From contig JAOAIH010000009.1 of NCBI GenBank assembly GCA_026414805.1, positions 1 to 43,011 on the forward strand: 43,011 nt of DNA, given 5' to 3'. The DNA comes from Spirochaetota bacterium (GTDB lineage: Bacteria; Spirochaetota; UBA4802; UB4802). Numbering within the stretch: the first letter of the stretch is position 1; the number at the start of each line of letters is the position of its first letter. Below are positions 1 through 43,011 of this stretch, in pieces. The notes beneath the pieces were generated by a model. The model made no database searches and was not told where the DNA came from. It was given only the letters and a program-made list of their open reading frames with translations. The position numbers were made by a program, and so were the translations under genes.

Positions 1-389
1 ATATCTTGTAAGGTGATGCCATCTAGTACATTCATAATAGCTTCATCAGCTTTTTTCCATATTGTACGGGCTACACAATCTGCATTGCGTTTGCACACTT
101 GCGGATTTTCAGCACATTCAACAAGTGAAACATCCCCTTCTAAAGTTTCCACAATCATTCTGATGGTAATTTCAGAGGGGTGTTTTGCCAGCATATATCC
201 ACCATTGGCACCTCGAACCGATTGCAATAGACCCGCTGATTTTAAAGGTATTACCAATTTGCTCAAATACTTGAATGATATTCCTTGCATTATGGATACC
301 TCTTTTAAAAACACCGGACCCTGGTTGAATTTAAGAGCAAACTCAAACATCATTCGTACACCATATCTGCTTCTTGTTGATAAACGCAT
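1..389 (-). CDS. Rrf2-family transcriptional regulator (partial, C-terminus beyond the window)
   Basis: The reverse strand starts with ATG at 389 and reads MRLSTRSRYGVRMMFEFAL, the typical N-terminal winged helix of the Rrf2 family (IscR, NsrR, CymR), and stays open to base 1 (about 129 codons). Further conserved Rrf2 features are LVIPLKSAGLLQSVRGANGGY, the helix and wing ending in the RGxxGGY motif, and three cysteines in the pattern C-X6-C-X5-C after LVE. In IscR and NsrR, cysteines in this place hold an Fe-S cluster, so this protein probably senses Fe-S status, NO or redox state. That role is inferred; a cluster cannot be proved from sequence. The start is supported by an AAGGG run about 9 bases upstream. 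The missing part is probably only the last 10-30 residues, given the usual family length of 130-165. Confidence 0.9.
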   Translation of the reverse strand, partial: MRLSTRSRYGVRMMFEFALKFNQGPVFLKEVSIMQGISFKYLSKLVIPLKSAGLLQSVRGANGGYMLAKHPSEITIRMIVETLEGDVSLVECAENPQVCKRNADCVARTIWKKADEAIMNVLDGITLQD

Positions 390-411
390 AAAATAAACCC
401 TTATTATATGC

Positions 412-460
412 TACTAATAAGACCTTTTTGGTAGTATTTTACTCCATAAAAAATTGTCAA
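412..460 (-). promoter_or_regulatory. Putative promoter and dyad operator of the Rrf2 gene
   Basis: On the minus strand a perfect -35 box TTGACA (455-460) is followed after 18 bases by a weak -10 candidate TACTAC. Overlapping the -10 region is a 25-base imperfect palindrome at 412-436, with 5-base arms TACTA/TAGTA and 8 of 12 symmetric positions matching. IscR-type operators are also about 25-base imperfect dyads, and Rrf2 regulators often repress themselves. A second candidate -10 (TATAAT at 403-408) lies too close to the start codon to leave room for the ribosome site. Promoter and operator are inferred from pattern only. Confidence 0.35.
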
Positions 461-495
461 CATTTTTTTTATTTTTTTAAATCTTTTTTATACAA

Positions 496-1068
496 CTATC
501 TAATCCACGTAATATTGTTAAGCGTAACAATTTCAGGATATTGCCTAGTCAAAAATTGTATTAGCTGTGTTGTGCGATTCCCATTTGCCACATCGCCCAA
601 ATGATAGTTAGTAAAACTAAAACTTTCCTTTATATAAGAATTATTAAATACACTGTTATCAATAAAAAAAGTAAATGAAGTTGTTGAGTAACGCGGACCG
701 GAGCTATACGTTATCTGTATGGATTTTATATACTCTGGTTGTATATAATATTCACTCCTCTTATTTTTTGTAATTAACCGTATGGTTTTTCCTTCAATAA
801 TAATACTTTGAATTGGATTACGAACAAGTTTCAATATTACAATTCCTACAATAACTATAATAATAAACCCTATGAGAATTATAATTAAAGGTATTATAAA
901 CCACATTGAAATTGTCTTCTTTATAAAATCATCATAAAAAAAAGAAAAAAATATATATACAATAAATCCATTCACAAAAAAGATGAAACCATATACTATC
1001 AAAAGAAATATATTGAATTTTGCTAGATCAATACAAAATGTTTCCTCATCCAATGAATGTGTTTCCAT
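496..1068 (-). CDS. Unknown membrane protein with two transmembrane segments
   Basis: This 190-residue protein is not recognised. It has a short cytoplasmic N-terminus, two strongly hydrophobic segments (about residues 17-42 and 54-81) and a soluble C-terminal half rich in beta-strand-forming residues. A helical hairpin followed by a beta domain with an IxIEGKTIRLIT-like strand is reminiscent of bacterial PH-like (bPH) membrane proteins, but the match is only by general shape. ATG at 1068 is preceded by AAGG at 10 bases. It is a single gene: the next gene upstream lies 540 bases away and the Rrf2 gene is 106 bases downstream. It may be a lineage-specific protein. Confidence 0.6.
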   Translation of the reverse strand: METHSLDEETFCIDLAKFNIFLLIVYGFIFFVNGFIVYIFFSFFYDDFIKKTISMWFIIPLIIILIGFIIIVIVGIVILKLVRNPIQSIIIEGKTIRLITKNKRSEYYIQPEYIKSIQITYSSGPRYSTTSFTFFIDNSVFNNSYIKESFSFTNYHLGDVANGNRTTQLIQFLTRQYPEIVTLNNITWIR

Positions 1069-1608
1069 ACTTTTTAAACCTTGCTCAATTATTTACCACA
1101 CCAAACATATTTGCTTATTGCCAGTGCTGAACACCACTATATCATTAATAGCGTAATAGTAAAGTAAAAATACATTTAATGTATATTGTTCTAATAATTG
1201 TTACAATGTTCTTATTTTTTAGATAAAATATACAGCACAATCAGGCTATAAAATATCCACATAAAAATATTTCTTTTTTAGTAGCAAGGGACAATTACAT
1301 ATAAAAAATTTTTTATAGGTTACCTATCTTTTGATAGCAATATCATATTCGTGCTATTAAGGATTATACTATGCACCAATTATCATGATTGAAAATAAAA
1401 AGTTGTTCCCACAATTACATCATCAAGATGAATTATCTGGTAAATATACTAGCTGGACACAGTGAATCAATTTTACCTAATATATCTTCCAATTCAAGCT
1501 AAAGATATATCTTTTTTACAGCTGTAAGAATATAAATACTGTCTAGCTTTTGAACAGTTACTATCGCCAAACTTTAACTGTAAAAAAGTAATAGTATATT
1601 TTTTACCC
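1069..1608. other. Intergenic region with inverted repeats
   Basis: No convincing gene is visible in these 540 AT-rich bases. The end near the WG-repeat gene holds a perfect 14-base palindrome AAAGATATATCTTT (1501-1514). It also holds an 11-base inverted repeat, CTTTTTTACAG at 1511-1521 and its exact complement at 1578-1588. These lie downstream of the WG-repeat gene's stop codon and could take part in transcript termination or 3' end stability, although no classic GC stem with a T run is present. Confidence 0.4.
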
Positions 1609-2982
1609 TCAATCTTCCCAATACTCAGTACCAATGCTATCAATATAGCCAACTGCTGTATCAGTTTTTACCAGTGCCACTCCGTTTGCAAAGTTTTCTG
1701 CATTCTTGTATTTTGGCGGAACTATTTCCTTTCCCTCCAGGTTGACAAAACCCCACAGGCCATTTAACTTGACCTTTGCCATGCCTTCAACAAAGTTTTC
1801 AGTATCATCATAACGTATAGGTATAATCTCGTTTCCTTTTTTATCTACTATTCCAAACTTATTTTGTAACTTTACAATTGCATATCCGTTGTTAAAATTA
1901 TATGCATAACTATATTTTGGTGGAATTACAACCTGTAACATTTCATCAATGAAACCCCACAGATTATTTAGTTTGAATGCAGCATAATTCTCTGAAAAAC
2001 CCCTCACATTTTCAAAATCAAGGCTTTGTATAGTACCATCTTTAATGACGACATACTGAATCTTTTGATCTGTTACTAGCTCAAATACCTTATGGTCATC
2101 TGAATATATATTTTTGTAGCTAATGGGAATTATCTCCTTCCCACTGCTGTCAATAACACCCCATTTATAATTTTTTTCAACAATTGCCAATCCATTTTTA
2201 ACATAGCTTACCTTGCTGTATTCAAATGGCGTTATCTGTGTACCATTTTTATCAATGAAAGCCCACAGAAAATATGTATAGGAATCTTTTGAAACGCTTT
2301 TCTTTACTGCTGCCCTTCCTTCACTAAAATCAGTAGCTTCCAGATATTCAGGTTTAATGACAACCTTACCAGCCTTATTAATATATCCCCATCCAAACGA
2401 TATTTTAACTCGAGCCATTCCTTCTTTAAAATCTGAAACTTCTGAAAACCTGACAGGTATTACCTCCGCACCCTTCTTGTTAATAAAACCCCACTCTCCT
2501 CCTTTAAATTCTGATATATATCCTAATTCCCAACTACCACCTTTGTTTACTGGAGATAGCTCTTCAGAAAATTTGCCAATAAAATCATATTTGCAAGATA
2601 CAATCTCTTTGCCACTGGTATCAATTAAACCTAACTTTCCGTTTAATTCAACTGTTGACAGGCCATCAGAAAAATAGGACACGCTATCATATTTAATTTT
2701 TATAACTTGTTTGCCCTGTAGATTTATAAATCCCCATTTATCATTTTTGCATACCGGTGCAAGCCCGGTTTTACTGTCAAATGGGAGAGTTTGGTCATAC
2801 ATACATGGTATGATTATCTTTTTGCTTTTATCACAATACCCCCATGTGTTCCCTTTACGGTAAGGGATGAGAACGTCATTTTTTGACGCAGTGTAGGCAA
2901 AAGAGCATATTATTAATGTAAAAGCAATAATGCTAAGAGCAACAATACCATAATAAGTTTTACCATTTAGCAATGCTTTCAT
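1609..2982 (-). CDS. Exported WG-repeat protein
   Basis: The 457-residue protein has an N-terminal hydrophobic segment (about residues 11-31) that is either an uncleaved signal anchor or a signal peptide. Nearly all the rest is a tandem array of about 11-12 WG repeats, each near 30-40 residues. The repeats follow the pattern WGF(I/V)(N/D)xxGKExI(P/K)xxYD, for example WGFINLQGKQVI, WGFINKKGAEVIP and WGVIDSSGKEIIP. One repeat (around QYVVIKDGTI) is degenerate. WG repeats are predicted to form a beta structure for binding partners; no enzyme motif is seen, so the function is unknown and probably extracytoplasmic. The ATG at 2982 is supported by AGGTGAGG about 9 bases upstream. It appears to be transcribed alone. 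Confidence 0.9.
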   Translation of the reverse strand: MKALLNGKTYYGIVALSIIAFTLIICSFAYTASKNDVLIPYRKGNTWGYCDKSKKIIIPCMYDQTLPFDSKTGLAPVCKNDKWGFINLQGKQVIKIKYDSVSYFSDGLSTVELNGKLGLIDTSGKEIVSCKYDFIGKFSEELSPVNKGGSWELGYISEFKGGEWGFINKKGAEVIPVRFSEVSDFKEGMARVKISFGWGYINKAGKVVIKPEYLEATDFSEGRAAVKKSVSKDSYTYFLWAFIDKNGTQITPFEYSKVSYVKNGLAIVEKNYKWGVIDSSGKEIIPISYKNIYSDDHKVFELVTDQKIQYVVIKDGTIQSLDFENVRGFSENYAAFKLNNLWGFIDEMLQVVIPPKYSYAYNFNNGYAIVKLQNKFGIVDKKGNEIIPIRYDDTENFVEGMAKVKLNGLWGFVNLEGKEIVPPKYKNAENFANGVALVKTDTAVGYIDSIGTEYWED

Positions 2983-3463
2983 ACAACAAACCTCACCTTT
3001 AAATATTTATTTATATTTATATTATTAAACCCAATACATAAACTATAGCTTCAAAAGAGCACATGGATATTTATCTAAAAAAACTGCTTATTGAGAGTAA
3101 CTGTTTGTTGATTAACTTTTATATTGTTACTGATCATCACACTTTCTATTGTAATAGGCATATCTTTACAAGCAAAAAATACACATCACTATATAAAGTT
3201 TTTTACCATAAAAAATATTATCATAAAACTTAACTCTTTTTTTGGTAAATACATATTTTGTGTATCATTTCAATACTCGTTATTCATATGCCTGTGAGCT
3301 ATGTATGTGTTTTCAATTTTTTTGCTTTATTTAAATATTAATCAAAATATTTATCAATGAATTTGTTAAAAAAATTGTTTTAAGTTATAATTATATAAAA
3401 TCGTTTTCTTTATTTATTACCTTGAAATATTGTTGCACATATTTACTATGACAAGTACCAGAA
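2983..3463. other. Divergent intergenic region, very AT-rich
   Basis: These 481 bases separate the divergently transcribed WG-repeat gene and the rRNA methyltransferase gene, so they should hold promoters for both. I cannot choose -35/-10 pairs with confidence because the base composition produces many matches. A loose inverted repeat TTTACCA (3202-3208) and TGGTAAA (3243-3249) is present. No gene is seen. Confidence 0.4.
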
Positions 3464-4591
3464 ATGACACATACAATAACCATACAACGCTATGCAAATA
3501 ACGGATATGGGATTGGCTTTCTTGATGGCAAAGCTGTATTTGTTCCCTACAGTGCAATAGATGATGTGGTTGCTGTAACAATAACACAACAAGCAAAAAA
3601 TTACTGCTTTGCAACTATCACCGATATTGTAATGCCATCACCCTATCGTATTTTTCCACAATGTCCTGCATTTACCCATTGTGGAGGATGCGACTATCTA
3701 CATATCCCTTATGAACATGAACTAACTATCAAAAAGCAACTTTTACACAATACATTAACCCATATTGGATCAATACCAAATACTAATATACCGGAAATTG
3801 AAATCATTCATAACAGTCGATACCATTATCGAAGTCATGCAACAGTGCATACTGATGGCAAACATGTTGGATTTTATAAAAAAGATTCACATAGTATTGA
3901 ACCGTTACCGCAACAGGGATGCCTGCTCCTTCACAATGAAATTAACAGGACTATCCGTACTACTGCTTGGACTTACGACCCAGTTAAATGTGCACTTGAT
4001 GCATCCGGCAACGTATGCTTTGACCCTACCGCAACAATTACCGAATCCGAATGCGGTATCACCTACATACGAAGTATCGACACTTTCTTTCAGGCTAACC
4101 GATACTTACGATCCACAATGTTACAAATCGTAGGAGAGCTTACAAAAAATTATACCTCATTCCTTGATATTGGATGCGGCGTAGGATTTTTTAGTATCTA
4201 TGTGGCTAAAACAAATTCCATGAGTGGGGAAGGCATTGATACAAATATAGTAAGCATTGACTTTGCAAAACAGAATGCCATACTTAATAATGTAAGTGTA
4301 AAATTTTATGCAATAGGAGTAGAGAATTATCATCCTTTCAAATCTAATTATGATTGTGTTATACTTGATCCTCCTCGACAGGGTATATCAAAACGAGGCA
4401 GAAAGACAATTGTTGCCATCAATCCAGTGATAATTGTGTATGTTTCATGTAATCCAGTAACATTTTCGCGTGACGCTAAAAGCTTTATTGCCAGTAACTA
4501 TCGCTTACAAAAATTATATTTGATTGATATGTTCCCGGCTACTCATCACACTGAAGTAATAGGACTTTTTTGTAAAATCACTTCAAGGTAA
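3464..4591 (+). CDS. 23S rRNA (uracil-5-)-methyltransferase, RlmD/RumA (TrmA) family
   Basis: This SAM-dependent enzyme makes 5-methyluridine in RNA. The N-terminal 60 residues form a TRAM RNA-binding domain. Next comes the Fe-S cysteine motif CPAFTHCGGC, with a fourth cysteine in the QQGCLLL context; these four are typical of RumA/RlmD. The C-terminal Rossmann domain has the SAM motif DIGCGVGFFS, then DPPRQG and the catalytic nucleophile in VYVSCNPVTFSRD, and ends with the family signature MFPATHHTEVIGLF. At 375 residues it is somewhat shorter than E. coli RlmD (about 430). Family membership is certain. Whether it targets U1939, U747 or tRNA cannot be told. Its stop overlaps the convergent tonB-like gene by 14 bases. 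Confidence 0.93.
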   Translation: MTHTITIQRYANNGYGIGFLDGKAVFVPYSAIDDVVAVTITQQAKNYCFATITDIVMPSPYRIFPQCPAFTHCGGCDYLHIPYEHELTIKKQLLHNTLTHIGSIPNTNIPEIEIIHNSRYHYRSHATVHTDGKHVGFYKKDSHSIEPLPQQGCLLLHNEINRTIRTTAWTYDPVKCALDASGNVCFDPTATITESECGITYIRSIDTFFQANRYLRSTMLQIVGELTKNYTSFLDIGCGVGFFSIYVAKTNSMSGEGIDTNIVSIDFAKQNAILNNVSVKFYAIGVENYHPFKSNYDCVILDPPRQGISKRGRKTIVAINPVIIVYVSCNPVTFSRDAKSFIASNYRLQKLYLIDMFPATHHTEVIGLFCKITSR

Positions 4592-5138
4592 ACGTTAAGC
4601 CCTGTATAAATGTTATGCGTTCTTTATTGAGGGTATCCGGTATTGGAGGAAATGGCGCTGCAGAGTGTATAGCACTAATAGCAGCAGTATCTAGCAGCAA
4701 TGAGCCAGATGATTGTACCAGCACAACCCCCATAACATTGCCATTTTTTTCAATGGTAAATTTTACATAAGCTTGTCCTTCAATTCCATCTTTGCGGGCT
4801 GTTGCTGGATAGAGTAATGCCTCTTGAATGCGCTGTCGAATCATATCAGTATATTGCATGCTCACTGTAGTGTTGTTTTCATTTGAAATCATATATTGCG
4901 ATGTAATACCACTTTGTGCTTGTTGATTACATCTTTGCACAGGATTGTTCATGAGTTTTGTAGCATCAGAAGGATCTTCTACACGGGGAAGTATAGTAAG
5001 CGTTTTGACGGTAACCGTGCAGTTATGCGGCTGTTCTATCATGGCATCTTTCCCAAAAGATATGCATAAAAATGCACCATGAATAATTACAGATATGCAC
5101 AGAGAGTAATACACCAGTGTGTTACTTTTGAGTGTCAT
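4578..5138 (-). CDS. TonB-family energy transducer
   Basis: The 186-residue protein has one N-terminal membrane anchor (about residues 9-28), a short periplasmic linker and a C-terminal TonB domain. That domain is visible as YPATARKDGIEGQAYVKF followed by IEKNGNVMGVVLVQSSG and a final strand. The usual long Pro-rich spacer is missing, so this is a short TonB. It should carry energy from the ExbB/ExbD motor to outer-membrane receptors or another envelope partner; no TonB-dependent receptor is encoded in this window. It is the last gene of the exbB-exbD-tonB operon and overlaps exbD by 17 bases, which suggests translational coupling. Confidence 0.9.
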   Translation of the reverse strand: MTLKSNTLVYYSLCISVIIHGAFLCISFGKDAMIEQPHNCTVTVKTLTILPRVEDPSDATKLMNNPVQRCNQQAQSGITSQYMISNENNTTVSMQYTDMIRQRIQEALLYPATARKDGIEGQAYVKFTIEKNGNVMGVVLVQSSGSLLLDTAAISAIHSAAPFPPIPDTLNKERITFIQGLTFTLK

Positions 5139-5547
5139 TGTTTTTTTCCATTGTTGTAGCTATTATCAGATTATTAATAGCTGTCTGTTTTATAATATCT
5201 ATCACCCCAACTACAAAACCAAGCTCAACTGTTTTATCAGCCTTTACGATCACAGTTTTTGATGAAGGCATTGATAAAAGTTTTGTTTTAAGGTGCGATA
5301 GCTCTACAATAGAATCACCACAAAAAATTTCCTTATTTGCTGTGATATAAATAATGACATTGTCTTTTTGTACCGTAACAGCAGACTCTGCTTTTGGCAA
5401 TGCTATTTCAATTCCAGGATTTGCTACAAAATATGAGGTTAGTGCAAAAAACAATAACAGCTGAAATACTACATCTATCAATGGTGCAATATTTAAGTTA
5501 ATTGCAACTTTTTTACGCCTATCTATATTGAGACGTTCAGTACTCAT
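5122..5547 (-). CDS. exbD: ExbD/TolR-family biopolymer transport protein
   Basis: This 141-residue inner-membrane protein has a short basic N-terminus (DRRKKVAINL), one transmembrane helix and a periplasmic domain, as usual for ExbD/TolR. The helix NIAPLIDVVFQLLLFFAL contains the proton-path aspartate at residue 25, the same number as in E. coli ExbD. The C-terminal part has the typical VIVKADKTVELGFVVGVID sequence. It works with the adjacent ExbB as a proton-driven motor. Its start overlaps the exbB stop by 4 bases (ATGA). Assignment to ExbD rather than TolR rests on the neighbouring TonB protein; no TolA, TolB or Pal is present. Confidence 0.93.
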   Translation of the reverse strand: MSTERLNIDRRKKVAINLNIAPLIDVVFQLLLFFALTSYFVANPGIEIALPKAESAVTVQKDNVIIYITANKEIFCGDSIVELSHLKTKLLSMPSSKTVIVKADKTVELGFVVGVIDIIKQTAINNLIIATTMEKNNDTQK

Positions 5548-6164
5548 TGCTTGATGACCTCTAAAATATCACTTATTAATTCTTTTAAAGCCCCTGTGAT
5601 ATCATCTATCCTGTCTTCAAAATAATGATACGCAATGATAGTTGGGATTGCAACAATTAATCCCGCAGCAGTGGTGATGAGTGCTTCCCATACACCACCA
5701 GCAAGCGCAGAAGGATTTACCTGCCCCTGCATATTTTGAATACCCATGAATACTTTAATCATACCTGTAACCGTGCCTAAAAGCCCTAAAAGAGGGGCAA
5801 TATTACCAATAATTGCAAGCCAGTTTAAACGCTCTTCTAGATTGCGCACAAAAAAAGTAGCAAACCGTACCAGTTTATGTTCAGCTTCATGTAATTCATA
5901 ATCTATTGAATAATTTTTACTTTTATCCAGTACATGTATCATATCGCGCACCAACCCTGAACAAGCTTCAATATCGCTAAATGACATGCTGCCTGAGGCA
6001 AACTTCTGTTTAAAAAGAATAATGGATCCCCAGATATAAGACTTTGCCTTAATCAAAACAATCAAACGTTCAATAAAAATGGCAAGTGACAATATTGAGC
6101 ATATAAGAATTGGCCACATTACAGGGCCACCTTTTTGAAATAGTATCATCATAGCATCACTCAT
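5544..6164 (-). CDS. exbB: ExbB/TolQ-family proton channel protein
   Basis: This 206-residue MotA/TolQ/ExbB protein has three membrane segments. The N-terminal one (GGPVMWPILICSILSLAIFIERL) has the typical P-x-x-x-S-x-x-x-x-x-ER pattern. The C-terminal pair starts at LAIIGNIAPLLGLLGTVTGMI and continues with GGVWEALITTAAGLIVAIPT, both family signatures. It assembles with ExbD as the energy-converting channel. It is first in the exbB-exbD-tonB operon. No strong ribosome site precedes the ATG at 6164, so a start at the internal ATG at 6152 is possible, but the longer form keeps the usual N-terminus. Confidence 0.94.
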   Translation of the reverse strand: MSDAMMILFQKGGPVMWPILICSILSLAIFIERLIVLIKAKSYIWGSIILFKQKFASGSMSFSDIEACSGLVRDMIHVLDKSKNYSIDYELHEAEHKLVRFATFFVRNLEERLNWLAIIGNIAPLLGLLGTVTGMIKVFMGIQNMQGQVNPSALAGGVWEALITTAAGLIVAIPTIIAYHYFEDRIDDITGALKELISDILEVIKQ

Positions 6165-6630
6165 TAAATTTTAATGTTACTATTCATATATCATAACATT
6201 ATATTGACAACTTTTTTATGAATTTCTGTAAAATTTTAGCATCATTCTATGATTAGGCACTACATACAATCTATTAACTGGCACGTTTTTAATAATACAA
6301 TATTCTGTGTGTGATTACACAAAACAACTCTATATTTTATTCCACGTTTAACATTATCACATTGCTACTGTAAATATTCTATAATTGGAATTTATTATAC
6401 AAATTATTATTTATGCACAATATTTTCTATTAACTGTATTCTAAAAATAATTATATCCAAATAAAAATATTTTTTTAATAATATAAAAAAATGTATTGAA
6501 TAAATTTATAGTGTTGATTTACATTGAATATGTAACGGAGCAATGTGAATGGTGTGACGTACTATCCGCATTTGAATGCAGGAAATTTTACTGTCTACTG
6601 ACATTTTTTAGGTTTATCAAGGAGTTGGAT
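6165..6630. other. Divergent intergenic region between exbB and the Fis-type gene
   Basis: The 466 bases are very AT-rich and should contain promoters for both neighbours. A TTGACA lies near 6204 on the plus strand, but no good -10 box sits at 16-18 bases. An open frame runs upstream of the Fis-type gene from 6496, but it lacks a ribosome site and looks non-conserved in composition, so I treat it as leader sequence. No terminator or RNA gene is recognised. Confidence 0.35.
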
Positions 6631-6873
6631 ATGGCAGTCATAAAAGAAAAAATGATAATTAAAAATGCAACCCGTAAAGGAAGAAAAAAATCATCATACC
6701 TTCCCCCTGATTATAAAACACTGCAGGAGGTAATTGATGGCATTGAACGTGACTACATTCTTCATACACTTGAATTAACAAACTGGAATCTTCAGAAAAC
6801 AAGTCGTGTTCTGGATATTGCACGAAACACATTAAAAGCAAAGATGAAGAAATACAATATTACTATGCAATAG
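6631..6873 (+). CDS. Small Fis-type helix-turn-helix DNA-binding protein
   Basis: The 80-residue product has a basic N-terminus (KNATRKGRKKSS) and a C-terminal Fis/NtrC-type HTH. The HTH runs from IERDYILHTLELTNWNLQ to TSRVLDIARNTLKAKMKKY, where the recognition helix and the final KxKKY are diagnostic. Fis-type HTHs are usually the C-terminal part of sigma-54 activators; here no AAA+ domain is present, so it is a stand-alone DNA-binding protein such as a nucleoid protein or local regulator. The start at 6631 is chosen because AAGGAG lies 6 bases upstream; the same frame is open from 6496 but without a ribosome site. It converges on the unknown gene ending at 6880, with a 6-base gap. Confidence 0.85.
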   Translation: MAVIKEKMIIKNATRKGRKKSSYLPPDYKTLQEVIDGIERDYILHTLELTNWNLQKTSRVLDIARNTLKAKMKKYNITMQ

Positions 6874-6879
6874 GAAAAA

Positions 6880-7893
6880 TCATAACAGGGCAAATACAAT
6901 TATACCTGAAATGATTATTAAACCCAAAAGGAGAGCAATATATACAAATAATATATTCTCATTCCCATCTTCTTTTTTCTGTTCTTGCTTATCTGTTTCA
7001 ATTTTTACGTTTTCTTCTTCTATTATTTTTACAAGAACATTTTTTGCAACTACTGCATAAATAGCATATCCTCCAGTAGAAAGAGGTATCTTTTCTTTTA
7101 TCCTAGCTCGCACTGGCAAATATTGCCCATCACTTGTTATTGCGTTAAACATACGAGCAATTTTATCAGATACAGGATCTTTTCCACTCAACATCACTGA
7201 GATTTTTTCTCCGGGTTTAATATCATTTATGTATTTTCCCTTTACAGGGGAAACAATAACTGATCCGGGGATAACATATTCAACTTGAGATTCCACTTCA
7301 CGCATTTTTATCTCATCTTGACTCAGCTCCTGTTCCTTCTCTTCTTGTTTTCCTGGTAATTCCATAGGTATGTTTTCTATTTCTAAGGTGAGAGAACTTG
7401 TTTTATCTATCTCAATTTGGCATTCTGTATCTTGATTAAAATATTTCCCAATTATTTCTTTAAACAATTCTGACACAACCTGTATGTTTCCAAACTTAGC
7501 TGGTTCATATACGTCATACCCTTCAATTGCCTCAGCCAAATGATTAGTGAACTTATATGAATCTTCAGTAGCTCCACCCAAATCACTCACAATATCACCA
7601 AATACATTGTAAAACTGTTTCCATGCATCAAAAATACGAATTTTATTATATATATCAGTATATGAGGTAACAAATGCATTAATATTAATAATATAGCTGT
7701 ATTCAACATTAAGGAATACATAAAATGCTCCTACTTTAGTTGACCTGAACCTCCCTTTTATCACAGCAACATCCTGCAAAATCCCTGCAGCCATCTGGCG
7801 AGCTTTTTCCAGATTGCCATTCGTGTATTTTAAGGCTTTGTTTATAAGCTGGGTTTGATCGCTAAATGAATCATACTGTGTAGTATCTGGCAT
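6880..7893 (-). CDS. Unknown tail-anchored protein
   Basis: This 337-residue protein is not recognised. The N-terminal half is mixed helix with several aromatic residues. A charged linker (about residues 180-200, with KQEEKEQELSQDE) leads to a second domain beginning EYVIPGSVIVSPVKGKYIND, probably beta-rich. After another highly charged stretch (EEENVKIETDKQEQKKEDG) a single hydrophobic helix of about 23 residues ends the protein, giving a tail-anchored, cytosol-facing topology. Its ATG directly follows the stop of the gene upstream (TAAATG), so the two are translationally coupled. No signal peptide is seen. The pair may form a membrane-linked module, but no function can be assigned. Confidence 0.7.
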   Translation of the reverse strand: MPDTTQYDSFSDQTQLINKALKYTNGNLEKARQMAAGILQDVAVIKGRFRSTKVGAFYVFLNVEYSYIININAFVTSYTDIYNKIRIFDAWKQFYNVFGDIVSDLGGATEDSYKFTNHLAEAIEGYDVYEPAKFGNIQVVSELFKEIIGKYFNQDTECQIEIDKTSSLTLEIENIPMELPGKQEEKEQELSQDEIKMREVESQVEYVIPGSVIVSPVKGKYINDIKPGEKISVMLSGKDPVSDKIARMFNAITSDGQYLPVRARIKEKIPLSTGGYAIYAVVAKNVLVKIIEEENVKIETDKQEQKKEDGNENILFVYIALLLGLIIISGIIVFALL

Positions 7894-8358
7894 TTATAGT
7901 TCAACCTCTTGTTCAGCTAGACTTTTTTCAATGATTTCATATTTCTTTTGAGGTGTTAATGTAATGATACGTTTAATACATTGAATAACCTGCTCTTTAT
8001 ACTGATAAGGAACCTCTAATATGAAATATCCATTTTCAAGATTATTAATAACAGTTACTTTATTTTCAGGAATTTTAAGCCCTAGTGAGGGTCCATAAAA
8101 TTTTATAATATATTCAGGTGAAATGTACTTAATAAATAACCGTGAAACTCCCATCTTAATTCTACGCACAGGTTGAAATTGTTGATATTTTGATTTTATT
8201 AATTCATCAAACGAGGAAGGATTTTTGGCAATAATGATAACAATGAGGTCTTGAGGCAATTCAAGAACAAGAAAATAACTATATAGATTCTTATATGAAG
8301 CTAATAGCCCAAATAACGAATCATCCTCGCTTTCTTTCTTTTTAATAATCTGCTTCAT
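7894..8358 (-). CDS. Unknown cytosolic protein coupled to the tail-anchored protein
   Basis: The 154-residue product has no membrane segment or signal peptide and matches no family I know. Its sequence alternates hydrophobic beta-like stretches (YFLVLELPQDLIVIIIA, NGYFILEVPYQYKEQVI) with basic helices, which suggests a compact alpha/beta fold. The stop codon directly abuts the start of the tail-anchored gene, so co-production and probably interaction are likely. A 92-base gap separates it from the STAS-like gene upstream on the same strand, so all four genes from 9891 to 6880 could share one transcript. Confidence 0.65.
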   Translation of the reverse strand: MKQIIKKKESEDDSLFGLLASYKNLYSYFLVLELPQDLIVIIIAKNPSSFDELIKSKYQQFQPVRRIKMGVSRLFIKYISPEYIIKFYGPSLGLKIPENKVTVINNLENGYFILEVPYQYKEQVIQCIKRIITLTPQKKYEIIEKSLAEQEVEL

Positions 8359-8450
8359 AGCTTATTAGGAACATCTATTGATTAAAAAAATACATCATCA
8401 TTGCATTTAATTCAATTATATTTGAAGTTGCATATTAATCAAGTATTTTA

Positions 8451-9077
8451 CTAAATTGAATAAAATACACTATCTGTGTTTATCTTTCTTACAGCACGTA
8501 TTGTAAATAAATTCATGAGCAAACCAAACGCTTCACTTTCAGGTATATGAAGAAATAATGCAATATCACTAGCTGTTGCCTGCTTGTTTATCACACAATA
8601 TTCAATAATATCTTTTTCTATTTCAGAAATAGCCCCTAATGCATGGCAGCCATTTTTACATAATCTATCGGTTACTATAATATACCGCCTTTTCTGTTGC
8701 ACCATTCCAATTACTTGATGAATAATATATTCAACATTGTCGGTTATATTGACTAATTTACAATAAAATGGGGTATCGTGTGTATGCGATAGCTCTATTA
8801 ATGGAACTATACATTCATCAACAAAGGAAGCATCAACTGATCGTATCCCATTAAAATCAAGGATGACAACCTCATGTTCCCCTAGATGTGTGAGCTTTTG
8901 GCAAATTTTCTGCAACAACAGCCTACCAACATACCGTGTAAAAAGATCAGTACTTTTTCGTGTTACTGTTACAGATGCTGCCAATTTTTTAATTTCAATA
9001 ACCATTCTTTCATCCAATAAGTGTGATGGAAATCTGCGTCCCTGGGAAAGTTGGGCAATCATCTTTAAGGAAGACAT
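8451..9077 (-). CDS. STAS-like (DUF4325-type) protein with C-terminal winged helix
   Basis: The 208-residue product has a central STAS-like domain (about residues 45-115): TRYVGRLLLQKI, then VVILDFNGIRSVDASFVDECIVPL. This is the LDFxGxxxxxxSFxDE pattern of the DUF4325 family, which is often found beside HATPase regulators. The C-terminal 60 residues look like a winged helix (IEKDIIEYCVINKQATASDIALFLHI and a wing-like RAVRKINTDSVFY). The role inferred is anti-anti-sigma or switch protein with possible nucleic-acid binding. The start is uncertain. ATG 9077 is preceded very closely by AAGGGGAG and overlaps the upstream gene by 68 bases, while ATG 9005 would avoid overlap but lacks a good site. 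Confidence 0.75.
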   Translation of the reverse strand: MSSLKMIAQLSQGRRFPSHLLDERMVIEIKKLAASVTVTRKSTDLFTRYVGRLLLQKICQKLTHLGEHEVVILDFNGIRSVDASFVDECIVPLIELSHTHDTPFYCKLVNITDNVEYIIHQVIGMVQQKRRYIIVTDRLCKNGCHALGAISEIEKDIIEYCVINKQATASDIALFLHIPESEAFGLLMNLFTIRAVRKINTDSVFYSI

Positions 9078-9891
9078 AACTCCCCTTTGCAGAACGCCTG
9101 TGATGCAACACGCTTATATATGCATTTTCTGAACGTAAAAAAATAGAACCCTTAAGCTGTTCCATAATGGCATTAACCTGACACAGTCCATATCCATACC
9201 TGCGTTTGCTAGAAAGTGGAGTAGTCAGCACAGATTCCAGAAGCCTTGCATGTGGCATTGCTTTAATATCGGGCATATATTCAAATGTGGCAGGGATTCC
9301 AATACCTGAATCAGCAATAGCTATTCTGAATATGCGTTCATTCAAATAAGTGTAACTCTGTATGGCAATGAATCCTGAGTCAAGGCTGTGTTCAAAAATA
9401 TTCTGGCATAGTTCTGAAATAACAGTAACAAGATAGTCGACCATAGTCAATGTAAACCAATGTTTTAAAATTATAAGAGCCCGTTTCCTGAATGCAGCAA
9501 TTACTTTCCCAATAACCCTGACACTTTCTTTTTCTTTTCCAGGGATCTCAACAACTTCAAGCAGCCGTGAAGAAGCTAAACTTCTCTTCAGTTGCTTTTG
9601 TTTTTCAAGAGTTTCATTGCAATCAAATATTTTATGCGAAAAGAAATCCATTCGTACAGCATACTGCAATATTTGTGCTGGTATACGATACAACGTCAAT
9701 CGGTTGCCTGTCAGTCGCAAGTAATTTCGTCCAAGAAGAAGTAAGCATATCAATGAATAGGGATCAATAAATGTTACTTGCGATAGGTCTAGTCCTTTAA
9801 CATTCTTCCCTACAATATGCTGATACAGGGCAATGACTCCTTCAAAGCTGAATGGGTCTTTGCATTGATCTGGGATTTGTATTATGCTCAC
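9010..9891 (-). CDS. STAS domain plus HATPase_c regulator (anti-sigma-type serine kinase)
   Basis: The 293-residue protein begins with a STAS-like region (GLDLSQVTFIDPYSLICLLLLGRNYL, residues about 35-65). It ends with a GHKL ATPase domain (about 150-293). The N box is VISELCQNIFEHS, the G1 box is ADSGIGIPA, and the second glycine box is RRYGYGLCQVNAIM. There is no HisKA phosphoacceptor helix, so it is not a classical sensor kinase but resembles RsbW/SpoIIAB-type regulators in partner switches. The likely start is GTG at 9891 with AAGG 7 bases upstream. It overlaps the STAS-like gene downstream and is close to the PP2C phosphatase gene on the same strand, which makes a switch circuit plausible. 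Confidence 0.8.
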   Translation of the reverse strand: MSIIQIPDQCKDPFSFEGVIALYQHIVGKNVKGLDLSQVTFIDPYSLICLLLLGRNYLRLTGNRLTLYRIPAQILQYAVRMDFFSHKIFDCNETLEKQKQLKRSLASSRLLEVVEIPGKEKESVRVIGKVIAAFRKRALIILKHWFTLTMVDYLVTVISELCQNIFEHSLDSGFIAIQSYTYLNERIFRIAIADSGIGIPATFEYMPDIKAMPHARLLESVLTTPLSSKRRYGYGLCQVNAIMEQLKGSIFLRSENAYISVLHHRRSAKGSYVFLKDDCPTFPGTQISITLIG

Positions 9892-10254
9892 TGAAAATCC
9901 TTATGATATTATTTAATAAAATGAGGACATATATGTTCCTTATTTATTATAATCGACATTTTATTATTAATTTTTCAACCCTTATCCAGATATTAAAAAG
10001 CCCAATAGATACTTACAAAGAAGGTTTGTGACAATAAAAGTGTGCCTCTAATGCATTTGCCGGTAATACATAATTCCTACAGTTCAGAATAAAATGATTC
10101 TTGCAATGCTATCATAAAATATTATACTATGTACATTTACTATTAAATTAGTATGTATTACTTACCTTGCAATATGCTGCAACAAATTTCAATTACAAAT
10201 ATTTTCATAGTATATTGACAAAATACTGTTATTGCCCTAATTAAAGAGAGTGGT
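9892..10254. other. Divergent intergenic region
   Basis: These 363 bases lie between the divergent STAS-HATPase gene and the unknown gene at 10255. Near-symmetric AGGACATATATGTTCCT (9924-9940) lies about 35-50 bases upstream of the minus-strand start and could be an operator or part of a leader. The remainder is AT-rich with no open frame worth calling. Confidence 0.35.
10215..10243 (+). promoter_or_regulatory. Possible sigma-70-like promoter upstream of the 259-residue gene
   Basis: TTGACA (10215-10220) is followed after exactly 17 bases by TAATTA (10238-10243). The match is good, but transcription would start only about 5 bases before the ATG at 10255 and would cut off the AGAGAG ribosome site, so either translation is nearly leaderless or this is a chance match. 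Confidence 0.3.
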
Positions 10255-11034
10255 ATGCTAACTGAAAACGAAATTGAAAACCTGATAACAAAACTACGTA
10301 ATAAATACGATGAATATGCGTCTAAATATAGCCCACACTGGTTCAATAAAGATGCTTTTGAAGAACGTTTACAAACTGCTTTGAGGAATAAATTCAATCT
10401 TGAAGCCTTTATTGTAGCAGAAATTGCTCATTTTGAAACATTACGAAAACGGTATGATGAGAAAAAAAGGGAAACCTCTTTCAGCAAAAAGGTAGATGCT
10501 CTCATACAAGAATTAACTGCAAAAATAAAAAAATACCCAAAGATTGAATTCCATCCCAAAGCTCATTTTGAGATAATGCACATGTATGGAGCATGTAATG
10601 AGTTACTTGAATATTATTTCCCCGTTCTTTGGATCATACTGGATGATCGTACCGCACTATGGGAATTTGAGCAGCAATTACAGTATTTATGTGCACACTC
10701 CTCAAACCGTTTTTCGCGGCGAATAGAAGATCACATTACACTATTACAGCGACCTCATATTACATACATAGAAATAGAGAAAGACAAAAATGAATACCTG
10801 AAAGAGTGTGCATTTGTATTACATAAAATACTGCAATGGCTTGATACTATAACCCCCACCGTAAGTAATAATCAGTGCATATCATTTGCAAAGCTGTATG
10901 TTCATGAAGAAAAACGCAAAAGAATAATCGCACTCTTTCATAATGATACACCACAATCTGCTGTAAAAAAGATCCACAGCCATATTTTGGGCATTATAGA
11001 AGATTTCAGGCTACAGGCTTTCAGGAAAGATTAA
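10255..11034 (+). CDS. Unknown helical cytosolic protein
   Basis: The 259-residue product is not recognised. It is highly charged and predicted mostly helical, with long amphipathic stretches such as NEIENLITKLRNKYDEYASKY and LRKRYDEKKRETSFSKKVD. It has no signal peptide and no membrane segment. A middle segment (HFEIMHMYGACNELLEYYF) is unusually rich in His, Met and Tyr but has no clear metal-binding spacing. The ATG is preceded by AGAGAG about 4 bases upstream. Its last four bases overlap the convergent stop of the PP2C phosphatase gene. Position between two parts of a partner-switching set is the only functional hint. Confidence 0.65.
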   Translation: MLTENEIENLITKLRNKYDEYASKYSPHWFNKDAFEERLQTALRNKFNLEAFIVAEIAHFETLRKRYDEKKRETSFSKKVDALIQELTAKIKKYPKIEFHPKAHFEIMHMYGACNELLEYYFPVLWIILDDRTALWEFEQQLQYLCAHSSNRFSRRIEDHITLLQRPHITYIEIEKDKNEYLKECAFVLHKILQWLDTITPTVSNNQCISFAKLYVHEEKRKRIIALFHNDTPQSAVKKIHSHILGIIEDFRLQAFRKD

Positions 11035-12611
11035 ACTTTTTTTATACATATCAGTGTAACATCATCTTCCAGTGGTGCATATCCAGTAAATTCATACATG
11101 CTGCCGCATAAAGAGTGTAAGATCTCCACAGGATTTTCCTGTGCATATAAAAGAATTTGTTCTTTCAGCTTATCATTCCCATACAATGTACGTGTTTCCA
11201 TATTTATTGATTCGGTTAAGCCATCAGTATACAGCAACAACATATCATCCTTATCTAATGTTATACTGCAATCACCGTATACCATATCATCAAATACGCC
11301 AATCAATCCACCTGTATTGGGAAGTTCTTCAATACTATGCGTTTTCTTTCTATATAAGTATAACGGTGGATGTCCACCTGATGCAAAAACTATATGCCCA
11401 TCAGGCAACAATCTGCAAATTAATGCTGTTGCAAAATAATATAAACCTTTGCCGTCTCTCACCATTTGCCGGTTAACTTTTTGTAATATTTCCCCCGGAG
11501 ATTTTTCATAACGGCTAAATGTACGTATAAGTGTTCTGATAGCATTACCAATGTACGATGAGGCTACCCCATGCCCTGATACATCACACAGAATAATTTG
11601 AAGCACCCCATCATCAATCGTAAATCCATCAAAAAAATCACCCGATATGTCTTCCGCTGGCAAGAACGTTGATGCAATTTCATATCCCTTCACATTCTTG
11701 AATTTAGGCAATTGTGCAACCTGTATCTGCCTTACTTTTGATATTTCATCAATATACATTTTATTCTGCTTACGCACATATTGGTGTATCTCAGTTCGGC
11801 TGATAACTATTTTTAATATCTCTGCCAGCAATCCAATGATGTTTTTTTCATCACTGCTAAAAGGCTCATTTCGTATTAAAAAAACAAAGCCATATTGTTG
11901 CAACGATACGCGTACACCATATATTTTGCTATGCGGACGTGAAAAATACATTACAGAATTTTGAGCTTGCACATATATTAATTTATTGAGTTGCGGCATA
12001 AACGCTTGTAACAACTCATGGGGTATTAATCGTATCAAAGAAAAAGTACCTGTTTTCACCGGGCTTGCAACAACCATCCCATCTATGGGGACTATATTTT
12101 TTACGTGCATGAGCATCGCTACCAGTGAATCGATATCATCAAGTTTAAGACATTGCCTGATATATTCATTGAGCTGGATTAACCGTTGTTTAATATGTTT
12201 CTGGTGTTCTACTGACCGTTCCAGTTTTCGTTTCATTTCTATCAGTACGGCGCAACGGCGCAACTTTGAAAAAAGGATAAATTTGTTAAACGGCTTAATA
12301 ATGTAGTCCATCACGCCAATACTGTATGCCCTTACAAGAGTTTGCTCATCATCAGTTGATGTCAAAATATACAGTATAATATCGTCGTATTGTCTCTGGC
12401 TTCGTATCCATTTACACACATCAAGGCCATAAGCATCCGGCAACTGAAGATCAATTATTGCTATATCAGGATTAAATTCTTCTATTATTTGTTGGAATTG
12501 ACTAAACGAAGTTGTACACTTAACGTGATAGCCTGCCAGCATTGCGACAAGCATTTTGCCTATAAACATGTCATCATCTAAAACAAGAATTTTTATTTGT
12601 TCAACTTCCAT
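11031..12611 (-). CDS. Response regulator with PP2C-type (SpoIIE/RsbU) phosphatase output
   Basis: The 526-residue protein has three parts. A receiver domain (1-125) has acidic LDDD, phospho-acceptor Asp54 in IIDLQLPD, Thr in ILTSTDD and Lys in IIKPFN. A GAF-like middle (about 135-280) follows. A C-terminal PP2C/SpoIIE phosphatase (about 290-526) has metal-binding aspartates in AEDISGDFFDGF, CDVSGHGVASS, LYTDGLTES and DDVTLICIK. It should dephosphorylate a STAS anti-anti-sigma protein when its receiver is phosphorylated, as RsbU does in general stress control. Candidate partners are encoded just downstream at 8451-9891. The ATG at 12611 has GAAGGTGAT directly upstream. No sigma factor gene is visible nearby. 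Confidence 0.9.
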   Translation of the reverse strand: MEVEQIKILVLDDDMFIGKMLVAMLAGYHVKCTTSFSQFQQIIEEFNPDIAIIDLQLPDAYGLDVCKWIRSQRQYDDIILYILTSTDDEQTLVRAYSIGVMDYIIKPFNKFILFSKLRRCAVLIEMKRKLERSVEHQKHIKQRLIQLNEYIRQCLKLDDIDSLVAMLMHVKNIVPIDGMVVASPVKTGTFSLIRLIPHELLQAFMPQLNKLIYVQAQNSVMYFSRPHSKIYGVRVSLQQYGFVFLIRNEPFSSDEKNIIGLLAEILKIVISRTEIHQYVRKQNKMYIDEISKVRQIQVAQLPKFKNVKGYEIASTFLPAEDISGDFFDGFTIDDGVLQIILCDVSGHGVASSYIGNAIRTLIRTFSRYEKSPGEILQKVNRQMVRDGKGLYYFATALICRLLPDGHIVFASGGHPPLYLYRKKTHSIEELPNTGGLIGVFDDMVYGDCSITLDKDDMLLLYTDGLTESINMETRTLYGNDKLKEQILLYAQENPVEILHSLCGSMYEFTGYAPLEDDVTLICIKKV

Positions 12612-12867
12612 ATCACCTTCATATTCCCAAACACTCTTTTATAGACCAGCAGCACAATTTTTTCAAGTGCATTTTTTAAAATCAATGCAACAAAAACATT
12701 TCTTTTTAGCTGTGCATTATTTATATGAACTATCTGACAAACACTTAAAAACTTTTATTGAAATTATTTACCCTTTGATGTACATATACCTACATACAAT
12801 TGTGCAATTTTTATTATAAAAAACATTCACCATAAAGTAGTGAATATTTTTTTCTGGAGGTACAAAC

Positions 12868-13347
12868 ATGCTTATTGTGTATAGTATTATAATTATTGTG
12901 GTACTAATTATTATAAAGAGAATGGTAAAGATTGTTCCTGACGATTCCATCTGCATTATTGAAAAAAATTTACGGTACCATACAACCTTAAAGCCAGGAA
13001 TTCATATTATAAGTCCTTTTGTTTCGGCGCGAATTGTACCTGTTGAAAAAAGGGAAAGCGTACCGGTAACACAAGAAATTTTTTTTGGCGATAGCTCCGG
13101 TCAACAACTTACTGTAAAAGCAACATTTTTATTATGGGATCCATATACTCCATTTTTTACTTTTGAAAAATTAGACGAAGAGATGAGCACCAAAGCAATA
13201 CAGGAACTATCAAAAATTGCCGCAGGGTATACAAAATCAGAATTTGAGAAAAATTTAGATATAATTAAGAAAAAATGCCTTGAATTATTAAACCAGTTTG
13301 GAGAAGAGTACGGTATTGAATTTGTAGACTTAGATATTTCAGTATGA
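12868..13347 (+). CDS. Short SPFH/band-7-like membrane protein
   Basis: The 159-residue product starts with one hydrophobic helix (about residues 2-20). Then comes a sequence typical of stomatin/prohibitin N-termini: VPDDSICIIEKNLRYHTTLKPGIHIISPF, followed by RESVPVTQEIFFGDSSGQQLTVKATFLLWDP. It continues with a helix (IQELSKIAAGYTKSEFEKNL) and stops soon after, without the long coiled coil of full-size SPFH proteins (usually 250-400 residues). It is therefore a minimal SPFH domain on a membrane anchor. GGAGG lies 9 bases before the ATG. The stop overlaps the ABC-F start by 4 bases (ATGA), a strong sign of coupled translation. Confidence 0.8.
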   Translation: MLIVYSIIIIVVLIIIKRMVKIVPDDSICIIEKNLRYHTTLKPGIHIISPFVSARIVPVEKRESVPVTQEIFFGDSSGQQLTVKATFLLWDPYTPFFTFEKLDEEMSTKAIQELSKIAAGYTKSEFEKNLDIIKKKCLELLNQFGEEYGIEFVDLDISV

Positions 13348-15185
13348 TTACCGTTCAGAAATTAGCTAAACGATTTGGTAACACACTCCTTTTTGAAGAT
13401 GTTACTTTTACCATAGGCCACAAGGAAAAGGTAGGTCTTGTTGGTCGCAATGGTCTGGGTAAGACTACATTGCTTAAAATCATTGCAGGTATCGAACAGC
13501 CCGATGAAGGCAGTATAACCATTCCACGCCACTACACCATTGGATACATGTCACAGCAACTTCATTTCACCAAAGACATCGTACGCGATGAAGCATTATC
13601 ATTATTGCCCGAATCAGAACAGCATGAATACTGGCGAGCTGAAAAAATACTTTCAGGATTGGGATTTGACAATACCGACATGCTGAAAAAAGTATCCCAG
13701 CTTTCTGGGGGATATCAGGTTAGACTGCAACTGGCAAAAACATTAATACTTAATCCTGACATGCTTCTTTTAGATGAACCAACTAACTACCTTGATATCA
13801 CCTCAATCCGCTGGTTAGCTCGCTTTTTACAAAACTGGAGGGGAGAACTTTTATTTATCACACATGACAGAGCTTTCATGGACTCCATTGTTACTCACAC
13901 TCTGGGTATTCATCGCAACAGGATAAAAAAAATCAAAGGTAATACCCAACAGTTTTATGAGCAGATTGCACTAGAAGAAGAAATCTATGAAAAAACCCGC
14001 ATCAATGATGAACGCAGGCAAAAAGAAATAGAAGAGTTTATTTCCAGGTTCAGAGCAAAAGCCCGGCTGGCAAATCTAGTGCAATCGCGGATAAAGACAA
14101 TTGAAAAGATGCAAAAGAAAGAAAAGCTGGTGCAGTTAAAAAATCTAGATTTTGAATTTAGGTATAAGCCTATATCATCAAAATATGTTGTGCAGGTGGA
14201 TTCAATTTCTTTTGGGTATGGCGAAAAACTTCTTATTCAAAATCTGTCTTTTTCAGTTGCTGCGGACGATAGAATCTGCATAATAGGTCCCAATGGCAAA
14301 GGCAAGACTACATTGTGTAAACTCCTTGCTGGCACCTTGCAGCCACACTCAGGTTCAATCACAAAAGCACTGGGTGTAGAGATAGGATATTTTGAACAAA
14401 CAAATATCGCAACATTAAATCCCAATGCTACAATTGAAGATGAGATTGCCTCCAGTGACCCTGATAACAACAAACAGAGAGCTCGCACTATCTGTGGATC
14501 ATTACTTTTTGAAGGAGATGATGCATTAAAACCTGTTGCAGTCCTTTCAGGAGGTGAAAAGAGCCGCGTACTTTTGGGCAAAATTCTGGTTAGACCAATA
14601 AATCTTCTCATTCTGGATGAGCCAACAAACCATCTTGATATGGAAGCATGTGATGCTCTCCTAGAAGCACTGGACAGCTTTGAAGGCGCTGTAATACTGG
14701 TTACTCACAATGAACTTTTACTGAGAGCTATCGCACAGCGATTAATTATTTTCCAAAATAACACCGTAACCTTTTTTGAAGGCGACTATGAACGCTTTTT
14801 AGAAAAAGTTGGTTGGGCCAATGAGTTAGACATGCAAAAATCTGATGATTCCAATCAGCTTGAAAACAAACGCAATAAAAAAGAATTACGGAAATTGCGT
14901 TCAAAACTGCTGCAAGAAAAATTAAGTGAGTGCAAGCCCCTTCAGGACCAAATAGCTGAGATTGAAAAATCAATTACACACTACGATACTCTATTGAAGC
15001 AATATAATGCAGATATTATCATTGCTTCACAATCACAACAAAGCAGTGAAATTCAGCGTTTATCAATTGAAATACGCAAAGTGGAAAAAACTCTGAATAC
15101 CCTTTACGATGAGCTTGAAGAGCTTATTGAACAATACGAAGAGAAAAGCAGACACTATGAACGGTTGCTTCAAGAGTATGCCTAA
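13344..15185 (+). CDS. ABC-F family ATPase
   Basis: The 613-residue protein has two ABC cassettes and no membrane domain. Cassette 1 has Walker A GRNGLGKTT, signature LSGGYQ and Walker B LLLDEPTNYLD. Cassette 2 has GPNGKGKTT, LSGGEK and LILDEPTNHLD. The linker between them (ERRQKEIEEFISRFRAKARLA to MQKKEKL) is the P-site tRNA interaction motif region. The last 100 residues form a charged coiled coil as in Uup/YdiF-type ABC-F proteins. Such proteins bind the ribosomal E site and relieve stalled or antibiotic-bound ribosomes; some act on DNA structures. The exact subfamily cannot be fixed by eye. It is coupled to the mini-SPFH gene. Confidence 0.92.
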   Translation: MITVQKLAKRFGNTLLFEDVTFTIGHKEKVGLVGRNGLGKTTLLKIIAGIEQPDEGSITIPRHYTIGYMSQQLHFTKDIVRDEALSLLPESEQHEYWRAEKILSGLGFDNTDMLKKVSQLSGGYQVRLQLAKTLILNPDMLLLDEPTNYLDITSIRWLARFLQNWRGELLFITHDRAFMDSIVTHTLGIHRNRIKKIKGNTQQFYEQIALEEEIYEKTRINDERRQKEIEEFISRFRAKARLANLVQSRIKTIEKMQKKEKLVQLKNLDFEFRYKPISSKYVVQVDSISFGYGEKLLIQNLSFSVAADDRICIIGPNGKGKTTLCKLLAGTLQPHSGSITKALGVEIGYFEQTNIATLNPNATIEDEIASSDPDNNKQRARTICGSLLFEGDDALKPVAVLSGGEKSRVLLGKILVRPINLLILDEPTNHLDMEACDALLEALDSFEGAVILVTHNELLLRAIAQRLIIFQNNTVTFFEGDYERFLEKVGWANELDMQKSDDSNQLENKRNKKELRKLRSKLLQEKLSECKPLQDQIAEIEKSITHYDTLLKQYNADIIIASQSQQSSEIQRLSIEIRKVEKTLNTLYDELEELIEQYEEKSRHYERLLQEYA

Positions 15186-15204
15186 TACAACTGCCATGTA
15201 TTAG
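15182..15204. terminator. Hairpin at the end of the ABC-F gene
   Basis: CTAATACA (15182-15189) and TGTATTAG (15197-15204) form a perfect 8-base stem with a 7-base loop that includes the stop codon. A T-rich run follows only after 16 bases (15221-15235), so this is a weak or bidirectional terminator candidate between two convergent genes. Confidence 0.35.
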
Positions 15205-15223
15205 ATTGCCACATCATTGCTTT

Positions 15224-15604
15224 TTATTTTTTCAAACTCTTAACCGCATTTTCCAATACTGTTCGTAATTCATCTGGAGTAAATGGTTTGGGAATATAGT
15301 CAAAAGCCCCTGCCTTGAGCGCTTGCCGTGCTGTTTCTACAGTAGCAAAACCAGTAAATATTATCACTATTACTTCCGGATGTCGTTTTTTTATTTCCTC
15401 TAATAGTTGCATGCCATCCATTCCTGGCATCATTAAATCAGTAAGCACAATATCAAATTTTTTCTTTTCAAGATGTTCCAAAGCAGTTTGTCCTGAATAA
15501 GCTGTTTCAACCTCATAATCAAGCTTTTGCAATACTCTAAGACAGCTTTTAAGCACAATATCTTCATCATCTACTATCAATATTTTAGCTAGTACATCCT
15601 TCAT
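15224..15604 (-). CDS. Receiver-only response regulator (CheY-like)
   Basis: The 126-residue product is a single receiver domain: acidic pair in LIVDDED, phospho-acceptor Asp56 in VLTDLMMPGMDG, Thr84 in IIFTG and Lys106 in YIPKPF. The sequence resembles the receiver of NtrC-type regulators, but there is no output domain. The GFATVETARQALKAGAFDYIPKPF segment is typical. It follows the histidine kinase gene by 12 bases on the same strand, so the kinase is its most likely phosphodonor. It could pass phosphate to another protein or act through protein binding. Confidence 0.92.
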   Translation of the reverse strand: MKDVLAKILIVDDEDIVLKSCLRVLQKLDYEVETAYSGQTALEHLEKKKFDIVLTDLMMPGMDGMQLLEEIKKRHPEVIVIIFTGFATVETARQALKAGAFDYIPKPFTPDELRTVLENAVKSLKK

Positions 15605-15616
15605 GGCCTACACCTA

Positions 15617-17566
15617 TCACGCTTTTTGAAATACTGGGTATTCTTCTTTATTTTTTGCAAGAGGAAAAGTAATGGTAAAAACTGTTCCCTTACCTACTTC
15701 ACTTTGCACATCGATGTTACCATGATACCGTTTAATTATGCCGTAGGTTACTGCCAGCCCCAAACCAGTACCTTTCCCCTGCTCCTTTGTGGTAAAAAAT
15801 GGATCAAATATTTTATCCAGATGTTCCTCTTTAATACCTATACCTGTATCTGAAACAATAATAGTTATACTGTCATTATGAAAATTATACCTAGTTTTTA
15901 CTGTTAGTGTACCCCCCTGCGGCATGGCATCTGCTGCATTCATAGCAAGGTTGTTTATAACCGATTTGAATTGATTTTCATCGATATACATATCGGGAAC
16001 ATCGGGATCCAGTTCTTTATTGATGACAATGTTATGGAAGTTAACATGCTTTTCAAGTATAACCAGCACTTCATTTATCAGAGTATTAATATTTCTGCGC
16101 TTTATATCCGGTTTAGTTGAACGTGCAAAATCAAGAATATTACGCACGATATCCCTGCACCGGAGGGTTTCCTTTATGATAACTCGCAAATCCTCCTCAA
16201 AATCTGTATCTTTAAGATCTTCCAAAAGTAGCGAACTATAGGTAAGAATAGCTGTAAGAGGATTGTTTATTTCATGAGCTATCCCCGATGCCAGCCTCCC
16301 AAGCGAAGCTAACTTCTCAGACTGCAATATCTGGTTCTGTGTCTGTTCTTTCAGCTTTCGGTCTCTTTCTTTTATTGCATCTATCATCTGATTAAATGTA
16401 TAACACAAATAACCAATCTCATCCTCGCTTTCTATTTCAATATGTGTATCATAGTTGCCATTGATTACTGATTCTGAAGCATTTACCAGTGTTCGTACAG
16501 GTTTTATTATAATATTCAAAAGATACAATGAAATCCCCACCGCAACAATTGCTATTAAAATAGTAATTGCAGCAAAGTTAACTGTTGAACTGGCTTTGAT
16601 CTCATCAAATTTTTTTTCCAAGATTCCCACATATAGAATGCCAATTGGTTTATTATATACATTTAACAATGGCTTATATGCAGAGATATACCAGTTGCTT
16701 ACAACAAAGGCTTTATCCCACCACAGCTTGCCCTGTAATATCACCTTATTGTATACTTCCTCAGAAAGCAAAGTGCCAATCGCCCGACTCCCATCAGGTC
16801 TTTTTACATTGGTACATATTCTCACATCGTCCAGAAATATCGTTGAGGTACCAACATCTAAGCCATTAATCTTTTCATCTTTAAAAACTAGATCTTTTAT
16901 CTGGTCAACAATACCATTATAATTATTTAAAATACGTACACCATAAATAATTCCAATGAAATTATTTTTGTAAAATATTGGTATAGTGACCCGTATAGCA
17001 AGAGCATCAACAACTTTTGTTCGTTCAACTTTCCGTGATTTTGGCGTAGGTACTATTTCAATAATTACTTTTTTTGCAATATCTTCACCTTCTCTTTCAA
17101 GATGTGCATGAGAAACAATATCAGTACCTTCACAGGGGATTTTATTTTTCATTACATATGAAATATGATTATCATCCGAGACATCATCGCCATATAAATT
17201 ATTATTAGCACGTGCAATTACCCTGCCCTTAGCATCAGTTATGTTGACAATATCAATACCCAATTCTCTCTGTACCTCTCTGCATTTATTGATTAATACC
17301 TGCCTGTTATTATTAATAATTGCTAATTGAATATATTCCAGCAGAGCAATATGCTTGAGCATTTTGCTTTTCAGCGCTATTCTGCTATTATAAATAAAGT
17401 CAGCTGTGTCTAAATCCTTTAATACAATATCAAACGCCTGACCAACAACATGCTTTTCAATTGTCCATATACCTACAAATGTTGATGCTATCCCCGACAA
17501 AAGAACAATGGAAAGTATACTTATAAATAATTTGAATCTAATCTGTGTAGCAAATCGTTTTCTCAT
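15617..17566 (-). CDS. Membrane sensor histidine kinase with Cache and HAMP domains
   Basis: The 649-residue protein has a first membrane helix (about residues 13-35), a large extracytoplasmic Cache-type sensor (about 36-330) and a second membrane helix (about 333-353). The sensor contains NITDAKGRVIARA and the ISAYKPLLNVYNKPIGILYVGI end typical of these domains. The cytoplasmic part holds HAMP (about 354-406), HisKA with the phospho-acceptor in ASGIAHEINNPLTAI, and a HATPase domain with N box NQFKSVINNLAMNAADAM, G1 DTGIGI and G2 GKGTGLGLAV. The kinase core is of the NtrB-like class. It probably senses a small external ligand such as a carboxylate; the ligand is unknown. The receiver gene follows 12 bases downstream. 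Confidence 0.93.
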   Translation of the reverse strand: MRKRFATQIRFKLFISILSIVLLSGIASTFVGIWTIEKHVVGQAFDIVLKDLDTADFIYNSRIALKSKMLKHIALLEYIQLAIINNNRQVLINKCREVQRELGIDIVNITDAKGRVIARANNNLYGDDVSDDNHISYVMKNKIPCEGTDIVSHAHLEREGEDIAKKVIIEIVPTPKSRKVERTKVVDALAIRVTIPIFYKNNFIGIIYGVRILNNYNGIVDQIKDLVFKDEKINGLDVGTSTIFLDDVRICTNVKRPDGSRAIGTLLSEEVYNKVILQGKLWWDKAFVVSNWYISAYKPLLNVYNKPIGILYVGILEKKFDEIKASSTVNFAAITILIAIVAVGISLYLLNIIIKPVRTLVNASESVINGNYDTHIEIESEDEIGYLCYTFNQMIDAIKERDRKLKEQTQNQILQSEKLASLGRLASGIAHEINNPLTAILTYSSLLLEDLKDTDFEEDLRVIIKETLRCRDIVRNILDFARSTKPDIKRRNINTLINEVLVILEKHVNFHNIVINKELDPDVPDMYIDENQFKSVINNLAMNAADAMPQGGTLTVKTRYNFHNDSITIIVSDTGIGIKEEHLDKIFDPFFTTKEQGKGTGLGLAVTYGIIKRYHGNIDVQSEVGKGTVFTITFPLAKNKEEYPVFQKA

Positions 17567-17614
17567 GATTTTAATGAAACGCGCATTTAATATTGCTTAA
17601 TATAATAAATTATG

Positions 17615-17631
17615 TTGCATATATTTTGCAA
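17615..17631. repeat. Small inverted repeat upstream of the kinase gene
   Basis: TTGCA-N7-TGCAA forms a perfect 5-base dyad about 50-65 bases upstream of the kinase ATG (17566). It could be an operator or chance in an AT-rich leader. Confidence 0.2.
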
Positions 17632-17720
17632 TCTTTTTACTAAAATTATACTATAACCAAAATTAAATTATTACCTCCATCACATCCTCTAGTATAGAGA
17701 TTATACGATGTACACTATTA

Positions 17721-17760
17721 ATAGAAAAAGAACCGGAATATCAGAACCTGACATTCCGGC
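17721..17760 (-). terminator. Intrinsic terminator of the hydrogenase operon
   Basis: On the minus strand CCGGAATGTCAG, a 3-base loop and CTGATATTCCGG form a 12-pair stem (one G-T wobble) at 17733-17759, directly followed by TTCTTTTTCTAT. It lies about 50 bases beyond the stop of the receiver gene at 17812, so it ends the long transcript that starts with the molybdopterin gene and insulates the kinase operon. Confidence 0.88.
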
Positions 17761-17811
17761 TTTGCGATTGTAAACAGGTTGTTGTGATACTATATGCACA
17801 TCACTGTAAAC

Positions 17812-18213
17812 TCATACATACTTTTTAATTTTTTCAATCAACTCATCTATTCGTACAGGTTTTGTCAAAAAATCATTAATTCCTGGGAGGAATGATTGTT
17901 CCTCATTCAGCGAAAAACGTGAATTGGTCACTTGATTAATTGCAGTCAACATTATAATTGGCACATTTTTCACATCCTTATATTTTGAATCCTCTCTGTT
18001 GCTGCGTATCTGGTAGGATATTTCAAATCCCGCTGTGTCAGTCTCCATCATAACGTCAAGAATCATAAGGTCAGGACGATATGACAGTAGCTTTTTCAAA
18101 CCTTCAGCACCGCTATATGCCACTTCCACTTCATATCCATTCATACTCAAAGCCTGTTTTAAGCTTTCTACAAGGTCTTTATCGTCATCAACTAATAATA
18201 TTTTTTTAGCCAT
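17812..18213 (-). CDS. Receiver-only response regulator at the end of the hydrogenase operon
   Basis: The product is a single receiver domain of 133 residues from ATG 18213. It has LLVDDDKDL, phospho-acceptor Asp53 in MILDVMMETDTAGFE, Thr in MLTAIN and Lys in FLTKPVR. It has a longer stretch between the Thr and Lys strands than CheY (VTNSRFSLNEEQSFLPGIND). Similar receiver-only proteins occur in gene clusters for hydrogenases and other flavin/Fe-S complexes. I choose 18213 because GTGGGG lies about 9 bases upstream; the in-frame ATG at 18246 overlaps the hycG-like stop, has no ribosome site and adds 11 residues not typical of receivers. It may adjust complex activity or relay phosphate. Confidence 0.88.
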   Translation of the reverse strand: MAKKILLVDDDKDLVESLKQALSMNGYEVEVAYSGAEGLKKLLSYRPDLMILDVMMETDTAGFEISYQIRSNREDSKYKDVKNVPIIMLTAINQVTNSRFSLNEEQSFLPGINDFLTKPVRIDELIEKIKKYV

Positions 18214-18238
18214 TTTAGTATACCCCACCTGCCAAATT

Positions 18239-18769
18239 TTAATCATAGAGTAACTGATATATTACATTTCTTTCTTCCCATGCCTTTGTTCTCTGATAGA
18301 TATCTATTGGGAATTCAATCTGCTTCAATTCAATAGGAGAAGCCTTTTTATCAACAAGGCCTAATGCTAACGCAACACCATAGATAATTGCTTCCGGCCT
18401 TGGAGGACACCCGGGTATAAAATAGTTAACTGGAATTGCCTTATCAGCACCACCAGTAACATTGTAGGTATCAAACCAGCACCCACCACCAGTTGCACAT
18501 GAACCAATACCAAATACAAGTTTAGGTGATGGCATAGCATCATACGCTTTTTTTACCAGCGGGAAGGTAGGCCTGGTAACAGCACCAGAAATAAGCATCA
18601 CATCAGCATGCCGGGGGGATGCAACAAGTTTAATACCAAACCGTTCCACATCGTAATACGGAGTCAATACATTCAATATTTCAATATCACACCCATTACA
18701 TGCACCAGAATTGCAGTGGTATACCCATAATGATTTTGGAAATGCCTTCTTTGCTAATTTTCCCAACAT
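18239..18769 (-). CDS. hycG: Group 4 [NiFe] hydrogenase small subunit (HycG/EchC/NuoB-like)
   Basis: The 176-residue protein carries the proximal [4Fe-4S] ligands: Cys24 and Cys27 in SGACNGCDIE, Cys91 in GIGSCATGGG and Cys121 in PGCPPRPEAI. These are the marks of the NuoB/HycG family. It should form the electron exit next to the NiFe site of the large subunit, on the cytoplasmic face of the membrane arm. The C-terminal extension present in E. coli HycG (about 255 residues) is absent; the length is nearer EchC/NuoB. It starts 2 bases after the ferredoxin-like gene and is eighth among the hydrogenase genes in transcription order if HycI is not counted. Symbol is given at family level. Confidence 0.93.
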   Translation of the reverse strand: MLGKLAKKAFPKSLWVYHCNSGACNGCDIEILNVLTPYYDVERFGIKLVASPRHADVMLISGAVTRPTFPLVKKAYDAMPSPKLVFGIGSCATGGGCWFDTYNVTGGADKAIPVNYFIPGCPPRPEAIIYGVALALGLVDKKASPIELKQIEFPIDIYQRTKAWEERNVIYQLLYD

Positions 18770-18771
18770 GG

Positions 18772-19317
18772 CTATTCTCCTAATTTTTCAGGCCTTTTAT
18801 AAGACTTGGTTTTTTCATATAGTTGTTTATCAAATGTCTGAGAAGAAACAGGAATAACTGCCCGCATTTCTAAATTGTCATAACGATATCCCAAATACGA
18901 CAACTTATCAATTGCATTTTTGACTTCATGGTCAAAGCACCTGCCGCACCGCTGGCAAGTTAACATGAAAAGCTCTATTGTTTCATTAATATCCCGCTTA
19001 TCATCCGTTGCCAGCTCATACTGTGGAGTCATTGTTATAGCTTTTTCGGGGCACAGGTCAGCACAGCGGCCACAGTAGGTGCATCGTGAACCATCATACA
19101 TCATCACGCGGAGCTCATTGCATAAATCCCGCACCAGTATTGTACGAGCGGGACAGTGATTGGCACACCCGCCACATCCTATACATTTATGATGATCCCA
19201 ATAGGGCTGCCCCCTGAAGTTCTCAGGCACAGGCCTTGGTACAAAGGGGTAGGGCATGGTAACAGTTCCAGGCTTTGTAACCACAAATAGCTGTTTTATT
19301 TTACTTATAAGCCACAC
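18772..19317 (-). CDS. hycF: Hydrogenase ferredoxin-like subunit (HycF/EchF/NuoI-like)
   Basis: This 181-residue protein (E. coli HycF is 180) has two full [4Fe-4S] motifs: Cys45, 48, 51, 55 in KCIGCGGCANHCP, and Cys79, 82, 85, 89 in RCTYCGRCADLCP. A third cysteine group at Cys121, 124 and 127 (CQRCGRCF) may bind another metal such as Zn or Fe, as in HycF relatives. It should pass electrons between the peripheral electron-input module and the small subunit. An N-terminal amphipathic stretch with YPFVPRPVPENFRGQP is usual for this family. It is in the same tightly spaced operon, 25 bases after the membrane subunit gene. Confidence 0.93.
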   Translation of the reverse strand: MWLISKIKQLFVVTKPGTVTMPYPFVPRPVPENFRGQPYWDHHKCIGCGGCANHCPARTILVRDLCNELRVMMYDGSRCTYCGRCADLCPEKAITMTPQYELATDDKRDINETIELFMLTCQRCGRCFDHEVKNAIDKLSYLGYRYDNLEMRAVIPVSSQTFDKQLYEKTKSYKRPEKLGE

Positions 19318-19342
19318 GATCGTTCTCCTTGCTTTTTTAAAT

Positions 19343-20242
19343 TTAAATTCCGTATACGCTCAGTGCAATAGTACACAGTGATATGAAAATCAACACTGCA
19401 TAATATTTCACTGCCTGGTCAATTCGTAACCGTGGGTTAGTAGATCCCACTAATGCAATGAGTACAAAGATAAGTGCAACAGCCACCAGCTGTAATATAA
19501 GATCAGCTATAAATATCCCTGTATAGATAAACGGCATGAATACTGTCACAAAAAGCATTGCATAAAACATCTGTTTCAACATCATTGAATATTTAAACAG
19601 TGCATAATTAGGTCCACTGTATTCAATAAAAGGTCCTTCTAATATTTCAACTTCTGCTTCAGAGATATCAAATGGCTGTCGAGCAACAAACGCCTGCAAT
19701 GCCATGAGATACACAATCAGCATAAGCACCACTGACCATGAATACCCTGTAGAAAGAATACTGAACATGCTCACATCAATAGCTAAGCTTTTCATCTTCA
19801 CAGCACCTAATATAAAGGTCATAGCTAAGATTGGCTCTACCATAATCATGGTAATCATTTCTCGGCTTGCTCCAATCATTGCATATGCATTCTTGCTTGA
19901 CAATGCACCAAGCAATATAGATATGCCTGCTAAGGTTAATAAATATACGATAGTGATGACATCAGCATACTGTGTTAAATAATTTGGCTTAAAACCAATG
20001 GGAACTATTGTTACAACTGCAGTCACAGCTGCAAAAGCCATCATGGGTGCTAATTTGAATGCCCAGTTATCACTTACTAGATTATCCTTGCCTAGAAGCT
20101 TAAGTAAATCTAAATAAGGCTGGTAGATAGGTGGTCCCTGCCGTGACTGTACCTTAGCAGTGAGCTTTCTAATTATACCCTCATACAAGGGTGCCAGTCC
20201 CAAAAACACAATAATGTTAAGAAGTATTAAGAGAATATCCAT
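19343..20242 (-). CDS. hycD: Hydrogenase membrane subunit (HycD/EchB/NuoH-like)
   Basis: The 299-residue integral membrane protein has about eight hydrophobic helices. It shows family signatures: RKLTAKVQSRQGPPIYQPY near residue 30, the cytoplasmic loop RQPFDISEAEVEILEGP with the conserved acidic residues, and a following EYSGPNYALFKY. It anchors the hydrogenase arm and, by analogy with complex I and Mbh/Ech, takes part in coupling electron transfer to proton or sodium translocation. Start ATG 20242 is 12 bases after the large-subunit stop. Confidence 0.94.
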   Translation of the reverse strand: MDILLILLNIIVFLGLAPLYEGIIRKLTAKVQSRQGPPIYQPYLDLLKLLGKDNLVSDNWAFKLAPMMAFAAVTAVVTIVPIGFKPNYLTQYADVITIVYLLTLAGISILLGALSSKNAYAMIGASREMITMIMVEPILAMTFILGAVKMKSLAIDVSMFSILSTGYSWSVVLMLIVYLMALQAFVARQPFDISEAEVEILEGPFIEYSGPNYALFKYSMMLKQMFYAMLFVTVFMPFIYTGIFIADLILQLVAVALIFVLIALVGSTNPRLRIDQAVKYYAVLIFISLCTIALSVYGI

Positions 20243-20254
20243 ATGCCACCTGCC

Positions 20255-21928
20255 TTATACTTTTTTGCTTCTTGACAGACTTTCAAGCTCTTCATTGCTA
20301 AGGATGGTTTGCTTGCCAGTCTTAAGATCAATCAGTGCCATTCTGTCAGTACACGAGAAGCACGGGTCTATACTGCCAATGATTATTGGCGCATCAGCTA
20401 ATTGATTGTTAAGCAACATCAATGGAACACCCTGCAAGTTAGGATACGTGGGGGCACGTACACGCCAACGATCTGCCCTATTCTCTTCACCAGTGATAAC
20501 ATAGTGTACAACCTCACCACGTGGCGCTTCAACAGCTGATATTGAATGTACCAACGGCTTGATAGGCTCATCAAATTCATATAATAAAGGTTCATCAACA
20601 GGCATATCCTTTAACACTTGCCTGATAATTTTAATGGATTCAAATGTTTCAAGGATACGTACAAGAACGGTTCCCCATACATCACAGGTATCCACAACCG
20701 GGACATCAAATTGTACTGCATCATAAGCAGCATAGGGATGGTCACGGCGTGTATCGATATCTACTCCTCTTGCGCGAGCAACAGGGCCAACCAAACTCCA
20801 CTTGATTGTATCCTCTTTTGAAATATACCCAACACCTTTTGTTCTTCTATGAATGGCAGTGTCGCCAACTATTGCATTCTTAATTGCAATAAGTTCTTTT
20901 TCTACTTTATCCATGACATTTAAAATATCATCCTTATGTGGCAATATATCGCGCCTTACGCCACCAATGATAATCATGCCATAGGTCTTTCGATTACCGG
21001 TAATCTTTTCTGCAAGCCACATTACAGGCTCACGCACACGCCATGAATGCATAAATACTGTATCAAACCCTATCAAGTGACCTGCAACCCCCAACCACAG
21101 CAGGTGCGAATGGATTCGTTCAAGCTCAAGCATAAATGTACGGATATATTCAGCTTTCCGAGAAATTTTAATACCCGCTGCTAACTCAACCGATTGCGAA
21201 TACGATGTAGCATGTACTGATCCGCAAATACCACAAATACGCTCTGCAATAAACGGTACCTCATTATATGTTACCTGAGTGGTACACAATTTTTCAATAC
21301 CACGATGTGTCATAAAACCACGGTAATCACAACCTTTAATTGTTTCACCATCAACATACACTGCAAAATGTGCTGGTTCATGCAGTGTTGGATGGAATGG
21401 ACCAATAGGAACAGTGGTACATCCTTCAGGTGCCTCATCAAGCTGGTATGCCACATCCTCAGCTGCAGGCGGCATTAAATTCCAGGGAACTTCTTTGCGA
21501 AGAGGGTATATCCCTTGAGGCCAATCATCAGCCAGAATTAGTCGTTTTGGCTTTGGATGACCTTCAAATTGCATGCCAAGCAAGTCCATATATTCACGTT
21601 CTGACCACCCTGCATTAGGAATATCAGGAGTGATGGAATCCACAACAGGCTTATCAGCAGGGACTTTAGTTCGTATACAGCAGAAGATGTTATCTTTATC
21701 AAAACTAAAGGTATGTACTAAACCCAATGTATTATCTCTGGCTATATTATCGTACCCTATGCTTACCATGTAGCGGGCACCCATTGCAATTACTTCATTG
21801 CATATTTCCCGTATATTTTTTTTATCAACATCAACAAACAACCGCGTTGCAAGTGGTGTTTCAAAGCCCTTGACAGAGCCTTTGAACTTTTCCTTTAAAT
21901 CCTTTTTAACTTGGTCTATCGATGGCAT
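20255..21928 (-). CDS. hycE: Group 4 [NiFe] hydrogenase large subunit (HycE-like, NuoC-NuoD fusion)
   Basis: The 557-residue protein (E. coli HycE 569) joins a NuoC-like N-terminal domain (about 1-150) and a NuoD/hydrogenase domain. All four NiFe ligands are present: Cys232 and Cys235 in RICGICGSVH, and Cys523 and Cys526 in DPCFSCTDR. This separates it from NuoD of complex I, which lacks them, and shows a true hydrogenase. A 28-residue tail (MALIDLKTG... to the end) follows Arg529; the same DPCxSCTDR-M junction in HycE is cut by HycI, whose homologue is encoded two genes upstream. It catalyses H2 production or uptake. Similarity places it in the formate-hydrogenlyase-like branch, but subgrouping needs a tree. 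Confidence 0.96.
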   Translation of the reverse strand: MPSIDQVKKDLKEKFKGSVKGFETPLATRLFVDVDKKNIREICNEVIAMGARYMVSIGYDNIARDNTLGLVHTFSFDKDNIFCCIRTKVPADKPVVDSITPDIPNAGWSEREYMDLLGMQFEGHPKPKRLILADDWPQGIYPLRKEVPWNLMPPAAEDVAYQLDEAPEGCTTVPIGPFHPTLHEPAHFAVYVDGETIKGCDYRGFMTHRGIEKLCTTQVTYNEVPFIAERICGICGSVHATSYSQSVELAAGIKISRKAEYIRTFMLELERIHSHLLWLGVAGHLIGFDTVFMHSWRVREPVMWLAEKITGNRKTYGMIIIGGVRRDILPHKDDILNVMDKVEKELIAIKNAIVGDTAIHRRTKGVGYISKEDTIKWSLVGPVARARGVDIDTRRDHPYAAYDAVQFDVPVVDTCDVWGTVLVRILETFESIKIIRQVLKDMPVDEPLLYEFDEPIKPLVHSISAVEAPRGEVVHYVITGEENRADRWRVRAPTYPNLQGVPLMLLNNQLADAPIIIGSIDPCFSCTDRMALIDLKTGKQTILSNEELESLSRSKKV

Positions 21929-21956
21929 ATTCTACCTCTTATTCATAAATGTTGTA

Positions 21957-23819
21957 TTATTTCACATTACCACCTGTCCACCACAGCATGGACTTTAATG
22001 CTGCAAACATATGCCTGTCTTTATATCTATTGTTATTATTAAGGTCCTGATATCCACACAACCATGTTGGCATAACTTTTTCTTGTGAACCTGCACTCTT
22101 TCTGACTATAAAGGCAACAGCAAATCCAACAATCACTATCAATATCACAACTAGTGGGACAGCAATTGCATTTGCATACTGCATACCTGGCACGTTAATT
22201 GAAACACCCATAGCGGAAGTAAATACAGCATTGTGTGCCGACAATTCATTGAAGGAACTCTGCACTATTGAACCAGATGAAGACTTGAATATATCTGTAA
22301 TTGTATCATAATATATAAAAGGGATAACCCCTTGGACTATACATAACAGAGCCAAAATAACTTTTGGCAAAAGCATCTTCCAGGATACTTCCTGTGGTTT
22401 ATGCTCAACATTCCATTCTATGCCAGTTGAAGCAAATGACATTCCAAAAAACTTAACATAGCATGCAAGCGTCAATGCGCTGGTAAACAGAGCAATGATC
22501 CCAAACAGTGCAAGGAAGAATATCTGACTGCCACCAAGCAGTGTTGCTGATATTATTGTCCACTTGCTTGCAAATCCGCTGAAGGGAGGAACACCAGCTA
22601 TCGACAATGAGGCAATCCCTGCAATTACTGCACTTGCTGGCATATATTTTAAAAGACCACCCAACTTATTAAGGTCTTTTGTATGAGTTTCATATAATAT
22701 ACTGCCTGCGGTAAGGAAGAGCAGCCCTTTAAATATGGCATGATTTAATACATGATACAATATTCCAATGATGACCACAAACGATAGCATCTGTACAAAC
22801 ATGTTGTTGCTGTGGTACATATACAAACCAGCCCCAATAGCCAGAACAATGTAACCTATCTGGCCAATGGAGCTGTATGCAAGCAGACGTTTTGCATCGC
22901 TCTGCTTTAAAGACTGGGAGGTACCAATAAACAACGTTACTACACCAAAAGTTGCTATAATAGCTCCCCATACAAGAGGATTCACAGTATGCCCTTCATG
23001 AGGAATCATCCAGAAAAATGTTCGTACTATACCATAAATACCAGTTTTAATCATAACGCCACTCAGCAATGCACTAATAGGGGATGGTGCAATTGAATGT
23101 GCATCTGGCAGCCATAGTTGACCAAATGGGAATACACCAGCTTTAAAACTAAAGCCTAATAATAACAGAGTATACACCAGCACAGGAACTGTTCCGCTGG
23201 TTGCTCCAAGCTTCTGCGTCAATGTATGTACAGAATCTCCCATAGCAGAGCCATTGATAAGGAATGCACCCGCAACTATAAACAACCATGCAAGCTCCAT
23301 AAGGATTAAGTATTTATTTGCATTACGGACATTTTGCTTTTCTTTATATTCAAAGCGGATCAAAAAGTATGATGCAATAGTCATAAGTTGCCATGCTACA
23401 GTAAACCCAATACTTAAATCATCAACAGTTACTATACCAATCATTCCAAGAATAAATAATGGGAAGTTTATGTAGTAAGGACGCAGGGAATAGTCCTTAT
23501 AATGTTCCATATAATCAATGGAGTACAGTGCACTCATCACTGCCATAAAGGATATAATGGCAATGAAGAACCCTGAAAACGCATCTATCAAAAAATAGAT
23601 TGGCACAGAGCCAAAATATATTGCCTGTGTCTCAGATGATTTCTGTACAAAAATTGCAATATACGCCACATAGAGTAGCAACCCTGCTGCAATTGCTACT
23701 ATAACTGTGTTTATCCAGCCTGCTAATTTTCTTTTAGAAGCTATGAGCGGCACAATGATACTTGCTCCAAGCAATATAGCAAAAGCCAGTAGTAACGTAG
23801 CATAAAGATCAATGTTCAT
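21957..23819 (-). CDS. Antiporter-like membrane subunit (HycC/HyfB/NuoL family)
   Basis: This protein of about 620 residues has roughly 14-16 hydrophobic helices and the Proton_antipo_M core: FSFKAGVFPFGQLWLPDAHSIAPSPISALLSG and DAKRLLAYSSIGQIGYIVLA. The second contains the lysine in a typical HxxxxAPSP...SxxxQ context. It is the only antiporter-like subunit here, as in formate hydrogenlyase 1 (HycC); no NuoK, HyfF or Mrp subunit genes are visible. The role is ion translocation coupled to the hydrogenase. ATG 23819 is chosen because AAGGAG (23827-23832 on the minus strand) sits 7 bases upstream; the frame can also be read from GTG 23825. It overlaps the protease stop by 11 bases. Confidence 0.92.
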   Translation of the reverse strand: MNIDLYATLLLAFAILLGASIIVPLIASKRKLAGWINTVIVAIAAGLLLYVAYIAIFVQKSSETQAIYFGSVPIYFLIDAFSGFFIAIISFMAVMSALYSIDYMEHYKDYSLRPYYINFPLFILGMIGIVTVDDLSIGFTVAWQLMTIASYFLIRFEYKEKQNVRNANKYLILMELAWLFIVAGAFLINGSAMGDSVHTLTQKLGATSGTVPVLVYTLLLLGFSFKAGVFPFGQLWLPDAHSIAPSPISALLSGVMIKTGIYGIVRTFFWMIPHEGHTVNPLVWGAIIATFGVVTLFIGTSQSLKQSDAKRLLAYSSIGQIGYIVLAIGAGLYMYHSNNMFVQMLSFVVIIGILYHVLNHAIFKGLLFLTAGSILYETHTKDLNKLGGLLKYMPASAVIAGIASLSIAGVPPFSGFASKWTIISATLLGGSQIFFLALFGIIALFTSALTLACYVKFFGMSFASTGIEWNVEHKPQEVSWKMLLPKVILALLCIVQGVIPFIYYDTITDIFKSSSGSIVQSSFNELSAHNAVFTSAMGVSINVPGMQYANAIAVPLVVILIVIVGFAVAFIVRKSAGSQEKVMPTWLCGYQDLNNNNRYKDRHMFAALKSMLWWTGGNVK

Positions 23820-24315
23820 ACACACACTCCTTTTGGTTGCTCATAATTGATGCCTGAACCATAGTAACAATTGAATTTACTTTATCTTTTATAATGGGCG
23901 ATAGTCCCTTTCCAAAATCATTATGCTTGATAACTATACCCAGCATATATACATCTTTGCCAGATGTCTCCAGTATTTTACATGACATCCGCAATGCCAG
24001 TTTGTGCGTTGATACATCAAGGCCTGTTTCAACAAAGTCACTGAGTTTGCCGAATACAACAGTGCCTTCATCTGCATCAGCTTCTATTGCATCGATAATT
24101 ATCACATTTTTGCAATTTGACTGGGCTATAGCAAAACAGTAGCTTTCAATAATGTCTTCAACATTGAATATCACAATATGAGGATCTTTTACTGTTGATG
24201 CCAGTGCATCAACAATGTGAAGACCCACTGCATCATCACACCTATAGTAATTCCCTACTCCCACAATGCAAGTAGTGTCTTTGAAAATATTTTGCATTGT
24301 CTGCATACAACTCAT
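23809..24315 (-). CDS. hycI: Hydrogenase maturation protease (HycI/HyaD family)
   Basis: The 168-residue enzyme has the family start IVGVGNYYRCDDAVG (Asp27/28), the second metal-site Asp75 in VIIIDAIEAD and His104 in VSTHKLAL. These match the Ni-sensing Glu/Asp, Asp and His of HybD/HycI. It should remove the C-terminal peptide of the HycE-like subunit after nickel is inserted. It is encoded within the same operon, overlapping the flavoprotein gene by 4 bases (ATGA) and the antiporter-like gene by 11. The other maturation genes (hypA-F) are not in this window. Confidence 0.93.
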   Translation of the reverse strand: MSCMQTMQNIFKDTTCIVGVGNYYRCDDAVGLHIVDALASTVKDPHIVIFNVEDIIESYCFAIAQSNCKNVIIIDAIEADADEGTVVFGKLSDFVETGLDVSTHKLALRMSCKILETSGKDVYMLGIVIKHNDFGKGLSPIIKDKVNSIVTMVQASIMSNQKECVYEH

Positions 24316-25145
24316 ATCTGCTCACCCAGCGTCTTAATTTGGCGATAGGTATACACAGGCCCATCAGTGCACACCAGGGTCCTCCCGATGGCACAGTGCT
24401 GACACTTTCCCACGCCGCACTTCATATGCCTCTCTAACGTTGAGATTATCATATCATCTTTGATCCCACGCTGCATAAGCTCTTTGATGACAGCATTAAA
24501 CATCACTGGAGGCCCACATACAAATGCCACAGTGTTTTCAACAGGTATCTCTACTTTATCAAACAGTGTTGTGATTATACCTACATTGCCCTTCCATTCA
24601 GGGGTACCATTATCAACAGTAATGAATGTTTCAAAGCCCTCAATTTTTTGCCATTGATCCAGCATATACTGGTACATCAAATCCTGTGGGGAACGTGATC
24701 CATACAGGAGCAGTATTCTGCCAAAGTCTTTCCTGTGCTGTAACACATGAACAATTGATGACCGTAACGGTATAAGGCCAATACCACCTGCCACATAGAT
24801 GACATTTTTGCCTTTTATTTCTTCAAACGGGAACCCGTTGCCAAATGGCCCACGTATCCCTACCTTATCACCCACCTGCAGATCATGGAGCGCGTAAGTT
24901 ACTTTACCAATTCGTCGCACAGTAATGTGAAATCGGTCGTTTTCAGGGCTTGGTGGCAGTGACACGGCAAATTCACCCGCACCAAATACAGTGCACATAA
25001 TAAACTGGCCGGATTTAAACTTGAAATTGCCATCAATCTCCTTATTATCAAATCTCAAATAAAATGTTTTTACATCAACTATTTCATCTTTGATCTCTTC
25101 AATTGTGGCAATCTCAGGAACGGTTACTATTTTCTGTTCGCTCAT
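24312..25145 (-). CDS. FAD/NAD(P)-binding electron-transfer subunit (HydG/AsrB, sulfhydrogenase gamma-like)
   Basis: The 277-residue flavoprotein has a ferredoxin-NADP reductase fold. The FAD-binding barrel includes FHITVRRIGKVTYAL and GIRGPFGNGFP. The NAD(P) half begins with VIYVAGGIGLIPLRSSI and includes VAFVCGPPVMF. The C-terminal [2Fe-2S] site is Cys243, 248, 251 and 259 (CGVGKCQHC ... C). This is the layout of the gamma subunit of archaeal sulfhydrogenase, AsrB and PyrK-like proteins, which exchange electrons with NAD(P)H. ATG 25145 is chosen: AGGTGA lies 5-6 bases upstream, whereas GTG 25154 directly abuts the previous stop. It would be the NAD(P) port of the hydrogenase complex; coenzyme choice is unknown. 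Confidence 0.92.
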   Translation of the reverse strand: MSEQKIVTVPEIATIEEIKDEIVDVKTFYLRFDNKEIDGNFKFKSGQFIMCTVFGAGEFAVSLPPSPENDRFHITVRRIGKVTYALHDLQVGDKVGIRGPFGNGFPFEEIKGKNVIYVAGGIGLIPLRSSIVHVLQHRKDFGRILLLYGSRSPQDLMYQYMLDQWQKIEGFETFITVDNGTPEWKGNVGIITTLFDKVEIPVENTVAFVCGPPVMFNAVIKELMQRGIKDDMIISTLERHMKCGVGKCQHCAIGRTLVCTDGPVYTYRQIKTLGEQI

Positions 25146-25154
25146 AGCAATCAC

Positions 25155-26207
25155 CTATTCATGAATTTCTCTTCGGATATATGTTACAACATTTGGCAAC
25201 CCTATATCGCCAGGACATACCCATGCGCAACGACCGCATCCCACACATCCTGGCCGCAAATATTTCTTTGACTGTGAATATGATAACTTGCAGAAAAACC
25301 TCTTATTTCTTCTGTCCTCAATAGGCTTTCGGGGATTATGGCCTCCTGCCATTCTTGAATACCCTTCGTATGAACATGAATCCCATGTACGAAGCCTTAA
25401 GGTATTTCCTGCAAGTGTGTTGGCATCATTTATATTAAAGCATGTACATGTAGGGCACACATACGAACATGCACCACATTCAATACATTGATTGCCAATA
25501 TATTCCCATATCTCTTCTTTTATGAATCCTGTTGTCACCCTATTCATGACACGTGATACCCATGCTTTTGACTCTGTAGCTATATCTTCAAACATGGTAA
25601 TTGATTTTTCCACTAGCTTCTGTTTTTGTTTCAGGTGTTCGTCAGTAGCTTCAGAAAATTTAAATGAGTCAATGAATGCCTTTCCTTTTTCACTGCCAAC
25701 CTCAACCAGGTAACTATCGCCTAAATCCGTAAGGTTTAGATCATACCCTTCCTGTGCTGCAGGGCCACTGTCAGTACACACACAAAAACACTGTTTAAAT
25801 GGAACCACACAGGTATTGGCTACTATGAACATACGGCTACGGTGATGGCGATAGACCTCATCAACAAATTCTTGCCCAAGGAAAAATCTGTCAATGCACT
25901 GTAGTCCCGTTAAGTCACATGAGCGCAGGCCAAACAGCGCCTTTGGTGTATCATCAAACACCATCGCGATGTCTACCTTTTTTGCGCTTTTATCATATTT
26001 ATATTGCATGATAGTTTCAAGATGCGGAAATACAACATGCTTTGGTGGATTAGTTGGGATGGGTGCTTCCAGATTTACCATATCTGCACTTGTTTTATCA
26101 AAGAAACACTGCCCAAATTTTTCATCCAGATATGGGCCGTATACGGTATACTTTTCTTCTAAGGCTTTTGCTATTTTCTTTACATCATTTTTCTTAATCA
26201 GATACAT
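25155..26207 (-). CDS. 4Fe-4S electron-transfer subunit (HydB/AsrA, sulfhydrogenase beta-like)
   Basis: The 350-residue protein has a large N-terminal domain (KIAKALEEKYTVYGPY, then LFGLRSCDLTGLQCIDRFF) typical of the HydB/AsrA family. An extra cysteine group follows at Cys133, 140, 142 and 144. Two ferredoxin motifs follow: Cys241, 244, 247, 251 (CIECGACSYVCP) and Cys321, 324, 327, 331 (CVGCGRCAWVCP). It normally bridges the FAD gamma subunit and a catalytic partner. ATG 26207 follows the molybdopterin gene stop by one base and has AAGGTG about 6 bases upstream. An upstream in-frame start at 26267 would overlap the previous gene by 59 bases and add 20 atypical residues. Confidence 0.92.
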   Translation of the reverse strand: MYLIKKNDVKKIAKALEEKYTVYGPYLDEKFGQCFFDKTSADMVNLEAPIPTNPPKHVVFPHLETIMQYKYDKSAKKVDIAMVFDDTPKALFGLRSCDLTGLQCIDRFFLGQEFVDEVYRHHRSRMFIVANTCVVPFKQCFCVCTDSGPAAQEGYDLNLTDLGDSYLVEVGSEKGKAFIDSFKFSEATDEHLKQKQKLVEKSITMFEDIATESKAWVSRVMNRVTTGFIKEEIWEYIGNQCIECGACSYVCPTCTCFNINDANTLAGNTLRLRTWDSCSYEGYSRMAGGHNPRKPIEDRRNKRFFCKLSYSQSKKYLRPGCVGCGRCAWVCPGDIGLPNVVTYIRREIHE

Positions 26208-26208
26208 A

Positions 26209-28176
26209 TCACACCTTCTCAATTCGTACTGGGATAGTTGCTTCTTCGCCCTGTGACACAATGTCACTATATGCTAACAAAAATGATGCAATTCCCTCTC
26301 TGATAAAATAGGGAACATACGCTGTACCGGGAGCAACATCATCCGAAACCATAACCATTGCCTTCATGCTTGCCTTTTCAGCAACCACCTTGACCGGCCA
26401 GCGGTCACGCACTCCAATTTTTTTTGCATCTTCAGGAGCTATCGCCACATACCCATCAGGGTATAACAGCAATGTGGCATTGTACTCACGCAGTGGAATA
26501 AATGTCTTATGCATAATGTTGTTCTGATGCCAGTAATGCTGTGCTTTCCCCAACATAAGAAGATAGGGATAGCTTTCGGTTGCCTGTACTGCTGCATACG
26601 GTTTTTGTGGAAGTATAAACGAAACTTTTTCAGGAATACAATATTTTGTTCCCTCTGGATTCTTCTTGGTGCATGGCCACTGTACTCCCTGTTTTTTTGC
26701 AAGCAGCTTATAGCTTATCCCTTCATAGGTAGGTGTAAGCGAAGCAATCTCGTCCATTATGTCTGAAGGGTGCTGGTAATTAAATGCAGTACCAGCTGCC
26801 TGCGCTATTTCACTGGCAAGTTTCCACAGTGGCAACACATCAAATGAAGGCTCGCACTTCTTTGATGCAAGCTGAACACGACGCTCGGTGTTGGTAAATG
26901 TACCATCAGTTTCAATATAGGTTGCAATGGGAAGCACTACATGTGCAAACTCTGCAACTTTATTAGTAAAAGCACCAATATAAGCAACAAATGGCAATGA
27001 CTTCAATCGGTCTGCATATTTTACAATACCATCATCATGATCAACAATTACCAATGCCTTAAGTGGTGATGCACTATCGGTAAGAAGCTGCTCAACTGTC
27101 TTACCTTTTGATGCTGGTAAGGCACCCCACATTTTCTCAAATTTCTTCCTTGCTTGAGCATCATCAATACTTTGAAATCCGGTGAGCAAATCAGGCGCAC
27201 ACCCCATATCAAAGCTGCCCTGCAGATTGTTTATGCCTGCAATTGGATTTACACCACAGCCTTCCTTACCAATCTTATCTGCTAGTACAAATACATTGTA
27301 AATTGATGCGATGGTATCATAGCTTAAACCTGACACACCTGAGGTGAAAAATACAGCAGCACTTTTTGATTTTACCAGCTTTTCAGCAACAAATGCTATT
27401 TCACTTTGCAACACTCCTGTTTCTTTTTCTATTGAATCAAACTGTATGGAGGATAGATATTTTTTATATTCATCATAATGTGCCGATCCCGTTTTCCCCA
27501 AATTATTTTTATCAATATAATAACCAATTGCATCAAATACTTTCCGCATTGTACCCGGTTTGATATTGATAAACTTTTTAGAAAGTTTTGCAATCTTGGT
27601 CATACGGCTGTCGATAGTTATAAGTAAAGAACCATTGCGAGCTGCATAATGCAATTCACTACCAATAATAGGATTCTGTGTAGTTATATCCATTCCTGCC
27701 ACAATGAGCACTTCAGCCTTACGAATGTCCTCAAGCGAACCTAACATTCCTGCAAAACCAGTACCATTGTACAGGACGTCAAGGCTATTCCGGTGACCTG
27801 ATTCTGCCTGTATGCTGATATTGTTGGTTTTAAAAGTTAAGCGAGCCAGCTTCATTAGTGCAAAATTGTCTTCATTGGATGAACGTGGAGAAGCATAAAA
27901 CGCAATCTCTTCAGGTTTATAGGATGATAATGCTGAAACAAGTTTGGCGATAGCATCTTTATAATTAACTTCTCCACTATCCCTGATATAGGGCTTCACA
28001 ATACGCTCCTGTGTACCAAGCAACTCATGAATGTTCCAGCCTCGTACACACAACCTTCCTTTGCTTACTGGATGTACTCGAGAGGGGAAAACTCCCTGCA
28101 CAGATGTGCCATTGACTTTTAGATAATGACCACATCCTGTCCCACAAAAGGTGCATACACCTGGCATATAACTCAT
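26209..28176 (-). CDS. Formate-dehydrogenase-like molybdopterin protein lacking the Cys/Sec metal ligand
   Basis: The 655-residue protein of the DMSO reductase family has a complete N-terminal [4Fe-4S] site: Cys8, Cys11, Cys15 (VCTFCGTGCG) and Cys43 (GRLCVRGW). It also has family elements such as GVNPIAGINNLQGSFDMG, FTNTERRVQ and a C-terminal molybdopterin dinucleotide-binding domain. In formate dehydrogenases the KxAR...TNNxxxxxR segment leads to the Mo/W ligand Cys or Sec followed by His. Here KLARLTFKTNNISIQAE is followed by S126-G127-H128, so the ligand position is Gly while His is kept. No Cys occurs near it and there is no in-frame TGA. It may bind a pterin without the normal ligand, or act as an electron-transfer or structural subunit like NuoG. 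It is first in the operon; GAGG lies 7 bases upstream. Confidence 0.9.
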   Translation of the reverse strand: MSYMPGVCTFCGTGCGHYLKVNGTSVQGVFPSRVHPVSKGRLCVRGWNIHELLGTQERIVKPYIRDSGEVNYKDAIAKLVSALSSYKPEEIAFYASPRSSNEDNFALMKLARLTFKTNNISIQAESGHRNSLDVLYNGTGFAGMLGSLEDIRKAEVLIVAGMDITTQNPIIGSELHYAARNGSLLITIDSRMTKIAKLSKKFINIKPGTMRKVFDAIGYYIDKNNLGKTGSAHYDEYKKYLSSIQFDSIEKETGVLQSEIAFVAEKLVKSKSAAVFFTSGVSGLSYDTIASIYNVFVLADKIGKEGCGVNPIAGINNLQGSFDMGCAPDLLTGFQSIDDAQARKKFEKMWGALPASKGKTVEQLLTDSASPLKALVIVDHDDGIVKYADRLKSLPFVAYIGAFTNKVAEFAHVVLPIATYIETDGTFTNTERRVQLASKKCEPSFDVLPLWKLASEIAQAAGTAFNYQHPSDIMDEIASLTPTYEGISYKLLAKKQGVQWPCTKKNPEGTKYCIPEKVSFILPQKPYAAVQATESYPYLLMLGKAQHYWHQNNIMHKTFIPLREYNATLLLYPDGYVAIAPEDAKKIGVRDRWPVKVVAEKASMKAMVMVSDDVAPGTAYVPYFIREGIASFLLAYSDIVSQGEEATIPVRIEKV

Positions 28177-28225
28177 AGATTATCCTCGCTCACCATAATG
28201 AAATTCAAATTCATAAATAAATAAA

Positions 28226-28284
28226 GAATGTGCCATAAATTACTATTCCTTGTTCTCTGACATGAATATGGCACATTCCAAGGA
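28226..28284 (-). promoter_or_regulatory. Candidate pseudoknot/attenuator in the hydrogenase operon leader
   Basis: Read on the minus strand, TCCTTG (28279-28284) is directly followed by GAATGTGCCATA (28267-28278). After 14 bases comes CAAGGA (28247-28252), and after 9 more bases TATGGCACATTC (28226-28237). The 12-base arms pair perfectly and the 6-base arms pair perfectly, in the order a-b-a'-b' that makes an H-type pseudoknot. A TTTATTTATTTAT run follows the last arm, so the long hairpin could also act as an attenuator. The element ends 49 bases before the start codon of the first gene. It could instead be a DNA operator; it matches no riboswitch class I know. Confidence 0.5.
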
Positions 28285-28313
28285 CATTGTAAATAGGGAA
28301 TTTTATTGTTTTT

Positions 28314-28342
28314 GTTATAGGGGAATTTGCTTATGCGTTGAA
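28314..28342 (-). promoter_or_regulatory. Possible promoter of the hydrogenase operon
   Basis: On the minus strand TTCAAC (28337-28342) and TATAAC (28314-28319) are 17 bases apart. The -10 is close to consensus and the -35 weak. Transcription would begin near 28307 and give a leader of about 130 bases that contains the whole pseudoknot candidate. Confidence 0.3.
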
Positions 28343-28454
28343 CTATAAATTGTTTATTTTAATTTTAATATTTTCATCAAATTTCAATAGTGTTAGTATG
28401 AGATTACTGCCATACAATATAAAATACTATCTACAGTAGCTCTATTTATCATTC

Positions 28455-31307
28455 CTAATTCACTAAATGTTCCCTTACCCACTCAATTGCATATTGCAAA
28501 AGATCCTGTGATGACTCTAAGTGCAATTTCATTTTAATCTTTTCACGAACATTCTCAACGGTTTTCACACTTATATGCAATTTCTGTGCAATATGTTTAT
28601 TGCCTAATCCATGCCCAATAAGCTGGAAAATTTCAAATTCCCTATTGGTAAGCGACTCCACCGAACTGTCAATCTTTCCTTTATCTGACAATGATTGAAC
28701 CATTTGTTCTTTCATATCGCTTGACAGGTATATATCCCCTTTGAGTACTGTATATATGGCATTAATTATTTTATCAGGTGCTTCCTGTTTCATAAGATAC
28801 CCTCTGGCACCCGCTTTTATTGCTCGTTCTGCATATAACTTTTCATCGTACATTGATAGCACCAATGCAGGCAATTTTGGAAAACGCTGTTTTAAAGCTT
28901 TTACAAGCTCAATGCCACTTGTCCCATTTAATGATATATCAACAAGAATACAATCTGGTATCTTCTTATTAACAACCTCAATAGCCTCATCCGCTGATTG
29001 AGCTTGGCCTATTACTTCCAAATTCTTCTGTGAATTTATGAGCTGTTGCAACCCCTGCCGTACTATTGGATGATCATCAACAATAACAACACTGTATTTT
29101 TTACCTGATTTAGGTTTGTCTATCACTGCCCTCTGCGGGCCCTTTTGTATTGTACATTGAATTATTGTGCCCCCATTTTTATTATTCTGTACCTGAAATG
29201 AGGCATTAATAATCCATGCTCTGTACTGCATAATGTGCATGCCCATCCCCTTGGTTAAATCAACCTCATCCGGTATGCCTTTCCCATCATCCATTACTTT
29301 AAGATAATAGTACATAGTATCTTCAGAAACAGTGACAGCAATATTTTTGGGCTTGCCATGCTTCACAGCATTATTTAACGCTTCGCGTATAATATAATAC
29401 ACATGTACTGTATCTATTGTTTCATCTATATTGCTTGTAATATTCCACTCCAGAATGGCTTTGATTGAAAAGTTTTTATTTATGTCAGCAATCATCTCCT
29501 GCAGTGATGAATACAATCCCTTGTTGTTTAAATCAACCGGGCTCAATCCCCTTGCAATAAGGCGTGTTTGCTCAATAGCCTGATGTACCATATTTTGTAT
29601 TTCTGCAATTTCATCTGCTTCTTGAGGGTAATTATTTTTTAATTTCAATCTCAACATTTCGGTTTTAAATATTATGCCCGCCAGATGCTGACCTAACCCA
29701 TCATGTAAATCTCGAGCAATACGATTACGCTCCTCTAAATTTGCCTGAAGTATCTTTTTTTCAAGTTGCTTCTTTTCGGTTATATCAATACCTATAAACA
29801 TATAGTAATCAAATTCATCATTACTGTATACAGGCCTTGCATGCCACTGCACAATTTTTTCTTCACCGCTTTTTGTATTAATTGAACATTCAAAAACTCG
29901 AGTTGCCTTTGTCTTTTTCATTGTAGACAGTTGATGTCTGAATGCCTTTTGCCCAAAATCAGGTATAAACAGATCACAACATGTTTTGCCAAGTATCTCA
30001 TCTAGTACAAATCCTGTGGCCTGTAACATAGCTTTATTGCAGGTAAGGATATTCCCTTCCTCGTTCAGCGTGATAAAATATGCTGGTGCAATATCTTCTA
30101 AATTCTGAATGATATCCAGCCCTTTTTTTAGTTTTTCTTTTGTTTTCTTAACATCAGTAAAGTCACGTGCAATAATTGAACAACCAATAATAGTATTAAA
30201 CTCATCACGCAACGGTGAGATAGTAAGTGATAGATTATGGATGGCACCTTTTTTATCCAACCCTTCTGTTTCGTAATGATCTATCGCTTCATTTTGTTTA
30301 ATTAATTTTAATAACTGGTCAAATTCATCTGGCCTGTAAGGAGGCGATAGTATACTGATATCGCAGCCAACCACTTCATCAAATGAATACCCAAAAATAT
30401 ATTGCGATGCTTTATTCCAGCTTGCTATCTTGCCATCTAATGTTATCCCAATGATTGCATCATCTGAGTTATCAAGTAAAATGGATAACTGGTTGCGTAC
30501 CTGTTCAATGTGCTTTCGTTCAGTAATATCACGCGCCACACTCAATATTGCATTTTCGTTGAGATAGTAAATGATGGTGCTCACAATTTCAACAGGGATA
30601 GTAGTGCCGTTTCTATCAACAAATGAGGTCTCATAAGGGTCTGTATTTTCAGCAATGGACTGCAAATAGTGGTGGATCCTGTCACTATCGCCCTCTGCTG
30701 TTAATTGTTGCATAGTCATAAGCTTTATTGCATCATGTGAAAAACCAAGTCGATCACATGTGGTATTATTCACCTCCAATATTGAACCATCGCGTCTGTG
30801 AATAATAACCATATCAGATATGCTGTTAAACAGTGATTTGTAGCGCATCTGCGAAGCAAGTAACTCACTGGTCCTTTGTAATACTATATCTTCTAGCAAA
30901 TCCTTTTCTTTGCGCAGCATGTCTTCTGCATGTTTAATGCGCATCATTGCATTAATTTGTGCAATGAGTTCGGCCTGATCAATTGGTTTAGTTAAAAACG
31001 CATCAGCCCCCAGCTTGAGGCCTTTAACCTTGCTTTGCGTATCGGTATGTATTGCAGTGAGGAAAATTATTGGTATGTGGCGAGTTTTTGGATTGTTTTT
31101 TAACACCTGGCACACTTCATAGCCATCCATCTCTGGCATCTTTACATCAAGGATAATAACATCAGGATTTTGTTCTACAGCCTTTTGTATGCCCTCTTTG
31201 CCTGATTGTGCTGTGATAACCTCACAACCGGCAATCAGGTTTTTTAAAAGTGCTGTAATGCTTACTAGATTATCCTTTTTATCATCAATAACTAAAATCG
31301 TATTCAT
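28455..31307 (-). CDS. REC-PAS-histidine kinase-REC-LuxR fusion (one-protein signalling system)
   Basis: The 950-residue protein begins with a receiver (1-125, Asp54 in IILDVKMPEMDG) and a helical linker, then has three PAS domains (roughly 155-265, 275-395 and 400-520). A NarX-type HisKA_3 region follows (LEERNRIARDLHDGLGQHLAGI, His in DLHDG) and a HATPase domain (REALNNAVKHGKP, DDGKGIPDE). It ends with a second receiver (about 735-850, VDDHPIVRQGL, VDISLNGTSG, MKQ) and a LuxR-type HTH (LTNREFEIFQLIGHGLGNKHIAQKL to SVKTVENVREKIK). A NarX-like kinase and a NarL-like regulator are thus joined in one soluble protein. There is no membrane segment, so the signal is cytoplasmic. Its ATG overlaps the previous stop by one base (TAATG). 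Confidence 0.93.
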   Translation of the reverse strand: MNTILVIDDKKDNLVSITALLKNLIAGCEVITAQSGKEGIQKAVEQNPDVIILDVKMPEMDGYEVCQVLKNNPKTRHIPIIFLTAIHTDTQSKVKGLKLGADAFLTKPIDQAELIAQINAMMRIKHAEDMLRKEKDLLEDIVLQRTSELLASQMRYKSLFNSISDMVIIHRRDGSILEVNNTTCDRLGFSHDAIKLMTMQQLTAEGDSDRIHHYLQSIAENTDPYETSFVDRNGTTIPVEIVSTIIYYLNENAILSVARDITERKHIEQVRNQLSILLDNSDDAIIGITLDGKIASWNKASQYIFGYSFDEVVGCDISILSPPYRPDEFDQLLKLIKQNEAIDHYETEGLDKKGAIHNLSLTISPLRDEFNTIIGCSIIARDFTDVKKTKEKLKKGLDIIQNLEDIAPAYFITLNEEGNILTCNKAMLQATGFVLDEILGKTCCDLFIPDFGQKAFRHQLSTMKKTKATRVFECSINTKSGEEKIVQWHARPVYSNDEFDYYMFIGIDITEKKQLEKKILQANLEERNRIARDLHDGLGQHLAGIIFKTEMLRLKLKNNYPQEADEIAEIQNMVHQAIEQTRLIARGLSPVDLNNKGLYSSLQEMIADINKNFSIKAILEWNITSNIDETIDTVHVYYIIREALNNAVKHGKPKNIAVTVSEDTMYYYLKVMDDGKGIPDEVDLTKGMGMHIMQYRAWIINASFQVQNNKNGGTIIQCTIQKGPQRAVIDKPKSGKKYSVVIVDDHPIVRQGLQQLINSQKNLEVIGQAQSADEAIEVVNKKIPDCILVDISLNGTSGIELVKALKQRFPKLPALVLSMYDEKLYAERAIKAGARGYLMKQEAPDKIINAIYTVLKGDIYLSSDMKEQMVQSLSDKGKIDSSVESLTNREFEIFQLIGHGLGNKHIAQKLHISVKTVENVREKIKMKLHLESSQDLLQYAIEWVREHLVN

Positions 31308-32359
31308 TACTTAACCCAATGCCTAACTTTCAAAATAAACTCTTCAATAGAGAAAGGTTTTTGTATAAAATCATCACATCCTGATGCCAGGATGGTGGCC
31401 TTTTCATGCTTCAATGAAGAAGCTGAAACAATAATTACTGGTATATTCTGAGTAAGGGCATCATTTTTTAATTGCTTCACAACCTGCAAGCCATGTAAAT
31501 CGGGCAGTGAAAGATCAAGCAATATGCACGCAGGTTTACTATCACGTGCCAGCATCACGCCTTCCTGTGCGCTATGAGCTTCAACAATATCATATAACTT
31601 TGACAAAAGCGCTTTAACAACCACAATGCTGTCAGGGTCATCGTCTATAACAAGAATGGTTTTGCGCTGCTGTATTGGGATTACAGTTTCTGTCTGCAAA
31701 GGAAAACGTACAGTAAAAACCGACCCTTTGCCTAACTGGCTTTCGACATGTATACTGCCTCCAAGGATTGCAACCAACCGCGCAACAATAGTAAGTCCCA
31801 AACCAGTGCCGGGATATTTTGATGACAGTGACCCTGAGGCTTTGGTGAACCCGGTAAACAGCAAATCACAATATTCACTGCGGATTCCTATGCCAGTATC
31901 AGCAATACTCACCACACACTGGCCATCTTTTCGGTATGCTGAAATTGTTATGCTGCCCTCTTCAGTAAACTTAACTGCATTATCAATGAGATTTTCAAAT
32001 ATCTGATACATCCGTGCCTCATCACTTGATAGCACAATATCCTCACACTGCAAATGCAGTTGCAGACCCTTTTTACGCAAAGTACCCTCATATCGTTCAC
32101 AGATATTCTGCAACACAGAAGCAAGCATAACATCAGTTATTGAAAGCTGTATGCCACTGTCAATTTCAAATACTTCAATGAGATCGTTAATGAGAGCTAA
32201 CAGTTTTTTACCATTTCGCTCAATGATGCGTAAATATTCTTTTTCTTCTACTGTGAGGCGGCTGTCGGCCTGCATAAGCAAGACCTCTGACAGCGTTAAA
32301 ATAGAGTTTAACGGTGATTTTAATTCATGGCTTATGCTATGCAAAAATTCTTTATTCAT
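31307..32359 (-). CDS. Hybrid histidine kinase with receiver, no sensor domain
   Basis: The 350-residue protein starts directly with HisKA (MNKEFLHSISHELKSPLNSIL, His11) and continues with HATPase (MYQIFENLIDNAVKF, ADTGIGI, PGTGLGLTI) and a C-terminal receiver (VIDDDPDS, LLDLSLPDLHG, VSAS, IQKPFS). No sensing domain precedes the kinase, which is unusual; its input may come from the unknown protein encoded just upstream, whose stop overlaps its start by 8 bases. A receiver at its end and another at the start of the next protein suggest a relay between them. The short form is not an obvious truncation because both gene boundaries are tightly packed. Confidence 0.9.
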   Translation of the reverse strand: MNKEFLHSISHELKSPLNSILTLSEVLLMQADSRLTVEEKEYLRIIERNGKKLLALINDLIEVFEIDSGIQLSITDVMLASVLQNICERYEGTLRKKGLQLHLQCEDIVLSSDEARMYQIFENLIDNAVKFTEEGSITISAYRKDGQCVVSIADTGIGIRSEYCDLLFTGFTKASGSLSSKYPGTGLGLTIVARLVAILGGSIHVESQLGKGSVFTVRFPLQTETVIPIQQRKTILVIDDDPDSIVVVKALLSKLYDIVEAHSAQEGVMLARDSKPACILLDLSLPDLHGLQVVKQLKNDALTQNIPVIIVSASSLKHEKATILASGCDDFIQKPFSIEEFILKVRHWVK

Positions 32360-32849
32360 TTACCCTTTGCTGCATATTCAATTTTATAAGATATGCAATA
32401 TTAAAAAGATTGGTAATTCCGCCCACAAACCGCTCTTTTATCATACCTTTTGGCAACATATCAATTGTATGGTGGTATTCTTCCAGGCGCTTTTGTATTG
32501 TATCAACCATGTTCGATAGCTCAGAATATGAGTATTTCTGAAAAAGATCGTTCATCTTATCACCAACCGCCTGGGCACTGAAAAATATTATCCTGAATGC
32601 ATCTTTAACATCGGGCGGGAAACCGTATAGTAATTTTTCCACAAGGCATATTCTGGCAAGCTGATACCCTAACTGTACATCCTGGCAACTACGGTTGGAA
32701 AAACAATCTGGGAAGCGCTCAAGGTACGCACTCCCCAGCGCAATCATATCCTCGATAGCAAAATCAAATTCGCCATTGCATGCGATAATATCACTTTTGA
32801 ACTCGTCCAGATTTTTTGATTTGATAAAAAATTCTGCAGGTTTTGCCAT
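32352..32849 (-). CDS. Unknown helical protein upstream of the sensorless kinase
   Basis: From ATG 32849 the product is 165 residues, soluble, mostly helical and not recognised. A central part with SYLERFPDCFSN-like sequence and the stretch FPPDVKDAFRIIFFSAQAVGDKMNDLFQKY suggests a small all-alpha domain. I choose 32849 because GGAA precedes it by about 10 bases; longer frames from 32903 or 32867 lack a site, and the longest adds a Cys-rich, non-typical N-terminus. Its overlap with the kinase gene suggests it supplies sensing or scaffolding to that kinase; this is inferred from context only. Confidence 0.65.
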   Translation of the reverse strand: MAKPAEFFIKSKNLDEFKSDIIACNGEFDFAIEDMIALGSAYLERFPDCFSNRSCQDVQLGYQLARICLVEKLLYGFPPDVKDAFRIIFFSAQAVGDKMNDLFQKYSYSELSNMVDTIQKRLEEYHHTIDMLPKGMIKERFVGGITNLFNIAYLIKLNMQQRVNE

Positions 32850-32922
32850 ATTATCATTTCCATTCATTACATAACAACTATCGCATATAAAACTATAGCA
32901 CAATTGAATATTTTATATAGTT

Positions 32923-32960
32923 AAAATAGCATAGTATTTTTGTAAAGAATAATACGCTAT
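32923..32960 (-). terminator. Weak terminator candidate after the M23 lipoprotein gene
   Basis: On the minus strand ATAGC-GTATT can pair with AATAC-TAT-GCTAT (32926-32960) with a 3-base bulge, and TTTTAAC follows. The stem is AT-rich and the T run short, so it is only a possible terminator. Confidence 0.25.
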
Positions 32961-32976
32961 ATGAAGACACAAAGGG

Positions 32977-33969
32977 TTACTCCCGTATGGGCAGGGATAA
33001 AAGGCTCATTGGATCTACCTGCACTCCATCAACTATCAATGACACATGCAGATGTGGCCCTGTTGACATGCCTGAGCTTCCCACAGTTCCTATGAGCTGG
33101 CCTGCTGCAACTTTATCCCCGCTTGTAACATACAGCTTTTCCATATGCATGTAGTAGCTGAATATGCCATTGCCATGATTGATAATCACCATATTGCCTT
33201 CATAAAAAAGCATTTCGGCAAGCACTACAATGCCATCAAGCATTGCATACACTGGATCGCCTCTATCACCGTTTAAATCTATACCACGGTGTATGCGCTC
33301 AACAGTGTGAGTTTTTCCAGTTGTGCTATCATACAATTTGTAAACTCTTTTTGCCCAAAACGTGGAGTTGACCTCATGTATATCCCGTGGATGATAGGCC
33401 TTTCCTCTTATTAAATCCCCAAATTGGGTAGCAAAGGCTTGTTGTTTTTTTTGGGTACTTACTCTGATAAACTCCTGCACCTGGGGCGACTCCAAATACT
33501 CCTTTTGTGAAAATTTTCCCAAATCCATTGGGATGGTTGAGATACGAAATTGCGTTTGTGCTATAGCTACAGGGATTACAATATTTTTTGTACCCACAGT
33601 TACTGAAAATGTATATGTCCCCGGTTGCAAATCAGGTGGAATTGCAAAAAAGCCTCGCCAGCCAAAGCTACGTTGAGTTGCTGGTATACGTTTATCTTGA
33701 AACACCACACTTACAGCATTGACTTTATTAGCAGGAACTATCTCAAAATACACAATGTTTCCCTGTGTAAAGCGCTGTGCAAAAAGCATACAGCTAATAT
33801 CATCAGTAGTATGAGTTATAACCTGAATAGTGGTTTTAGGGAAATTACGCGGTACAGGAGTATTGGAGATAGTTACTTTTGTAATATCCCTTGCACATGA
33901 AAGAAGAATTAAGAATATGCCGCTTATTGGTATTACTATTTTTTTCACTTTCACAATACACCATAACAT
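32977..33969 (-). CDS. Lipoprotein M23-family metallopeptidase (LytM/NlpD-like)
   Basis: The 330-residue protein has a lipoprotein signal (VKKIVIPISGIFLILLSC, lipobox LLSC). A beta-rich middle region (an Ig-like fold with LQPGTYTFSVTV) is followed by a C-terminal M23 domain. Zn ligands are visible in HRGIDLNGDRG (His and Asp) and in the PHLHVSLI motif, with the usual GNMVIINHGNGIFSYYMHM and GDKVAAGQLIGTVGSSGMSTG in between. All catalytic residues appear present, so it should cut peptidoglycan cross-links at the cell envelope. Start ATG 33969 gives 7 extra residues; GTG 33948 would give a more typical signal beginning MKKIVIP. It appears to be a single gene. Confidence 0.9.
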   Translation of the reverse strand: MLWCIVKVKKIVIPISGIFLILLSCARDITKVTISNTPVPRNFPKTTIQVITHTTDDISCMLFAQRFTQGNIVYFEIVPANKVNAVSVVFQDKRIPATQRSFGWRGFFAIPPDLQPGTYTFSVTVGTKNIVIPVAIAQTQFRISTIPMDLGKFSQKEYLESPQVQEFIRVSTQKKQQAFATQFGDLIRGKAYHPRDIHEVNSTFWAKRVYKLYDSTTGKTHTVERIHRGIDLNGDRGDPVYAMLDGIVVLAEMLFYEGNMVIINHGNGIFSYYMHMEKLYVTSGDKVAAGQLIGTVGSSGMSTGPHLHVSLIVDGVQVDPMSLLSLPIRE

Positions 33970-34325
33970 TTTTCAGCACCATATACCATAATACCATACA
34001 TAAAAAAATACAAATTTTCTTCAAGCAAAGATTGGCACATCACTACCTTTATGGTGAAAATTTCTTATCTTCTAATGCTACTGAAACTGAACATGAGTCA
34101 AAAGGTCATGCTTATCAAAATTAGGAAAATTTTTACTGTGCTATTTTTTGTATACCTAACTATATAAATAAAAATATATAAATATCGAATTAAATGTTCA
34201 ATAAATAAAAAAAGGAAAATATAGTATGAACTGCATTTATTTACAAACCCTTGTTGATTTTTTAAAAATAATTATATATACTTATGTAGTACTAGGGCAC
34301 CACACATACTCAAAAGGAGGTTTGT
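33970..34325. other. Divergent intergenic region
   Basis: These 356 bases separate the M23 lipoprotein gene and a small plus-strand gene. Near the right end, TTGTTG (34251-34256) and TATATA (34273-34278) at 16 bases could be the promoter of the small gene, leaving a leader of about 40 bases. A short dyad CATGA-N9-TCATG lies around 34092-34110. No gene is seen. Confidence 0.3.
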
Positions 34326-34679
34326 ATGAGTACACAGGTTTCCTATAGCAAAATAGAAAAAGAATTCCTTCCACAATTCAGAGAAAAAATCAGTACCTCA
34401 GAGGATATTGTAGATGTACAGAAATATTTTTCCTTCACAATAAAGGAAATGCTCAAAAAAGCTTTTGAAAAAGAAGGGATAACAATTTACGATGAAAATA
34501 TTGAACTTACTACCACACCTCCTTATTATATAATCAAAAACATAGATCCCTCTATAAAAGAGCTATGGGAAAATTCCGATTTAAAGGACATACTACAGCG
34601 ATTTGCTGAAGTGGCATATAAGCGATATCGTCATTTGCAGAAGAATCCTTCAAAAACCAATAAGAAGATACGGCGTTGA
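34326..34679 (+). CDS. Unknown small cytosolic protein
   Basis: The 117-residue product has a very strong ribosome site (AAAAGGAGG about 6 bases upstream), so it is likely well expressed. The protein is not recognised. It appears mixed alpha/beta, with long helices (DIVDVQKYFSFTIKEMLKKAFEKEG), a short beta segment (DENIELTTTPPYYIIKNID) and a strongly basic C-terminal tail (RYRHLQKNPSKTNKKIRR) that could bind nucleic acid or be disordered. It converges on the DUF1992 gene with a 25-base gap. No membrane segment is present. Confidence 0.7.
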   Translation: MSTQVSYSKIEKEFLPQFREKISTSEDIVDVQKYFSFTIKEMLKKAFEKEGITIYDENIELTTTPPYYIIKNIDPSIKELWENSDLKDILQRFAEVAYKRYRHLQKNPSKTNKKIRR

Positions 34680-34704
34680 ACAAACATGCTATAAGGGATT
34701 GGTG

Positions 34705-35073
34705 TTACTTAGACAATTTTTCCATTATCTTTTTTCTGTATTCATAATCAGTGACGTGTATGCCTTTTTGCTCCATAAGCATGTTGTAGCGGAGTTGTTT
34801 TGCATTGAGCTGTTTCACCAGTCCTTTCATTTCATTATCGTCGTAGCAGGCATCAATAAGCTGTTGCAATGAATAGATCTCTTTACGTAACTCCACCTCT
34901 TCGGGTAATACTCCTGCATTTTTTAATATTTTATATGCCATCCTAAGTTCAGGGGGCACATTATCCAGTTCATCTTTTGGCAATGGCTTGCCCATCCCCG
35001 GCAAGTTATCAAACTCACCTCTCTCCATCGCCTCGCGTATACGCTGTTCTGCAATTAATTCAAAAATATACAT
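34705..35073 (-). CDS. DUF1992 (DnaJC28-type) domain protein
   Basis: The 122-residue protein opens with IAEQRIREAMERGEFDNLPGMGKPLP, the hallmark of DUF1992, followed by PPELRMAYKILKNAGVLPEEVELRKEI and a helical C-terminal part. In eukaryotic DNAJC28 this domain follows a J domain in the same polypeptide. Here a J-domain gene lies just upstream on the same strand, 78 bases apart. The biochemical role of DUF1992 is not established; a link to the J protein is likely. Confidence 0.88.
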   Translation of the reverse strand: MYIFELIAEQRIREAMERGEFDNLPGMGKPLPKDELDNVPPELRMAYKILKNAGVLPEEVELRKEIYSLQQLIDACYDDNEMKGLVKQLNAKQLRYNMLMEQKGIHVTDYEYRKKIMEKLSK

Positions 35074-35151
35074 AGCAATAGTAGTATCATAACAATTGAT
35101 TGTACTTGTAGCAATAATACTAAAACACTCTGTTGTTGTAAAATATTTTTT

Positions 35152-35481
35152 TTATGTTTTATAGCCGGGTCCACCCCAATGAGGGTCAGAGCCAAATTTC
35201 CTTTTCCAGAATAGCTCAGGATCATCATCTGTAAGTTCTTCAACAAGCTTATGCTCTGTTAACGGTATTTTGTAGCTATTGCAAAAAGCAATGAGCAGCT
35301 TATAGGCTTCTGTTATTTTGCCAGTCATTTCATTGCATACTTCTTTATCGTACCCACAACGGTCAGGATGCCATTGTTGTATTAACTTTTTATAGGCATC
35401 TTTAACCTGTTGTAGGGAAGCCCTATCGCCCAACCCCAGTAGTTTTGCAGCCTGCTCAATGTCATGAAAATTAACCGGCAT
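35152..35481 (-). CDS. Small J-domain (DnaJ-like) protein
   Basis: The 109-residue product is little more than a J domain. It starts AAKLLGLGDRASLQQVKDAYKKLIQQWHPDR, with the HPD motif at residues 38-40, then ITEAYKLLIAFC for the last helix. It lacks the Gly/Phe region, zinc fingers and C-terminal substrate domain of true DnaJ. The last 30 residues contain DDPELFWKRKFGSDPHWGGPGY, a tail common in small bacterial J proteins of this type. It should stimulate a DnaK ATPase for a dedicated client, perhaps with the DUF1992 protein encoded next. Confidence 0.88.
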   Translation of the reverse strand: MPVNFHDIEQAAKLLGLGDRASLQQVKDAYKKLIQQWHPDRCGYDKEVCNEMTGKITEAYKLLIAFCNSYKIPLTEHKLVEELTDDDPELFWKRKFGSDPHWGGPGYKT

Positions 35482-35579
35482 ATATTACCACGCTATCAAA
35501 ACAGTTAAATAAATCACAATCTTTGTTCAACATACCTAAATTTATTAATTTATATATCACAACACAAAGAATAATTTAT

Positions 35580-35611
35580 AATAAAAATGGGTCAGCATAA
35601 CTCTGACCCAT
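35580..35611 (-). terminator. Intrinsic terminator of the acyl-CoA synthetase gene
   Basis: On the minus strand ATGGGTCAG (35603-35611) pairs perfectly with CTGACCCAT (35587-35595) around a 7-base loop and is directly followed by TTTTTATTATAA. It lies 25 bases after the synthetase stop. Confidence 0.9.
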
Positions 35612-35635
35612 AATACTACCTTTATTTATTATTTG

Positions 35636-37297
35636 CTAACTTTTTTCCACCAATGTATAGTATTTTTTTCTAATCTCCTTTTTATCAATTTTTCCAACAC
35701 TAGTTTTAGGGATTTCATCAACAAACTCAAAACGTTCAGGCACACCATATTTCGGGATCTTCCCTTTATCAGCAGCATTTTTCATGAATTTATAAAGTTC
35801 ATCTGATAGATTTTGATCTTTAAAATCATCTTTCAGTTTAACTACCATTAAAGGGCGCTCACCCCATTTGCTATCAGGCACACCTATTGCTGCACATTCA
35901 AAAACAGCTGGATGCTGGCTTAAGATATTCTCTAGATCCAGTGATGAAATCCATTCACCTCCTGTTTTTATTACATCCTTTATCCTATCAGTAATTTGTA
36001 GATATCCTTGTTCATCTATAACTCCAACATCACCACTGTGAAGCCATCCATTCCTCCATAATTCTTTTGTTTTTTCTGGATCTTTATAATATTCTTTTGT
36101 AAGCCAGGGAGCTCTGAAAACGACCTCTCCTGCAGTTTTCCCATCATGCGGTAGTGGAATATCATTCTGATCTACAATATCAATTGTTACAAGTAATGCA
36201 GGCAAACCTGTTTTGGTTCTATATCTAACTTGATCATCTTTATGCCATTGCATCATCTCTTTTTTCAACAATGAGAGGCAAATGAGCGGGCAGGTTTCTG
36301 ACATGCCATATCCTGTATAAATATCAATACCTAAATCCAATGCTTTTTTGCATAATGATTGTGGCAACATAGATCCACCAATGATGACCTTCCATCCGTT
36401 TAGGTTGACATTTTCTATACCAGGAGCATTTACAAGCATTTGTATGATTGTTGGTACACAATGTGAAAATGTTACCTTTTCCTTAACTATCAGTTTTAAA
36501 AGCATTGTTGGTTCGTATTTACCAGGATATACCTGTTTTACCCCTAATACTGTTGCAACATATGGAACACCCCATGCATGAACATGAAACATCGGTGTTA
36601 ACGGCATATATACATCATTTGATCTGAATCTGCCAATATTATCATAGGCACCCAGCATAGTCATCATAGAAAACGTGTGCAACACTAATTGGCGATGTGT
36701 AAAATAAACGCCTTTAGGAAGCCCTGTTGTACCAGTGGTATAAAATGTTGTTGCTTTTGTATTTTCTTCCAATTCAGGGAAATTAAAGCCTTCATTTGCA
36801 CTATAAAGTAATTCTTCGTATTCTCCAGCTATTGGGAGGTCTGTTTTTATTTTTTCATTATTATCAGAGAGTAAAATGATGTGACATTTTTTTTCTAATT
36901 GTTTTATTATAGCTTCAATTACAGGTACCATGTCTTTATTGACTAAAATAACAGATGCACCTGTGTGATTTAACGTATATACTATTTGTTCTGAAGATAA
37001 TCGGAAGTTTACGGTTTGTAATACAGCTCCCATCATAGGTATCGCAAAAAAACACTCCAGATATCTATGACTATCATAATCTAGGACTGCTACAGTATCG
37101 CCCTCTTTTACACCCAATGATGATAAAACATGTGCCAATTTGTGTATTCTTCTGTACATATCCCTATACGTATAACGCACAAGATCTCTATATACTATTT
37201 CACCTTCAGGATTATACAGCAAAGGTGCCTGTAATAATTTATCCAGTGTCAATTGGTAATCATAGTGTTGACCAGGCAAATAATGTTGATATTTCAT
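35636..37297 (-). CDS. Acyl-CoA synthetase (AMP-forming), medium/long-chain fatty-acid type
   Basis: The 553-residue adenylate-forming enzyme activates a fatty acid with ATP and CoA. Motifs seen are the P-loop TTFYTTGTTGLPKGVYFTH, YTGYGMSETCPL, GWLHSGDVGVID and the hinge region LQITDRIKDVIKTGGEWIS, with the catalytic lysine near the end in KTSVGKIDKKEIR. MPLTPMFHVHAWG and TVNFRLSSEQI are typical of the FadD-like medium-chain subgroup (AlkK-type). Substrate length cannot be fixed from sequence. ATG 37297 is chosen because AGGAGGT lies 6 bases upstream; an ATG at 37315 precedes that site. Confidence 0.93.
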   Translation of the reverse strand: MKYQHYLPGQHYDYQLTLDKLLQAPLLYNPEGEIVYRDLVRYTYRDMYRRIHKLAHVLSSLGVKEGDTVAVLDYDSHRYLECFFAIPMMGAVLQTVNFRLSSEQIVYTLNHTGASVILVNKDMVPVIEAIIKQLEKKCHIILLSDNNEKIKTDLPIAGEYEELLYSANEGFNFPELEENTKATTFYTTGTTGLPKGVYFTHRQLVLHTFSMMTMLGAYDNIGRFRSNDVYMPLTPMFHVHAWGVPYVATVLGVKQVYPGKYEPTMLLKLIVKEKVTFSHCVPTIIQMLVNAPGIENVNLNGWKVIIGGSMLPQSLCKKALDLGIDIYTGYGMSETCPLICLSLLKKEMMQWHKDDQVRYRTKTGLPALLVTIDIVDQNDIPLPHDGKTAGEVVFRAPWLTKEYYKDPEKTKELWRNGWLHSGDVGVIDEQGYLQITDRIKDVIKTGGEWISSLDLENILSQHPAVFECAAIGVPDSKWGERPLMVVKLKDDFKDQNLSDELYKFMKNAADKGKIPKYGVPERFEFVDEIPKTSVGKIDKKEIRKKYYTLVEKS

Positions 37298-37310
37298 TTT
37301 AATACCTCCT

Positions 37311-37345
37311 AGCATATCACAATAATTTTATAAATAAGATATGCT
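37311..37345 (-). promoter_or_regulatory. Inverted repeat next to the synthetase ribosome site
   Basis: AGCATATC (37311-37318) and GATATGCT (37338-37345) are perfect 8-base inverted arms with 19 bases between. The proximal arm directly abuts the AGGAGGT ribosome site, so a hairpin in the leader could limit ribosome access; alternatively it is an operator for a fatty-acid-responsive repressor. Confidence 0.4.
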
Positions 37346-37398
37346 TAAGAAGTAATATTGCAATACCGGTAAAATGTAAAAATATGTAAGGATATATA

Positions 37399-38073
37399 TT
37401 ATTTTTCAGTAGGTTTTTTACCTAAAGAAGAAGGGTCTTCCATCCATTTAGTTGCATAATATACAAGCTGTACTGCATTTTCAAGTTGTAATTTTTCTTT
37501 AATTCTTTCTTTATAGGTCCCAACAGTTTTAGTGCTTATATGAAGCGCTTGAGCTATCTCTTTTGTTGTGAAACCCTTACCGATTAACTCCAAAACAGCT
37601 ATTTCTTTTTCTGTAAGTATTTCCAATGGAGATACTTCATTTGTTTTCTTTACAATTTTAAAGACAATGTCTTTTACAACTGATGGACTCACATATACTT
37701 CCCCTCTTGAAATCACCCTTAACGCCTTTATTATGGATTCTGATGTTTCACTTTTCATAATATAACCATACGCACCAGCCTGTAATGCTCTCTGTGCATA
37801 TATTCTTTCATCATGCATTGATACTACTAACGATTTCACCTTAGGAAAATGTTTTGAAATATCGTGTATTAACAATAATCCATTGCCATCCTTCAATGTA
37901 ATATCTATTATTGCTATATCCGGTAAAGTCTTCTTGATTAAATCAAAACCTGTAACAACATCATGAGCTTCACCAATGACTTTCATGTCCTTTTCTTGAT
38001 TAATAATTTTCTGTAATCCCATACAGAATACCGGATGATCATCAACTATTACTACGTTTATATTTTTATGCAT
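37399..38073 (-). CDS. NarL/LuxR-type response regulator
   Basis: The 224-residue protein has a receiver (1-120: VIVDDHPVF, phospho-acceptor Asp57 in AIIDITLKDGNG, Ser in VVSMHD, Lys in YIMKSE). A LuxR-type HTH follows (about 150-210: LTEKEIAVLELIGKGFTTKEIAQAL, ISTKTVGTYKERIKEKL). It controls transcription when phosphorylated. Its partner is the PAS kinase encoded directly upstream, with start and stop overlapping by one base (TAATG). It is closely similar along its whole length to the C-terminal REC-HTH part of the large fusion at 28455-31307. Confidence 0.94.
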   Translation of the reverse strand: MHKNINVVIVDDHPVFCMGLQKIINQEKDMKVIGEAHDVVTGFDLIKKTLPDIAIIDITLKDGNGLLLIHDISKHFPKVKSLVVSMHDERIYAQRALQAGAYGYIMKSETSESIIKALRVISRGEVYVSPSVVKDIVFKIVKKTNEVSPLEILTEKEIAVLELIGKGFTTKEIAQALHISTKTVGTYKERIKEKLQLENAVQLVYYATKWMEDPSSLGKKPTEK

Positions 38074-39818
38074 TAATTATCACCATTTTTTAACTTTATT
38101 TCAATCCGGGTACCCCTATTAATAGCACTTTCTATACATAATGTAGCTGCAATAGATGATGCACGGTGTTTCATGATTTTCAATCCCATCCCGTCTACTG
38201 TTGCCACATCAAACCCTTTTCCATTATCTTGAATAATGACAGATACATTTTCAATATCAGCATTTATCATTACTGTTATTAACTGTGCCATGCTGTGCTT
38301 TACTGCATTATGCACTCCACCCTGAACAATATAGTATATCTGACTCAATACTGTAGGATCGTTAATATTTATAATTCCATTTTGTTCAAAGTGACATTGA
38401 ATTCCATATATTTTTTGTATTGCATTACACATTTCTTCAAGTAACACCGGCAACCCCTGATTAGAAATAAAATATGCGGGACTTAATCCTTTAGACAGTT
38501 GTCGTACTTTAACAATGGCCAATGATAGTAGTCTGCGTATATCATCTAGATCTTGCATGGTATTTTTAGTTTTCTTTTGTAACTGCTGACTTAAAGCTTT
38601 TACCATCACTTCAATTCCAATTAAATGTGGTATGATATCATCATGTAAATCCTGTCCAATGCTTTTACGCTCATTTTCACTTATGGAAATTAACTCTTTC
38701 TCTAACATTCTTTTTTCAGTGATGTCGGTTAGTGACAGTATTACCATGCGTTTATTATGAATTATTATTAACTCGGCAGAAAGTATTGCTATGCGCTCAC
38801 CACCATTATAATTTAATTGTATTTCATAATCATTTATTTTTCCTAACTTGAGTAATTTCTTATAAAGTTTACGGATATCCGACTTTTTCACTAATCCCAG
38901 TTCAAACAATAATACTTTTTTGTTAATATTCTCAATATGTGCCATAGTTCTGAATAACTTATTAGCTTTGACAATTTCACCAGTATCCATATCTACCAAT
39001 GTCAGCGCCACCGGTGTTGCGTCAAAAACTGCCGCAAATAACTCTTCTGAACGCTTTAATACAAGTTCCCATTCCTTGCGATCTGTTATATCAGTGACTA
39101 CAGCAAAGCTGCCCGCAAATGAATTATTAGAATCAAATATTATCCTTGGTGACACAATTGTATAGGCAACCAGGCCATCCTTTTTCTTCCATGCAAGCTC
39201 ATACGTCTGTTGAATGCCAATCCTTCTTTTTTCCATTTGCGTTGTGAAATATGTGAGATAATCAGTGCAGATGAATTCTTCTATTGGTCTGCCAACTATC
39301 TCACTTCGATCATAGCCAATAATTTCACAAAAACGATTATTAACATACTCAATTGTAAAATTTTCATTTTGAACTAGCAAACCATCATTCATTGTTTCAA
39401 TAAGCATTCTATATTTTTCCTCACTTTTGCGCAATGCTTCTCTTGTCTCAACCAATGAAGTGATGTCAGTTAATGATGCCACACTTAGCATAGTTTGTGG
39501 TATCATATCTATAGTAAGATAAATATAACGAATTTTGCCATCCTTTGTGAAAATCCTGAATTCATAATTTTTTGGAGCAGCATCTGGATTTTGCCGTCGC
39601 AGATAATGGTACCTTTTCATTCTTTCCACATCATCAGGATGTATGAATTCTGTCCAGCTTCGCTTACCCTCAATTTCACTTTTTTTATATCCTAACATTG
39701 ATAAAAATTTATTATTAACTTTCACAATAGTAGTATCTTCATCAATGAGAATTGTACCTGTTCCAGTATTTTCAAAAATTGTTAGATATTGATCATATAA
39801 ATATTGCTTTATATCCAT
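38073..39818 (-). CDS. Soluble PAS-PAS-PAS histidine kinase (NarX-type HisKA_3)
   Basis: The 581-residue protein has three PAS domains (about 1-120, 130-250 and 255-365), with GTILIDEDTTIVKVNNKFLSMLGY and similar starts. HisKA_3 follows (SENERKSIGQDLHDDIIPHLIGI, His in DLHDD) and a HATPase domain (GGVHNAVKHSMA, DNGKGF, DGMGLKIMKHRA). No transmembrane helix is present, so it senses a cytoplasmic cue such as redox state, a ligand or cofactor; no heme- or flavin-binding residue can be proven. GGAGG lies 11 bases before ATG 39818. It shares a transcript with the NarL-type regulator. Confidence 0.93.
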   Translation of the reverse strand: MDIKQYLYDQYLTIFENTGTGTILIDEDTTIVKVNNKFLSMLGYKKSEIEGKRSWTEFIHPDDVERMKRYHYLRRQNPDAAPKNYEFRIFTKDGKIRYIYLTIDMIPQTMLSVASLTDITSLVETREALRKSEEKYRMLIETMNDGLLVQNENFTIEYVNNRFCEIIGYDRSEIVGRPIEEFICTDYLTYFTTQMEKRRIGIQQTYELAWKKKDGLVAYTIVSPRIIFDSNNSFAGSFAVVTDITDRKEWELVLKRSEELFAAVFDATPVALTLVDMDTGEIVKANKLFRTMAHIENINKKVLLFELGLVKKSDIRKLYKKLLKLGKINDYEIQLNYNGGERIAILSAELIIIHNKRMVILSLTDITEKRMLEKELISISENERKSIGQDLHDDIIPHLIGIEVMVKALSQQLQKKTKNTMQDLDDIRRLLSLAIVKVRQLSKGLSPAYFISNQGLPVLLEEMCNAIQKIYGIQCHFEQNGIININDPTVLSQIYYIVQGGVHNAVKHSMAQLITVMINADIENVSVIIQDNGKGFDVATVDGMGLKIMKHRASSIAATLCIESAINRGTRIEIKLKNGDN

Positions 39819-39834
39819 TCAATGAATAGCCTCC

Positions 39835-39864
39835 AACCAATTGTAATAGTATTGGTTATACCAA
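39835..39864. promoter_or_regulatory. Three alternating half-sites upstream of the PAS kinase gene
   Basis: The motif ACCAA(T) occurs three times in alternating orientation. AACCAAT (39835-39841) and ATTGGTT (39851-39857) form a 7-base dyad; TTGGT with ACCAA (39853-39857 and 39860-39864) forms a second palindrome around TAT or similar. The array lies 15-45 bases upstream of the kinase start in the divergent gap, suggesting a regulator-binding site, perhaps for autoregulation. Confidence 0.4.
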
Positions 39865-39968
39865 CAATGTCAATGACTATTAATGTTTCTATAGTTAAGG
39901 CAAATTAATAGTAATTTCATTAATATTAACTATCGATATTTATATATAAGGTGAAAAGGTATAAAACA

Positions 39969-41777
39969 ATGAAATACGTTAAATATATAATTTTCATTTT
40001 ACTTTTAGCAGTAAATGGTTTTGCTCAAACCTACTGGCAACGGTATGCTGATGCGCTTGCAAAAGAACAAAAACAATGTAAAACACTCCCCTACATTTTG
40101 CCTTTTGTTCTTGAGTATTTCAACATTCGCATTGCAATGGCACAGGAGCTATCATATAACGATGATGCTACAGCTAAAAATACAAATAGCAGCAAAGATT
40201 ATCTAAAAAATTCTTTTAATAAGGCGCTGTCGCTATGCTTTGATACAAATGCTATCGCAAATACAAAACAACAGGTAATTGCTCAACTCCAAATCGACGA
40301 CACGTTGTATAATAAAAATGATTTTGTTATTATACACACTGAATGTGTACTTTCATCATTTTTCAAAAGTATTGGCGCGTTGTTATCTGGCAATCAAAGT
40401 GATACCGTCCAGAGTAACACAAATGATACAGATGACTTAAATCCTACTATTAACAACTTTGCCCAAAGCATTCGTTTCCAGGAGCTCAGCACAAAAGCCC
40501 AATACCAGAAACAACAATCCGAATATATTAGTGCAATTATTTCACTATGCCCTACAGCAGAGTACAGTGAAACACAATTACGAAAAAACGCAAAACTCAT
40601 TGTGCAGCTATTATCACATATAGAAGATGCATTACAGAGTGTTCCTGAATACACAGCTCCATACAATAAAACTGAGGGAATACCTTATCAGATTTCTATT
40701 CCACCACAAATAGACTGCGCCAAGGTATTAGCACAAATACAAAGTAAAAGGGAGGCGATAGTTACTGAACAAAAAAGCTCCATGATTCAGGATATTGAAA
40801 CAATTGCACTGTCACACATAACCCCAATACAAAACCAGATTGACGAACAAAAGAAATTGCTGGCAATAATGAAAAGCACGGATGGAATTACTGTTGAAAA
40901 TGAGGACGCTTTTATCAATTTTATCAGCCAATTTGAAAAGCAATCGCGCATTCTTCTGGACTATGCAAAAGCCACAACACTTTACTGCAAGCTTATGCTT
41001 TGCAATGAGCCAGCAATTAATTTTTCAAGCCGTTATGAGCATATTCTACATTTAGCAACTCAAATACAAAAACTTGTGCAACTGTCTGGCGACAGCTCAA
41101 AAGAAATAATCCCTGATTGCATGCAAGTTTTTGAAGTACTTAAAGTGTTTGCATATATTGACGCTTCAAAAGAAAGTGGTGAACTTACATCAATCATGCA
41201 AACGTTGCATTCAATTAAGAATGATATACGTGCAATGGGTAGCACAAAAAAAGATGATAGTCTCAATCCTATTGTGTGCAACCATGAAATTTCTAAAAAT
41301 GTGGAAACGCTAGAAAAAGGTATTGCACTTTTTAATGAACAGCAATACGCAAAACATGCGCTTGATCGATATGCGCTCACACTTACAAAAGCTATTGACC
41401 TGGCTCAAAGCGGTTTACGTGATGATACGTTAACGCACATTACTACCATGGAATCAGTAATACCTGTAGTTGATAATTTTGATGTTCAACATATTACAAG
41501 TGAATACACTAGCCAGCAGTATTTGCTGCGCAAATTACGCAGTGACAGTGCATCTGTTATGCAGCGTATAGAAGTTTACAAGAAGAAAGGTATATCAATA
41601 AACGATTATGAGAAGGCAAAAGAACTTTTTGAAAAAATAAAATCGCTGCAACCATTATATACAGTGACCGTGGGAAAATATAAAATGAACCAGAACAATA
41701 TAATTATTGTTGATAGGCAGTGTGCTGCATTACTCAAAAGGATGCTTAAAAATAACAAGGTTGCTGGTAAAATATAA
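39969..41777 (+). CDS. Unknown secreted or periplasmic helical protein
   Basis: From ATG 39969 the protein is 602 residues and has a clear Sec signal peptide (KYVKYIIFILLLAVNGFA, cut before QTYW). The rest is not recognised: mostly helical, rich in Gln, Thr and Asn, with regularly spaced cysteines in short contexts and no transmembrane segment. Parts such as EKQSRILLDYAKATTLYCKLML and EKGIALFNEQQYAKHALDRYALTLTKAIDLA resemble TPR-like or coiled helical pairs. A GTG in the same frame at 39951 is possible, but the ATG gives the usual short basic n-region. The mnmA gene follows after 76 bases, so read-through is possible. Function unknown. Confidence 0.7.
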   Translation: MKYVKYIIFILLLAVNGFAQTYWQRYADALAKEQKQCKTLPYILPFVLEYFNIRIAMAQELSYNDDATAKNTNSSKDYLKNSFNKALSLCFDTNAIANTKQQVIAQLQIDDTLYNKNDFVIIHTECVLSSFFKSIGALLSGNQSDTVQSNTNDTDDLNPTINNFAQSIRFQELSTKAQYQKQQSEYISAIISLCPTAEYSETQLRKNAKLIVQLLSHIEDALQSVPEYTAPYNKTEGIPYQISIPPQIDCAKVLAQIQSKREAIVTEQKSSMIQDIETIALSHITPIQNQIDEQKKLLAIMKSTDGITVENEDAFINFISQFEKQSRILLDYAKATTLYCKLMLCNEPAINFSSRYEHILHLATQIQKLVQLSGDSSKEIIPDCMQVFEVLKVFAYIDASKESGELTSIMQTLHSIKNDIRAMGSTKKDDSLNPIVCNHEISKNVETLEKGIALFNEQQYAKHALDRYALTLTKAIDLAQSGLRDDTLTHITTMESVIPVVDNFDVQHITSEYTSQQYLLRKLRSDSASVMQRIEVYKKKGISINDYEKAKELFEKIKSLQPLYTVTVGKYKMNQNNIIIVDRQCAALLKRMLKNNKVAGKI

Positions 41778-41853
41778 AAAAATTTTTTCTACTGCTCAAT
41801 TGCAGGTATATTTACTATACATTCCTTTTTAACTATACTATTCAAGGTAAACA

Positions 41854-42924
41854 ATGAAAATAGCAGTTGCCATGAGTGGCGGCGTTGATTCTTCCACAGC
41901 CGCTGCATTACTAGTTAAAAAAGGGCATCAGGTTATTGGTCTTACAGCTAAAATTTTACTGTGTGCTGAGATGGATGGGTGCCAGCCACGCTATGATGTG
42001 TGCTGCAGCCCTGAAAGCATTCATGATGCCGCAAAAGTGGCAAAACATTTACATATACCACACTACATTGTGAATGTTGAAGACGAATTTTCACAACGCG
42101 TTATTGAGCCATTTTGCCGGGAATACATCAAAGGCCGCACACCAAGCCCATGTATCAACTGTAATACTTATATTAAATTTCCAAAGCTTTTAGAAATTGC
42201 AAAGGAACTTGGATGTGATGTATTAGCAACTGGGCATTATGCTTCTTTGCACAAAAATAGCAGGTTCTACATCACACGGGGTGTTGACAGTGATAAGGAC
42301 CAATCATACTTTTTGTTTAATCTTTCACAGGATATTCTATCACAGCTCATTCTTCCATTAGGCAGTTATACCAAACACGAAATTAGAAAAATGGCACAAG
42401 AGATGAAGCTTCCAACAGCACACCGCCCTGAAAGCCAGGAAGTATGCTTTGTGCAAGATAATGACTATCCACGTTTTATTGAACAACGTTTGGGGTATAC
42501 CCCTCTAAAAGGAGATATCGTGACAATTGACGGCAGAGTCATTGGCACACATAATGGCATTCACCGCTATACAATTGGCCAACGCCGAGGGCTTGGCATT
42601 GCATGGGAACACCCTTTATATGTTGTAGCTATTGATGCAGTAAACAATCGCATAATTGTAGGGAACAAAGCCCAGCTATTGGCAAAAGGGCTTGTTGCTA
42701 CACAGATAAACTTTATGAAAGTAACATTTGCCAATAATACTCCTGTATGGATTAAAACCCGTTCCACTCAAAAACCTTTCAAAGCATTGGCCACGTATGA
42801 AAATAATGCACTTACTGTAACTTTTGAATCACCACAGGCAAGCATAACACCGGGGCAGGCAGTTGTTTGCTATGATGATACCGGTGCAATTTGTTTTGGT
42901 GGATGGATTGAGAGAGGTCTATAA
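41854..42924 (+). CDS. mnmA: tRNA-specific 2-thiouridylase MnmA
   Basis: The 356-residue enzyme makes 2-thiouridine at U34 of tRNAs for Lys, Glu and Gln. Motifs seen are the PP-loop SGGVDSSTAAALL, TPSPCINCNTYIKFP (Cys100 and Cys103), ATGHYA, DQSYFLF and the second catalytic cysteine Cys198 in ESQEVCFV. HRYTIGQRRGLGIAW and a C-terminal beta domain follow. Length is normal. Compared with the E. coli DxxC arrangement, it has CxxC plus a distant Cys, the three-cysteine pattern associated with [4Fe-4S]-type thiolases. AAGG lies 7 bases before the ATG. An unusual Cys-rich patch (Cys37, 43, 50, 51) sits in an N-terminal insertion. Confidence 0.97.
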   Translation: MKIAVAMSGGVDSSTAAALLVKKGHQVIGLTAKILLCAEMDGCQPRYDVCCSPESIHDAAKVAKHLHIPHYIVNVEDEFSQRVIEPFCREYIKGRTPSPCINCNTYIKFPKLLEIAKELGCDVLATGHYASLHKNSRFYITRGVDSDKDQSYFLFNLSQDILSQLILPLGSYTKHEIRKMAQEMKLPTAHRPESQEVCFVQDNDYPRFIEQRLGYTPLKGDIVTIDGRVIGTHNGIHRYTIGQRRGLGIAWEHPLYVVAIDAVNNRIIVGNKAQLLAKGLVATQINFMKVTFANNTPVWIKTRSTQKPFKALATYENNALTVTFESPQASITPGQAVVCYDDTGAICFGGWIERGL

Positions 42925-43011
42925 TAAATAATATAACATTTTATCGTGTCATTTAAATAATCATCGCTAATATAAATAATAGTACGTTTTCAGTAACTGA
43001 AACAAAACGAT

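Follow-up and report, generated by a model that had tools for sequence, protein, structure and literature searches.

Introduction

Among the described systems closest to the locus considered here, the formate hydrogenlyases (FHL; group 4a [NiFe] enzymes, E. coli Hyc/Hyf, 7Z0S/7Z0T) contain HycC, HycD, a fused HycE, HycF and HycG, together with HycI, and E. coli Hyc possesses one antiporter-like subunit. It has been suggested that an FHL-type complex was a recent ancestor of complex I, FdhF and HycB being relatives of NuoG (PMC9474812). In E. coli HycF, residues C117, C120, C155 and C158 bind a metal ion near FdhF (PMC9474812). Homologues of HydB and HydG (AsrA and AsrB) are known from the group 3b sulfhydrogenase SH1 (9NEZ) and from AsrABC. 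Additionally, Matheus Carnevali et al. described in Saganbacteria RX5A a group 4 cluster that encodes Mrp subunits, cooF, asrA, asrB and a molybdopterin oxidoreductase not assignable as a formate dehydrogenase, and they termed this cluster enigmatic (PMC6349859).

The operon analysed in this work lies in a window (the whole stretch of DNA under analysis) of 43,011 nucleotides from a Spirochaetota bacterium, whose genome of 3.24 Mb is 95.6% complete. It encodes homologues of all the FHL proteins named above, including a single antiporter-like subunit, but differs from FHL in that HycB is missing, FdhF is replaced by a homologue that has lost the formate active site (FdhL) and HydB and HydG are added. 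Judged from the published description alone, the Saganbacteria cluster shares with it a group 4 hydrogenase, an FdhA-like protein, asrA and asrB, while having cooF and Mrp antiporter-like subunits besides. The operon thus belongs to a known but uncharacterised kind of cluster and its combination of genes is not unheard of, so that it is only in part novel, a point for which a sequence-only reading had advised a check: one much like it has been published (PMC6349859), but a search of open-access literature for an identical cluster found no description other than this Saganbacteria case. What is new here is the wide spread of the cluster, which includes cultured species, its position as a sister of FHL, the dead active site and a change in transmembrane helix 5 (TM5) of HycC.

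Gene content and limits of the operon

The operon is formed by nine minus-strand genes (positions 18239-28176 of the window), encoding FdhL, HydB, HydG, HycI, HycC, fused HycE, HycD, HycF and HycG (Table 1). All nine lie at the coordinates given by the sequence-only reading, and family-model searches agree with the identities that it gave. Adjacent genes overlap or have gaps no longer than some tens of bases, an arrangement that is consistent with a single transcript. Although these nine genes had been placed correctly, the unit does not end at 18239 but runs into a response-regulator gene, which adjoins hycG in most relatives. The sensor-kinase-like gene and the short response regulator found downstream are probable regulators. 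With regard to HydB, its true start is probably near 26210, because the homologues begin around residue 20.

Table 1. Features of the operon and its downstream neighbours (positions in the window)
Feature	Position	Strand	Remarks
FdhL	26209-28176	-	formate-dehydrogenase fold without formate active site; one [4Fe-4S] site
HydB/AsrA-like iron-sulfur subunit	25155-26267	-	family model ShyB/HydB/AsrA
HydG/AsrB-like FAD, NAD(P), [2Fe-2S] subunit	24312-25154	-	family model ShyC/HydG/AsrB
HycI-type [NiFe] hydrogenase maturation protease	23809-24315	-	family model
HycC/HyfB-like antiporter-type membrane subunit	21957-23825	-	HyfB-like by family model
HycE, fused NuoC-like and [NiFe] large subunit	20255-21928	-	NuoC and NuoD/[NiFe] models
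HycD/NuoH-like membrane subunit	19343-20242	-	NuoH model
HycF, FHL iron-sulfur subunit	18772-19317	-	family model; two [4Fe-4S] motifs
HycG, small-subunit-like, one [4Fe-4S] site	18239-18769	-	NuoB model
Stand-alone response-regulator receiver protein	17812-18246	-	final gene of the unit; overlaps the hycG end
Sensor-kinase-like gene	15617-17566	-	downstream; conserved in many, not all, relatives
Short response regulator	15224-15604	-	downstream; conserved in many, not all, relatives

Among the operon proteins there is neither a HycB-like four-cluster protein, whose absence had already been noticed, nor an AsrC sirohaem subunit, and no dedicated ferredoxin gene was found within the operon. The absence of AsrC, which distinguishes the operon from AsrABC, together with a hydrogenase of group 4, rules out a sulfite or sulfur reductase; likewise, the large subunit rules out a group 3b hydrogenase such as SH1.

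Distribution and phylogenetic position

Relatives of HycE were found in 41 named loci (64-96% identity) by a pattern-based search that covers close relatives only, and the spread is consequently a lower bound. The search of genomes for the ordered gene set, as proposed by the sequence-only reading, recovered the same order in nearly all of these loci: every locus on a sufficiently long contig keeps it, apart from L040 and L074, which are rearranged and have no HycC between HycI and HycE. The nearest named loci belong to Spirochaetota MAGs (HycE identity 91-96%), and other hosts include Acidobacteriota/Aminicenantes, an Oligoflexia MAG, Betaproteobacteria (Chitiniphilus, Chitinibacter, Chitinilyticum, Deefgea and Rhodocyclus) and, within Gammaproteobacteria, the Chromatiaceae Lamprocystis and Thiodictyon. 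Cultured hosts include Chitiniphilus, Chitinibacter, Deefgea, Rhodocyclus purpureus and Lamprocystis purpurea. Nickel/hydrogenase maturation genes (cbiM-like, hypB/cobW-like and hupE-like) border the cluster in Chitinibacteraceae. A search of plasmids returned only FHL-like large subunits, with less than 60% identity.

Of 296 sampled Spirochaetota genomes, 32 contain a close HycE, defined by an identity of 68% or more. Within a smaller sample used for HydB, a close HydB accompanied it in 28/28 genomes, and no genome of that sample had a close HydB without a close HycE. Because of this co-occurrence and the recurrence of the ordered set in the 41 named loci, the gene set cannot be attributed to chance.

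A tree of the HycE catalytic domain, also suggested by the sequence-only reading, places the family as one clade (SH-aLRT 99). This clade does not fall inside FHL (group 4a) but is the sister of a group made up of E. coli HycE/HyfG and the FHL enzymes of two Spirochaetota loci (L083 and L084), in whose FdhF genes the selenocysteine position is an in-frame TGA. Outside both, a third group is formed by Spirochaetota operons (L080-L082, L090-L092) in which, as in the operon studied here, HydB and HydG are linked to a group 4 hydrogenase; they differ in their clade, in having NuoC and the large subunit as separate proteins and in that a CooF/HycB-like protein replaces FdhL, and the most complete of them (L090) contains Mrp-type subunits. 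As the deep joins of the tree are long branches with few references, the branching among the deeper groups should be taken as provisional.

Redox centres

The NiFe cysteines of HycE (C232, C235, C523 and C526) are present in 41/41 relatives, in line with their earlier description as intact, and the two CxxC motifs that they form, together with the NuoB-, NuoH- and NuoL-type partners, identify a group 4 [NiFe] enzyme. HycE ends with DPCFSCTDR followed by a C-terminal tail; this extension would serve for processing by HycI, which keeps the conserved Asp/Glu/His. The host genome contains hypD, three [FeFe]-type matches and other [NiFe] large-subunit matches, one of which is a second group 4 enzyme encoded on another contig.

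The remaining iron-sulfur and flavin sites had also been regarded as intact, and this holds in about 40 relatives: the [4Fe-4S] cysteines of HydB, HycF and HycG, and the [2Fe-2S] cysteines and GGxG/CGPP nucleotide-binding motifs of HydG, are invariant or nearly so, as are the FAD and NAD(P) motifs of HydG. Gene content, synteny and intact motifs thus support the pairing of a sulfhydrogenase-type NAD(P) module with a group 4 hydrogenase. Besides its two [4Fe-4S] motifs, HycF carries another four invariant cysteines (C66, C121, C124 and C127), which replace part of the metal site of E. coli FHL; since only the first cysteine pair of the E. coli quartet has a counterpart in this family, the metal site may have been remodelled.

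Proposed activity

From these features we infer, with somewhat more confidence than doubt, that the operon encodes a reversible membrane-bound NAD(P)H/H2 oxidoreductase, in which a catalytically dead FdhL acts as a NuoG-like relay and ion coupling is absent or weak. The products would form a single complex, anchored by HycC and HycD as in E. coli formate hydrogenlyase. HydG, with its FAD and [2Fe-2S] cluster, would exchange hydride with NAD(P)H, the presumed electron donor. From there, electrons would reach the NiFe site of HycE, which is expected to face the cytoplasm, by way of the HydB clusters, then probably the one [4Fe-4S] cluster that FdhL carries, and finally HycF and HycG. FdhL itself would descend from a molybdenum formate dehydrogenase and serve a structural or electron-relay role, like NuoG. 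Ion translocation, predicted to be absent or weak in this complex, would fit the fact that NAD(P)H and H2 hardly differ in redox potential.

The membrane arm

It had been supposed that the complex works while moving ions. Ion pumping by HycC is doubtful, because the TM5 Glu of this only antiporter-like subunit is replaced by Gln146 in 38 of 39 members, the lone exception being an aberrant row (L060). Such a replacement also sets the operon apart from FHL; in the antiporter-type subunits used for comparison, the residue is Glu in nearly all, Gly in a few MrpA-like proteins and Gln in none. The rest of the channel set (TM5 Glu/TM7 Lys/TM12 Lys-Glu) is present: HycC keeps TM7 Lys228, Lys260, His358/362 and Lys421. 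HycD keeps its conserved Glu set. With the TM7 Lys, the TM12 Lys and the HycD glutamates still in place, some coupling may persist. NAD(P)H and H2 lie close together in redox potential, so that pumping could draw on little energy; this fits the change at TM5 without proving that pumping is missing.

The retained residues are also what keeps alive an energy-coupled version of the enzyme, which we consider possible but rather unlikely. It would have the same electron path, with HycC and HycD moving ions in one of two modes: either H2 oxidation with NAD(P)+ would drive ions, or an ion gradient would push electrons from NAD(P)H to H2. The small redox gap and the near-fixed Gln speak against it. 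Published mutants point in both directions, as E144Q in NuoL was reported to lower pumping and complex I activity, whereas the E-to-Q change made little difference in an Mrp/NuoL-type growth assay (PMC4938563). In E. coli FHL, the E135A change in HycC had no effect, and its authors considered energy conservation unsupported (PMC5061711).

FdhL has lost the formate active site

The FdhA-like protein had been put forward as a possible second electron donor, a role that the residues of FdhL do not support. We compared 38 FdhL members by alignment with E. coli FdhF, NapA and two Spirochaetota FdhF. The cluster cysteines C8, C11, C15 and C43 are present in 38/38. Position 140, the Sec/Cys that binds Mo, is Gly in 37/38 and Trp in 1/38, and the catalytic Arg333 is lost in every relative (Ala, Thr, Val or Pro). 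The pocket residues common to FDH and NapA (K44, R138, N176, H181, Q301, Q335, R581, T592 and K679) are changed in nearly all FdhL, several of them to one fixed residue. For instance, Lys44 is Arg in 38/38, as in NuoG, and Arg138 is Glu/Asp in 37/38 and Gln in 1/38; in all members, Asn176 is Asp (as in the FdhA of locus L118, described below), His181 is Asn and Gln301 is Gly, while Gln335 is Ile, Leu or Val. FdhL is consequently not a formate dehydrogenase, and its cofactor appears, to judge from these residues, to be lost.

The fold is complete: the predicted model (pLDDT 88.9) superimposes on E. coli FDH-H with a TM of 0.88-0.90, and identity is 28% to FDH versus 20% to NuoG. H128, the equivalent of His141, is present in most members, and FdhL has a distinctive set of invariant residues of its own. 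The near-invariance of G127, H128, D163, N168 and G283 could reflect another function instead of a mere scaffold. It might be argued from H128, this distinctive set and the complete fold that FdhL binds a Mo/W pterin and acts on another substrate, so that the complex would be a three-way switch with NAD(P)H and H2, and arsenite oxidase does bind Mo without a protein ligand. Nevertheless, since hardly any member retains the pocket residues that FDH and NapA have in common, and position 44 carries a NuoG-like Arg, we hold this alternative to be improbable.

Possible electron donors other than NAD(P)H

HydB has 17 cysteines that are invariant across 40 relatives; its predicted model is poor (pLDDT 61.9, below 50 in the C-terminal half), and the number of clusters rests on the cysteine count. 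These cysteines and the extra ones of HycF could be taken as an entry for ferredoxin, at HydB, FdhL or HycF, in a confurcating hydrogenase using ferredoxin and NAD(P)H, and sister enzymes such as MBH use ferredoxin. Such an enzyme is very improbable here: HydG is the sole apparent flavin domain and resembles SH1 HydG and PyrK, unlike the known bifurcating flavoproteins, and the operon carries no ferredoxin gene of its own.

As for an FHL variant with formate oxidation by FdhL and an NAD(P) branch supplied by HydB/HydG, the operon is FHL-like and formate dehydrogenase alpha is the best-scoring family for FdhL (TIGR01591 matches at 411 bits, under the model's cut-off of 666), but the lack of the Mo ligand and Arg333 in every relative, and the absence of the Cys/Sec140-His141-Arg333 set from every other FdhA-like match in the host genome, leave it scarcely any probability; at the level of sequence, this active-site loss rules out formate hydrogenlyase.

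Origin and implications

A possible origin of the NAD(P) module is a cluster such as that of L118, where FdhA, HydB and HydG are found in the same three-gene order as in the operon; it differs in having no hydrogenase and an FdhA, 34% identical to FdhL, with an intact active site (Cys140, His141 and Arg333). A similar FdhF-AsrA-AsrB set has been reported in the archaeon Iplasma (PMC3750248). Among the sequences outside the family, L118 HydB comes closest in the HydB tree; its branch is long and the support for this placement weak. In the tree of FdhA-like proteins, FdhL forms a separate clade that is not nested with L118 FdhA; a descent of FdhL from an L118-type FdhA was dropped for this reason, and we claim proximity alone.

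With complex I, the NAD(P)H/H2 oxidoreductase that we favour would share an NAD(P)H flavin module, an FDH-fold [4Fe-4S] subunit without formate chemistry (NuoG) and homologues of NuoCD, NuoB, NuoH and NuoL. It differs in that HydB and HydG are not NuoE and NuoF, a NiFe site replaces quinone and FdhL is nearer to FDH than to NuoG. We tentatively propose, as a plausible scenario that we would not yet call probable, that in this widespread sister clade of FHL a formate:NAD(P) enzyme made of FdhA, HydB and HydG joined the hydrogenase, and that FdhA later lost catalysis to become a NuoG-like wire. If this is true, the family would be an independent replay of how complex I may have acquired an NADH arm and a catalytically dead subunit of the FDH type, attached in this case to a membrane arm with an altered pump. 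The family is a natural sister of FHL that has taken up a module for NAD(P)H and given up formate chemistry, with the cluster-bearing fold preserved. Genomes that bear the cluster would be misannotated by labels such as "formate hydrogenlyase" or "formate dehydrogenase". Its presence in cultured species makes both the suggested origin of complex I from an FHL-type ancestor and the role of the TM5 Glu testable.

Variation among relatives of the operon

The receiver-domain gene that closes the operon (Table) is found at the same end in most relatives, and in many relatives the position of the sensor/regulator gene is taken by related receiver or kinase genes. HycF (window 18772-19317) carries four extra invariant cysteines, which match the metal site of E. 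coli HycF only in part. In two rearranged relatives, L040 and L074, HycD lies upstream of FdhL and the interval between HycI and HycE lacks HycC, the contig ends being reached before any HycC. The apparent frameshift in HycC of the relative L060 may be an assembly error, as other Chromatiaceae copies are intact.

Table. Coordinates of the features discussed
Feature	Location	Strand	Remark
Stand-alone receiver-domain protein	window 17812-18246	minus	last gene of operon
Large multi-domain sensor/regulator gene	window 28455-31307	minus	upstream of fdhL
Rearranged operon variants	L040:178-1104; L074:69-1046		
HycC, uncultured Lamprocystis contig	L060:8136-9992		TM5-TM7 region looks frameshifted
FdhA-HydB-HydG cluster	L118:960-5000		

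Other hydrogenases and HydB/HydG clusters

Besides the operon, the genome (G000) holds an unusually rich set of several more hydrogenase matches, of the [NiFe] type on contigs C1, C5 and C6 and of the [FeFe] type on C5 and C97. A second kind of group 4 hydrogenase linked to HydB/HydG is observed in other Spirochaetota loci (L080-L082 and L090-L092), whose hydrogenase clusters include a CooF/HycB-like protein. In L090, the group 4 cluster also contains Mrp antiporter subunits, and a gene similar to the stand-alone receiver adjoins hycI. At L118, where no hydrogenase was found in the locus neighbourhood, the formate dehydrogenase active site of FdhA is intact. This cluster may encode a formate dehydrogenase that is linked to NAD(P) through sulfhydrogenase-type subunits.
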